A DNA stretch of 64,000 nucleotides, from NCBI RefSeq assembly GCF_027942865.1, contig NC_134507.1, forward strand, positions 37,544,797 to 37,608,796, read 5' to 3'. The number at the start of each line of letters is the position of its first letter. Position 1 is the first letter of the stretch. The notes beneath the pieces are model-generated. The model saw only the letters and a list, made by a program, of their open reading frames with translations. It was not told where the DNA came from and searched no databases. Position numbers and translations under genes: made by a program. This document shows, one piece after another, positions 1 through 64,000 of this stretch. Source of the DNA: Odontesthes bonariensis. Taxonomy: Eukaryota > Chordata > Actinopteri > Atheriniformes > Atherinopsidae.

Positions 1-1060
1 TATGGTGGGAAACCGCCCAAACTCGCCTTAACCATGGCCTGAACAGGCTAACGTTATGCCTGTTTGGTTCGTTAGCTAGCTAACTAATGCTAACGTTAGC
101 TAGTGAACGCTAACAGTCAGAGCAGTAATTAAAACATATTAACAAACATACTTGCTTGATAACTTACCTTATTTATTCTTCTTCAAAAGAATTTAAAAAA
201 GTGGACTCAGCAGGCTGCCCTCAGTGCCCCGGCCTGTGTGCTGGACTGCTGCGTTGCTGACATAGACCTAATATACTTTGCTGAGCGGGAGAGACTGAAT
301 GTCGCACCATGCACACTTCTTCTTCTTTGAATGCGCAGTGGGAGTGAGACTGTGTTGCTACTTATTGTTGAATGAGCTTCACTCTAAATAAAGTCATCTT
401 CACTGTAAACACTAAGTTTTTTGCATTTTTCACCATGCAACTAACTTTCACTTCATAAAAATCAGTCATAAGTGCATATGGTAATTAACCTAGTAAAGTT
501 AAGGAATGTATGTATGTCAGGGCAGATATTGGACTTTACAGTGAAGATGTATTGTATATAGATAATCCATGAGCCTAGTCAAGCGGTGAAGTTGTAAAGC
601 AATGAGATTGCTGAGATTTTCTCATGAGAATGAGAAAAGTGATCAGAGCTTCATCCTCTGTGGCTGGTTGACTGTTAGAGCTTCCAGCTGCCTCTAACTC
701 CCACACCTCAAAAAACAAATGTCCCTCACAGGGTAGACATCTCAGATGATGGTCTGACTGGGGTGGTTTATATAATCTACGTGTAGAACTGTTTGTGTTC
801 TACCACCCAGGTATAGACAATAGTGATCCATCAGCTACTGTTTATAACACTCTCATGCTCTCTCCTTCACAGTGACGGTGCTGCTGTCAACACAAATAAT
901 TATTAACTTCCGTCACAGAAATGGATGTTAATGACATGATTGTTATCCACAAGGACAATTCTTTCCAATTCTTCAAAAAAATACAGTTATATTTACTTCT
1001 GCGTCCTGCATGTCTTTTGTTAAAATCTGCCGATCACCCTGTGACACACACACACACTCT

Positions 1061-1599
1061 GGCTGTGTTCGAAACCACCTACTACATACTTGCAAACGGC
1101 ATACTCATCGATCTGACAGTATGCAGAGCGTTTACACACAGTGCACTTCACTCCTGCCCGAGCCGAAATCAGCCGGCCTGAAAAGCTGATTTCGCTTAAG
1201 CTATAAACTCTGTAAATATATAACTTTAGCAACATTTGAAACATTTTCAGGCGAGAAAATAGTCATTTAGACCCCCAAGGTGTTGAAAATCTGACAAAAT
1301 ACCAGCTATTTACAATTTTGTTCCCACGAATTCGGCGCTAAAGCTAGCCGCAGTGAGCAACGCACTTCCGGTTATGCCGTTTTGACTGCTCTCGTCCTGT
1401 TAACGGAATTTGACCGTTCAAATGGCGATGGGCAAAGTCACGTTACGTTGCATCTTGGGTAGTTTGAGTGTGACAAGTAACCTCATGATGAATACTAAAC
1501 ATTTCGGCGAATCTAGTATGCATCTAGTGTACATCCGGGAACTTAAAAAAGTATGACTAGTAGGAATAGTGGGAGAAGTAGGCGGTTTCGAACACAGCC
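1061..1599. mobile_element. Harbinger-like MITE, copy 1
   Basis: A 539 bp element with inverted ends GGCTGTGTTCGAAACC and its complement. The right arm of the inverted duplication lacks it and has only a (CA)n stretch there, so it inserted after the duplication. No clean target duplication is visible because it landed in CA repeats. It has no coding capacity. A second copy at 3409-3945 lies in the opposite orientation and has a 3 bp target duplication, which is why Harbinger is preferred. Confidence 0.75.
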
Positions 1600-1688
1600 A
1601 CAGACACACAGACACGAGGAAGTTAACCAGCTTGGGCTGCTGCTGATTGCTTGGCAGACATCTCTGTTTCTATTGGCTCTCAGTCTCC

Positions 1689-1772
1689 ATGTTTCTGATC
1701 CTGGACCTGTTGAGATGTCCCAGGCCATTGTTGGCTTTGATCCTCATACATTTAACTTTGTCCTGAGCGGGC
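1689..1772 (+). repeat. Dispersed snRNA-locus module, copy 1
   Basis: A segment running from CTGATCCTGGACCTG to AACTTTGTCCTGAG. It recurs inverted at about 26996-27075 and 33519-33590, and in the same orientation at about 45815-45895. It lies just upstream of the U2 promoter here and beside 5S genes in another copy. I do not recognise its family. Confidence 0.7.
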
Positions 1773-1779
1773 GGGAGTG

Positions 1780-1928
1780 CAAAGTTGTACCATCTGAAAA
1801 GGCTGAAGAGTGCTCACTGCAGCGGGTGGGCGGAGGTGCAAAGTGACGCTTTGTAGGCAAAAAAAGAGCACCGCCACAAGTGCGCATTGTGCCAGGAAGG
1901 GCGCTCGGACGTGAAACAGTGGAGGGTT
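1780..1928 (+). promoter_or_regulatory. U2 snRNA promoter (left copy)
   Basis: Sequence directly upstream of the U2 start. GC-box-like GGGCGG motifs followed by TGCAAAG (about 1768-1848) are candidate distal-element sites. GCACCGCCACAAGTGCGC at 1868-1885, that is -61 to -44, is the candidate PSE; its position and CACCG core match the U1 and U5 genes of this window. The same segment is inverted at 33353-33510. PSE position is established for vertebrate snRNA genes; the assignment here is inference. Confidence 0.55.
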
Positions 1929-1949
1929 ATCGCTTCTCGGCCTTCTGGC
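1929..1949 (+). pseudogene. U2 snRNA 5' stub (left copy)
   Basis: The first 21 bases of U2 (ATCGCTTCTCGGCC..., one T to C change) are followed directly by the LINE 5' UTR (CGACTATTTTATGCC). The rest of U2 is absent on this side because the LINE copy is truncated and rearranged downstream. Confidence 0.8.
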
Positions 1950-3202
1950 CGACTATTTTATGCCTTTTCGGCATTAAATTTTCTCGCTTTGGAGGTTCTT
2001 TTTTGCGTTCGATCAAAGTATTCCAAGTCGTTTGTAGTTGGAGTTCTTTGTAATCAAATTTTCTTGCATTACCCTTTTTTTTCCCCAGGTTTTTGCCTTT
2101 GAACGAGTTTCAGCTGAAACAGGGTCGGTGTGGGTGTTCTGTTTTTTTTTTTTTTTAGAGGAAGGTAAGTATCCTTTTTAGTACCTTTTTATCCACTTTT
2201 TACTCTTTTATTGGGCTTTTAGTGTGATATTTATTATTGTTCTTTTAAGCATTTTATTTAAAAACTGTTTGTGGTCCCTCCATCATGTCGACAAACTATG
2301 CTGGCATGAGGAGGCACCACAGCGCTAGATTTTTATTTAAAGAAAAAGAAGGAAAGCTTTTAGAGATGTCCAGATTGGACTTCTCTCGGAAGCTAATTCA
2401 AAACATATTGAACTTCAAGCCAGACGATTTGAATTGCATCCTGTCATTGCCTTTTAACAAAGGTTTCGATGTAAGTTTTCGCACTGCAGCTTTGCTGCAG
2501 GAGTTTTGGATGAGATTTGGTAATGTGCAAGCCCAGTTTTCTGCGTTTACTGTTGAGAAACTTACTGACAATACTCTGAAGACAGTAATTGTCAGAATGT
2601 TCAATGAAATGGTGAACGCAGAAGATATCTGTATATGGTTGGGAAGATTCTGCACTGTTAAAGGCCAGGCAATGAAGGTGAGGGATGTCGACGGCATCTG
2701 GAACTGCGCCTGGAGGGTCCCCATCCAACAATGGCAAGACCCCCAGGGCTTCCAGGGCCTGAAACATCTCCCATCAATGATTGTCTTGGGAGAAAACAGA
2801 GGCTACATCCACTACCAGGGACAGCCCAAACTCTGCAGCAAATATGGGGCACAGGCACCTGGTGTACTAATTGCAGAAAGTGCAATCTCTGTGGAGAATT
2901 AAACCACCTCTTCAGAGATTGCCCAAAATCCTTTGCCAACAAATTGAAATCCTTAAAAACGTGGGAAGGCAATGGAGGGCAGACGAGGCAGTTAACGAGC
3001 TACTTGAAACAGCTGGGCTGGAAAATTCAAACTTCCAGCCAAAACCTCTGAATGGTGGACAGCAGTCAGGTGAGGCCGAGGAGGGGGAGGGGCCTGCTAC
3101 ACCCCCACCAATGGAGAGTTCTGGAGAGAAGGAGGTGGTGCAGGCAGAAGGCGGAGCTAGTTCAGAATGTGAAGAAGTCCAATCACAGGATGATAGCGAG
3201 GA
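1950..3202 (+). mobile_element. Keno/Tx1-type LINE, left copy, 5' part
   Basis: 5' UTR and ORF1 of the same U2-inserted LINE that is nearly complete at 27779-33326. Similarity to the right copy stops at about 3202, where the Gypsy LTR begins. A later piece of the same LINE, the C-terminal part of the RT protein, resumes beyond the Gypsy element at 10989-11646. About 2.8 kb of LINE between these points is missing. Confidence 0.85.
2285..3202 (+). pseudogene. LINE ORF1 (CCHC zinc-knuckle protein), broken left copy
   Basis: The reading frame starts at ATG 2285 ([16 protein letters not shown]) and follows the intact 393-residue right-hand ORF1 closely for about 190 residues, then ends at 2902. 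Compared with that copy, about 70 bp is deleted around 2845-2865, which removes the first two CCHC knuckles and shifts the frame. The third knuckle and the acidic tail follow in another frame to about 3202, where the LTR element cuts it off. In the family, ORF1 is a nucleic-acid-binding protein of the LINE RNP. This copy is non-functional. Confidence 0.8.
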
Positions 3203-3204
3203 AG

Positions 3205-3999
3205 GTAATGGTGCGAAAAATAACAAAAGGATAAAGCAAACAATCCCAAAACACAATGCTGTTCTCACAAACCCAGCCAGGAACCAAAAGGGAAGAATTA
3301 ACAAAATAAGGCGGCTTAAAACCACTCCCACAGACGGCCAGGTGTGCGAGCTGCCGCAATCACTGCTGCACACTCCAATCAGATTCCTGGTTTGAGGGAG
3401 GAGACAAAGGCTGTGTTCGAAACCGCCTACTTCTCCTACTATTCCTACTAGTCATACTTTTTGAAGTTCCCGGATGTACACTAAATACATACTAGATTCG
3501 CCGAAATGTTGAGTATTCATCATGAGGTTACTTGTCACACTCAAACTACCCAAGATGCAACGTAACGTGACCCATCGCCATTTGAACAGGCAAATTCCGT
3601 TAACGGGACCAGAGCAGTCAAAACGGCATAACCGGAAGTGCGTTGCTCACTGCAGCTAGCTTTTGTAGTGCCGAATTCATGGGAACAAAATTGTAAATAG
3701 CCGGTATTTTGTCAGATTTTTAACACCTTGGGGGTCTAAATGACTACTTTCTCACCTGAAAATGTTTCAAATGTTGCTAAAGTTATATATTTACAGAGTT
3801 TATAGCTTAAGCGAAATCAGCTTTTCAGGCCGGCTGATTTCGGCTCGGGCAGGAGTGAAGTGCACTGTGTGTAAGCGCTCTGCATACTGTCAGATCGATG
3901 AGTATGCCATTTTCAAGTATGTAGTAGGCGGTTTCGAACACAGCCAAAGAAAGAGGGAGGAGAGAGACATGCCCAGCACAAGCCCCAGGGGCTGTGACA
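3205..3999 (-). repeat. Gypsy 3' LTR containing a MITE
   Basis: Matches the 5' LTR at 10739-10988 after removal of the 537 bp MITE at 3409-3945. In element orientation it begins TGTCACAGCCCC, directly after the purine tract. The inner boundary near 3205 is approximate. Confidence 0.8.
3409..3945. mobile_element. Harbinger-like MITE, copy 2
   Basis: A 537 bp element with ends GGCTGTGTTCGAAACC and its complement, flanked by AAA on both sides (3406-3408 and 3946-3948). The empty site is seen in the other LTR (GAGACAAAGAAAG near 10930), which confirms a 3 bp target duplication and supports PIF/Harbinger. It is inverted relative to copy 1 at 1061-1599. Confidence 0.85.
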
Positions 4000-5023
4000 C
4001 CCTCCCCCTTAAAAGAGGTTCAATATAGGGAACCGAAATATGTTTAAAACCTAGTAGGTACAACACACAACCAGCACTATTAAATGCTCAATGAAAAGTT
4101 ATCAAAAAAAACAAATCAGAGAAAAAACACTTGCCCCATTAGCAGTTTAAAGTCCAACCACTGCCATCTGCCCCCAGCACACCAAACTCTTGCTCCTCAG
4201 CAACAGAGATTTGCCTAGGATTTCTGTGAGCATTTAAGAGGAGCAAGACAGGAGGCAGGAACAGACACCGCAAGCGGAACTGGAAGGGGACATCAACCGA
4301 TCAAAGTTGTCCTAACACACCAGGTCCCTCGCCAACCCATACTTCTAATGGGCCGGAGAGAGGGCATCCGCCACCACATTCTCTGATCCTTTTATGTATC
4401 GGATGTCCAACCCATAAGACTGCAACATCAGAGACCATCGTATCAGTCTCTGGTTTGGACACTGCAAGGAGTTCAAAAAGGTTATTGGATTGTGATCCGT
4501 GTAGACCACCACGGGTGTGGTGCCTGAAAGTACATACACGTCAAAATGTTTCAAAGCCCATATCAAAGCTAGTGCCTCCTTTTCGATGATTGAATAATTT
4601 AGTTGGTAGGAGTTAAACTTTTTGGGGAAAAAAAACTCACTGGCTTATCAACACCCAGATCATCAACTTGCAATAGAACAGCACCTGCACCCACGTGACT
4701 CGCATCTACCTGCAGTGAAAAGGGGCGGTCAAACCGTGGTGCCTCAAGAACAGGAGCTGTACATAACAAGGCTTTAATGTTCTCAAAAGCCTGTTGACAT
4801 TCAGGGGTCCATATATACACTGCCTTTGCCTTCAAAAGGTTAGTGAGTTGCGATGCAACAGTGGAAAAATTGCGACAAAAACACCTGTAGTAACCCACTA
4901 ATCCAAGAAACCACAACAGTTCCTTTTTCGTGGTTGGTACCGGATAATTTTCAACCGGGCTCACTTTAGCAGCCACAGGACGGACGCACCCCTGACCCAC
5001 AACTTGGCCAAGATAAGTCACTA

Positions 5024-5741
5024 GCCCCTTTCATACTGCGACCTGCTATCTTAGCGGGTCCAAATTGCACCTTCGACCCGCGTCGAGCAATGTGGACGCT
5101 TGGCGTGTTGGTGACCCGTGTCGCCTGAAGCCGAGTTCAGGGGGCGTTGCCTAGTGGCAGAGCGTCACACGAAACACATAAAATGCTGGGCGTGTACAAT
5201 GACGTAGGCACAAGCCATGCGTCGGAGGTAGGGTTAAATACACCTGTCTGCATCAAATTTTTCAAACAAACGATGGCGGGACACGTTGAGATATCGTTTA
5301 TGCAATTGTATATGCAGTTCATGGAGATGTTACTTTACAGTGCGTCTTGCTGCGTGGGAAACCGCGCTCTCCCGTCTTTCTCTCCAGCCCTTCCAGCAGA
5401 GGTCCATCCTTCACCGTCCCCGACATGTGGTGGTAAATAACGTCCTCTGCTCGGGGGCTGAGGAGCTGTAAAACTTGTAAAACACTTGTCCTCACCTATC
5501 GCTGTTGTTCTGAATCAGCTGTCCATTCTGTCTTTTAAACTCCTCACGTCATGCCACGCCCACGTCCGACCCGCGTCGATTGCGTTCACACCAAACTCGG
5601 CTCGGCAAAAAGACTAGGGTCCGACGCGGGTCGAAAGGAGAGTCGAGTTGACGCGGCAGCCCGGGTCGGCAGTGTGAACGCAACAGCGGACACGTTAAAT
5701 TCGCGAATTAAACGCGGGTTATTCGGCAGTGTGAAAGGGGC
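5024..5741. mobile_element. TA-flanked non-autonomous DNA element inside the Gypsy element
   Basis: A 718 bp insertion with inverted ends GCCCCTTTCATACTGC and GCAGTGTGAAAGGGGC, flanked by TA on both sides (5022-5023 and 5742-5743). It is rich in CGACCCGCGTC-like motifs and has no convincing coding region. Superfamily is uncertain. Confidence 0.75.
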
Positions 5742-8700
5742 TACTGTCGCCCTGGCAAACTCACATTTTGAGAGGTTCACAGTGAGACAGGCCTCAGCCA
5801 AGCGACCGAACAGCGCCCTGATGCGCTCGACATGCTGAGGCCAAGTGTCAGAAAACACCACCAAGTCATCCAAATAGACAGCGCAACCCTCCAGGTCCCC
5901 CAGAACACGAGTCATAAGGCGTTGAAATGTCGCTGGCGCATTTCTCAAGCCAAAAGGCATAACCTTGTAAGAAAACAAAGCGTTCGGTGTCACAAATACA
6001 GAAATATCATGGGCCCGCTAAATTAAAGGGACCTGTCAGATCTAACTTACTTACAAACTTAGCATGACCAACCTCATCTACACAATCTTCCATATGAGGA
6101 AGTGGGAACGAGTCAGGTCTGGTGACAGCATTAACTTTCCTGATGTCAGTACAAATTCTTGGTGTGCCGTCTGCTTTGGGTACCGTGATGCAAGGCGATG
6201 CCCAGCTTGAGGAGGATGGCTCAGCTATGCCATTCTCCAACATATACTTAATTTCGGCATCCAGATACCTGCGTTTTTCAGCATTGACACGAAAAAAAAC
6301 GTTGACGAATAGGCTGAACATCTCCCACCTCAATATCGTGTTCAATAAGGAGGGTCTGAGTAGGCGTATCACCAAACAAACATGGAAAAGACCTAATCAA
6401 CTCTGCCAACTCTGCCCTTTCTAACTCTGGCAGATGTTGCAACAATGCCTCAAGGTTACAGAGAGCCTCAGAGTTTTTCAACCGCCCATGTGTTAATGCT
6501 TGATCCACAGCTGGTAACCCATCCGCCTCCACCTCACTCACCAACAAAGGTGTAGTGACCGCTGATGCTCTAGTCGCTAAACATGCTGGATGAGAATTCG
6601 CCGCGATAACCTGTGCACCATACCCAGGTGATTTTGACGCACGCTCATAATATGGTTTTAACAGGTTCACATGACACAATTGGGTGGTTTTCCTGCGCCG
6701 CTCTGGAGTCGAAATAAAATAATTTAAATCAGAAAGCTTCCTTAAAACTGTGCATGGGCCAGTAAATTTGGCTTGAAATGGTGAGCCTATGATGGGCAAC
6801 AGCGCCAGTACTCGATCACCAGGACTGAAAACCCACCGTTCCGTACGTCTATCATAGAGCTTTTTCATTTTTCCCTGCACATGCTCCATTTTCTCCCTGG
6901 CCAGTTCGCCAGCTGCATAAAGTCTACGCCGAAAACCATTCACATAGTCTAACAGGTTCCGGGGAGGGTCCTCCCCCATCCACTGGTCCCTCAAAATGGC
7001 TAACGGACCTTGTACAGTATGGCCGAACACCAAGTCATTTGGGCTAAACCCTGTACTCTCTTGAACTACTTCCCTAGCCGCAAGCATTAACCAGGGCAAA
7101 CCCTCCTCCCAGTCACCTTCCATTTGAATGCAATAAGAACGTAGCAACGACTTCAACGTTTGATGGAAACGTTCTAATGCTCCCTGACTTTGTGCATGAT
7201 ACGCAGATGCTTTGTTATGCTTGATGTTAAGCTGCTTCAACACTTGAGAGAAAAGGTGTGAGGAGAAATTGGAACCCTGGTCACTGAATGATTTTTGGAA
7301 TGCCAAATATAGAGATGAATTGTGACAACGCTCTCACCACCGACCTAGCAGTGATGGTACGCAACGGGTACGCTGCTGGATAGCTAGTGGCTTGGCACAC
7401 TACAGTGAGAAGATAGATAGTACCGGATTTCGAGTGAGGGAGGGGGCCGACACAGTCCACGATCACGTGCTCAAAAGGTTGATTGACTGCTGGAATTGAT
7501 AATAGAGGAGCAGGTTTTAGAGTCTGATTGGGCTTACTTGTTAGTTGGCATGTGTGTCAAGTTTTTATGTGTACCGATACGTCATGTTTCAACCGAGGCC
7601 AGAAAAAATGCCTCAGAATCCGGTCGTATGTCTTCCGAACACCAAGATGCCCCGACCCCTCATGAGCTAGTTTAAAAAAAAAAAAAACAGGTTCACAAAA
7701 CCTCTCAGGCAACACGATTTGGATAATCGGATCACCCACAAAACTCTGACCATGCGGGACCCATTTCCTTACCAACAGGTAGTCTTTAAGGAAATAGCCC
7801 CGAGCACTGCTCTCTATCTGGGCACCGGTTACCACCTGGTCAAACAAACCTTGCAGGGAACAATCAGCCTCTTGCTCCGCCTTCAACTCTTCCTGCAAAA
7901 CTGACAAGGGATAGTCAGACAAAGAAAACATAGATAACGACCCCACATTTTTATTTGATTCACACAGGCTGGAATTAAACTTATCCCCTGTCATAGCACG
8001 CGTTACAGCACATGCTGTGAACTCTTCAGGGAATGCTGATTGACTATCATCAGGCTGTTGTCTTACCACTGGCACCGTGTCCACCTCTAACTGTGGCGGC
8101 ACGTCAACCCACGCACAGGCACCAGCCAGGCCATTACCCAAAAGCACATTGACACCCTCCACTGGGAAAGCAGGACGCACCCCCACAACTGCTTGTCCCT
8201 GGAAAAGATCGGAGTACAACATGATGTTATGCACGGGAACTTGAAATACATTTAAACCCATACCCAACACAGGAATACAAGACCCAGTATCACTCTCACT
8301 GCTGAATGGCAAAACTGATGCTTTGATAAAAGTATCATAAGCAGCAGTGTCACGCAATATCTTTACTGGTACTTTTTTGTCACTCCCCACCAAAGACACA
8401 AAACCATCACTAACAAAATGTCTAACTTTCCAGTTCCGGACTTTGATGAGTCCCAACCTGAAACCCCTCCTTCACCACCAAAGGCAGCGAAGGTGGCACT
8501 GAGACAGCCATAGACACCCCTCTAGCCCTAGGTTGAGAGACAGACTGGTTAGAGTTTGACTTAGCCTTAAGAGCATAACAGTCAGCTTGTAAATAGCCCT
8601 TTTTATGACAGTAATTACAGGTTCTTTCCTCACGGCTACGAACACCATGATCCTCTGTAGCAACAACTTTAACTGAGCTACCCACTGCATATAAATCGGA

Positions 8701-10738
8701 ACGTGCCCCGTTTCCATGACCATTACCACCAGACAGGTGGTGCCGGCTAAACAGACGCCGCTCACTAAACCCACGTCTGTGCCTGAGCACATATTCATCT
8801 GCTAATGCCGCAGCGTTCGCAACTGTTTTCACTTTCTGGTCACTGATGTAATTAGCAATATGTTCAGGTAACGTGTTCTTAAATTGCTCGAGAACTATAA
8901 GTTCACACAACCCCTCATAATCACTGACTTCCAGCGCAGCAACCCAACGGTCAAAATGCCTCGCCAAATCACCCGCCAATTCCAAGTGGGTTTGCTTCTC
9001 GTTTTTCCGCCACGTACGAAAACGTTTGTGGTACGCCTCAGGCACCAACTCAAAAGCTCTTAACACTGCCTTTTTAACTAAGGTGTACTGCTTACTATCC
9101 TCTGAATTTAAACTTGCAAAGGCCTCTTGAGCTCTTCCAGTAAATACGCACTGCAACATCAATGTGCGCACAGACTCCGGCCAATTCCGGACCTCAGCAA
9201 CGCATTCAAAAAGAGAAAAGAATGTTTCTGAATCTTTTTCATTGAACTTTGGTACCAGGTGCAGATTGCGAAAAATGTCAAAGTCCTGATCATTCGACCC
9301 TGAAACCCCTGACCGACCACCAGTTACCCCAGCCTCCCCAGCTGCAAGTTTCCCCTGTTTTATCAGTTCCAGTTTAGTTTTCTCAATGTCAAGTCTGGAC
9401 TGCTCAATCTGCAACCTCTCCACCTCAATTCTCTCTTGGGACTTTAAAAAAAACAGCTCCCTCTGCTGCTCAAATGTTAAATTACCAGTTCCTTTATTAA
9501 AATGCTGGCCCAAACCATCACCAGATTCACCAGGCCACTTCTCCTCTGGATCCGGATGAGGCTCCTCCTCAGTCAGGGTCAGGATTCCTAAATCACTCAA
9601 GAAGGCTTTAATCTCAGACTTCAGTACCTCCTTATTTGACTTTTTATCATTAATCCCTATCTTGTAGTGGTCTGCTACTCGGAGTAACTGGTTTTTGGTG
9701 AATCTATTCAATAACTCTAAACTCGGAGCTTCCACAAACTCAGCAATGCTAGCCATCTCTAAGCTAGAAAAGTTCCCAACATACAAGCCAGGTCAATACT
9801 AATTAAGAAAAAGAGCAGTGAAAGGAAAAACACTCAGGCGCTCTAACCAGACCTGTGCTGCGTCACAAAGCAAGTGTAGCCAGTGTGCCAAAGGTCATCA
9901 CTGACCCCTACTCAGTGTGTGTCCCCCCCACTAACTAAACTGCCTAACCAAAACTAACCTAAACCAACTCAACCCTAGTCTTCAGGGGATCTGGCAGCGG
10001 GTATTTATGCACTGAAACCCACTGGTGTGGTGATGCGACCAGTCATCTGGCAACACCACCAAAACCATGGACATGCCCCCGAGACAACTGCTCTAACCGC
10101 CGTCACCCCACACTACGGACAGATGAGCAGATTACAAAGGGAAAATGCACTTAGCCTAACAGAGGGAACACACGGTCGAATGTGACACACCAACCAACAT
10201 TTACCCTGACAACCAGCCCAAAACAATAACAAACAGCGCGCATAAACTAAATTACCACAACACAAACTACCTTCAAACTAGAACCAAATCAACTTCAATA
10301 CCAAACCTTGCACTTCCTCAAAACAACCAGGTCAGAGTTTCAACCTACCCCCAACAATAGTACCACCAGGAGAAACTCCTCACCTAACCACTGAAGCCAT
10401 GCAAACTTCCAACAATCCCTCCCCCAGCAGGGCAGCGGGTAATCAGCACTCAGGTGCGCAGCAATCAAGCCACCACCAACAACCCCAAGCTCAGAAACTA
10501 CCCAATAAACTTTAGCAAATAGAACAAGGACAAGCCCCCAATTTGACACGACCTGGCTCAAAAGCCGTATCAAAAAGGAGGAAGCACACGGCTTGTAAGT
10601 TATAAGGAAATCAAATTTATTTAAACAATTCGAACTTAAGCTACAAATTCAACAAAAGTAAAACAATGGGATGTGGCAATCAGTCATCAGTAGTGTAATG
10701 GTGTTATGGAGCATAAATGTACTGCAAAGGTGTTGTAT

Positions 10739-10988
10739 GGTGCGAAACATAACAAAAGGATAAACCAAACAAACCCAAAACACAATGCTGTTCTCACAAA
10801 CCCAGCCAGGAACCAAAAGGGAAGAATTAACAAAATAAGGCGGCTTAAAACCACTCCCACAGACGGCCAGGTGTACGAGCTGCCGGAATCACTGCTGCAC
10901 ACTCCAATCAGCTTCCTGGTCTCAGGGAGGAGACAAAGAAAGAGGGAGGAGAGAGACATGCCCAGCACAAGCCCCAGGGGCTGTGACA
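10739..10988 (-). repeat. Gypsy 5' LTR
   Basis: Closely matches the LTR at 3205-3999 without the MITE. In element orientation it starts TGTCACAGCCCC at 10988. Beyond it lies LINE RT sequence rather than the LINE ORF1 sequence that flanks the other LTR, so the flanks do not form a simple insertion site. Confidence 0.8.
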
Positions 10989-11646
10989 CTAATCAGTTCT
11001 GTTTTAATCCCACCTAGGAAAGTGCTTTTAGACCTGGACCGAGCCATTTTTTATTTTCTGTGGGGCTCCAAGTGGGATAGACTGAGGAGAGATGTAATGA
11101 AGAAACAAACAGAGAAAGGAGGAAAGGTAGTGCCTGATTTTTATTTGTTTTTAGGAAGCAGATACACTACACTGCATATCCTACAGGCTACAGACCCATC
11201 CGGAAACCCCAAAACTAAAGCAATGACACGATTCTGGATGGGTTTTTACCTCAGAAGACTGAAGATTTTACCCACCTACCTAAAAGTGCCTGTGTCTTTT
11301 AGCCTGCCACCATCCTATGCTTTTATCCAGACGTTCTAAAAGCATTTTAACTTGGAGGCAGAGGAGTTGCATGTTTTAACAAACCACCGCTCTCTGATCT
11401 CTGTTGTGCAGGAGCGGGAACCAGTGAGTCCAGTGCGTGGGCTCGCGTTTGGCGAGCACTAAACAGTTTGGTGCAACGTCAACCATTCCGCTCTTCCAAA
11501 CAAACTCCGGGACCTGTCATGGATGGTGGCTCATGAGATCCTGCCAGTCAGGTCCGTTATGCACTCCTGGGGCATGTCAGCGATCTCAACCTGCCCGCGA
11601 CCTGGTTGTGGCGCGCCCGAGTCGGTGAGGCACCTGCTCTGGGATC
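10989..11646 (+). mobile_element. Keno/Tx1-type LINE fragment (end of RT region)
   Basis: Encodes the stretch after the RT core (SVLIPPRKVLLDLDRAIFYF) and into the zinc-binding C-terminal domain. It is collinear with 28513-29165 on the minus strand of the right copy. Around the TYLKVPVSF junction this copy has a lysine codon where the right copy has a stop, so it shows the ancestral state. Similarity ends near 11646, next to a hAT MITE, and the LINE 3' end is absent on this side. Confidence 0.85.
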
Positions 11647-11654
11647 TTAGAGAT

Positions 11655-12056
11655 TAGTGATGGGATTTTCGGGTCTTTTTCCAGATGCGGCTCTAATGGC
11701 TCGACTTACTGTGGAGAGCCGTCTCTTTCGGCTCCACAACGGCTCCCCATATATCCCCGTCTAGCACTGGCAGAAGCAGAGAAAAACGCGCAAGGAGAGG
11801 GAGAGTGAGAGTGAGGGGGAGGGAGATGGGAGAGACAGCGAGGCACCGGTCCGAAGGACAAAAAAAATGACGTGGGAAAAAAACTGTCGGCTCTGTGGCA
11901 CTGACAGGGAGGCAGAGAGACAGCGAGATACTGAAAGAAAAAAAAACGTCTCCCAAATAGGATCCCAAAATGGCTCCCATTATGGAGCTGGTTCCTGTCG
12001 TTCACTTCAAAGAGCCGGCTCTTAGAGCCGGATCGTTCGCGACCGACACATCACTA
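11655..12056. mobile_element. hAT-type MITE with 8 bp target duplication
   Basis: A 402 bp element beginning TAGTGATGGG and ending in CATCACTA, flanked by TTAGAGAT at 11647-11654 and 12057-12064. An 8 bp duplication and TAGTGATG ends are typical of hAT elements. Inner sequence has repeated GAGCCGGCTC motifs near the right end. No transposase. Confidence 0.9.
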
Positions 12057-12383
12057 TTAGAGATGGCAGCAAAAAGATGAAAAAAAAGAGCACATGTGAA
12101 CAATGAAGTGGATGTTGGCAAGTTTTGCTGAATACGGCAGCATGACTGCACTGGAGATATTAAGCCGTGAGGGTTTTCCTCAACTAAGAATTTTCCCAGT
12201 GTGGGTGGGTGTGGCTCTAGAGATGGGGCGAGTGGAAAAACTAAATAAATTTGTGCTCCAAGTTCCTTGGTTGTTGAAACAAGAACTGATCAGAAAGATG
12301 AAGAAAAGCCGGACTGTTTTAATCTGCAAGCTTTTCAGATTCAGGTTAGCTGCTGGCATGGCACAGCAGACAGTTGAATTTGC

Positions 12384-12401
12384 TGCACCGTCCGGCCGAG
12401 T
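12384..12401 (+). promoter_or_regulatory. Candidate U1 PSE
   Basis: GCACCGTCCGGCCGAGTG at -62 to -45 from the U1 start. It is present in the other units at the same distance. The CACCG core and position match the candidate PSEs of U2 (1868) and U5 (about 26580-26598). Assignment is inference from position and motif. Confidence 0.6.
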
Positions 12402-12445
12402 GAGGCACGTGGAAAAGAGGTGTCAGCCTCTGACAGTTCCAACTC

Positions 12446-12609
12446 ATACTTACCTGGCAGGGGAGATACCATGATCAAGAAGGTGGTTCACCCAGGACGA
12501 GGCTCAGCCATTGCACACCGGCTGTACTGACCCTTGCGAATTCCCCAAATGTGGGAATCTCGACTGCATAATTTCTGGTAGTGGGGGACTGCGTTCGCGC
12601 TCTCCCCTG
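12446..12609 (+). ncRNA. U1 snRNA, copy 1
   Basis: 164 nt, the normal U1 length. It starts ATACTTACCTGGCAGGGGAG, the 5' splice-site pairing end. Loop I reads GATCAAGAAGG (70K-binding loop), loop II core ATTGCAC is present (U1A site), and the Sm site is ATAATTTCTGG. It ends at TCCCCTG. The spliceosome uses it to recognise 5' splice sites. No obvious damage. Confidence 0.93.
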
Positions 12610-13157
12610 ATTTGACGGTATAACGTGAATATTCCTGGGCAACTCTACCTTGGTTTTTGTCCTGGCGTTGCTGCTTTAACAACACCTTTCCATCTTTAAA
12701 ACCCATGTTTTGCAAGGTTTGCTGAATGCTGCGGCAGGTCTGCACAGCTGATATGCAGCTGCGCAGTTGTCAGGTGAGGTCATACAGTGCAGTCACCCCA
12801 GGCAGGTGGGCGTTGCCTTAGTGATGGCAATAACGAGATGGGAATACGGCAGCATTTCTGCACTGGAGATATTAAGCCGTGAGGGTTTGCCTCAACTAAG
12901 AATTTTCCCAGTGTGGGTGGGTGTGGCTCTAGAGATGGGTAGAGTGGAAAAACTAAATCAAATTGTGCTCAAAGTTCCTTGGTTGTTGAAACAAGAACTG
13001 ATCAGGAAGATGAAGAAAAGCCGGAGTGTTTTAATCTGCAAGCTTTTCAGATTCAGGTTAGCTGCTGGCATGGCACTGCAGACAGTTGAATTTGCTGCAC
13101 CGTCCGGCCGAGTGAGGCACCTGGAAAAGAGGTGTCAGCCTCTGACAGTTCCAACTC

Positions 13158-13322
13158 ATACTTACCTGGCAGGGGAGATACCATGATCAAGAAGGTGGTT
13201 AACCCAGGACGAGGCTCAGCCATTGCACACCGGCTGTACTGACCCTTGCGAAATTCCCTAAATGTGGGAATCTCGACTGCATAATTTCTGGTAGTGGGGG
13301 ACTGCGTTCGCGCTCTCCCCTG
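13158..13322 (+). ncRNA. U1 snRNA, copy 2
   Basis: 165 nt. It has one extra A and a C to T change around GCGAAATTCCCTAAATG, in stem-loop III, compared with the array consensus. The 5' end, loops I and II, the Sm site and the 3' stem are intact. The change may weaken stem III. Confidence 0.88.
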
Positions 13323-13870
13323 ATTTGACTGTATAACGTAAATATCCCTGGGCAACTCAACCTTGGTTTTTGTCCTGGCGTTGCTGCTTTAAGGGCACCT
13401 CTCCATCTTTAAAACCCATGTTTTGCAAGGTTTGCTGAATGCTGCAGCAGGTCTGCACAGCTGATATGCAGCTGCGCAGTTGTCAGGTGAGGTCATACAG
13501 TGCAGTCACCCCAGGCAGGTGGGCGTTGCCTTAGTGATGGCAACAACGAGATGAGAATACGGCAGCATTTCTGCACTGGAGATATTAAGCCGTGAGGGTT
13601 TGCCTCAACTAAGAATTTTCCCATTGTGGGTGGGTGTGGCTCTAGAGACGGGGAGAGTGGAAAAACTAAATCAAATTGTGCTCCAAGTTCCTTGATTGTT
13701 GAAACAAGAACTGATCAGAAAGATGAAGAAAAGCCGTACTGTTTTATTCTGCAAGCTTTTCAGATTCAGGTTAGCTGCTGGCATGGCACAGCAGACAGTT
13801 GAATTTGCTGCACCGTCCGGCCGAGTGAGGCACCTGGAAAAGAGGTGTCAGCCTCTGACAGTTCCAACTC

Positions 13871-13966
13871 ATACTTACCTGGCAGGGGAGATACCATGAT
13901 CAAGAAGGTGGTTCTCCCAGGATGAGGCTCAGCCATTGCACACCGGCTGTGCTGGTTCTTGCGAAT
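13871..13966 (+). pseudogene. U1 snRNA, copy 3, 5' part cut by transposon
   Basis: U1 nt 1-96, ending with GCGAAT (13961-13966), directly followed by the 9.3 kb transposon. The remaining nt are at 23285-23358. The sequence differs slightly from the other copies (GGATGAGG, GCTGGTTCTTGCG). Confidence 0.92.
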
Positions 13967-14005
13967 GGGCGATGTGCTGAATAGGAGTGCAATTGACCCT
14001 GCGAG

Positions 14006-14030
14006 CCATTGGCTTAGAGTCCATGTAGGT
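14006..14030. repeat. Left subterminal repeat of the Dada-like element
   Basis: CCATTGGCTTAGAGTCCATG resembles the ATTGGCCTAGAGTCTAC motifs near the right end (about 23139-23225). It is a candidate transposase-binding site by analogy with other DNA transposons. Confidence 0.5.
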
Positions 14031-14716
14031 GCAATTAAGAATTCTGATGTCACTGACCTCAAGAGTAATTTGCATATGCCTTCCCCCAGGTCTTGTGGAC
14101 CAGGATGGACCAGGAAGGACCAGGATATTACAGCACAAATGGCACACAATTTTATAGTTGCACCAAGCATAAGCCCCCTGCATCCATTTGCGCACAAAAG
14201 TCCCCTCCTGGCATGCTTTTGCATGGTTTTGTCATGTCAATCAACAGAATAAAGTGTTAAATGCATTTATTGTCATACTTTTGCCATATCTCAAGTGTGT
14301 GTATGAACAAAAAGCTATTCAAAATTCATGCCATGTATTTTTTTTTGCTCCCTTTCTTTCAATAAAGTATTGTTGATTATCACTTACTCCTATGCCTCTT
14401 ATGCTACTTCCCTAGAAGCCATTTATTTATATGGCACTTATTTCTGATAACTAGGCTCTGTTATTGTTGAATCAATTGACAGACACTCCACGACTCATTG
14501 TGACTGTAGCACTGACCATTTTTATTCAGTACCACAGCAAACAGCATCCAAGGGCAATGTTGACACCAGAGTGTGCAGTGCCGAGGAACAACAAAAGGTG
14601 CTGCGTTAAAGGGCACTCAGAGAGGGCACAGAGGACCATGAATTGCATGGCATTGTGGAGCAATACAAAATGTAATGGCACAGTTTACAGAGCATCACAG
14701 AAGTGCAACTTTAAAG

Positions 14717-15545
14717 GGCACAGTGCAGAGAACAACCCCACATGAAATAAATGAAACAGGGCAACAGTGCAGAGAACAACCCCACATGAAATAAATGAAA
14801 CAGGGCAACAGTGCAGAGAACAACCCCACATGAAGTAAATGAAACAGGGCAACAGTGCAGAGAACAACCCCACATGAAGTAAATGAAACAGGGCAACAGT
14901 GCAGAGAACAACCCCACATAAAGTGAATGAAACAGGGCAACAGTGCAGAGAACAACCCCACATGAAGTAAATGAAACAGGGCAACAGTGCAGAGAACAAC
15001 CCCACATAAAGTGAATGAAACAGGGCAACAGTGCAGAGAACAACCCCACATAAAGTGAATGAAACAGGGCAACAGTGCAGAGAACAACCCCACATAAAGT
15101 GAATGAAACAGGGCAACAGTGCAGAGAACAACCCCACATGAAGTAAATGAAACAGGGCAACAGTGCAGAGAACAACACGTGCCATGTTTAAGGGCAATTG
15201 TTCGTCCAGAACACAGAGAACAACCCCACATAAAGTGAATGAAACAGGGCAACAGTGCAGAGAACAACCCCACATAAAGTGAATGAAACAGGGCAACAGT
15301 GCAGAGAACAACCCCACATAAAGTGAATGAAACAGGGCAACAGTGCAGAGAACAACCCCACATAAAGTGAATGAAACAGGGCAACAGTGCAGAGAACAAC
15401 ACGTGCCATGTTTAAGGGCAATTGTTCGTCCAGAACACAGAGAACAACCCCACATAAAGTGAATGAAACAGGGCAACAGTGCAGAGAACAACCCCACATA
15501 AAGTGAATGAAATAGGGCAACAGTGCAGAGAACAACACACAGAAC
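14717..15545. repeat. 44 bp tandem repeat in the transposon 3' region
   Basis: Repeats of a 44 bp unit that includes AACAGTGCAGAGAACAACCC and ends in GAAACAGGGC. Two units are replaced by a different segment with CACGTGCCATG and TTGTTCGTCC (about 15176-15212 and 15401-15437). It lies just downstream of the stop of the minus-strand gene, before a possible poly(A) signal (AATAAA on the minus strand near 14520), so it is probably 3' UTR. Open frames across it result from a unit lacking stops and are not genes. Confidence 0.9.
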
Positions 15546-15596
15546 GCAGAGCATGAACACAGCAACTATATACACTATTTACAAGGGGCCGACCGT

Positions 15597-18500
15597 TCAC
15601 TCCTCCAGTCCGTCCACAACGGACATGAAGTGTTCAAAGTTTTTGAAAACTATGTCTTCCAGTCCTTTGGAGGGTGAACGGTGGATCTCAGGGCAATATG
15701 TCTTTTTTTTATATTTTTTGTGTCCCTGGATTTTGTGCCCGCAAACTTTGCAGGCCGGGAGACGCTGCACCTTCACGCCCAGCTCAGTGGGGTGGTCTGC
15801 CAGCTTTCTCTTGTACAGAGTCGATCGGGACCACGACAACCCTACCACAGCACTTTGTCCAGAGGGCGGCTTTACACCTGGCCTGATGGGCACAGACGCC
15901 GTGACCTGCGGGATGGAGGCCTGACCAGCAGGCTGTGTGGAGGAGGAGACGAGGGGCAGCAGAGGCGTGGTGATGGTGGACGGGGCAGAGCAGGAGACGA
16001 GGGGCAGCACTGCAGTGGGCCTGGTGATGGTGGACGGGGCAGAGCAGGAGACGAGGGGCAGCAGAGGCGTGGTGATGGTGGACGGGGCAGAGCAGGAGAC
16101 GAGGGGCAGCACTGCAGGAGGCCTGGTGATGGTGGAGGTGGTGGGGATTCTCCTCACCGGCAGACGGAGCAGCTGTGGAGGAGGCTGCGGCGTCTCCAGC
16201 AGCAGGTTGGTCCGACCCTTCAACACCTTGGTGCCGGCTGTGCTGGGCGTGGGGACGTACTCCATCACGGGGTAGTCGGGTGGAGGGAGGACGTCAGGCT
16301 GGCGCGGTGCAGGAGGCAGCTGCTCACAAGACACAGACGCGGCCTTTGAGGTCACAGCTGGCTGCCTGGTGGCGTGGAGGTTGACCAGCCTCTCCTGCTG
16401 GCGGATGAAGTCTCTCACCGTCTTGGTGTTAATTTTGGGGAGAGGGATGCCCGCCTTGCACAGGACGGGGTCCTCTACCAAGACCCGGTGCTGGATCCTC
16501 TCATAGGCCTTGAGAATGTTGGCCTTCTCAGGGCTGGAGCGGGAGGCCTGAGGGCTGCGCAGCCACAGCAGCTTGACCAGCACGTACATCAGCCGGTTGT
16601 GCTGCGGGCTGTTGTCCTGCTGAGCTGGCGCGTACCTCCTAGCCATCTTTACCCGCTGGACCACGGCGGCGTCAGCCAGGTCGTCCCTCTTGGTCCGACA
16701 ATATAGCGTGTTGCCCCAGTGGGTGCGGTAGAGCTGGTGGTACCGCTGTGGCTGCTTGTCATGCTCCTCCACCGCGTTCCAGGCATGAAGGACCCTGTTC
16801 CGCTCTGCTGTGCTGAGGAGCAGCTTCTGCTCTGTCAAGCCGACCTCCAGCAGCGCAGCACAGAAAGCCTCCAGCTTCTGGAACCCGGGCAGAGGACTGA
16901 CACTGCAGACATCATCCTGTAAAACACACACACACACAGAAAAGTAGGTAAGTTTCAATGTATACGATGTCTTGTTTTTTCAGTGGGTCACATGTATCGC
17001 TGTATTCTCTTCTATCAGTATGTATTGGACTCACAAAGGCAGGAGGGTTGACCGAAGCAGTCTCGCTGCTGGTCAGTCTGATGTGGGGCTCCAGATCAGT
17101 ACGGTCCTCCTCGCTCTGGTACGCCTCGTCGGCGTCTGGGTCGACCTCCCCAGGCTGAACAACCTCCTCCTCCGGCCCAGGACCGTCGCTGATGATGCCC
17201 TCCAGCGAGAACGCCTCCCCCGTGCTTTGGCTGAAGAGGTACTCCAGCCCGAGCAGCTCATCGGACTGGACATCAGCCGGGGCCCGGAAGTTGCGCTCCA
17301 CTGGCTCGCCCAACAGCTGCTGGCAGCGGGAGTTCAGGCGGTCGATGAGTGGCGTAGAGTACACCCGGTGGTGCCGCCCTCCGCCCCCAAACACCGCGTC
17401 TGAGCTGCGGTCAGCGTTCCACCTGGCGATGCCGCTTATCAGGTAAACCTGATAAGGCCGCGCCGCACAGTGGGGACCTGAACATCACAACAAACAGGTA
17501 TTATCAGTACCTCAGTTATCATGTGATAAACGTGTTTTTTTTTTTGGTATTTTTCCCCCTTAGATTACCTGGAATCATGTGGGGCAAAGATTTATGGAAC
17601 CCCTCCAGGCTGTTGCTCCCACGCAGGCCCTTGTAATATGGGACGTCCACACCGTTGATGGTGGTGGTGCGGGCGACACGATACATGACCATGCCTGGGG
17701 GGTCCTGGATGCACTCCAGGTGTCGCTGCTGGGCTGCCCACATCTCATCAATGGCCGCTGTAAACACACACACACACATGTTGAGCTGTAGTCATTTTGC
17801 ACGTGCGTGTGTGAGGTGTTTTTTTTTTTTTTTTTTTTTTTTCCTTACCAGGGGACTTGAAGAGGCTGACGCCGCTCTCATCCAGCCCTGCTGGACCCTT
17901 CAGGTCCTCGATGAGGAGGTGGACCAGGCGAAACGTCTCCTGGGCCCCGAGGGTGACCCGCCGGACATGGTGCTTCAGCTGGTCCCGGGAGACGTACCGC
18001 CGGACCACGTCCTCATCACTCACCACCTACATGGTGGCCGGGTCTCTGGCCCTGATGGCAGCGATGAGGAGCTGGAGGTCCTCGCGGTTGTAGGCCAGCA
18101 CCGCCCCGACCAGCGTGGATTTAAAGGGGCCGTATTTGGAGTGAGCCTCCGTTCTTAGAGCGGCGTCAAAGCGGTGGAGCCAGTGGAAAATGTCCAGCCT
18201 CACCACCATCCCCTCGTCCACCCAGGACTGGAACATGATCTCCACCGCGGTCGGACCCTGTGCTTTGCAGCAGCCGCGGTCGATGTAGAGGATCTGGGGG
18301 ACGGGCTGGTTTGCGAGGCGAAACCTCTCCATCACCCCACGACACATGGGCCCCAGCTTCTCCACCGACTCCTCGCAGGTAAGCACAAAGCTGACGATCT
18401 GGGAGAGCTCATTGCCGATGCTGGTGAACCACTCAGCCGAGCCCTTGCCCTCCCCAGACAGCTTCTTCACCACCTACAACAAAACAAACAAACAAATACA

Positions 18501-21500
18501 GTTTAGCTTTGCATAATGTGGTGTTTCCCTGTGAGTACTTGTATGCAACACACTTTTGGCTAACTTGCCTTCTTCGTGGAGTCCATTTTCAGCACTTTGC
18601 CGAACGTGGACAGGATCTGGCTCCGGTAATCCTGCACGTTGTCCGCCTCGGCCAGGAGGAAGGCGTGGCGCAGGAGCCGGGCGCAGGGAACCGCTCTCGG
18701 AGGGGGCGGTGCCTGGAACTCCCTGTGGCCCAGCGCAGAGACGATGCCTCTGGGTTCCACCAGGGCCATGAGGAGTGTGGTGTAGAGGTCCTTCCTCTCG
18801 TGGTAGTCCTCCAGGTGGTTCTCCTGCACCTGCCGCCACACCTTGACCATCGTGTTACCCTCCGTTCTGTCACGCAGGAGGCGAATGATGGTCTTGTCCA
18901 CCCCTCGCCTGGCAGTCAGTATGGCGGGAAACCTGGCCCGATGTGCCTCGCTCAGCTGCCGGAGGATGGCGTCGTCCCACGCCAGCCACCGACCCATGGG
19001 TCCGCTCTCTCCACCTCTGGCAGCCTTGAGACACGGCCCGCACGACAACACCTCTGTCGCCAGGGTGTACCAGCCCAACACATCACAGATGTGACGTACC
19101 TAAAACAGAGAGAGAGAGAATCACAGGTCAATCACAGGTTGCAGATATGCAACAAGCTTTTTATTTATTTACATTATTTATTTACATTACATTTTTTGCA
19201 TTTTATGTGTGCTTCCCTTTTTCACAACAAAGATCTGTGAAATTTTTTTGATTTGTTGTTGAATGGAAAGTTTATGATGGTTGCGTTCCGCACTTTGTAT
19301 TAAGAATGTTCAATAAAGGTCTATTACATACATTTTATTGTGGTAGCAGCAGTTCACTATACCTTTTTTGCCAATCGATCTGCAGAGAATGACTTGGTTG
19401 TGTGAACAAAATTAATCAGGAAAGCCCACAGTTGCAAATTTGCAACATTGCCTAAAATGATTAAAAATAGCCCAATTTCAAAAATTCCAAAAATATTGGT
19501 TTATTTCCACCCAAAAAGATGCAAGAAGAGCCAAAATGATTTTTTTCAATGATTATTCGTATGCTTGGGTGCTACAAGGTTAAGTAGTCCATGGTGATGT
19601 GTGTATTTCTCTGAGCACAGCTGTGCAGAGACTGAGCCTTACCCGGGAGTGGTAGCCAGACTTGGAGAGGTGTGAGTTGCCTCCAGCCCCGGCACACTTC
19701 TCTCCGCGCGGACACTTCAGGGAGCACCGCCACACTCCGACGGGACGCCAGAAGAAAAAGCGGCCTCGGAAAAAGGCCTGTGGAGTGGGAATGCCGCCGC
19801 TCACAAAGCCGGGTGGCTCGGGTGGGTAGAACCACATCCGGTCTGACTTCAACACTCGCCGCCTTCTAATGGCGCCCTTTATGTCCTTGTAGACCTGGAC
19901 TGGTGTGAAGAGGCCTCGCTCGCTGTCCTCCTTCAGCCAGGGGATGTCGGCAGAGGGGATTCCGTTGGGGTCTTCCCAGAGGCGCACCCAGCCTTCCAGC
20001 TCCACCTGCAAGACACAAGGTGTACAACAACGCACAACATTTAGTTATTTATTTTCCCTAATGTGGTGATTTTGTGAAATGCATTAACATTGCTTGTGTA
20101 TTTTGTGATTTTACACTTACAGAAGAGTCACTCTGTGACAAGGTGGTGGCAGACGCAGGCTGTGAGGTCGACGGCGGCTCCTCGGGACGAGCATCAGGGG
20201 GACCCTGACCAGGCGCTGAGGACGGCACGGGCGTCTGTTGTTCAGGAGACTCAGTAGAGGCAGCCTTGCTGGTGGACGGCTGTGAGGACAGCAAGAGCTG
20301 CTTTGAGGCAGCCTTGCTGGTGGACGGCTGTGAGGACAGCAGGAGCTGCTTTGAGGCAGCCTTACTGGTGGACGCCTGTGAGGACAGCAGGAGCTGCTTT
20401 GAGGCAGCCTTACTGGTGGACGCCTGTGAGGACAGCAGGAGCTGCTTGTGCTGTGTTGAGGCAGCCGTGCTGGTGGACGGCTGTGAGGACAGCAGGAGCT
20501 GCTTTGAGGCAGCCTTACTGGTGGACGCCTGTGAGGACAGCAGGAGCTGCTTGTGCTGTGTTGAGGCAGCCGTGCTGGTGGACGGCTGTGAGGACAGCAG
20601 GAGCTGCTTTGAGGCAGCCTTGCTGGTGGACGGCTGTGAGGACAGCAGGAGCTGCTTTGAGGCAGCCTTACTGGTGGACGCCTGTGAGGACAGCAGGAGC
20701 TGCTTGTGCTGTGTTGAGGCAGCCGTGCTGGTGGACGGCTGTGAGGACAGCAGGAACTGCTCTGAGGCAGCCTTGCTGGTGGAGGGCTGTGAGGACAGCA
20801 GGAGCTGCTTGTGCTGTGTTGAGGCAGCCGTGCTGGTGGAGGGCTGTGAGGACAGCAGGAGCTGCTTGTGCTGTGTTAAGGCAGCCGTGCTGGTGGAGGG
20901 CTGTGAGGACGGCTTCTGCTGCTTGCTGCGCCTTTCCTTCTTGCTGGTAGACTTCTTTGGAGAAGCTGGCACGCTGGTGGAGAGTGGCGACGGCTGTTTG
21001 GGACCCTCGGCGGACACAGGAGGAGGCTGACTGGCGGAGATGGGCTCCCCATGGCTCTCGAAGGTGACGAGGGCATCCACCAGAGCAGTGTCGTCCGGAG
21101 CGTCGTCAGACCATGGCGCCTGGGAGGTGGCAGCTGCAGCAGGGGCCCTTGAAGTGGCAGCGGCGGCAGCAGCAGGAGGAGGAGTGGCGCTCTGTGAATT
21201 ACAGGTGAGTGTGAGCTATTACATTATTATTGGGTTTTGCAGTGTAGTTACAGAATGCAGTGTAGTTACAGAATGCAGTGTAGTTACCTCTTTATCCAGT
21301 ATATACTGTCTGAAGCGTTTGAGTGACTTCGAGGTGATGTCACTCTCCCGCATCAGCAGCCACTGCTTGACAGAGGTGTGGGCCTCCTGCGCCATCCTCC
21401 GCTCCTGCTCACTGCCGGCTTGAGGGTCAGATTGGTGGTGCTGGTACCACTGCCACATCTCGAGGAACGTGAACGACCGGAAACGGCCCATGCCGTAAAT

Positions 21501-22152
21501 GGCCTTGTCCACGTTCCTCTCGAGGTGGCAGGAGATGGCCGGAAAGAGCTCCACGTACTGCAGCAGGCTGTCCTTCAACCACTCCTCGTTTAAGGCCCCA
21601 CGCTTCTCCGGCTGCCGGCTCTCTTTAACGTGGCGGTCGACAAGACTGAAATGCACACACACACACACACACACACACATTGCTGTTAGTTTCAGTGAAG
21701 GGAAAACTGTTCCTGGCTTGCTTTGGTTTTCTTGTAAATGCTTACTACTTGACGTAGCCCACGTCGTTCTCGACCAGCCACTTAAAGGTCCAGCCGGTGT
21801 AGCGGCCGAAGGTCAGGACCAGCTGCCCCAAGTACTGGGCCTCAGTCGGCCTCTGTAAGCTGCAGCGCCTCTTTGCTGAAGACGAGACATGTTATGACCT
21901 CAGTGAACAGGCAAGCAAAAGCTCTGGTGCACCACATTGTCATTACTTATATATTTATAGTATAAATGCAATGCCAAGATGTTTACCCTCCTCAAAGGCA
22001 GTCTTGGGGTCCCTCAGTTTATCGTCCCTCGGACAAACCTGACCTCTCCCCTGCTGGGCCTTGGCTGCCTTGGAGGCTGCCAGAACGCATTGCTGCCTCT
22101 CTGCCGGCAGGCTGGTGTTCAGGATGTTGAGGGCTGGCAGCAAAGTATCCAT
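15597..22152 (-). CDS. Ten-exon transposase-like gene of the Dada-like element
   Basis: Coding exons, minus strand: 22152-21987, 21875-21746, 21645-21288, 21191-20121, 20005-19643, 19099-18569, 18473-17849, 17757-17569, 17477-17035, 16916-15597. All junctions are GT-AG except a GC-AG donor after 18569, and all phases agree, giving 1731 codons. Residues 56-110 contain LGQLVLTFGRYTGWTFKWLV. Exon 4 (219-575) is a low-complexity SSQPSTS repeat. Exons 5-6 contain clustered cysteines and the WDDAILRQLSEAHRARFPA region, as in fish proteins with a DUF6729-type domain. Exons 7-8 carry ILYIDRGCC, VRLDIFHWLHRF and SNSLEGFHKSL, candidate D, D and E positions of a DDE catalytic core. The C-terminus has a CKVCGHKIQGH...YCP zinc-like site. 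One in-frame TAG at 18027-18029 (residue about 1022) probably inactivates this copy. Start chosen as the first ATG after a 3' splice site; an upstream non-coding exon is likely. Confidence 0.8.
20255..20910 (-). repeat. Coding minisatellite in exon 4
   Basis: Tandem in-frame units of 39 and 57 bp encoding QLLLSSQPSTSKAASK and a longer form with TQHKQ. Unit lengths are multiples of three, so the frame is kept. It forms a Ser/Thr/Ala/Gln-rich linker, predicted to be disordered. Confidence 0.85.
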
Positions 22153-22414
22153 GTCCTGAAATTGTCAACAGACTTTTAGCAATATCATGATCATTATAAC
22201 CATTGCAATAGTCACTATTATTAGACAAATGGAGGCAAAAGCCATAGCATTGCCACCAGAATTGAAAATGTACAACAGGCAAATGTAACACGTATTAAAA
22301 TTCATCCAAACGAGGTGGATATTTTATTTATTTTTTTTGCATAAATAATGGCTCCGGGCCAAATCACAGACGCACTTGACAGAGTTGCAGCTCGAAAGAG
22401 CGCATGTGCACTGT

Positions 22415-23070
22415 CGCTGGTGTCACTCGACTTTCATTTTACAACGCTAAAAACGTTATCTATTATCTGTTGATGTGACATTCACAAAGTAGACAGGAAA
22501 ATGATATAAATATAGCCATGACGTATTTTTTTCTTTTGCTAAAAATAAACTTTATAGCGTTGATTAAACAAAACACCCATGGAGCAACGCGGAGATATTT
22601 ACAGCGTACGGTCACCCAGCTTTAACATTACGCTTAAAACCTTGTATTAAAAATAAACAGGTGATCTTCTTAATAAATTACAGAGGTATATCGCCAGAAT
22701 ATGATCGCAGACGAGCTAGAGGGTCTGGCTGCAGACCTGTACTGCCGCTGGTGTCACTCGACTTCCATGTTACAACGTTAAAAACGTTATCTGTTATCTG
22801 TTGATGTGACATTCACAAAGAAGACAGGAAAATGATATAAATAAAGCCATGCTGTATATTTTTTTTGCTAAAAATAAACTTTATAGCGTTGCTAACACCC
22901 TTCGGTCACCCAGCTTTAACATTACGCTAAAAACCTTGTATTACATATAAACAGGTGATCTTCTTGATAAATTACAGAGGTATATCGCTAGAATATAATC
23001 ATAGTAGGTAAATGCGGGACATTTTTTATCAATTACAGAGGTATATCGCTAGAATATGATCGTAGTAACA
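22415..23070. repeat. Tandem duplication of about 331 bp upstream of the transposase gene
   Basis: The segment beginning CGCTGGTGTCACTCGAC at 22415 recurs at 22746, and both carry AAAAACGTTATCT, AAAATAAACTTTATAGCG and GAGGTATATCGC. A third partial copy of the end occurs near 23031-23065. It covers the promoter side of the gene. Confidence 0.8.
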
Positions 23071-23138
23071 AACTGTACCTTCGTAGCAGCCTCTCGGTAT
23101 TTCGCGAGTTGGTTTGGCTTGAATTGGCCAAGAGCCTC

Positions 23139-23225
23139 TCTGATTGGCCTAGAGTCTACATTTAGAATGTAGACTCCTCTCTGATTGGCCTAGAGTCTAC
23201 ACTTAACGTAGACTCTAGGCCAATG
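23139..23225. repeat. Right subterminal repeats of the Dada-like element
   Basis: Three copies of TTGGCCTAGAGTCTAC in both orientations, partly forming hairpins (GTAGACTCTAGGCCAAT). The same motif is near the left end at 14006. Probably transposase-binding sites (inference). Confidence 0.65.
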
Positions 23226-23284
23226 ACAGGCCGTAACTGTCTACAAGCAACGTAGACTTTTGCACTTCAGTTCGGAAATCTTCC

Positions 23285-23358
23285 GCGAACTCCCCAAATG
23301 TGGGAATCTCGACTGCATAATATCTGATAGTGGGGGACTGCGTTTGCGCTCTCCCCTG
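23285..23358 (+). pseudogene. U1 snRNA, copy 3, 3' part
   Basis: U1 nt 91 to the end, resuming after the transposon with GCGAACTCCCCAAATGTGGG. The Sm region reads ATAATATCTGATAG, slightly changed from the array consensus. Together with 13871-13966 it makes up one interrupted gene. Confidence 0.9.
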
Positions 23359-23906
23359 ATTTGACTGTATAACGTAAATATCCCTGGGCAACTCTACCTT
23401 GGTTTTTGTCCTGGCGTTGCTGCTTTAACGACACCTTTCCATCTTTAAAACCCATGTTTTGCAAGGTTTGCTGAATGCTGCGGCAGGTCTGCACAGCTGA
23501 TATGCAGCTGCGCAGTTGTCAGGTGAAGTCATACAGTGCAGTCACCCCAGGCAGGTGGGCGTTGCCTTAGTGATGGCAACAACGAGATGAGAATACGGCA
23601 GCATTTCTGCACTGGAGATATTAAGCCGTGAGGGTTTGCCTCAACTAAGAATTTTCCCAGTGTGGGTGGGTGTGGCTCTAGAGATGGGGAGAGTGGAAAA
23701 ACTAAATCAATTTGTGCTCCAAGTTCCTTGGTTGTTGAAACAAGAACTGATCAGAAAGATGAAGAAAAGCCGGACTGTTTTAATCTGCAAGCTTTTCAGA
23801 TTCAGGTTAGCTGCTGGCATGGCACTGCAGAAAGTTGAATTTGCTGCACCGTCCGGCCGAGTGAGGCACCTGGAAAAGAGGTGTCAGCCTCTGACAGTTC
23901 CAACTC

Positions 23907-24070
23907 ATACTTACCTGGCAGGGGAGATACCATGATCAAGAAGGTGGTTCACCCAGGACGAGGCTCAGCCATTGCACACCGGCTGTACTGACCCTTGCGA
24001 ATTCCCCAAATGTGGGAATCTCGACTGCATAATTTCTGGTAGTGGGGGACTGCGTTCGCGCTCTCCCCTG
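23907..24070 (+). ncRNA. U1 snRNA, copy 4
   Basis: 164 nt, same as copy 1 through the 5' end, loops I-II, Sm site and 3' stem. Candidate PSE at the same distance upstream. Probably functional. Confidence 0.93.
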
Positions 24071-24618
24071 ATTTGACTGTATAACGTAAATATCCCTGGG
24101 CAACTCTACCTTAGTTTTTGTCCTGGCGTTGCTGCTTTAACGACACCTTTCCATCTTTAAAACCCATGTTTTGCAAGGTTTGCTGAATGCTGCGGCAGGT
24201 CTGCACAGCTGATATGCAGCTGCGCAGTTGTCAGGTGAGGTCATACAGTGCAGTCACCCCAGGCAGGTGGGCGTTGCCTTAGTGATGGCAACAACGAGAT
24301 GAGAATACGGCAGCATTTCTGCACTGGAGATATTAAGCCGTGAGGGTTTGCCTCAACTAAAAATTTTCCAAGTGTGGGTGGGTGTGGCTCTAGAGATGGG
24401 TAGAGTGGAAAAACTAAATCAATTTGTGCTCCAAGTTCCTTGGTTGTTGAAACAAGAACTGATAAGAAAGATGAAGAAAAGCCGGACTGTTTTAATCTGC
24501 AAGCTTTTCAGATTCAGGTTAGCTGCTTGCCTGGCACTGCAGACAGTTGAATTTGCTGCACCGTCCGGCCGAGTGAGGCACCTGGAAAAGAGGTGTCAGC
24601 CTCTGACAGTTCCAACTC

Positions 24619-24782
24619 ATACTTACCTGGCAGGAGAGATACAATGATCAAGAAGGTGGATCACCCAGGACGAGGCTCAGCCATTGCACACCGGCTGTAC
24701 TGACCCTTGCGAATTCCCCAAATGTGGGAATCTCGACTGCATAATTTCTGGTAGTGGGGGACTGCGTTCGCGCTCTCCCCTG
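24619..24782 (+). ncRNA. U1 snRNA, copy 5
   Basis: 164 nt. Small changes near stem-loop I (GGAGAGATACAATGATC, GGTGGATCACC). Sm site and 3' half as consensus. May be a variant U1. Confidence 0.88.
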
Positions 24783-25330
24783 ATTTGACTGTATAACGTA
24801 AATATCCCTGGGCAACTCTACCTTGGTTTTTGTCCTGGCGTTGCTGCTTTAACGACACCTTTCCATCTTTAAAACCCTTGTTTTGCAAGGTTTGCTGAAT
24901 GCTGCGGCAGGTCTGCACAGCTGATATGCAGCTGCGCAGTTGTCAGGTGAGGTCATACGGTGCAGTCACCCCAGGCAGGTGGGCGTTGCCTTAGTGATGG
25001 CAACAACGAGATGGGAATACGGCAGCATTTCTACACTGGAGATATTAAGCCGTGAGGGTTTGCCTCAACTAAGAACTTTCCAAGTGTGGGTGGGTGTGGC
25101 TCTAGAGATGGGGAGAGTGGAAAAACTAAATCAATTTGTGCTCCAAGTTCCTTGGTTGTTGAAACAAGAACTGATCAGAAAGATGAAGAAAAGCCGGACT
25201 GTTTTAATCTGCAAGCTTTTCAGATTCAGGTTAGCTGCTGGCATGGCACTGCAGACAGTTGAATTTGCTGCACCGTCCGGCCGAGTGAGGCACCTGGAAA
25301 AGAGGTGTCAGCCTCTGACAGTTCCAACTC

Positions 25331-25494
25331 ATACTTACCTGGCAGGGGAGACGGCATGATCAAGAAGGTGGTTCACCCAGGACAAGGCTCAACCATTGCA
25401 CACCGGCTGTACTGACCCTTGCGAATTCTCCAAATGTGGGAATCTCGACTGCATAAATTCTCGTAGTGGGGGACTGCGTTCGCGCTCTACCCTG
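25331..25494 (+). ncRNA. U1 snRNA, copy 6 (divergent)
   Basis: 164 nt but the most changed copy: GAGACGGCATGATC before loop I, ACAAGGCTCAACC, Sm region ATAAATTCTCG instead of ATAATTTCTGG, and CTCTACCCTG at the end. The Sm change suggests reduced or lost function. Confidence 0.82.
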
Positions 25495-26043
25495 ATTTGA
25501 CTGTATAACGTAAATATCCCTGGGCAACTCTACCTTGGTTTTTGTCCTGGCGTTGCTGCTTTAACGACACCTTTCCATCTTTAAAACCCATGTTTTGCAA
25601 GGTTTGCTGAATGCTGCGGCAGGTCTGCACAGCTGATATGCAGCTGCGCAGTTGTCAGGTGAGGTCATACGGTGCAGTCACCCCAGGCAGGTGGGCGTTG
25701 CCTTAGTGATGGCAACAACGAGATGAGAATACGGCAGCATTTCTGCACTGGAGATATTAAGCCGTGAGGGTTTGCCTCAACTAAGAATTTTCCCAGTGTG
25801 GGTTGGGTATGGCTCTAGAGATGGGGAGAGTGGAAAAACTAAATCAATTTGTGCTCCAAGTTCCTTGGTTGTTGAAACAAGAACTGATCAGAAAGATGAA
25901 GAAAAGCCGGACTGTTTTAATCTGCAAGCTTTTCAGATTCAGGTTAGCTGCTGGCATGGCACTGCAGACAGTTGAATTTGCTGCACCGTCCGGCCGAGTG
26001 AGGCACCTGGAAAAGAGGTGTCAGCCTCTGACAGTTCCAACTC

Positions 26044-26207
26044 ATACTTACCTGGCAGGGGAGATACCATGATCAAGAAGGTGGTTCACCCAGGACGAGG
26101 CTCAGCCATTGCACACCGGCTGTACTGACCCTTGCGAATTCCCCAAATGTGGGAATCTGGACTGCATAATTTCTGGTAGTGGGGGACTGCGTTCGCGCTC
26201 TCCCCTG
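26044..26207 (+). ncRNA. U1 snRNA, copy 7
   Basis: 164 nt; one change (GAATCTGGACTGC) just before the Sm site, otherwise consensus. Last unit of the array; its 3' spacer ends about 60 bp later. Confidence 0.92.
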
Positions 26208-26267
26208 ATTTGACTGTATAACGTAAATATCCCTGGGCAACTCAACTTTGGTTTTTGTCCTGGCGTT

Positions 26268-26317
26268 GCAGTGAGCACTCTTCAGCCGTTTCAGATGGTA
26301 CAACTTTGCACTCCCGC
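26268..26317 (-). repeat. Fragment of the U2 upstream region at the end of the U1 array
   Basis: GCAGTGAGCACTCTTCAGCC and following bases match 33461-33510, part of the U2 upstream region, in the same orientation. It marks the junction where the U1 array was joined to other snRNA-locus DNA. Confidence 0.75.
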
Positions 26318-26468
26318 TCCACTGAGCACCATTCAAACAACAATTTAGCGCTCCAGCTTTGAACATGGGCACGGTCTCAACAAATAAGGTGACTCTACTC
26401 CGAGAAATCACTTGGCACAGCAAGAAGATTTCCTCTGCACAGACAGAATGGGCTTCTCATTAATGCTG

Positions 26469-26532
26469 CTCTCCACGGAAGTCTTTAGTAAAAGGCGAAA
26501 GACTTGTACGTTATGAAGAGAAACCAGAGTAC
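26469..26532 (-). pseudogene. U5 snRNA 5' half
   Basis: GTACTCTGGTTTCTCTTC, then the invariant loop TTTCGCCTTTTACTAAAG, then CCGTGGAGAG match U5 nt 1-65. The stem around the loop has a paired change relative to human (AAGTC/GACTT for AAATC/GATTT), so pairing is kept. No U5 Sm site or 3' stem-loop follows in the next 10-20 nt, so the gene looks truncated or rearranged. A good PSE candidate lies upstream. Confidence 0.85.
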
Positions 26533-26579
26533 GAGTATTTGACACTGCGGGAGCAGTGCATCAGGCTAGTTGGCATAGC

Positions 26580-26598
26580 CACCTTCCCCACGGTGAGC
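26580..26598 (-). promoter_or_regulatory. Candidate U5 PSE
   Basis: CTCACCGTGGGGAAGGTGG on the minus strand, about 50-66 bp upstream of the U5 start at 26532. It resembles the vertebrate snRNA PSE and shares the CACCG core with the U1 and U2 candidates of this window. Confidence 0.6.
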
Positions 26599-26836
26599 TT
26601 TGCTTGGTTGAGACGCTGGCTCCTCGGCCGACCAGGCAAGAACAATCGGGCCCTATTCAATGGCTGCTTTGTCTTTTACTCTGTGCAAAAGACTAGGGGT
26701 GTTGAGGCTTTGTTCTGACCGCTCATTGGGTGTAGAGGTTTTTTTCAAGCAATTCTCCCAGTCGGCCCAATCCCAGAGCCATCTCAAAGTGGAGTTCACT
26801 TTCACTCTCTTTTCGCAGACTAAAAGCCAGAGTTTT

Positions 26837-26914
26837 ATCTCAGAAGCTAAGCAGAGTCGGGCCTGGTTAGTACTTGGATGGGGAGACCGCCTGGGAATAC
26901 CAGGTGCTGTAAGC
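26837..26914 (+). pseudogene. 5S rRNA gene 3' fragment
   Basis: About 78 nt matching 5S from near nt 40 to the end (AAGCTAAGC...GGTGCTGTAAGC), followed by CTTTTG, a possible Pol III terminator. The internal control region is mostly kept, with a few changes (CAGAGTCGG, GGATGGGGAG). The first third of 5S is missing. Confidence 0.88.
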
Positions 26915-26944
26915 CTTTTGGCTTCTCCAGGCGCATGCAGTTTG

Positions 26945-27110
26945 ACTACGTCAAATGCAAAGGCAGTCCCTGTTTGACGTTTTGGAACTGCTCCTTTGTC
27001 AGGACAAAGTTAAATGTATGAGGATCAAAGGCAACCATGACCTGGGACACCTTAGCAGATCCAGGATCAGCAAGATGGATCACAGGGTGATCATCAGATG
27101 TTTCAACAAA
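26945..27110 (-). repeat. Dispersed snRNA-locus module, copy 2 (long form)
   Basis: Read on the minus strand it runs from CTGATCCTGGATCTGC through ACTTTGTCCTGAC to CAGGGACTGCCTTTGCATTTGAC, matching about 45815-45945. TTTGCATTT is one base short of a perfect octamer, a known distal-element motif, but this link is speculative. Confidence 0.6.
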
Positions 27111-27142
27111 AGACATGCAGAGAGAAGAGAAGAGAGAAAAAT

Positions 27143-27260
27143 GCTTACAGCACCTGGTATTCCCAAGCGGTCTCCCATCCAAGTACTAACCAGGCCCGAC
27201 CCTGCTTGGCTTCCGAGTTCGGACGAGATCGGGCGTGTTCAGGGCGGTGTGGCCGTAAGC
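27143..27260 (-). rRNA. 5S rRNA gene
   Basis: 118 nt, starting GCTTACGGCCACACCGCC and ending GGTGCTGTAAGC. The A box (AGCCAAGCAGGGTCG, one change), intermediate element and C box (GGATGGGAGACCGC) are in place. It is followed by ATTTTTC, a proper Pol III terminator. Changes from typical vertebrate 5S are few (GAACTC for GATCTC; CGCTTGG for CGCCTGG). Probably transcribable. Confidence 0.92.
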
Positions 27261-27627
27261 CACAGTCCTCGTGACAAATATGTGTTACATAGGTGCTGGA
27301 ACCATACGTTTCCCCTATTTTACCAGAGAGTTGGCTTGAGAGGCTGATGTTCAGCCTGCACGTCGACTTCCCTGATGTGTTTTTTCTCTGCAGCTGAAAA
27401 TGGGACTCTCAGATAACTTAGTGTGTGTCTGTCAAGCTCCTCTGTTCTCTGTGTGTAGTTTGGTGTTCATGGTCATACAGGGAAACCAGGGAAGCTCAGT
27501 CCCACGACATGCTCATAAACTGCATCTTTTCTAAAGATTATAGTTCTATTTTAGAAGTCAGAATACAATGGCTCCCTGAAACTACCACCATGTACCGCTG
27601 GTTTTGTTATTTCACAAGAGTTGGGAA

Positions 27628-27778
27628 GAGTGCACCGTTCCCGGCGGCACTGCAGTACCGGGTCGATGCGTGGAGTGAACGGAGCAAGCCCCTTTTTCAA
27701 CCCCTGTGCCTAAAAATCCATTTAATATGTAGTCCTCATATAGAGGACGTATCAGATATTAAACTGATAAGAACAGAT
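27628..27778 (-). pseudogene. U2 snRNA 3' part (nt 38 onward)
   Basis: Begins ATCTGTTCTTATCAGTTTAA directly after the LINE 3' end and runs to GGAACGGTGCACTC. It includes the Sm site (GGATTTTTAGG) and both 3' stem-loops (CTTGCTCCGTTCACTCCACG). With 33327-33352 it represents one U2 gene interrupted by the LINE; U2 nt 27-37 are absent from both sides. Confidence 0.93.
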
Positions 27779-27993
27779 TTTTTCTTTCGAAAAAATTTAT
27801 TGACACTAATACATCACATTTTCATAAAAACTTCATATTTAAGACATATGTTTTACCTATGAATAAAAACATCAATAAATAAGTGTAATCTGTATAACCA
27901 CATTTAAAACAACAACAATAAAACAAGTTTACCATGGGATATTACAGATAAAGTCAATGTCGTCTAAGGTAAAAGCTACATGTGAAGTAGTTC

Positions 27994-30900
27994 TCATGCG
28001 AGTAGCAGTTTGTATTGAGTTTCTTTAAAAAGGAGTGCATTAGTTAAAATGCTCTCTTCCAAGTCCATTTTTTGTGCAGGAGCGCAGTGAGTCCCTACCC
28101 AGGGAAACTCATTTCGCTCCCCCAAACAGTAGGTCTCTCGGGATCCTGTCGTGGTTTTTGTGTGTAGCTCCGGCTCCTTCATCCGAATGGGCACAGAGGC
28201 GATTCTTCTTTGTGGATGTGTCCTAGGCCCGCCGCCTGCAGCTCCGGCCGCTTGAGCCGCCGCTGCGGCCATCCGGATCACAGCCACGGGGGGGATCTGC
28301 ATGCGCTTCCTCACCAGCAAGTTCCTGGAGGTCCACATGGCGTCTTTGATGGCGGCTAGGGTGAGCCACTGCTTGGCAAAGTCATTCTTTTTTATTTTTG
28401 TTTGGCTCACCCCATAGAGCACGAGTTGTGCTGTGAGGACCTCCCTTGCTGGCAAGTACGGGAATTGCAAGGAGCCGGCTGTTGCCCACCGGTCTGCAGC
28501 AGCGCTGCACTCCCAGAGCAGGTGCCTCACCGACTCGGGCGCGCCATAACCAGGTCGCGGGCAGGTTGAGATCGCTGACATGCCCCGGGAGTGCATAACG
28601 GACCTGACTGGGAGGATCTCATGAGCCACCATCCACGACAGGTCCCGGAGTCTGTTTGGGAGAGCGGCATGGTTGACGTTGCACCAAACTGTTGAGGGCT
28701 CGCCAAACGCGAGCCCACGCACTGGACTCACTGGTTCCCGCTCCTGCACAACAGAAATCAAAGAGCGGTGGTTTGTTAAAACATGCAACTCCTCTGCCTC
28801 CAAGTTAAAATGCTTTAAGAACGTCTGGATAAAAGCATAGGATGGTGGGAGGCTAAAAGACACATGCACTTATAGGTCGGTGGGTAAAATCTTCAGTCTT
28901 CTGAGGTAAGAACCCATCCAGAATCGTGTCATTGCTTTAGTTTTGGGGTTTCCGGATGGGTCTGTGGCCTGTAGGATGTGCAGTGTAGTGTATCTGCTTC
29001 CTAAAAACAAATAAAAATCAGGCACTCCTTTTCCTCCTTTCTCTTTTTGTTTCTTCATTACATCTCTCCTCAGTCTTTCCCACTTGGAGCCCCACAGAAA
29101 ATAAAAAATGGCTCGGTCCAGGTCTAAAAGCACTTTTCTAGGTGGGATAAAAACAGAACTGATTAGTAAAAGCAAAGGTAAAATCACGGCTTTGATGATT
29201 AAAACCTTTCCTTCAATGGTCAGTCCTCTAAGTCCCCAGTATCCTAGTCTTTGCTTTACTTTCCCTACCACATCTGGCCAGTTTGATGTCCCTCCCCCTT
29301 CCTTGTCAAAATTAATCCCCAGTATTTTCTGTTTTGTCTGGGTTATAGTCACGGGGAGTCCTGCAGTCTCAGTCGCTGTCCATGGCCCGTAAAATTGGGC
29401 TTGGGTCTTGTTTCTGTTTAGTTTTGCCCCAGAGGCCCGTCCATACCAGTCAGTCAAGTCCAGAGTCCTATTGATGGATATTAGGTCTGTACATAAAATG
29501 TTCACGTCGTCCATATATAAAACACACTTTGTCGATAGTCCCCCGCTCCCCGGGACTCTCACCCCATTGATTCGGTGGTCCCTTCTCAAGCTCTGTGCCA
29601 GTGGTTCCACACAGATGATGTAGAGGAGGGCAGATAACGGACAACCCTGACGGACACCGCAGTGGATGTTTACTGCTTTTGTCAGATGCCCGTTAACAAG
29701 GAATTTGCTGGTAATGCCCCGGTACAGCAGACCCACCCAAGCTATAAACCTTTCTGGGAACCCCATTTTTTGCAGTACCTGGAAAAGGTACTGGTGCGAG
29801 ACCCGATCAAAGGCTTTCTCAAAGTCTAAATTTAGGACTGCTAGCCGAATGTTTCTGTCTCTCGCATAACAGATGGTGTCTCGGATCAGTACGAGGCTGT
29901 CGGTTATCTTCCTCCCCGGGATGGCACAGGCTTGATCCGGGTGAATCAGGTCTTCTAAAAACAAGGACATACGTGAGGCTAAAAGTTTACTAAAAAGTTT
30001 ACAGTCAAAGTTTAAAAGTGTAATCGGTCTCCAATTCTTCAAGTCAGTCTTGTCTTTTTTTTTGTGAAGAAGAGTCACTATCCCTGCTCTAAAACTGTCA
30101 GGAAGTCGGTAAAGTTGCTCAAATTCCATAAAAACAGTAAACAAGTCAGGTGCTAAAATATCCCAAAAGGTCAAATAAAATTCCAAGGGAAGTCCATCTT
30201 GTCCTGGGGACTTCCCTTTCTTAAAATTTGTGAAACATTTATTTAACTCTGAAATTGTAAAATCTTGGGTTAAAAGCACACTGTCTTTTACTGTTTTTTC
30301 TATGAAATTTAAAACTTCTGTCATGGTGTCCATTTCAACAGGTTTTTGTTCGTACAATTCACAATAAAATTGTTCAACAGCTTGTTTAATTTCTTCCATT
30401 GAATCAACTGTGCACCCGTTCTCTTTTGTTAGCTTTAAAATGGCCCCCCCTTTATTCACAATTTTCTTAAAAAAAATACCTTGTGCACTTCTCTCCTTCC
30501 TCTATTTCTCGTTCCCTGCTTCTTAAAATGACGCCCTTACTTTTAATATCTGCTAAAATCGACATCTCTGTTTTCACTTGTTTAATTTCATCATTAAAAT
30601 CCATCCCTTGTTGGTTTAATTTAAAATAGCGCTGTAGTCGCTTCTGCAGTCCCATCATGCGTCTGTTTTCCCTATTCTTTTTTCTCCTACCTGCCTGTCT
30701 AAAGAAAGTCTGGGTCTTTTCCTTCACCATTTCCCACCAGTGTGCACGTGTATCGTAAAAGTCTTGAAGGGTCTGCCACTCGTGGTACTGCTCCCGGTAC
30801 TGACTAACTATTTCATTTTCTTTTAAAAGGGAGCAGTTTAGTTTCCACAGACCACTTCCGGAAGTCACACCCGAAGAGAGTGATAGGGTGCAGGAAAACA

Positions 30901-31612
30901 TCAGGTGATCCGAAAAGAAAACGGGGGTCAATCTAGCATCGGTTGGTGGGCAGTCCCGTGTAAAAAGGTAGTCTATACGAGAGGCTCTGGTGCCATCACC
31001 ACTGAACCAGGTGAAGCCCTCCTCTCTGGGATGCATGGTCCTAAAACAGTCCTGAAGTTTAAAATCCTTGCATATGCCCTGTAATAAAACCGATGTTTTG
31101 TCAACTTTAAAAAATTCCCCTGCTCTTTTTCTGTCACTCCTGCTTAAAATACAGTTAAAATCACCCCCTAAAACTAGTGGTGCCCTACCTAGCATGTGGG
31201 ACTGCAGGTCTTCTAAAAGGTCATACCGGTCATTTTTTTCGTTAAAGCCATAAATATTTAAGAGGTTAAAATCTTGTCCCATAAAAGTCAAATGTGCTAA
31301 AAGTGCCCGTCCGTCTCTCACCACAGTGCTGCCCTTCACCAGAACCTGAGGGTTTTTGATCAAAATGGCCACTCCATCATTTTTGTTTTGGTTGGATCCA
31401 CTCCACAATGATGTCTGTGGCCACATCTCCTCCCACTGTCTGTAGTGCTTTAAAAACGGTAGGCTGCATTCCTGTATTAAAAGAACATCTGACTTAAAAG
31501 AACTAAGAAAGGATAAAACACTCTGGGCTCTAACTTTCGACTTTACACTTCTCACATTAATAGTTGAGAGAGTGAGTGTCATGAGTATGGTTAAAAACAA
31601 CAGGTATGACAT
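27994..31612 (-). pseudogene. LINE ORF2: endonuclease-reverse transcriptase
   Basis: The endonuclease segment (31612-30467) shows LIQE, LGGDFN, SRIDYLF and FSDH, the APE-type catalytic motifs. The RT segment (30459-28870) has NWRPITLLN, LDFEKAFDRV, GVRQGCPLS and YMDD (about 29514). The C-terminal segment (28869-27994) has a zinc-binding-type region ([13 protein letters not shown]). The endonuclease and RT frames are separated by a run of eight T in the coding strand (about 30470-30477), one base too many, and a TAA replaces a lysine codon at about 28870; the left-hand fragment keeps the lysine. Two lesions, so it was active fairly recently. Confidence 0.9.
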
Positions 31613-31791
31613 CTTAAAAGACTAAATGAGGGTTAAAACATTTAAAATGTCTTAAAAGCAGTTATGTAATTTCTTGTGAACGGAGCTCTTCCTTCACTTC
31701 TACAGGTGAGAGGCGAGGGTGTTGAGCTCTATTCCCCGGTCGGACTCTGGGGGTTGGCCTCTGTTGCAAGGTTTTGTTAAACTTTGAGTCT

Positions 31792-32973
31792 CTAGGGGTT
31801 GATTGCAGAACTACATTTAAAAAAAGAGACCTCATTTGGTGAATTGGAGGGGAAGACTCTGGGCTCCTCCACAGATGAACTGTCTGAGGTAGTCCCAGCT
31901 CTTCCCCTCTTCTCTGAGACTATAGGAGAATCAGAGGACAATTCTGATGCAAGCCTCTTTGTTTGCTGGGCATCGGGGAGGGAGGCATCCTCGCTATCAT
32001 CCTGTGATTGGACTTCTTCACATTCTGAACTAGCTCCGCCTTCTGCCTGCACCACCTCCTCCTCCTCTCCAGAACTCTCCATTGGTGGGGGTGTAGCAGG
32101 CCCCTCCCCCTCCTCGGCCTCACCTGACTGCTGTCCACCATTCAGGGATTTTGGCGGGAAGTTTGAATTTTCCAGCCCAGCTGTTTCAAGTAGCTCGTTA
32201 ACTGCCTCGGTCTGCCCTCCATTTCCTTCCCGCGTTTTTTTGGATTTCAATTTGTTGGCAAAGGATTTTGGGCAATCTCTGAAGAGGTGGTTTGATTCTC
32301 CACAGAGATTGCACTTTCTGCCATTCGTACACTCTTCGAAGGTGTGACCGATTCCTCTACATTTGCCACAAAACACCTTCGTGCAGGCCTCCACCAGGTG
32401 CCCGTGCTCCCCACACTTGCGGCAGAGTTTGGGCTGTCCCTGGTAGTGGATGTAGCCTCTGTTTTCTCCCAAGACAATCATTGATGGGAGATGTCTCAGG
32501 CCCTGGAAGCCCTGGGGGTCTTGCCATTGTTGGATGGGGACCCTCCAGGCGCAGTTCCAGATGCCGTCGACATCCCTCACCTTCATTGCCTGGCCTTTAA
32601 CAGTGCAGAATCTTCCCAACCATATACAGATATCTTCTGCGTTCACCATTTCATTGAACATTCTGACAATTACTGTCTTCAGAGTATTGTCAGTAAGTTT
32701 CTCAACAGTAAACGCAGAAAACTGGGCTTGCACATTTTCAAATCTTGTCCAAAACTCCTGCAGCAAAGCTGCAGTGCGAAAACTGACATCGAAACCTTTG
32801 TTAAAAGGCAATGACAGGATGCAATTCAAATCGTCTGGCTTAAAGTTCAATGTTTTTTGGATTAGCTTCCGAGAGAAGTCCAATCTGGACATCTCTATGA
32901 GCTTTCCTTCATTTTCTTTAAACAAAAATCTAGCGCTGTGGTGCCTCCTCATGCCAGCATAGTTTGCCGACAT
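31792..32973 (-). CDS. LINE ORF1: three-knuckle RNA-binding protein
   Basis: 393 residues, intact. The N-terminal two thirds ([16 protein letters not shown]...) resemble fish ZCCHC3-like ORF1 proteins. Three consecutive CCHC knuckles follow ([42 protein letters not shown], residues about 185-245). The tail is acidic and Ser/Glu-rich. It would bind LINE RNA in the RNP. The start is the first ATG after the 5' UTR, and the same ATG context occurs in the left copy (2285). The stop is about 180 bp before ORF2. Confidence 0.92.
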
Positions 32974-33326
32974 GATGGAGGGACCACAAACAGTTTTTAA
33001 ATAAAATGCTTAAAAGAACACTAATGAATATCACACTAAAACCCAATAAAAGAATAAAAAGTGGATTAAAAGGTACTAAAAATGGATACTTACCTTCCTC
33101 TAAAAAAAAAAAAACGGAACGAAGCCACTGACCCTGTTTCAGCTGAAACTCTTTCAAAAAGTAAATACCTGGGAAAAAAGGGTAATACAAGAAAATTTAA
33201 ATACAAAGAACTCCAACTACAATAGACTTGGAATACTTTGATCAAACGCAAAAAAAAAACCTCCAAAGCGAGAAAATTTGATGCCAAAAAGGCATAAAAT
33301 AGTCCACCCAAAGGAGGCGATCGCAG

Positions 33327-33352
33327 TCTTAGCCAAAAGGCCGAGAAGCGAT
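33327..33352 (-). pseudogene. U2 snRNA 5' part (nt 1-26)
   Basis: ATCGCTTCTCGGCCTTTTGG followed by CTAAGA, identical to U2 nt 1-26, then LINE 5' UTR (CTGCGATCGCC). The promoter upstream is intact, so this U2 promoter could drive transcription into the LINE. Confidence 0.92.
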
Positions 33353-33510
33353 AACCCTCCACTGTTTCACGTCCGAGCCCCCTTCCTGGCACAATGCGCA
33401 CTTGTGGCGGTGCTCTTTTTTTGCCTACAAAGCGTCACTTTGCACCTCCGCCCACCCGCTGCAGTGAGCACTCTTCAGCCGTTTCAGATGGTACAACTTT
33501 GCACTCCCGC
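33353..33510 (-). promoter_or_regulatory. U2 snRNA promoter (right copy)
   Basis: Same layout as 1780-1928. PSE candidate GCACCGCCACAAGTGCGC at 33413-33396 (-61 to -44), with GC-rich GGGCGG boxes farther upstream (about 33445-33515). It faces the LINE 5' end. Confidence 0.55.
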
Positions 33511-33518
33511 CCGCTCCG

Positions 33519-33590
33519 GACAAAGTTAAATGTATGAGGATCAAAGCCAACAATGGCCTGGGACATCTCAGCAGGTCCAGGATCAGAAAC
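33519..33590 (-). repeat. Dispersed snRNA-locus module, copy 3
   Basis: GGACAAAGTTAAATGTATG to CCAGGATCAG, the inverted counterpart of 1689-1772 and so part of the right arm. Confidence 0.7.
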
Positions 33591-34738
33591 ATGGAGACTG
33601 AGAGCCAATAGAAACAGAGGTGTCTGCCAAGCAATCAGCAGCAGCCTAAGCTGGTTAACTTCCTCGTGTCTGTGTGTGTGTGTGTGTGTGTCACAGGGTG
33701 ATTGTCAGATGTTTCAACAAAAGACATGCAGGACGCAGAAGTAAATATAACTGTATTTTTTTGAAGAATTGGAAAGAATTGTCCTTGTGGATAAAAATCA
33801 TGTCATTAACATCCATTTCTGTGACGGAAGTTAATAATTATTTGTGTTGACAGCAGCACCGTCACTGTGAAGGAGTGTGCATTAGAGTGTTATAAATAGT
33901 AGCTGAGGGATCACTATTGTCTATACCTGGGTGGTAGAACACAAACAGTTCTACACATAGATTATATAAACCACCCCAGTCAGACCATCACCTGAGATGT
34001 CTACCCTGTGAGGGACATTTGTTTTTTGAGGTGTGGGAGTTAGAGGCAGCTGGAAGCTCTAACAGTCAACCAGCCACAGAGGATGAAGCTCTGATCACTT
34101 TTTTCTCATTCTCATGAGAAAATCTCAGCAATCTCATTGCTTTACAACTTCACCGCTTGACTAGGCTCATGGATTATCTAAATACAATACATCTTCACTG
34201 TAAAGTCCAATAGCTGCCCTGACATACATACATTCCTTAACTTTACTAGGTTAATTACCATATGCACTTATGACTGATTTTTATGAAGTAAAAGTTAGTT
34301 GCATGGTGAAAAATGCAAAAAACTTAGTGTTTAGAGTGAAGATGACTTTATTTAGAGTGAGGCTCATTCAACAATAAGTAGCAACACAGTCTCACTCCCA
34401 CTGCGCATTCAAAGAAGAAGAAGTGTGCATGGTGCAACATTCAGTCTCTCCGGCTCAGCAAAGTATATTAGGTCTATGTCAGCAACGCAGCAGTCCAGCA
34501 CACAGGCCGGGGCACTGAGGGCAGCCTGCTGAGTCCACTTTTTTAAATTCTTTTGAAGAAGAATAAATAAGGTAAGTTATCAAGCAAGTATGTTTGTTAA
34601 TATGTTTTAATTACTGCTCTGACTGTTAGCGTTCACTAGCTAACGTTAGCATTAGTTAGCTAGCTAACGAACCAAACAGGCATAACGTTAGCCTGTTCAG
34701 GCCATGGTTAAGGCGAGTTTGGGCGGTTTCCCACCATA

Positions 34739-35239
34739 GTCCTGTGATTATCTTAAAACCTTTGAACAGTTCCAAAGCCTAATTACTTTGAAAGTCTCAC
34801 ATTTGAAATGTTGTAGCATGAGTTTTCCGTTTTCCCCAAATTGACAGCGATGGCATTTTGGCCTGACTTTCAAATTTGCAACGTGGAAATGACAGTTTTC
34901 AGTTAAGGCAGCATGAATGTGTTTGATGCAGAGAGGAGGATAAATGAGGTTCATAATGCACTGGCGCTGTCTTTCCTTGGGGAAATGGTGAAGGCTGGTG
35001 TAGTAGCATAGATGCTTTCGCACCCTATGAGTCATGACGGCCCTAATTGCACACGCAATAAGGGTAAATAGCCATTTACTGCTGGTGGGATGGACTATAT
35101 AGCCCAGTTACCTCCTCATCTCGCTCTTTTTGTGCTCCGTGCCCATATTATTTCCCAGCAGAGTGGCTGAGCTCAGGTGTCTTGCTCCGTGTGCGACACA
35201 TAACCCAGTTGGTTTGAGGTGGTATTAATATTTTCAAAA
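34739..35239. other. No gene recognised
   Basis: Unique-looking sequence after the inverted duplication. A short stretch near 35090-35150 is TATA- and pyrimidine-rich (GGACTATATAGCCC) but no exon can be supported. Confidence 0.5.
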
Positions 35240-35525
35240 TAAATTGGCAATTGGCAACAATTTATCAAGAACCCATTTTAAATTTGGAACTTCATACCAA
35301 TATTGCTCCATATGTTGTATCTATGTGGGGGAAAATTATGTTTGCAGATCAATGACCAAGAAAGAAGCATCTGTTTATGAAAGTAGGATAGTTTTGAGGG
35401 GATTTTTTCAACATTATAATTACAAAGTAAAAAGAAATTTAGGCCTCCTAATTTAGAGAAAATTAAATGCGGTATGAAGTTCCAAATTGAAGATGTGTTC
35501 TTGATAAATTGTTTAAGCCAATTTA
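35240..35525. mobile_element. Palindromic MITE of about 286 bp
   Basis: The left 55 bp (TAAATTGGC...ACAATTTATCAAGAAC...TTTGGAACTTCATACC) are the inverted complement of the right 55 bp (GGTATGAAGTTCCAAATT...GCCAATTTA). The middle is AT-rich. Superfamily unknown. Confidence 0.75.
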
Positions 35526-35781
35526 TCCATAAGGTCGCTGTGAGTGTTCATAATGGCCAAATGTGTTAGTCTCTCCTGCGTCATGGTGCTGCGCAGCCAG
35601 GTTTTCAGGCTGAGACAGAGCGCTCAGATGCTGTGACAGATATGGGCAGGGCCAGGGAAAGCCTAATGATCTTCTCCACCTCTGACAGCATGGAGCGGGG
35701 TTGGTGCTGCAAGGTTTGCAGGATGGACCCCTTTGCAGGAAAGCCCTCCTCTGTCCCCCGTCCCTACACACAACTATAAAG

Positions 35782-37336
35782 AATGAGAAGGGGACAAAGG
35801 ACCTCCTCACACTGGAGGGCAAAGTTGTTCAGGTATGTTGATTTGTCTTCATCAGAAGAACACACTAATACACTCAGATAAATGACCGTGCTTAATTGTA
35901 ATTCAGAGATACAAACATTTTAGGTAGACAAAGTAATGCCTACCAGTATTTGAAATGTTTTATTACAGAAAAGCTGTTGCAATGACATGTTTAGTTCTAA
36001 TTAGATCACTAAGTGATTGAACTTGTTCTTATTTAGCTCTCAGCTGTGAAAAAGGTCCGCAGTGGGAGAGAGGAGGTCCCGCTGCGTGAGGTGAAGCTGC
36101 AGCAGGTAAGACCAGAGAACGGGAGGATTGGAGAGGAGGGACAGCCTCTGTGGTTTCTAGATAAGGGAAGATAAAATAAGATAACTTTCATATTCTGTGA
36201 GTACCTTAGTAGTCTATGGGAGTGTGCTAACTGTCTCTTTCTGCGGCGCTGGTTGTTTATATGTTTACTGTGGTCACTTGTAGGCTGCACATTACAGAGT
36301 AATCTCTGGTGCCTTTATAGTTCTGACATCTCATACTGTGTTCTGTACAGGATAAAGCTTCTGCCTCCCTCACGCTGTGGCGGGAAGCTGCAGTCCAGGA
36401 GCTGGACCTCGGCAGCCAGTGCAGGATTACCCACTTAAAGTCCAACATGGATGCAGGAGGGGACTTCCTGCACACAACACCCTACAGCAATGTAGAAGTA
36501 AAAAGCATTCTAATTCATCTAATCTAAAAACACATTCTAATCAGAATCAGAATGAGCTTTATTTGCCAAGTCGGTAGGCACATACAAGGAGTTGTTTTCT
36601 CTGGTTTAAACATGTAAAAGGCCACATGAAGTTTGGAGGTCTGCAGCAATGGACTCTGCAGAAAGGTCGCCAACCTTCTGCAGAGTCCATTGCTACAGAC
36701 CTCCAAACCCGCTCTGTCATTTTACGTGGCCGACCACTTGGTGGCTGAGCTGCTGGCGTTCCCAGTCGCTTCCACTTTGTTCTAACACCACTGACAGCTG
36801 ACTGTGGGATATTTAGGAGCGAGGAAATGTCTCCACTGGACTTGTTGCACAGGTGGCATCCTATCATGGCACCACGCTGGAACCCACTGAGCTCCTGAGA
36901 GCGAGCCATTCTTTCACAGATGTTTGTAGAAGCAGTCTGCATGCCGAGGGGCTTGCATTTCTACACCTGTGGCCATGGAAGTGATGGGAACCCCTGAATT
37001 TAATTATCTGGATGAGTGAGTGAATACTGTTGGCAATCTAGTGAATATTATACAGACATAAAATGGCAAGTGATCTGACACAATTGAGAAAGAGATTAAA
37101 GAAATAAACAACAAGTAAGAAAGGGGTTTAATATCTAGCTGCAAGGTATTATGGGACATAGGTGCTGTTTGTTTTGGCAGGTGCTGATTGTGACTGATGA
37201 GGCAGCTGGAGTGGAGGTGATGGGCGTGATGGAGAGCAGCACAGGGGGGGTGCTGGAGCTCCTCATGTCCAGCACCGAAGTCTTTTATATTTCCCAGGAC
37301 TTGTGGGAGCCCTGGAAAAGGGTAAAGTCTTTCTAA
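35782..37336 (+). CDS. Small OB-fold-like protein gene (at least four exons)
   Basis: Exons 35782-35832, 36037-36105, 36351-36497 and 37181-37321 (or to a stop at 37336 if the last donor is not used). All junctions are AG/GT and all exons are whole numbers of codons (17, 23, 49, 47), which supports a real gene. The product reads KGTKDLLTLEGKVVQ, REEVPLREVKLQQ, SLTLWREAAVQELDLGSQCRITHL, then VLIVTDEAAGVEVMGVME. The LWREAA...G..CRITHL pattern resembles RPA-type single-strand DNA-binding OB folds. The 5' start is not found, so it may be partial or a fragment of a multicopy fish gene family. Intron 3 contains a Tc1 fragment. Confidence 0.6.
36559..36942 (-). pseudogene. Tc1/mariner transposase fragment
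   Basis: 127 residues covering the N-terminal DNA-binding region (ERMARSQELSGFQRGAMIGC, then GDISSLLNIPQSAVSGVRTKW and SGRPRKMTERV). The catalytic DDE domain is missing and the end is rearranged (36650-36710 has an inverted repeat of TCTGCAGAAAGGTTGG type). It lies in an intron of the OB-fold-like gene. Confidence 0.8.
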
Positions 37337-37799
37337 ATTTAAAATATATTGGGAACAAAATCATTAACATTGAGGCAGTGGAAAGACCCTGCCCTCTGGC
37401 AGAATACATTTCATATATATGTATATAGTTTACACATAGTTAATATTGTTTTATGTTCTATTTTTATTAATGACGTTTCTTTGAAAATCTAATAAAAATT
37501 CATTTAAATCCAGCATTTGGCTCAGTTGTATTGCTGTGGTAATATAGTCTGTGAAGATGAAGTGAAGATAAAAACTCTCCCAACCAAGGCTCAGCTCTGA
37601 AATACTACTGAGAGGAATTTCAGATGTGAGATGGTGACAGAGGGAGGACACCTGGAAGAAACCCTGGACACAATCAGACTTCAGATTTATTCATCTATTC
37701 AATAAAGATATATTTCAGTACTCTGTTTTAACGTAACATATAACAGTACAGATGCACATGTTCATTTATTTGTCATTTCAGTTCAGTTTTATTAACAAA

Positions 37800-38360
37800 G
37801 ACACAATTAAAAGAAGTAGCTTAGCTAAGGAATCCTACAAAATGCACCGTAACTTCTGTTCAATCCCGAGCACGCACAGAAGTGTGGGAAGAAAAAACTG
37901 AGTTTTAACAGGAAGAAACCTCCATCAGAACCAGAACCAGGAAGGGCGGCCATCTGCCTGGAGCAGCTGGGGCTGAGAGGACAGAAAAGAGGGGACAACA
38001 AGCAGCGGAACACCAGGCCAGGGACACCTGCTGAGAGAGGAACAAGTTAATGACAACAATGATGTCACATGTACATGGAGAGGAGAGGTGCATCATGGGA
38101 GCTCCCCCAGCAGGCTGGGCCTACAGCAGCAGAACTATGGGATGTTTCAGGCTCAGCTGAGCCATCCCTAACTATAAGCTTCATCAGAAAGGAAAGTTTT
38201 AAGCCTGATCTTAAAAGTAGAGAGGGTGTCTGCTTCCTGAAGCCAAACTGGCAGCTGGTTCCACAGAGAGGGGCCTGATAACGGAAGGCTCTGCTCTGCC
38301 ATTTACACAAAAGGGGGAGATTAACATTATGCAGGACAGGTCCGATCCCTCGGTCAGTAT
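37800..38360 (-). repeat. Common teleost interspersed repeat fragment
   Basis: CAGCTGGTTCCACAGAGAGG, GGGCCTGATAACGGAAGGC and TTTAAGCCTGATCTTAAAAG are phrases I associate with a widespread fish repeat. No coding frame holds. Family not determined. Confidence 0.45.
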
Positions 38361-38389
38361 ATAGCTCATGCAAATTTGACTGTATCCAT

Positions 38390-39200
38390 TGAACTTATGA
38401 TAGAATCATGCACCGTATTAGTCATTTTGGGGAACTCTGATTAAAGTTTTAATAATGTCTCTTACTGATGTGGCAGGAAATGCCCATGAGTTTCCGGCTT
38501 GTTGAGATTATTGACCAATCAGGTCTCACCATCCTGGTTATAAACGCTAGATGGTGATTCATGTTTTACGATTGAACTCGAGTGTTGAGTGCCATCCGCC
38601 CATGTACTGTTGTCACTCGGATAGATCGTCTCCCTCTGTGACCCCCCCGTGTGTCTGGAACGCTCCCAGTAAGTTTGATTCTCACATGTCATCAGTCTTG
38701 GTTGGATGTATATGAAGCAGGTGGTTTTGCCTTAGGTAGATGCGCTCGTTTCCAAAGGTGGATAAGCCTCACGCTGCCGCTTGCTTGGATCACCTGCCTG
38801 ATTGGTATGTAACATCTGCATCCCAGAACGTCCAATTACTGCAATCGTTTAGTAATACGTTTAATTTATGCCCAGGATTCTAGACTGGCTCCAAACTGCA
38901 GGAACGCTGCTGCTTTGCCTTTAAGTTTCATTTCTGTGACCTGGATTTTACGCAGCCTCTGGTTGATCAATTCGTATCATTGTTTGATAACGGAGGACGC
39001 CGCTGATGCTTAATTGATTCATTGTTTATTTTATGTCTAACTCTTGATGTCTTCCTCCTAACCTGCCTCCCCCACTGGTAAGCCTTAGCATTATTATTAC
39101 AGCCATTTCCTCATTGTTTTTAACTTGTTTTTAAACCATATCTGTTTTAATAAAATATTTTTCATATTGGAACACGTCTACTGCTTTGGGTAAAACGGAC
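38390..39200 (+). other. Promoter-like and poly(A)-bearing segment, unexplained
   Basis: TATA-like GTTATAAACG (38537-38546), then a donor-like CCAGTAAGTTTG near 38668, and AATAAA at 39149-39154. It could be a solo LTR-type relic or an exon of a non-coding transcript. No coding frame is convincing. 39200-39900 shows nothing clear. Confidence 0.3.
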
Positions 39201-39940
39201 CTGAGTGTCTTTGATTTTGGGATTGCAACTGCAGCATCATATCACATTTTTGTTTAATTTATTTTTAAGTTAGTTCCCTGGGTGAAATTCCCAGGGTGGC
39301 GTTGTCGGGTTTTAACTGTCAGCTTATATTCCCATTGAGCTCGGTTCGCCACCCTGAGATTACATTTTATAACATTTAAGTCTAACACACCATGTTATTG
39401 TGATAAAATGAAAGGTTACGACTCTTAAATAACAGTACAACAGCTACAAGAGGTCCAGGTTACACATATAACAGGGCTAAAATTGACAGGATTTCATCTG
39501 AAAAACACTTTGAAAGATGGAAGTTGTAATAATCCTAAACCTGTCACTTGATTTCATTGTAAGACACAATTTTGTTTGTACTATTAACAAAATTTCAACA
39601 AACTTCTATAACTGCTTAACTTTCACAAATGTGCACAGTCATCACTTGACGGATAAACATACATTTATATATAAATATCTGTTGTTGTAATATAATGTAA
39701 ATGTAATATAAATATCTCAAGTGTTTCCAGTTAAAGCGAGTCTGCCATGTCAGCAGAAAGTATTACCTTATTGCTGAATATACTGTCCTGTTCCTGTGGG
39801 CAGTGTCAGTGATTGACAGATAAAGCAGCCAATCAGCACATGATGTTCACTGCAGGGCAGCTGCTTACTCGTGTGTACAGTATCTGACTAAATACATCCC
39901 AAAGAAGGAAAGTGGTCTGTCAGAGTACCTGCAAACTGTC

Positions 39941-40890
39941 ATGGAGAATTCCAACATGGACAGAGTTAATGAGTGTGATGAGATGAGAGCTGTCATGCAG
40001 GCTCACTCCAGAAAGAGAGAGATCAGTGCTCAGGAGTGTGTGACTCGTGCATGTGGAATAAAGATGAAGAAGTGCTCACGCAGTGTTGTGTTCATTCCTA
40101 CTGATGACAGTCCAGTGAAAATGAGTCGCCCCATGTCATTCTTGGAGGACACCCCGTCAGAGTCTCGTAATGTCTGGATGACGAGTTTGAGTGACAAATA
40201 CAAAGCCAGACCCGAGACCCCAGAGTATGAGGAGATGTGCTCGGCTGATTTTGCTGCTAGCTGCAGGTTTGTCAGTGCAGACCACTCAAAGCGTGATGGT
40301 GTTTCACCACTTCTGAATGAGCTGGGATTTGTCCAAAGGCGGAAAAATGATAAGCCCTCTGTCATCAGATATTACCAATGTTCCAAGGAGAAACAGCCCG
40401 AGCAGTTTTATGCCAGATTACTGAGACTGTACCTTCCTCACCGATCCGAGTATGAAATACCAAGTGCCCATCTTCCAACCTACGAGTCTTTGTACAACTC
40501 TGGCTGGGTGCAGCTCCCAGGCTCAAACCGTCCTGAGAGCGTGAAAAGCATTATACAAACACACAGAGACTAATATGAGAAACACACTGAGGAGATTGAG
40601 AATGCACTTGTAGAGTTTGAGGAGAGCAGAGAGCATGTGATGGATGAATGGTGGAATCTGGCTCCTGAATCTGAAGTTGTGATGATGAGCTGCAGCAAAG
40701 AGAGCCAGACGATGAGCAGGAACATGTGCCCGACTATTGTCCTCAGTCTGCTGCTGTGACAGAAATGAGAGCCATCAGAGAACCCCCAGCTGTGGATCCA
40801 GCTGTGCTGCGGCAGATGTATCAGAACCTGAAGCAGAAGCAGGCCCAGTGGCGGCTCCTCCATAGGGGCGAATTGTGCGACGCACTACCA
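39941..40890 (+). pseudogene. Helitron-type replicase/helicase fragment
   Basis: The frame from 39941 to 40573 encodes ARPETPEYEEMCSADFAASC and EKQPEQFYARLLRLYLPHR, typical of the region before the PIF1-like helicase in Helitron proteins. After a stop at 40571-40573 the same protein continues in shifted frames to about 40890 (YEKHTEEIENALVEFEES, VLRQMYQNLKQKQAQ). It is interrupted at about 40890 by other DNA and resumes near 42130 with the Walker A motif. Several lesions. Confidence 0.7.
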
Positions 40891-42129
40891 AACACAGAGT
40901 TTTTTTTTTTTTTTTTAATCTAGTTGTTAAAGTGGGACTAATCTGCTGTAGGCAAACTGGTTGTATATGTCATTGTCCAATCAGATTAAGGTCCCGCCTG
41001 GTGTTGCTACGCCCATTTTGTGCGATTTCTGTCAGGGTCGAATTTGCACCAGGAAGTTCCCATTGACATGAATAGGACCTCGGTTTTTTTCAAAAATCCT
41101 GCTCCCAATGCATTTTCTATGAGGGTTTATGTGCTCGCACAAACGACGCACAACGTGCTTTCGTCATATGTCTGTTGCGCGGGACCATGAACTTTCAACT
41201 TGTTGTTGTAACATTGTGGTTTTCAATAAAGAAAAAAAAAAAAACATTCTATGAAGAAGATGGCGAGTGTCGAGTGCAACAATACGTTAGTGTTTCTGAC
41301 AGAAGTGCCCTTTAGTCGTCGTACTGATGCGGAGAAGGAAGTTTGGAAGAATTTTGCGGGATTTTCGGGCTCGCCTTGCGAGGCAAAGATGAAACCCAGG
41401 GCTCCACCAACCCTGCTATTTTTCCAGGTAGTATAACTTACCCTTTTGTGCTCAGTCATTGACTTGTAATGATTTAAATCTTTTATATAATGTTGACAAT
41501 GATAGCAGAATGTATAATGACACATTCATTGTTAATGGTGCAGTATTACATTTAAAAAAGAGAGAAATCTCACATAAGTAAGCTGCACTTAACCATGTTT
41601 GACAACTGGTCATGCTTTTCTAAGTCATACTTTCCAAAACTTCAATAAACACTTGACTTGGATTTATATGCTGTCATTTTAATTACATTCTTTAGAATGA
41701 AAATTGAATGAATCTTATCATTAAGAGCTTATGTGTTTACTTATTTCATAGAATCCTGGAAAAATAAATAAATAATGGTTAAGGTGTAATATTAACTGAT
41801 TGGCAAATTATGCAAAAAATAACAAAAAATGATTTAAAATCATTATAATATATTATGCTACCTAGACAAATGTACCTCAGTCCTATGGACTTTTATGGTA
41901 CTTATGGACATAACGGGGGAAATTGCAGTCACTTTGGTTATTTGGCAGACCAAATAACCCCTCGACTCTGCGTTGTGTTTATTTAAGGAAGACAAGGAGT
42001 TTCTGGATGATTGGACATTTTATTTCCTGTGTGGGAGCATAACAGGTTTGCATCAGTGCAATCAGTTCAGCATTGCACAGCTCACTCTGATGCAGCTTTC
42101 ACAGACTGGAAATTGCACTACCTAAAAAA
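40891..42129. other. Insertions within the Helitron relic
   Basis: Begins with a T run (about 40900-40917). A possible exon 41260-41431 reads MASVECNNTLVFLTEVPF and ends at an AG/GTAGTA donor, but no partner exon is seen. The rest is AT-rich with no recognisable gene. Confidence 0.4.
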
Positions 42130-42274
42130 AATGTCAGGAGCCGCCACTGAGCAGGCCTGTGTGTTCCATGCTATCAGAGACTGCTGCATTAAACTTGTGT
42201 GTGGCCTAAATCCAGAGCAGTTTTTCTTTTATGTCAACGGTGGTGCAGGAACAGGAAAGTCCCACTCCTTCCAA
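42130..42274 (+). pseudogene. Helitron PIF1-like helicase, Walker A part
   Basis: SGAATEQACVFHAIRDCCIK, then [20 protein letters not shown], the start of the helicase domain with Walker A GGAGTGKS. It is cut off at about 42274 by a LINE fragment in opposite orientation. Confidence 0.75.
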
Positions 42275-43117
42275 AGTGGGATGCATGCCGTCTCTCCAGG
42301 TTTTCTCCAGAAAGATTGCCAATTATCTCTGTAGCCCATGTTGTTTGCTGGACACCATCTAGACAACCAGCGATTGTAGGACGACATGCGACTAAACATG
42401 TCATCACTGGTCAGATTTGGCAGGGGTCCAGAGAAAACTACGGAGTCCCACATTGTTTTGGCAAAATTACACACCGATGCAACATTAATTTTAGTGACCT
42501 CCGATTGGCGTAACCGGGCGTCATTAACGCCGACGTGAATAACTATTTTACCATATTTATGTTTATCCTTAGCCAGCAGTTTTAAATAGGATTCTATGTC
42601 GCCCGCTCTGGCCCCTGGAATGCATTTGACTATGGCCGCTGGTGTCTCTAATGCCACGTTTCTGACTATAGAGCTGCCAGTTACCAGGGTTTTGTCCTCA
42701 GCGGGTGTGTCGCTGAGTGGGGAAAATCTATTTGAAGCGTGGACAGGTCGATGGTGAACAACGGGCTTTACTTTAGAGCTACGCCTCTTCCTGACAGTCA
42801 CCCAGCCACGATGTAATCCTGGCTGCTCAGGTTCTGCTAGGGGGAGGCTAATTGAGCTAGCTGCGCTAGGTGGCTCCACACTGGCAAAAGGGACTTGGCT
42901 CGCTATCGGTTGATTTTCAACAGTGCAGAGCCGAGCTTCCAATTCAGATAACCTCGCCTCCAAAACTACAAAAAGACTACATTTGTTACATGTACCATTA
43001 TCATTATCAGGAGGCAGAGGAGTAACTAAACATCTGACACGCGGAGCAGGTGAAAGCAGGAGAAGGAGGGAGAGAACCGGTAGCCATGCTAAGCTAGAGA
43101 ACCAGACACACCGCTAA
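42275..43117 (-). pseudogene. LINE ORF1 with esterase (SGNH-type) domain
   Basis: The frame from 42963 encodes a coiled-coil-like start ([18 protein letters not shown]), a basic linker, then [21 protein letters not shown] and [11 protein letters not shown], the SGNH hydrolase blocks seen in ORF1 of CR1/L2-group LINEs, and [10 protein letters not shown]. It ends where it abuts Helitron sequence, so the ORF1 end and all of ORF2 are missing. The upstream part to 43117 likely holds the ORF1 beginning in another frame. Confidence 0.75.
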
Positions 43118-43569
43118 AAAGTGAGAATAAAGATTAAAGATCTGTAGGAGTGTGTTAGAAAAGAACGGTAAGCTATAGAGTTAACTATGCAAAATTGTGT
43201 AAGTTATAGGTAGAAATAAAATGATTATCAGTAGTCCAAGAGGAGAAATAAATTCCACAGTGCACAAGCAAGGTAACAGGAAATGATGCAATACGTCTTA
43301 CTGCAAAGCAAAGCGTCACAGCGTCAATCAACCACCACTTCACCACAGGGCCAAGACTCCTTTAATGTTGGGGATGTTCAGTCTATGTCCTCAATAACTT
43401 CACTCATGTTGAGTGAAGGGAGAGCCAGCTGCTACAGCTCCAAACAATATAGTAAGACAGGACATTTTTGCAATTGTTATCAGCACTCTTAATTAACAAT
43501 TTGGGTGAGATCAAGGAAGGTACCCAAAGTTAGCCATCAAGCTTTCCGTAAGCTTTTCTTAGAGTAAGA
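43118..43569. other. No gene recognised
   Basis: Mixed sequence between the LINE fragment and tRNA-Pro; nothing supported. Confidence 0.5.
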
Positions 43570-43641
43570 GGGCTCGTCCGGGATTTGAACCCGGGACCTC
43601 TCGCACCCAAAGCGAGAATCATACCCCTAGACCAACGAGCC
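43570..43641 (-). tRNA. tRNA-Pro (UGG)
   Basis: 72 nt. Acceptor GGCTCGT/ACGAGCC, D arm TTGGTCTAGGGGTATGATT, anticodon arm CTCGCTTTGGGTGCGAG with anticodon TGG, T arm CCCGGGTTCAAATCCCGG. All stems pair and the A and B boxes are intact. It decodes CCA (and by wobble other CCN). No strong T-run terminator directly follows. Confidence 0.95.
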
Positions 43642-43714
43642 AGAAGGTCGACATTTTACGTTTCATGAGAGCGGGGTCAGCTGACGTAGCCATGGAATCA
43701 GTGGCGTGCATACA

Positions 43715-44690
43715 TAGACATCAGGGGCTTCATGTACAAAGCGTGCGTACGCACAAAATAGTGGCGCACGTTTTCACGTCAACGATCAGATCAAGAACGA
43801 AAAGACCGTGGAAATGTGCGGTGCCTCACGGCAGCTTCAGGGCTGGCGTACGCACTTTTCTACAGCTGTTGATTCTTTGGCGACACCTAAGGTGATGTTG
43901 GGACACTGTTATAATAAATAAATGTAAAAACAATTAGTGCTCAGACAGTGATGTGCACACCTGAGACACATGAACAATTAATACTGATAAACTATTAACA
44001 CACCCATGTGTCTGCAATTACACGAGCGGACATAAAAACAGCGCAAAGTGGTGCAATGCATACCATTAAAAACAATGGCTGCTTAAATTAGAAGACTTTG
44101 CAAATGGTGCAATTCGAAGAGAGCGTGTGTTCACTACAACAGAGAGGATTAGCTGGCACATGATGGCGACTGACTCATCAGCCGTTTTGAGGGAAATCCT
44201 CCTGGAACTGTACGCAGAGCTGCGGCCGGCGTTGGAGCACAACACAGCGAGGAGGCATGCGCTGCCTGTGCCCACAGGTGATGTGCACACTGGGGTTCCA
44301 ACCGGGGCATTCCAGAGGTGATGTGCACACTGGGGTTCCAACCGGGGCATTCCAGAGGTGATGTGCACACTGGGGTTCCAACCGGAGCATTCCAGAGGTG
44401 ATGTGCACACTGGGGTTCCAACCAGGGCATTCCAGAGGTGATGTGCACACTGGGGTTCCAACCGGAGCATTCCAGAGGTGATGTGCACACTGGGGTTCCA
44501 ACCGGAGCATTCCAGAGGTGATGTGCACACTGGGGTTCCAACCGGGGCATTCCAGAGGGAGCTGGCCTACCGATTGGGACTGTGCCAGTCTACCGTGACC
44601 CGAGCCATGCCAGCCACGTGGGGCAGAATTAATCGCATCTCAGCCACGTATATAAAATTCCCAACAGGCCAACATTAAAGACCTCATGAC
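43715..44690 (+). mobile_element. PIF/Harbinger transposon relic
   Basis: The 5' part (about 43720-43860) has GCGTGCGTACGCAC-type subterminal sequence. Transposase fragments: EILLELYAELRPALEHNTAR and RRHALPVPT (44190-44275), then, after a minisatellite, GAFQRELAYRLGLCQSTVTRAMPATWG and SATYIKFP (44540-44665). These match the helix-turn-helix and upstream region of fish Harbinger transposases. The catalytic domain is absent. Confidence 0.75.
44277..44556 (+). repeat. 40 bp minisatellite, seven units
   Basis: Seven near-identical 40 bp units, starting AGGTGATGTGCACACTGGGG and ending GGCATTCCAG, differing mainly at one G/A site. The unit is itself part of the transposase coding sequence, so it arose by local amplification. 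40 is not a multiple of three, so frames rotate and three open frames appear as by-products. Confidence 0.95.
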
Positions 44691-44981
44691 ACCTGGAGAC
44701 GACTTTTTTTTTTGTTTAGTCAGAAATAACTATTATTATCGAGTTGAAATACATTTTTGTGATAAATATGCCCGGTTCTCTGTTATTTTCGAAATTTGAA
44801 CGCACGCCACTGAAATCCACAGGCCAGTGTCCCGCCAACGTTCCAACATAAAAATGACGTATGCTCCGGAACGTCTGCTCCCTCCTCCTCTCTCCTCTCG
44901 CACACTTAAGACTGTTCGCGGCAGCACACCGACTCATCTACTACTGGCATTGGCTCACACCTCCCACAAGAACACCTAAAG

Positions 44982-45320
44982 CAGGGGTGGCCAACCGGTC
45001 AGAGACTAAGAGCCGCAGTTTTTTACTGTGTTACCACAAAGAGCCATACTATTTGGAAAAATGACCGAATTCTCTCCGTTCCATCCGTCTGTTCTTGACT
45101 CGCTCTCTCGTCTCAGTCACATTAGCGCTGATATTAAACCCACGAACCGAGCAAAATGAGTCAAAAACAGGCGTGTTTGGAAAGCTTCTTCCCGCTGAGG
45201 AGACAGAAGAAGAGGCTAAGAAAAAGAAAGCTGCATTTTGAAGACATGTTTCAGCGTTACTATAGCGACCAGAAAGCGTTAGGAGGCAGAGAGGATGTTA
45301 CGTCAGGAGGACGGTGCTAA
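44982..45320 (+). mobile_element. hAT (ZBED-type) 5' end fragment
   Basis: Starts CAGGGGTGGCCAACC, a common hAT terminus. From ATG 45156 a short frame (MSQKQACLESFFPLRR, then KKRLRKRKLHF) resembles the start of hAT transposases, ending at about 45320. The remainder is missing. Confidence 0.45.
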
Positions 45321-45780
45321 TAAAGTTACATACAAGTACACAGTGGATTCAAGTTTATTATTATATTTACTAAATACCACAGAGTCTGTGATGGTATCAT
45401 TTAATTTGTAGTATTTATCCGCCACACCTGAAAGGCGTGAAAATATTGTCTGACATTAAAAGAAAAAGAATAAAATTATATCCAAGACTTGTTGAAAGAA
45501 GTAAAATGATTTAAAAGCAAATAAAGCAATAAGCAGCAGGAGGAAGCAGAGACACGTCTGCACTCTTCAGAAGCAGGAAGCAAAGTCTGGCAGCTTTAGA
45601 GGTCAAGTTAGCGACTGAAAAACTTATCTGTCCTGTGCAGGTCGTCCACTTTTGTGTAACACCCCAACTTTGAATGTATAAGCAGTCATAAAGTTGAGAC
45701 ATCTTCCGAGCTGCAGCCAGCGCTGTTTCTCTCCTTCAGGAAGTCAAATTAAACTGAAACGTTGATGCGGTCTCACTGAG
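45321..45780. other. No gene recognised
   Basis: AT-rich sequence without supported features. Confidence 0.5.
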
Positions 45781-45814
45781 CTTTGTTAACAGAGGTTTCC
45801 TCCACAGAGGACAA

Positions 45815-45945
45815 GCTGCTGATCCTGGATCTGCTGAGATGTCCCAGGTATTTGTTGGCTTTGGTCCTCATACATTTAACTTTGTCCTGAGAAAGGAGAA
45901 GTTCCAAAAAGGGAAACAGGGACTGCCTTTGCATTTGACATAGAC
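45815..45945 (+). repeat. Dispersed snRNA-locus module, copy 4 (long form)
   Basis: CTGATCCTGGATCTGCTGAG through AACTTTGTCCTGAG to GACTGCCTTTGCATTTGACA; matches 26945-27110 inverted. This copy lies well outside the snRNA cluster, so the module is mobile or was duplicated. Confidence 0.65.
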
Positions 45946-45999
45946 TATATCATGCTGACGTTGATCTGGGGCTGCAGTTTTTCATTTAGTTTCAGACTT

Positions 46000-46200
46000 G
46001 TTGGATTGAAATGTTGATGAGTTTCTGTGGCAGATAGGCTCCAGTCCCCCTGAAACCATGTAAAGCAAATGGAAGGATGGGGAGTTTGCTCCATTGAATG
46101 TAAAGTTATCCTGAAGATAACGGGCAGGATTTGAACCAGCTGTTGCACCACTGGCAAGCTATGGTCTCTGTGAAACTCACCAAGCCACCTTCACACTTGG
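46000..46200 (-). repeat. Possible tRNA-derived SINE fragment
   Basis: On the minus strand, GGTTCAAATCCTGCCCG resembles a Pol III B box, and the following part contains GGACTGGAGCCTATCTGCC, common in teleost SINE/LINE tails. Ends not defined. Confidence 0.35.
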
Positions 46201-46780
46201 AGATGTTTCTGGAGTGTTTTTCAATTTGTCTTTTTAGTGTTTGGAGCTGAAACTTCACTGAGTCATAAGTTTTGATCCCAGAACCTCTGAGGTTGAAAAC
46301 ATTCACCAAACAGTCTGAGCTATTCTTCCAGACACTCAGATGTGCTGTCCTACACCTCTTCTCTCTGGACTTTGACCTATAAAATACAGAAACACATCAC
46401 CTTACATTCATGATTTTTGACCTTTTCCTGTTATTGAACTCAGTTAGGAACCTTTGTGTGCAGAAAAACTGTTCCACTGAACCCTTTGCTCTGATTTCTG
46501 CACAGGCAGCAGTTCCATAATGAATCAGTCGGGGTGTTGAAAGGAATGTTTACATGACATCCAACACAGAACCGTCTCCATTCACCTCAACAGTGAATAT
46601 CATCTTCTCCCGTCCACACCAGCTCTGTGAAGAATGTTAGCTGCAGTTCTTCATTCACCATCCCGTCTTCTGTGTCACTCAGAACAGCAAATGAAGAAGT
46701 AAAGGAAGTAAATCAGATCTTCTATGAGTCCAATGAGTGTGATCCTCCTGACCGTATCCAAACCAGTCAAACTTCTGTTT
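46200..46780. other. No gene recognised
   Basis: Contains low-complexity stretches only. Confidence 0.5.
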
Positions 46781-49700
46781 AGTTCAGTTCAGTTCAGTTT
46801 ACTTTATTGGTACCCGTAGGTAAACTGGTTTTGCAGTTTAAGAGAGAGATGGGTGTCCTTACATACAAGCTACAAGACACGTGACACATATAAACATGGA
46901 ATCTAAAAAACACATATAGGCTACACAAGAATAAATAATACAAGGACAGTGCTGACATATAACATACAACATATATGTACGCAAGAAGCAGAACTGCAGT
47001 GGGATGACCATAAGGCTTCATGCAGTTATTGAAGAACTATGGCAGTTAGAATGCAATTTAAGTGCAAAAGCATTGCTACAAGTAAATACATAACCTGCAA
47101 GTGCATTGGAAACATAATAATCCACAGGAAATTTGTCTTACATCTTATTTAGCAGAATAACTGCAGCTGGGACAAAACTGTTTTAGAATCTGTTGGTTCT
47201 GCAACCAGGAACTCCCAGCCTCCGTCCAGAGGGGAGGTACTGGAATTCATTATTCAAGGGGTGTCGGCTATCATCCAGGATACCCATTGCTATCCGCTGT
47301 AGTTGTCTTGTGTATAGGGAAGAAGGGTGCAGCTGTGTCTCCCCAATTAGTTTGCTTGACCACTTGACAATTTGGTATTGGCGGTTCTTGTGTGTAAGGG
47401 GAATATTGCCAAACCATGATGCTAAAGAAAAAGATATAATTGATTCAATAAAAGAGTGATAAAACAAAATCATCATGGTCTTGTCACATTAAACTGGTAA
47501 AGCTTCCTCAAACAGTGTAACCGCTGTTGTCCTTTTTTGCACATAGCCTCACAATTCTCCTGGAGATTTAGTTTGGCGTTGATGATTGTCCCTAAGCATT
47601 TATAGGATTTAACTTGTTCCACTATTTGACCTTTCATAGTGGTGGCCTCATGCCTAGGATTGTTTCCAAAATCAATGTGCATATCCTTTGTTTTTGCTAT
47701 GTTCAGTTGAAGATATGATTCCTCACACCACTGTACAAAATCTTCTACTATTGGTCCATGACCTCTTTCGTTCTTCTGTAGCAAGCTTACAATGACAGAG
47801 TCATCTGCATATTTAATTATGGTCCTATTAGCAAAAGTACTCTGACACATGTTTGTATACAGGATGAACAGGAGGGGTGAGAGTGCGCACCCTTGTGGCG
47901 AGCCTGTGGAGGAGCAAAGTTGACTGGACATGACTCCATTCACCCTGACTTCCTGTGTCCTATTAATTAAAAAGTCTAAAATCCAACCAACAACATTAAA
48001 ACTTAAAGAAAATTGTGTAAGAAGACGGTTTATTAAAATGTGTGGTTGGATGGTGTTAAAAGCTGATGAAAAGTCAATAAATAAAACTTGTGCATGTGAC
48101 CCACTTCCTTCTAGATGTTTTAGAAGCTGATGGAGTAGGGTGATGGTAGCATCTTCCACTCCTCTGTTCGGCCTGTAGGCAAACTGCATGGGGTCCAATG
48201 CATTTTCAGTGTGCCTTAAGATGTGTGACCTTATCCATTTTTCAAAATTTTTCATTACAATTGAGGTTAGGGCAAAGGGTCTAAAATAGTTCAAAGTACT
48301 TGGCCTGCCACATTTCGGGACAGGGACCACAACAGGGTGTTTCCATACCTTGGGTACATGTTGTGTCTGCAGAGATTTATTAAAAATGAGCTGGAATATT
48401 GAGCTCAACTCTTTTGCACATGTCTTAATTACATGCCCACAGATATTGTCTGGTCCATAACTTTTATTAACCTTTGTCTTGAAGAAGACATTTTCAACAT
48501 CTCTACATGTGATGCTGGTGTGCTGACCATCTTTGAGTTTGCACTGGAGTTTTCCAATTTCCTGGCTGAAATCAAACTTATCAAAACGGTTATAAAAACA
48601 ATTCAAGGCATTTGCAAGCTCATTATCAGATGTAAAACCTTCAAGGGATATATGGTTACTTTTACGCTGGTTCTGGATACCAGCTATAGTTTTCATACAG
48701 GACCAGGCAGAGCCAAGGTTATTCTCAGCCATTCTTTGTTCGAGTTTGGACTTATATCTTTTTTTGGCTTTAGATATCTCAGTTTTCAGTTCTCTGGTGG
48801 CTACATGTAGATCAGTAGCAGTACCCTGCTTGTGAGCCTGCCTTTTTCTCTGTAAACAGCTTTTAATAGTCCCATTTACCCATGGCTTGTTGTTTGGGTA
48901 AATCTTGATCTGTTTACATGGGATAATCATATCCCTACAAAAAGCCACATATGAACACACCACATCAGTGAGTTCATCCAAATCATTACAGGAGTCTGTA
49001 AAAGTGTCCCAGTCTGTGCAGTCATAACATTCCTGAAGGCACATAACTGAATCCTCAGTCCATTCCTTTACTTCCTTGATTTGCACTTGTTCCCTTCTCA
49101 AGACAGATCTGTACTTGGGAATGAGTTGAACACAGTTATGGTCTGCAGAGCCCAGCGGGGGCAGTGGAATCGATTTGTAAGCGTCCTTCACTGTACCATA
49201 ACAGAGATCCAGTGTCTTTCCCCGCCTGGTTGGACAGGGGACATACTGATAAAAGTCTCTCACGGAATGTTTTAGCGTCACATGATTGAAGTCACCTAGG
49301 ATAAAGTTCGGAGCGTCGGGTGAGAGTGATTGTAATTTATGCGTGACATCCGAAATAACATTGCAGGCAATGGTGGCATTTGCCTTCGGGTGAATGTACA
49401 CGACTGTTAGAAAGATTTGCGGAAATTCGCGTGGCAGATAGAATGGACGCATTGACACGGACAGGAGCTCAATGTCGGGTAAACTGATGTTTTCTCTGAC
49501 AGTCACAGAAGTACAGTAGCGCCTGTTCAGGTATACACATACCCCTCCGCCGAGCGTCTCCCCCGTTATGTTAGCATCTCTGTCCGTCCGGATAGGTGAT
49601 CCAAAACCGTCGATCCACAGTTCTCGGTCCTGGTCGTGCCCAGACAACCAGGTCTCCGTGAAGGCCAAGACGCAGCATTCCCCAAAATCCTTCTGCAGCT

Positions 49701-50098
49701 GGACGTTTCCCTGCATCTCATCGAGTTTATTCCTAAGGGATTGTACATTTCCTAAAATCATGGTGGGGAGGGGGATCCGTTTCAGACACCGCTTCCTCCG
49801 GCGTAAACGAACACCTCCGCGTTTGCCCCGCTTCCTCTTTTTTCCCTGCCATGCCGAGTGTTCGGGCTTGTGATCTTTTCTTATACAGTCTGGTAAGTTT
49901 AAAACCGGATCTGGTGTGTTGTGCGCGCCCTCAAAGCGAAGTTGAAGCAACTGGTCTCTGCTGTACACAGTTCTTGCTTGGGCGGCCTGCATTGTGTCTC
50001 GGGCAAGCAGCAGGCATGACACCAGAATCCAAGTTACAACCAGATAGAAAAGTTCCATTTTTGTTTTGTATCGTCAGTTCAGGGTGAAATGACGTGGA
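46781..50098 (-). mobile_element. CR1/L2-group LINE, nearly complete
   Basis: Minus-strand LINE of about 3.3 kb: 5' end near 50098, single large ORF, 3' UTR of about 400 bp, and a short 3' repeat tail of CTGAA-type units (about 46781-46800). Short 3' microsatellite tails are typical of CR1/L2/Rex1-type elements. Intact over most of its length, so recently active. Confidence 0.85.
47183..50058 (-). pseudogene. LINE endonuclease-reverse transcriptase
   Basis: The frame from ATG 50058 runs 861 residues to 47473. It has a hydrophobic start, a basic KKRKRGKRGG region, the APE-type endonuclease (LGNVQSLRNKLDEM, FTETWL, ILGDFNH, SADHNCV), then RT motifs (VVPVPKCGRPSTLNYFRPFA, FIDFSSAFNTI, GSPQGCALSPLLF, KYADDSVIV). 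The last 97 residues (47476-47183), ending LPSGRRLGVPGCRTNRF, lie in another frame that overlaps by a few bases, so one frameshift near 47475 breaks an otherwise whole protein. In the family the protein nicks target DNA and primes reverse transcription. Confidence 0.88.
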
Positions 50099-50134
50099 CA
50101 AACTTTAAACAGACTTCAGACAAACGTCAGGAAT

Positions 50135-50229
50135 TGGCTTGAATTGGACTTACTATCTAAGTGCCTTGAGATGACATTTGTTGTATTTGGCGCTATATAA
50201 ATAAAAATGAATTGAATTGAATTGAATTA
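50135..50229 (+). repeat. 3' tail of an L2-type element
   Basis: GTGCCTTGAGATGACATTTG, GGCGCTATATAAATAAAAATG and (ATTGA)n form the 3' end shared by many teleost L2-type LINE/SINE copies. It seems inserted just upstream of the large LINE. A similar tail is at 60514-60536 in reverse. Confidence 0.7.
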
Positions 50230-51144
50230 AGACTTATACAACCGATTAAAACAAAAAAACATATCGGACGCCAAACTCTCTCCCTGCCAGTCGCTGCGTG
50301 TGCAAGCGCCTGTGGCTCTTGCTCACAGTTCAGGTTCAGTTGAAGGTTTAGTCAGTGGTGTTATTTATTTAGTCATTTACAAATCCTCTGAAAAGTAGAT
50401 CATAATCCAACTGAAGTTTGGTGGATTAAAGCCTGCTGTTTAAAGCACAGAGTAACGTCACCTCCCAAAGCCAACCCTGTCACTGGCTCTAAAGGAGGGG
50501 AGCCTGTTAGCGGAGGGCCCTGCTCAGAGTCCTGCTTTAGTGAACTACAGCAACCAAGTAAACCTGCGAGACTTCTGTTGGGATCAGACTGATCTATGAG
50601 GGCTTAAAGATTCCACAAAGAGAAACATGCAGCTGAACCTAAATAAAACTTGAACAGAGAACTTACAGGAGAGGTTTTAATGCTTTTATGCATCAATCTT
50701 TACTTCATTGGCTCCCTCCATGGGATAAAATTTGGAACATTTTCCTAATAAAAGAAAAAGATGTCAATGCTCAGAAAGCACCTTTATCATTGTTTTACTG
50801 TGTAATATGTAGGATCCATAAACTCATTTATTACCAGCTCTATCAGCATGGAGAGAATCCCCTTTTCTCCCAAAAGATCCCAGGTGCTGCTCCTGAGGTG
50901 TTTCTGTAAGTTTATCACACCAGCTGGTGAAATGATATGAGTCCCTCTACAGTTGTTGTAATGTCAGCTGAGATTCAAACTAAAAGACACATTTAGTGTC
51001 TGAAACTGTGAGACACTGTTCAAGTGGGACTGAAAGCAGATTCAGAGGGTTGTGATGTATGTTTTTCCACCCAAATGATCTGATAACTGTCAGAGATGCA
51101 GCAGTGCTATGAAATCCACTTTAGAAGCTGCAGTTATTGGACAC
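50230..51144. other. No gene recognised
   Basis: No coding or RNA feature can be supported. 50680-50910 has a short open frame without similarity I know. Confidence 0.45.
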
Positions 51145-51147
51145 AAT

Positions 51148-52347
51148 GGCCCTCATTTATCAAACTTGCGTAAGACGAAAAACGTGCGTAGGTCGTGTGT
51201 ACGTTCTTTTCTGCGCAAAGGTTGGCATTTATCAAATCCATCGTGAGCGCAGGAAAGATGAAATCGCCACGACAGGTCTGAGGCCGTGTACGCACTTTTC
51301 CATTTTGACTTGCGGTGACTGCAATAGCATACATAAACAGCAGCGTCACTAGTGCGTGCCTTATGAGTCGCAACAAATCCCTTGGTTAAAATTACAGACT
51401 TATCACTTCAAAGAAGGCCCATGTTTTATTTGACTTCAACATAAATATAAACATAAACGCAAATTAAATAAATTAAACAAGTACAACTCCGTAATTGGAA
51501 GGGTGATGGCTCATTATTCAACCACGCACCCTCACACCGAACAGGAGAGGCGCTTTAACACTGCGCATTGTGGAGAGGTTAGGGCACCTAAAGGGCAGGT
51601 GGATCTGTCTCTCGGCTGCGGGGGAACCCTTCTATATACGCCCAAAAAGGTATGCAATATTATTATTGCATGCGGGGTTCTCCATACATTGCCCAAAAAA
51701 ATGGAGTGCCATTTCCAGATGTACATCCAGAGGACCCCGTACCCAGAGATCCCACCAGCCTGCACATTCTGTTATTCAAGGAAAAAAGACGTAGCTCCGA
51801 TCAGGCCAGCCACCCTCTCCTCCTAGGCACTCAAATCCAAACCTGGATCAGAGCCCCCCCCCCTGTTTGTGACATGCTGCGTCCGAGAGCTGCGACCTTT
51901 TTTGTGGCCAATTTCATATCGGACCACTTCTTCCTGATCTTATTGGAGAAAAAGTAAAACATCGTTCAATTTTAGATTTCATTTAATCTGGAGTTTATCA
52001 CATTTTATTGACCATCACAGTAGGGGAAAATACATAACTCGTCCGGTCTGCGATTTACATCGCCAACGCTGTTGACAGCCGTCCCAGCTGTCAACAGCGT
52101 TGACAGCGTTTCTTTGCCGTCTTTTGTCTATCCATGTCGCAAATCTAGAGGTGCGGCCCTTTTATAGAAGGCGTGGTTAGGATCATTACGATGGATTTCA
52201 CCCGCCAGATTTATCAACAGCCGCTCTGTTTTACGATGGGATTGGTGTGGTACGCATGTTTTGTAAATCTCACTTGAGCCTCTGCGTACGACGAGTTCTC
52301 CGCTCATATCTACGATGCTTTCTACGACGGCTTGATAAATGAGGGCC
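51148..52347 (+). mobile_element. Harbinger deletion derivative A
   Basis: 1200 bp with ends GGCCCTCATTTATCAA and its complement, flanked by AAT (51145-51147 and 52348-52350). It keeps a remnant of the transposase C-terminus at about 51540-51820 (LLYTPKKVCNIIIACGVLH, then VPFPDVHPEDPVPRDP in a neighbouring frame) and, near 51915-51950, a reverse-strand start of the Myb-like gene. Most of both genes is deleted. Confidence 0.9.
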
Positions 52348-52597
52348 AATGAGAGCTGACCATCTCTGTGGCTCAGAGGAAAACTGAGCAACAATGTATT
52401 TTAGATAACTTATATATTTATTTATTATTTATATATTTCTATAACTTACAAATGAGGATATAATGCAGCTAACAGCAAAGCTAACAATAAGCTACATAGA
52501 AGGAAAAGCATCAGCCAGGCTCTGTCAGAGGTGACAGTGTAGAAACAGAGTGCAGGCATAGACGGAAGTACAGGTTAAGTAGGAGATTACATTTCTA

Positions 52598-52670
52598 CAC
52601 CTGAACAGGTACTTGAACCCTGGACCCTCAGATTAAAAGTCTGATGCTCTACCAGCTGAGCTATCCAGGC
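52598..52670 (-). tRNA. tRNA-Lys (UUU)-like gene, probably decaying
   Basis: 73 nt: GCCTGGATAGCTCAGCTGGT, anticodon arm TCAGACTTTTAATCTGA with TTT, T arm CAGGGTTCAAGTACCTG. Compared with tRNA-Lys there are several changes: acceptor pairs weakened to G-T, and the normally constant last T-stem pair (G53-C61) is G-A. No T-run terminator is near. Probably a pseudogene or poor gene. Confidence 0.75.
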
Positions 52671-53105
52671 CCTATGAAAGCTTGTCTGAGTGACAGCTGA
52701 CATCTGAAACACTTCCTGGCCCTCATTTATCAAGCCGTCGTAGAAAGCATCGTAGATATGAGCGGAGAACTCGTCGTACGCAGAGGCTCAAGTGAGATTT
52801 ACAGAACATGTGTACCACACCAATCCCATCGTAAAACCGAGCGGCTGTTGATAAATCCGGTGGCTGAAATCCATCGTAATGATCCTAACCACGCCTTCTA
52901 CAAAAGGGGGCTGAGAGGCCGCACCTCTAGAATTTGCGACATGGATTGACGAAAGGCGGCAAAGAAACGCTGTCAACAGCGTTGGCGATGTAAATCGCAG
53001 ACCGGACGAGTTATGTATTTTCCCCTACTGTGATGGTCAATAAAATGTGATAAACTCCAGATTAAATTAAATCTAAAATTGAGCGATGTTTTACTTTTTC
53101 TCCAG

Positions 53106-53654
53106 TAAGATCAGGAAGAAGTGGTCCGATATGAAAAAGAAGGTCGCAGCTCTCCGACGCAGCATGTCACAAACGGGGTGGGGAATCAAGGTTTGGATTT
53201 GAGTGCCTTGGAGGAGAGGGTGGCTGGCGTGATCGGAGCTACGTCCTCATCGGGCGTGCCAGGGAAACTTGACACTGATGCGCCCATGCTAGAGCTCGAG
53301 AATGGTAAGAATGACTGCACACCCAAGACGTTTAAATAAAACAGTTGCTTTAATTTTCAACACAAATGAGGTTCCTAATCAAACTAATATTTTTCATTCA
53401 CAGATGAATCCGAAGTGGCATCCGGGCAACCTGACCCGCGCAACGAATACGCGGCCCGTCAACATCCGAAGCGTCTGCCTGCCTCTGCCCCCCGGTCTGC
53501 AGCGTCACACCGGCCAGCCGTGTTAACCACAGAGGTCCTAGAAAGACAAACAGAGATCGTAAAGTGGATGATGGCTTTAACACACACCATGCAATCTATC
53601 GACAGTACATTGAAAGACATAAATGAAACACTGAAGTCACAGAATAAATGCTGA
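53106..53654 (+). pseudogene. Harbinger Myb/SANT-like DNA-binding protein
   Basis: Exons 53106-53304 and 53404-53654 with AG/GT borders. It encodes KIRKKWSDMKKKVAALRRSM (end of a Myb/SANT-like domain), then GLDLSALEERVAGVIGATSS, an acidic spacer, and a C-terminal LKDINETLKSQNKC helix. A one-base frameshift near 53178 separates the first two parts. The first exon(s) with most of the Myb domain are missing. In active Harbingers this protein brings the transposase to the ends and into the nucleus. Confidence 0.75.
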
Positions 53655-53699
53655 AAGAAATCGTTGTTCTCCTTTCTTTTTTCCTTGAATAACAGAATG

Positions 53700-54032
53700 C
53701 TTACCGAAAGTCAGAATTGCTGAATAAGTTCCTCTCTCCTCCTGAGCGCTCTTGGCTGTGCAGGCTGGTGGTAGGGATCTCTGGGTACGGGGTCCTCTGG
53801 ATGTACATCTGGAAATGGCACTCCATTTTTTGGGCAATGTTATGGAGATCCCCACATGAAATAATAATATTGCATACCTTTTCGGGCGTATAGGGTTCCC
53901 CCCGCAGCCGAGAGACAGATCCAGCTTTAGGAGCCCTATACACCTCTCCACAGTGGCACGCGTGCGCGTATGCGCAGTGTTGCGCCTCTCCTGTTCGGTG
54001 TGAGGGTGCGCGGTTGAATAATGAGCCATCAC
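53700..54032 (-). pseudogene. Harbinger transposase C-terminal remnant
   Basis: HTRTRATVERCIGLLK followed in shifted frames by YTPEKVCNIIISCGDLHNIA and CTSRGPRTQRS/PDVHPEDP-type sequence. It covers the last part of the DDE domain; the catalytic first two aspartates are gone. Confidence 0.8.
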
Positions 54033-54435
54033 TCTTCCAATTACGGAGTTGTACTTGTTTAATTTATTTAATTTGCGTTTATGTTTATATTTATGTTGAA
54101 GTCAAATAAAACATGGGCCTTCTTTGAAGTGATAAGTCTGTCATTTTAACCTAGGGATTTGTTGCGACTCCTGAGCACGCACTAGTGACGCTGCTGTATT
54201 GCAGTCACCGCAAGTCAAGATGGAAAAGTGCGTACACGGCCTCAGACCTGTCGAGCGATTTCATCTTTCCTGCGCTCACGATGGATTTGATAAATGCCAA
54301 CCTTTGCGCAGAAAAGAACGTACACACGACCTACGCACGTTTTTCGTCTTACGCAAGTTTGATAAATGAGGGCCCCTGAGTCCAAAGCTGTGACGCTGTT
54401 TTCTGAACAAATGCCTGGTTGATGTGAACTTGTGT

Positions 54436-54965
54436 TGCAGCCACTGAGCATAAAGAAGAAGGCCTTCATGGAGGGAAACAGGGAGTTAAGGAGGAGTGTG
54501 AAGAAAAAAGGAAGAGAGCAAGTCGGTGGGAAACTATCTGCAGCAGAACAGTGTGAGGGATGTGTGGTCAGGAATGGAAAAGCTCACAGGCTTTGGGATA
54601 ATGTGGGATCAGACAGATGGAAGAGTTCAGACAAACTCAGCATGCTGCTGCCTCCTGCTACAGACCTCACATCCTCCATGTACCAACAGCTTCCCTGTCA
54701 CACCTCAGCACATCTACATGAAACTATCACATCTATAGGAAAATAAACTATGGCCTCATCTGGAATACAAACAAAAGAGATGATTGTGGATTTTAGGAGG
54801 AGCAGCAGTCAGCTGAGTACCGTCTCCATCCTCGGTGAAGAGGTGGTTGAGGATTACAGATACCTGAGGGTTCACCTGGACAGCAGACTGGACTGGAAAT
54901 GCAACACTGAGGCTGTCTACAAGATGGGACATTCAGTAAACTATTCCTATAACTGTATATATGCT
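54436..54965 (+). pseudogene. CR1/L2-group LINE RT fragments
   Basis: 54436-54600 encodes IKKKAFMEGNRELRRSVKKK and, in the next frame, GNYLQQNSVRDVWSGMEKLTG, the linker before RT. 54760-54960 encodes KEMIVDFRRSS, LGEEVVEDYRYL and HLDSRLDWKCNTEAVYK, a region after the YADD motif. The RT core between them is deleted. Confidence 0.8.
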
Positions 54966-56450
54966 AACTGAGCTGGCATGGGTTGGTGCACTAAACACAT
55001 GTTACAGAGTTTAATATTTCTGCATCTTTTAGTAAAAACAGGAAAGAATGAGTGTATATTTCCAGCCAAATTCCCAATAAAGCTGCTCTCATCCACATAT
55101 TTTTCTGTTTCTTCTGTCAGACGGCTAAACTGAAAATCAGCCCATTAAGACTACGTGTCAACTCGTGGTCACTTAAAGCATGTCCAGACTGTCGCTCTGC
55201 TCTAATAAAATCCTGATTTTGTAACCGCAGCCTCATGTGAGAAAATCACCCTTCAGGTGACTTAAAGACAACATGTTGGCAGCGATTTCAGCTGTGCTTA
55301 CATGCAGCGTGATGTCCCACAGAGAAAGTTAGAGGCAGCAGAATGTCAGGAAGGTTTTCTGCACAGTCTATCCCGTGCATGTACGCTGGGACAATATGGT
55401 GGTCCAGTTAAATGGACGAGTACACCTGGAACTGAAGCTGGACTTACCTGTGCATGCAAGCGTTCTGAATGTCCATGATCAAGATAAAAAATATGTAACA
55501 TACAGAACAAAAAGCATCCATCTCCAGCTGAAAACATGAAACCTGCATCCTACAAATAAAATGTTCCACCGGGGTGACCCACCCAAGTTGGTTATTAGGA
55601 GGAAATTTCAGAAATATCCTCAAAAGCAGTTTTTCTCAGTGTGCAGACTTCAGCTTTTTGTTTTAAGTTTTGAACAAAGAAAATAGACTCAAATGTAACC
55701 TCTCTTCTATGCATATTCAGAACTTATTTAAATCTCTTCCAGAAAAACTCTTGTTTTGATCATTTTCTTTAAAATAAACATTTTTAAAAAGCTAACTGAC
55801 CATGTGCTCTGTTTTACATATAACACCAGTTATAGAGGTAAACACGCAAAGTTAACATATTGACAGGTTTCAAATATATGTTTCAGTGGCGGCCGTGCTT
55901 TGGCTCACTGGGCCTTCAGTGCGGGTTTACCGTCCATTCAGAGTCGCTATTTAAATCCGTCCTGAGTGCCCACATGGATCTGGATCTCACTAACCGTGCT
56001 GTATGCCAATAAACACAGAGAGACAGCTGTTAGAAGACTTTCTTCTGCAGGTTTCCTTCTGATTTATTTATTTTTTAAACACATATTCAGCAGCAGGATG
56101 TTTATTCATCAATTAGCCTACTAATAATGAACTATGAGAGGCATTTCACGTGTTGAGAGCAGCTTCCATTGTTATTGTTATTATTATCATGTATATCAGC
56201 AGTTCAGAATATTTGATCATTTATATTTATAATTTAATATTTATACATGTAAATAAAATACATAATACTCACAAGAGTTCCTGATTATTATCTATTTATT
56301 GACATAACACTGAGATGCTCCATATGTGAGTCCATTGTTGCCAGTTAACTGCAGCCTTGCACCTTTCAGCAGCAGCTGTTACCGCTGAGCAATCAGTTCC
56401 CTCTGCACTGAGGATCATATGAAAGCAGCTCCTGCAGCTTCAGGTTAGTG
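54966..56450. other. No gene recognised
   Basis: AT-rich intergenic sequence upstream of the secreted-protein gene; short open frames only. Confidence 0.5.
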
Positions 56451-56528
56451 TCACAGGGCTCTGAACTTTGTGTTAGTGCAGTTTGGCAGGAGCAGGTCCC
56501 AGGCAAGCTTTAATTATATTGCAGCAGA

Positions 56529-57262
56529 ATGAGGTGAGTAACTTCTAGTCTATCCCAGTGCTTCTAAGTGGTGGCACTGAACCTCTGCTGCCTTAAATGT
56601 CTGAGGCAAGCAGAACCTCATTTGGTCGCAGCATTACACTATGAATATGCAGCTAAGCTCAACAGGACTGGGCATGTTAAGGGGAGGTGGTGGTTGGACC
56701 CCACTGGTCTCTAAATGTACTCAGAACTTCATATGAGATGTCCCTGTTTCTGCAGGGTTTTGTGGATTTCTTGTGTGCTGATTGGAAGCATCGCCTGCAT
56801 TCCTGCACAAAGCGGTAAGCTGATCCCAATCAAAGCTCAGCAACTAAAAGCAGTTTAAATTGACTCGGGGTGTAAATGGAAGGCTGATCTTAATTCTCCG
56901 TTTCCTCACCCATGTATTCAGTTTATGGACAAGATCTATCTAAGCCAACATATCAGAAACCAGCTGGAACCAGTGGTTCTGGAGCACAGCAGCATGGTGC
57001 TCAGGGAGGTCAGTCTGGAGCTCCTGGCAGCAATTACCAGTTTGAAGATGGGAGCTGGAGCCTTTCATCTGACACCAGCGGCGAGGACGAGCCAGTCTTC
57101 ACTCCTGTGGCCGACGAGGATCAAGTCTACGCTTACAAATCTCGGTCCCGCTACAACAAGAAGCGTGTGCTGTTCAGCCAGTTCCGCTACACCCCAACAG
57201 AATCTGAGCCAGACCACGGCAAAACATCTCAACACAAGGTTCAAGTTCAGAGCGGCTTCTGA
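56529..57262 (+). CDS. Small secreted protein, 134 residues, three coding exons
   Basis: Coding exons: 56529-56533 (ATGAG), 56756-56814 and 56922-57262, with GTGAGT and GTAAGC donors and CAG acceptors; phases agree and give 134 residues. The first 21 residues (MRVLWISCVLIGSIACIPAQ and one Ser) form a clear signal peptide. The mature part has a Gly/Gln/Ser-rich stretch (SGSGAQQHGAQGGQSGAPGS), an acidic stretch, then a conserved-looking VYAYKSRSRYNKKRVLF block. The 3' UTR probably has a further intron (donor near 57271, acceptor at 57346) and AATAAA at 57386. I do not recognise the family with certainty; a secreted egg-envelope or matrix role is only a guess. Confidence 0.75.
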
Positions 57263-57414
57263 GGATCTTTCTGGTGAGGCTCATTTTACTCTGCATGTGT
57301 GCTCTCTGTAGCTGCTGGTAGGTGACTGACTTTCTTTGTCTTGCAGATCTGCATATTCTAGAGGCATCGCTGCTGCTACTGCTTGAATAAATGGCTTTAA
57401 CTTGAATACCTTGT

Positions 57415-59736
57415 TGCTCCATCAAATGGCTCCTAGCCGTCTCTGGGTCATCCAGTTGTGGGTTGGAGGGGATAGTTGAGGGCCTGACAGGTTGACATGA
57501 CGTAATCCTATAAATAAGGTGTTGGCCTTAACTTAAGGACAGTATCTGATCAAAGGTGAGCTTGTGAAGGTCTTCGGCTTCAGCTTGGAATGTATTGCCA
57601 ACTAAAACTGGCTGAAAAGCCAACTGCAGCTCTCTGACAGCAGTGGGTAAAGGTGTGGCCTTGAGCTCTATCAGAAGATTCCACTGCTGCATATTGTGCT
57701 GAGGGGGAAACCTTTCCACTCTGTAGCAGTCCTCACCCTACAGCTCTGGGTAAGGGCAGACCCATCAGATGCTGGGGCCATGTGAAACCTGGACAGTATT
57801 TTCTGCAAGTCCATGACCGAGGATGGCTTCATAACATTATCTATTGTGGTTGCAAAGGTCTTGTACTCTGAATACTTGTAATGAAGCTTGTGCTACACAA
57901 ATCAAAAGATGTGGCAGCTACTTTTAGTGAAGTGGCTTGGCAACAAAATTTATTGGCTCAATGTTGTCACTTACTCACTACCCAGAAGTAAGTTGGATCA
58001 GGTGGTGGGGGCAAACAGCTAGTGGAGGACCCTGTTCATGACATCTTCAACACAAAGCTGAGTATTTTTATTAAATCTATACATTACCATTGAGGTTGGG
58101 TCATGGAAACTGAAAGGAGCCTCTCAGCCTCAATTGTAGTGGTGTGGCCAGAAGGTCATCATTGCCTATCAGGACAGTAGCATAGGACCTGCTTGTGAAT
58201 ATTAGCATGTAGGGAAAAAAGTCAAGCTGAAGAAAAAGGCCTTTTGTGTTGGGTTGTTCAGGAGGTTGACCTGAAGCAGGTACCAAGTGGCCAAAAGGGC
58301 TGCATCATCAGTAGCTGCTCAAGCTAAAATTCAGGGATGGGAAGAATCTGTTCCCATGTCTTTGGTTGCATCTATAAAATAACAGTTTGACATGCATGAA
58401 ATAGCATTTTTGCAGAAAAAAGGTGATTCCCTGAGATGCATCTGGACCTTCTGCTGTTCAATGAAGCCTCATCAGAAATGGGCTCCATGGAAGGGTGGCT
58501 GTCAAGAAGCCGTTCATAAGGAGGGGAAACGGGGAGAAAAGGCTGAGCTGTGCCAAATGACACAAGAAGTGGACTGAAAATCAGTGGCAACAGGTCTGGA
58601 GGGATGAATCCTCCCCAGAGCCCGGGGAGGGTTAGAATAAACGTGTTAAATTAATAAATCAAACAACTCATGGATTCTGTCCATTACATCAGATTTTACA
58701 GATCAAACATCTATTTTGTTCTACATTTGGATGCAAGAAGACGAGCCAGGTGTTGGAATATATTCAGTTAAGTCGTGAGCTGTACAACCACACAGTGGAC
58801 TGTGCACAAAAGCATTCACTATCCTGTCTGGAACATGAACAAACATGTCTGATTAATACTGGGCATAATGCAACATCAAATGTGCCATCTATATGTGAGA
58901 ATCAGATGTCTTACCTGGTCGTCCCTACAGCAAGCACACTGCCTGTGGGGACTGCTTGCAAATAGTCAACATATATTGACATATAATTAAAAGTAAAACT
59001 TCTGTGGACTTGTTTCCACACTTTAAGTCACTCACATTGTTAACCTGCAGGTTTCAGTTTAAATATGAACATGATAAAGTCTGGTCTTTGTTGGATTTTA
59101 TGAAAGTAATTATGAGGACAGATGATGTGAACTACTGTAACAAATGTTAGTTTTCAGAATTAAAACAACCTGGGGATATAAATATTCTCATTTTCATAAA
59201 TAAATATGAAGTTCAGGTGTGCCAGTCAACATTTTAAAGTAAAAAAAAAGACTTTCTCAGAAACTTAGACCCATATTAAAAAAGAGCATTATTAAAATAG
59301 ACATATTTTCCCTTTTAAATGAGTTAAAAATGTAACTTTAACTTCAGTGTATTTTCAGTACAGTTCCACCTCACTGATGGCTGGTAAAGCCTCCACAGTA
59401 CAAAGAACAGAAAACAGTCGCCTACAGAATATAAAGTGCTCAAATGTCACATTTCCCATGTTGGAAGTTTGCTGTGTCACAGGGAGTCTGTGGGAGTCTG
59501 TGGTTGTTCTCACAAGGCAACAAGTTTTCAGGAGGAATGATGGAAATCCACAGAAATCGTCAAGATGCTATAGAACTACTAGCCACCGTACCCTGAAACC
59601 TTTATCTTCCACAATGGAAAATGGTTGCGCATCCATAACAATCATATCTACCAACGCAGAATCAAGCTTTTGCTTCCTTGACACTACAAAAATAAAATTC
59701 TGCATATCAAGAAAATAAACGCAGGGCAAACTTGTA
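57415..59736. other. No gene recognised
   Basis: Between the secreted-protein gene and the BED-finger gene. 57430-58640 reads like an eroded repeat without a family I can name. 58650-59740 shows only short frames. Confidence 0.45.
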
Positions 59737-59806
59737 AAATGCTGGATTTAAACTCATAACCTTCGGATGCAAAAGCCACTAAGCTAATCACTGAGCTATC
59801 AGGTAT
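59737..59806 (-). pseudogene. tRNA-like sequence (degraded)
   Basis: On the minus strand: ATACCTGATAGCTCAGTGAT, then TGCATCCGAAGGTTATGAG and TTTAAATCCAGC. It has an A-box-like TAGCTCAGTGATTAG and a B-box-like stretch with an insertion. It is probably a tRNA pseudogene or the head of a SINE. Confidence 0.45.
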
Positions 59807-59851
59807 GTGACTGTCTGCACCCCCCATCCACATCATACAGCAAATAATTAC

Positions 59852-60500
59852 CGGCAGAAGGAGGATTGAAGGTTTGGTTTGTTGTTCGAGGGGTCTCAAC
59901 ATGATGGATGGACCGGAGGTGTCCCATCATGGAGGATGTGTTGTCATCAAAGGCCAGTTCTTGTGGGCAAATCAAACACCGCACCTTCAACAGACAGACA
60001 AGAAAGAGATAAACAATCACTTTTTAAAATGAAGGACAAACCTACTTCTAGTTAAAGACATCATCAATAGCTAAGAATAATAGTGCACTTTAGTTGTTTT
60101 AAATAATTCAGAGACCCTTTGCGTAATAAACACACCTTTCTGTCAGAACACAGACAGAGAGGTGTTTGGTACACAGCTGTGTAATAATGGCCGTAAGCGC
60201 TATGTTTGGGATATGCGCTAAATAAACAATTAGCACAATAAATCTTGAATCTTAAACAAGTCCAAAATGAATGTATTGTCCTAGATAACTTAGATTCTTA
60301 AATGCCCCCTTATTTTAAGAAGAGAAGTATATTAGCATGCATACCCATTATAATAATAAAGCTTATATTTTCACTTTAAAAACAAAAACAAGCAAACATC
60401 TTACATCACACAATAGTATATTGTACAATAGTATCACCTTATTAGGAGAAACCAAGGTGAAGTGATCCCAAGCCAAATAACGTTTCTTGCCAGAAGCCAT
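59852..60500 (-). CDS. BED-type zinc finger gene, first exons
   Basis: Exon 1, 60500-60438, encodes MASGKKRYLAWDHFTLVSPN and Lys. Exon 2, 59984-59852, encodes VRCLICPQELAFDDNT and MMGHLRSIHHVE, completing a BED finger (W, then C-X2-C and H-X4-H). Borders are GTGATA and GTAATT donors and an AAG acceptor; exon 2 ends in phase 1. Further exons toward lower coordinates are not identified. BED fingers bind DNA and occur in hAT transposases and host ZBED proteins; the GC-rich upstream (60560-60780) favours a host gene with its own promoter. Confidence 0.65.
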
Positions 60501-61060
60501 GGAAAAGAGCAATGAATTCAATTCAATTCAATTCTGACAGGGCAACAGAACTGGTCGGGAAACGTCGTTTGGGATTCATTCTCCTTTTATAGAGAACAGC
60601 GCGCCCAAGTGTTCAAACGATGAGAGACCTCTGAACCGTGGTTCCACCAAACAATGCGTTCTGCGCTTCGGACGTCATCAATCACGTGATCAGCGCCATC
60701 TGGTACCCCGGAACATTGTGCTGAAGCACTCTGCTTCACGAAGATAAAACAAACGCCGAAGCGTCCGTGTCAAACGGGAAAAAAGAAAAAAGATGGTTGT
60801 TGTGACATAAAACACTCATACACAGAATAACGTGTTGATTATGTTGATATTTCTACAGTCAACACTACAAATATGTGTACAATGTTTTGTATGCCATGCT
60901 TTTTGTACATTTACATAGAACAATAAAGTTTATTGAGAAAAAAACCCTTCCGAAACCAGTCACATGGTACGGCCGGTTCGAAAGGCCTCTGACGTCACCA
61001 CATAGTCATCGACACGCGCCGCTTCACAAAATACATCCGAAGTTACCGCACACACTGCGA
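60501..61060. promoter_or_regulatory. GC-richer upstream region, possible bidirectional promoter
   Basis: 60560-60780 and 60960-61060 have more CpG than the surroundings (GAGAACAGCGCGCCC, CATCGACACGCGCCGC, TGACGTCACC, a CRE-like site at about 60993). They lie between the BED-finger start on the minus strand and an exon-like ATGAAG/GTGAGT on the plus strand at 61147-61158. An L2-type tail is embedded at 60514-60536. Confidence 0.35.
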
Positions 61061-61066
61061 AGCCTC

Positions 61067-61128
61067 GGCTCATCTCGGTACATCTCGGAACATCTCGGCT
61101 CATCTCGGAACATCTCGGAACATCTGGT
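61067..61128 (+). repeat. Short tandem repeat (CATCTCGGAA type)
   Basis: Five or six copies of ATCTCGGAAC/ATCTCGGCTC just upstream of the exon-like ATGAAG at 61147. Confidence 0.7.
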
Positions 61129-61159
61129 AACAGCAACAGAAAGCTGCATGAAGGTGAGT

Positions 61160-62340
61160 CCAAAAAAGAATGAATTTAGCGGTCAGACGTTAGCAGAAAT
61201 GTCTTCAAAGTGCTCTGTGTCATTGGTTTGATTCCTGCTCCTGGACACGGGCAGTCAGAACATGCAGCAGAGAGTAAAATGGTCAGATAACCTGGCTGCT
61301 AGTCACAGTTAGCACGTCCTGTTGATGCTAATGCTAATGTTCTGCAAACCATTAAAGCTTTAAACGATCCCAGAAACACAACCTCAGCAAGATTTCAATA
61401 AGCCGGCCAGATGGCCAAATAAAATGGAGCTTTATCCTTTTAGCTGTGTGTGAAACATACTTCTGGGCCCTTTTCTTCCTCTTTTCTAACCTTTTGGGGC
61501 AGTTTTTGACCATCCTGTCACATTTTCCACTAAAGCTGCAGTTTTCTTAACTTCTTTCTGTAGTTTTGCTGAAATCTTTTGTGATTTAAAAAGTTTGATG
61601 ATCAATGTCAAATGTAGAATGGTTCTTTCCAGACTTATCTGAGTATCATTTGGCTTTTTGATAGAAATGTATGGCGAAAACATGTGATTTGATGTGTTTA
61701 ACGTACACAATATGCCATATTTCATGATTAGATCTTAAAATGACTTAATTATGGTCAATATAAATACTTTAATTACATTAAGAGTTTAAGTTGTGTGAAG
61801 AGGAGTCATAGCATTATAATAAAGACTTGTGGGTGATCCAGGAAAGTATCACAGGAGCAGTAGAAATCCAGTTCTCCTCAGTATCAGTGTCTGATTTCTC
61901 AGATTTACACTCAGAAGCCCATTAAAAGACAGTCTGGCTGTCCTCTTCAGAAGTGTCTCATGAAAGCTTCATTATTCACTTTCGTTTACATATTTAATAT
62001 TTTCTTTTATCCACGAATCAACAAGGACTGAGCACATGATGAAAAAGTTCTGGAAATGAGAACAGGTTTAGAAACAGAGAGAATCTGAACCTCAGTCTTT
62101 GGGATGATATTGGGACCCTTTCCTCAAACAGGGTCATTGTCTTAATGTAGTAAAATGATTTAAGTTGATGGTGTTCCACTGACTCAGATGAGATTTATGG
62201 GATATTGCACACAGTGGGTGGCGGTCTACAGAGTTATTATTACATTTTTTTTCTGAATGTGATCAAAAAGCTACAAATATTTTGAACTGTGATCTTAGTG
62301 GGTCTTTAAAGAAGCATTTTAAAGTTCACAGGGATTTAAA
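61160..62340. other. No gene recognised
   Basis: Could be an intron between the exon-like ATGAAG/GTGAGT and the repeat-bearing segment at 62400. No features supported. Confidence 0.4.
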
Positions 62341-62435
62341 TAAAAACCAAAATAATGAGTTTAATGGAATGTGACTGGATGGTTAAAAACTGTGCAGAAA
62401 GGTTATCAAGAGAAGAAGAAAAGTGGGCAGAACCA

Positions 62436-63110
62436 GGAGCTGAACCAGGAGCAGAACCAGGAGCTGAAGCAGAAACAGAACCAGGAGCAGAACCAGGAGC
62501 AGAACCAGGAGCAGAACCAGGAGCAGAACCAGGAGCTGAAGCAGGAGCTGAAGCAGGAGCAGAACCAGGAGCTGAAGCAGGAGCTGGAGCAGGAACAGAA
62601 CCAGGAGGTGAAGCAGGAGCTGGAGCAGGAACAGAACCAGGAGGTGAAGCAGGAGCTGAACCAGGAGCAGAACCAGGAGCTGAAGCAGAAACAGAACCAG
62701 GAGCTGAAGCAGGAGCAGAACCAGGAGCAGAACCAGGAGCAGAACCAGGAGCAGAACCAGGAGCAGAACCAGGAGCTGAACCAGGAGCTGAACCAGGAGC
62801 TGAACCAGGAGCTGAAGTAGAAACAGAACCAGGAGCTGAACCAGGAGCTGAACCAGGAGCTGAACCAGGAGCTGAACCAGGAGCTGAACCAGGAGCTGAA
62901 CCAGGAGCAGAACCAGGAGCTGAAGCAGGAGCTGAAGCAGAAACAGAACCAGGAGCTGAACCAGGAGCAGAACCAGGAGCTGAACCAGGAGCAGAACCAG
63001 GAGCTGAAGCAGAAACAGAACCAGGAGCAGAACCAGGAGCAGAACCAGGAGCAGAACCAGGAGCAGAACCAGGAGCAGAACCAGGAGCAGAAGCAGGAGC
63101 AGAACCCCTC
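62436..63110 (+). repeat. 12 bp minisatellite, Gln/Glu-coding
   Basis: About 56 units of 12 bp, mainly GAGCAGAACCAG, GAGCTGAACCAG and GAGCTGAAGCAG with occasional CAGAAACAGAAC variants. Since 12 is a multiple of three, long frames run on both strands. The plus frame reading QNQELNQEQ would be a charged coiled coil but meets a stop at 62818; the frame reading AEPGAE is open throughout. Which, if any, is translated cannot be decided. Confidence 0.9.
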
Positions 63111-63354
63111 CACCAGGAACAGTGCCGGCTCATCCTCTGGGTCCACCGGGCCACAGGTCAGTGTGGAGGACGTTTTTATTTTATTTCTTATTTATTTGGT
63201 TAGGACACTGCACATTAATCAACATATCAGCAAAGCATCAATGTAAATATGCCGGAGTTAGCACAGTTGCTATATTTTACATGTTGACAATACACCATGA
63301 CAAAAAACTAAAGAAGAAACAAACAGAAAACATTTTCAAAGATTCACATCAAAG

Positions 63355-64000
63355 TTAAAGGGATAGTTAGCCTCTTTTGACATGAAGCTGTATGACATCC
63401 CATGTTAGCAATATCATTTATGAACATTGACTTACCCCCTGCTGCGTCCTGTGAGCAGAGTTCCAGCCGAGTTTTGGTGTTGATGAAAGTAGTCCGGCTA
63501 GTTTGCTAGGGTCCCGAAAATAAAGCGTTTTGCTTTTCAAAACAATATGCGTTCAAAAGAGTAATACATTTGCATCACAAAATCCTCCCTCCAGAAAAGT
63601 CAGTCCTCACATCGCTTGGCGCTATTTTCTCTCTCCCTTCGTATCACTGCCTGCTGTGTAAACCGTGCAGACCGAAGTGCAGACCAAGCACTCCCCTGCT
63701 TCCGAGCAGCAAACACCGTAACAGGTGCAGCTATCGCTAGGTGGCTGTTCGCATTGATATTAAAGTGATAGTTCGGAGTAGATTCACCCTAGGGTCATTT
63801 GAACCGTGACATCCTGCCAAGTAGCCCACCCAAAGTTTTTTCGATATTGGCTGAACATCAGCTGAGTTACTGAGTTAACCCGAATAGTTTAGTACAAGCG
63901 CTAATGGAACCTAGCAGTATCTCCAAAATTACCACACTAAAATCACATGCCATGACACCAAACTTCTACAGTAGTACAAATATGGTCTGTACTCACAAAA
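63355..64000. mobile_element. Nested TTAA-flanked DNA elements, right-truncated by window
   Basis: The outer one starts at TTAA 63355-63358 (AAGGGATAGTTAGCCTC). A second starts at TTAA 63760-63763 (AGTGATAGTTCGGAGTAG) inside or next to it. Such TTAA borders and (A)GGGATAGTT ends fit piggyBac or Kolobok non-autonomous families of fish. The right ends are outside the window. Confidence 0.5.

Follow-up and report, generated by a model that had tools for sequence, protein, structure and literature searches.

An insertion identified as a Dada-U1 DNA transposon in a U1 snRNA gene of a tandem array in Odontesthes bonariensis

Introduction

Why is one U1 snRNA gene in a regular tandem array of the fish Odontesthes bonariensis split into two halves more than 9 kb apart, and did the DNA between them choose this site? 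We addressed these questions in a window of 64,000 nucleotides (assembly GCF_027942865.1, contig NC_134507.1, positions 37,544,797 to 37,608,796 of the forward strand; coordinates below are those of the window), which a preliminary description had read as carrying a Dada element in U1. Dada was reported by its authors as the first DNA transposon superfamily strictly targeting small-RNA genes (Kojima & Jurka 2013, PMC3706591); what we cite from this paper, from Kojima 2022 (PMC8869645) and from PMC4640811 comes from the parts consulted. Our analysis leaves us nearly certain that the insert is a Dada-U1 DNA transposon, a further case of a known site-specific kind.

Results

A precise insertion interrupts one unit of the U1 array

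Searches with the Rfam model RF00003 found six whole U1 genes in the window in addition to the interrupted one at 13871. Within the runs of hits on both sides of the insert, the array has a period of 712-713 bp. The features at the break are the following.

13871..13966, + strand: U1 snRNA gene left half, nt 1-96 (Rfam RF00003 and alignment to intact array U1)
13961..13966, + strand: target-site duplication, left copy GCGAAT (alignment to intact U1)
23285..23290, + strand: target-site duplication, right copy GCGAAC (alignment to intact U1)
23285..23358, + strand: U1 snRNA gene right half, nt 91-164 (alignment to intact array U1)
12446..12609, + strand: intact U1 of the same 712-bp array, used as reference (Rfam)

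With the interrupted gene starting at 13871, the next U1 was expected at 13871 + 712 = 14583 and was found at 23907. The 9,324 bp added correspond to a 9,318-bp element (13967-23284) plus a 6-bp duplication, and the array phase is kept across the insertion, within the 1-bp play of the units. Joined together, the two halves aligned without gaps to an intact 164-nt U1, with 9 or 10 mismatches depending on the hexamer kept (6 in the left half and 4 in the right half), and the two hexamers are equal at 5 of 6 bases. The halves, the array phase and a second copy described below thus bear out the earlier claim of a precise 9.3-kb insertion with a 6-bp duplication at U1 nt 91-96, the halves of which rejoin with GCGAAT and GCGAAC on either side. 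The target had also been placed in stem-loop III. In the Rfam structure, this is correct for five of the six bases, nt 92-96, which open the 5' strand of stem-loop III, and incorrect for nt 91, the one base that separates stem-loops II and III. Elsewhere, the window contains two tRNA genes (43570-43641 and 52598-52670) and two tandem repeats (44272-44558 and 62427-63106, with 40-bp and 12-bp units).

The insert contains a 10-exon transposase gene

We modelled a gene of 10 exons (15597-22152) on the strand opposite to U1, with 1731 codons including one internal stop. In the splice model, eight of the nine introns are GT-AG and one is GC-AG. Two further copies of the element, L026 and L028, kept the splice dinucleotides wherever exon ends aligned; exon 4 aligned partially in both copies, and exon 9 did so in L026.

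21987..22152, - strand: exon 1 with start codon (splice model; donor present in L026 and L028)
21746..21875, - strand: exon 2 (splice model and copies)
21288..21645, - strand: exon 3 (splice model and copies)
20121..21191, - strand: exon 4, with a coding minisatellite at 20257-20910 (splice model; 3' end outside the best alignment block with the other copies)
19643..20005, - strand: exon 5, first portion of the DUF6729 and CCCC region (C673, C679) (splice model, Pfam, copies)
18569..19099, - strand: exon 6, C716, C719, first catalytic D (D869) and GC splice donor (splice model, relatives, copies)
17849..18473, - strand: exon 7, second catalytic D (D938) and DxxH (967-970) (splice model, relatives, copies)
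18027..18029, - strand: premature stop codon, residue 1022 (reading frame and splice model)
17569..17757, - strand: exon 8, catalytic E (E1133) (splice model, relatives, copies)
17035..17477, - strand: exon 9 (splice model; ends aligned in L028 only)
15597..16916, - strand: exon 10, C-terminal CCHC cluster and stop codon (splice model, relatives, copies)

The protein carries a D-D-DxxH-E catalytic signature (D869, D938, D967xxH970, E1133), and its D, D, D, H and E are present in 85, 86, 94, 89 and 86 of 99 relatives, respectively. Before the catalytic core lies a CCCC cluster (C673, C679, C716, C719), the first, third and fourth positions of which are cysteines in 81, 77 and 77 of the 99 relatives. 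The second position is a cysteine in only 19 of 99 at the aligned column, the window reading CPRGEKC where the family consensus is CPRxxC. The residues of a CCHC cluster (C1681, C1684, H1691, C1700) are kept in 70, 69, 64 and 66 relatives of 99, with 25-28 gaps. An in-frame stop at 18027-18029 falls inside the catalytic region. It resembles a splice acceptor, and we rejected its interpretation as a splice remnant, since 80 of the 99 relatives have a residue at this position and 19 have a gap. Judging from its sequence, the window copy is now presumably dead, with one nonsense codon in the catalytic region.

The protein belongs with DUF6729 proteins of fish

The best database protein was the DUF6729 protein R3I93_018338 of Phoxinus phoxinus (P0001), with 89% identity over the whole searched region; its source does not label it a transposon. 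Pfam DUF6729 was present in 85 of the 99 database relatives, whose named sources were mostly fish, and it was the only domain found on the core piece of the window protein. Matches to ExoX-like_C and Tas3-like_N, both below the cut-off, and to Adeno_VII, at 22.2 bits for a cut-off of 21.2, were taken as chance. DUF6729 was not mentioned in the literature that we searched. One DUF6729 protein, P0010 from Dissostichus eleginoides, carries, evidently by mistake, the database name of a bacterial non-toxic nonhemagglutinin.

In a quick tree of 42 rows, none of which had a labelled target, the window protein grouped with 14 fish proteins (SH-aLRT 100), with P0001 as its sister (SH-aLRT 98). P0002 from the shad Alosa sapidissima, 83% identical, was sister to the window and Phoxinus proteins, nearer than the rows from Leuciscus waleckii and Danio aesculapii, a placement that could reflect horizontal transfer or lineage loss. 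Sea star (P0016, 63%) and limpet (P0026, 53%) proteins adjoined the fish group of the window, and a lancelet protein (P0019, 59%) adjoined the other fish group.

With the family alignment as a profile, six PDB sequences matched at E <= 1, the best at 0.04, with no transposase among them, and Foldseek by itself found nothing at E <= 0.001. More informative was the ranking by VIA-align, which re-ranks only the best 1000 of Foldseek: the protein has an RNase H-like fold related to that of the ISCth4 transposase. The latter belongs to a bacterial insertion sequence, which we take to be of the IS256 family, and is about 10% identical to the window protein. ISCth4 is not known to have zinc-finger regions of the Dada type.

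The element has the ends and target motif of Dada-U1

The element and its terminal features are listed below.

13967..23284, - strand: Dada-U1 transposon (very probable), 9318 bp, transposase antisense to U1 (junctions, exon model, database match and a full copy in L026 with identical junctions)
13987..13993, + strand: left sub-terminal repeat GTGCAAT, 20 nt inside the end (motif as printed for Dada-U1, PMC3706591)
23259..23265, + strand: right sub-terminal repeat TTTGCAC, 6/7 to ATTGCAC, 19 nt inside the end
13935..13941, + strand: ATTGCAC within U1, 19 nt before the duplicated hexamer
14715..15536, no strand assigned: 44-bp tandem array, downstream of the transposase gene (tandem-repeat search)

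The sub-terminal GTGCAAT/ATTGCAC pair of Dada-U1 and the equidistant ATTGCAC of U1 are thus present, with a right arm at 6 of 7 bases; the chance of a given 7-mer at a given offset, plus or minus one base, is about 0.0002 at equal base frequencies. Among the 25 inverted-repeat pairs listed of 43, of at least 14 nt, none linked both ends of the element. Compared by eye, the two ends agree at 6 of their first ten bases. Two minisatellites lie in the element, the 44-bp unit at 14715-15536 and the coding repeat of exon 4 at 20257-20910, the length of which varies among element copies.

The preliminary description had called for a comparison of the exons at 15597-22152 with Dada transposases, and we found in them the published Dada features: a D-D-DxxH-E signature of similar spacing in which DxxH follows the second D, an N-terminal CCCC and a C-terminal CCHC zinc finger, and introns, as in animal Dada families. 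The length of 9318 bp is within the 4666-10979 bp of the superfamily, terminal inverted repeats are absent as far as the pairs listed go, and the 6-7 bp duplication of Dada has its counterpart in GCGAAT/GCGAAC (5/6 equal) and, in L026, in GCGAAT/GCGAGC (4/6 equal). Insertion in U1 at GCGAAT, a feature of Dada-U1, is seen in the window and in L026. The CCHC spacing equals that of Dada-U6_DR for C-C (3) and H-C (9) and differs for C-H, 7 in the window versus 10.

As described in PMC3706591, the zebrafish elements Dada-U1A_DR and Dada-U1B_DR resemble the window element in their U1 site, GCGAAT/GCGAAC hexamers, absent terminal inverted repeats, GTGCAAT/ATTGCAC sub-terminal repeats, U1 motif, zinc fingers and introns, a likeness drawn from the description. 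Their lengths, calculated from table coordinates in the same paper, are 11.0 and 9.5 kb, versus 9,318 bp in the window. The window element differs from zebrafish Dada-U1 (PMC3706591) by its TTTGCAC right arm, TT rather than CT before the hexamer, and its premature stop. The target strand and the sequence around the hexamer are also alike in the ray-finned fish Dada-U1 lineage (Kojima 2022, PMC8869645), which is reported in five orders including Cypriniformes. Together, the Dada-type protein features, the sub-terminal motifs, the hexamer and the further copies at the same U1 nucleotide support the original assignment to Dada. A retrotransposon was rejected, given the DDE signature in the coding exons and no reverse transcriptase match of the element in the searches made.

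Further copies interrupt U1 genes at the same nucleotide

Searching the genome for U1, we scored 40 of 297 candidates and read stretches around part of these. With pieces at stretch ends left aside, we counted 44 U1 genes of full length and 18 cut pieces in the window and the stretches read. Of these pieces, two each belong to the window, to L026 and to L028/L033. Seven are left halves with a second Dada family, four derive from two genes interrupted by an LTR element at nt 58-62, and one, at C2:35123579-35123699 (L016), has nt 44-164 only.

Other copies at the same U1 nucleotide, a search for which the preliminary description had proposed, were found in this set of U1-bearing stretches, within which all three copies of the window's family (family 1) sit in U1. 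The second, also full, is in L026; it is about 8.9 kb long and separates U1 nt 1-96 from nt 91-164, with the hexamers GCGAAT and GCGAGC. The third copy, of 9,469 bp, is seen in L028 and L033 (L028:2200-2300; L033 = C2:36701999-36711659) and lies inverted between two oppositely oriented U1 left halves. Its left end forms the normal junction with U1 nt 96. Its right end, with GCGAAT, meets nt 90 of another U1 that is inverted relative to the first, so that the breakpoints are the hexamer borders nt 90|91 and 96|97. This inverted junction shows that not every family-1 junction is a simple one.

The family-1 elements differ pairwise by 1.4-1.8%, chiefly by private changes. Between the window copy and L026, dN/dS was 0.33 (18 silent and 19 replacement changes; Fisher P 0.0014), with exon 4 left out and exons 9 and 10 aligned in part. 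This ratio suggests, at the level of sequence comparison, that selection acted until recently on the protein of this lineage. Besides the stop in the window copy, we noted other lesions in L026 and a probable frame break of its own in L028, and so all three copies are probably dead.

A second Dada family (family 2) accounted for seven copies cut into U1 at nt 96 (L019-L024 and L030), with GTGCAAA, seen by eye, 19 nt inside the end. In six copies compared by tblastn, three stretches matched the N-terminal half of the window protein with 40-42%, 65-66% and 36-46% identity, and no match to its catalytic core was found. The best relative of family 2 was P0017, which belongs to the other fish group of the tree. 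All seven copies share the left nucleotide and the right junction to a 5S/U2 unit. We therefore counted them as one event and rejected the idea of seven independent insertions at nt 96; they look like a single event multiplied by array-block duplication.

Other elements also interrupt snRNA genes here. L025 and L027 contain a 6.7-kb LTR retrotransposon at U1 nt 58-62, with 1023-bp LTRs and a 5-bp duplication, CTCAG; these copies lie in two arrays about 2.5 Mb apart with 99.45% identity, the mark of large inter-array U1 duplications. In the window, a U2 gene on the - strand (27625-33355) is cut near its 5' part by an element of about 5.5 kb, beyond which U2 resumes. The frames of this element resemble, by eye, an AP endonuclease, a reverse transcriptase and a CCHC protein, which fits Keno, a U2-targeting element named in PMC4640811, and related stretches occur in L021, L023, L030 and L031.

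Separate insertions or one insertion spread by duplication

The copies might not be separate targeted insertions: a single insertion spread by duplication of U1 array segments would have little bearing on target choice. Array-block duplication is real, as illustrated by the LTR element at one U1 position in two distant arrays and by the common left and right junctions of the seven family-2 copies. For family 1, several observations go against it. Between the window and L026, the left U1 half has changes at 6 of 96 positions, as against 1.4% for the elements (P = 0.0023, for one history and no conversion), the three copies form a star-like pattern with 42, 64 and 85 private changes, and the spacers flanking the window copy and L026 show no greater similarity to one another than to those of other array units. 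Moreover, the second Dada lineage uses the identical U1 nucleotide, and zebrafish Dada-U1A and U1B were likewise reported at one identical site (PMC3706591). Gene conversion between array units could blur this evidence. We consider spread by duplication improbable for the copies as a whole, yet the only rival with an appreciable share of the odds.

An element of another DNA transposon superfamily (hAT, Kolobok, MuDR or P) that landed in U1 by chance is extremely improbable: the array phase and a second copy sharing both junctions make chance insertion very unlikely, the Dada-U1 motif and hexamer are present, and DUF6729 stands alone on the core piece. Tandem arrays are hard to assemble, but an assembly error that joined a transposon into the U1 array hardly deserves credence in view of an array phase kept within 1 bp, the duplication, and a second copy with both junctions alike in a different array.

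Discussion

Our results thus favor a Dada-U1 transposon that inserted in U1 at nt 91-96. Given DDE chemistry and the anatomy of the ends, the transposase would bind the sub-terminal repeat at each end together with the matching U1 motif, would cut 6 nt apart and would join the element, after which host repair would copy the hexamer and generate the duplication. A role in target recognition was indeed speculated by Kojima and Jurka for the short repeats of Dada (PMC3706591). The many U1 copies of the array would make the loss of one gene tolerable.

The hexamers raise a further question. In the nt 91-96 region, 38 of the 44 intact U1 genes have GCGAAT, 3 have GCGAAAT and 3 have other sequences; C at nt 96 (GCGAAC or GCGAGC) was found in none of these 44. 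Nevertheless, GCGAAC or GCGAGC occurs at two of the three family-1 right ends. A rule that the right hexamer always ends in C, which held for two of two copies, was undone by GCGAAT in the third. Such odd hexamers and the breakpoints of L028 at hexamer borders would fit hexamers carried by the element, and the inverted junction of L028 would be expected if two transposase-cut U1 genes were joined in inverted orientation. On the other side, the left-end hexamers of family 2 are GCGAAT in five of seven copies and GCGAGC in two; that they differ despite a single event points to change after insertion and against carried hexamers. Mutation or conversion after insertion is therefore a real alternative source of the odd hexamers, the numbers of which are small. 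We tentatively put forward, as a rather doubtful proposal, that the hexamer flanking Dada-U1 can move along with the element rather than arise as a copy of the target, and that staggered transposase cuts can rearrange the U1 array.

Two independent U1 sublineages are on record in zebrafish (PMC3706591, PMC8869645). In the parts of the Dada literature consulted, target replacement is described for Dada-tA, tY and tV and one-ended events for Dada-tL and U6, and there is no mention of a hexamer-exact inversion within a U1 array. The latter, along with flanking hexamers absent from the 44 intact U1 genes, is possibly new. The target choice of Dada has been proposed as a tool for gene delivery (PMC3706591). 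For this known kind of element, the present case documents both junctions and an exon model that two further copies support, as well as the use of a single U1 nucleotide by two Dada lineages of the same genome. Leads on the cutting mode of such elements, and on the rearrangement of snRNA arrays that they may cause, come from the inverted junction and the odd hexamers.
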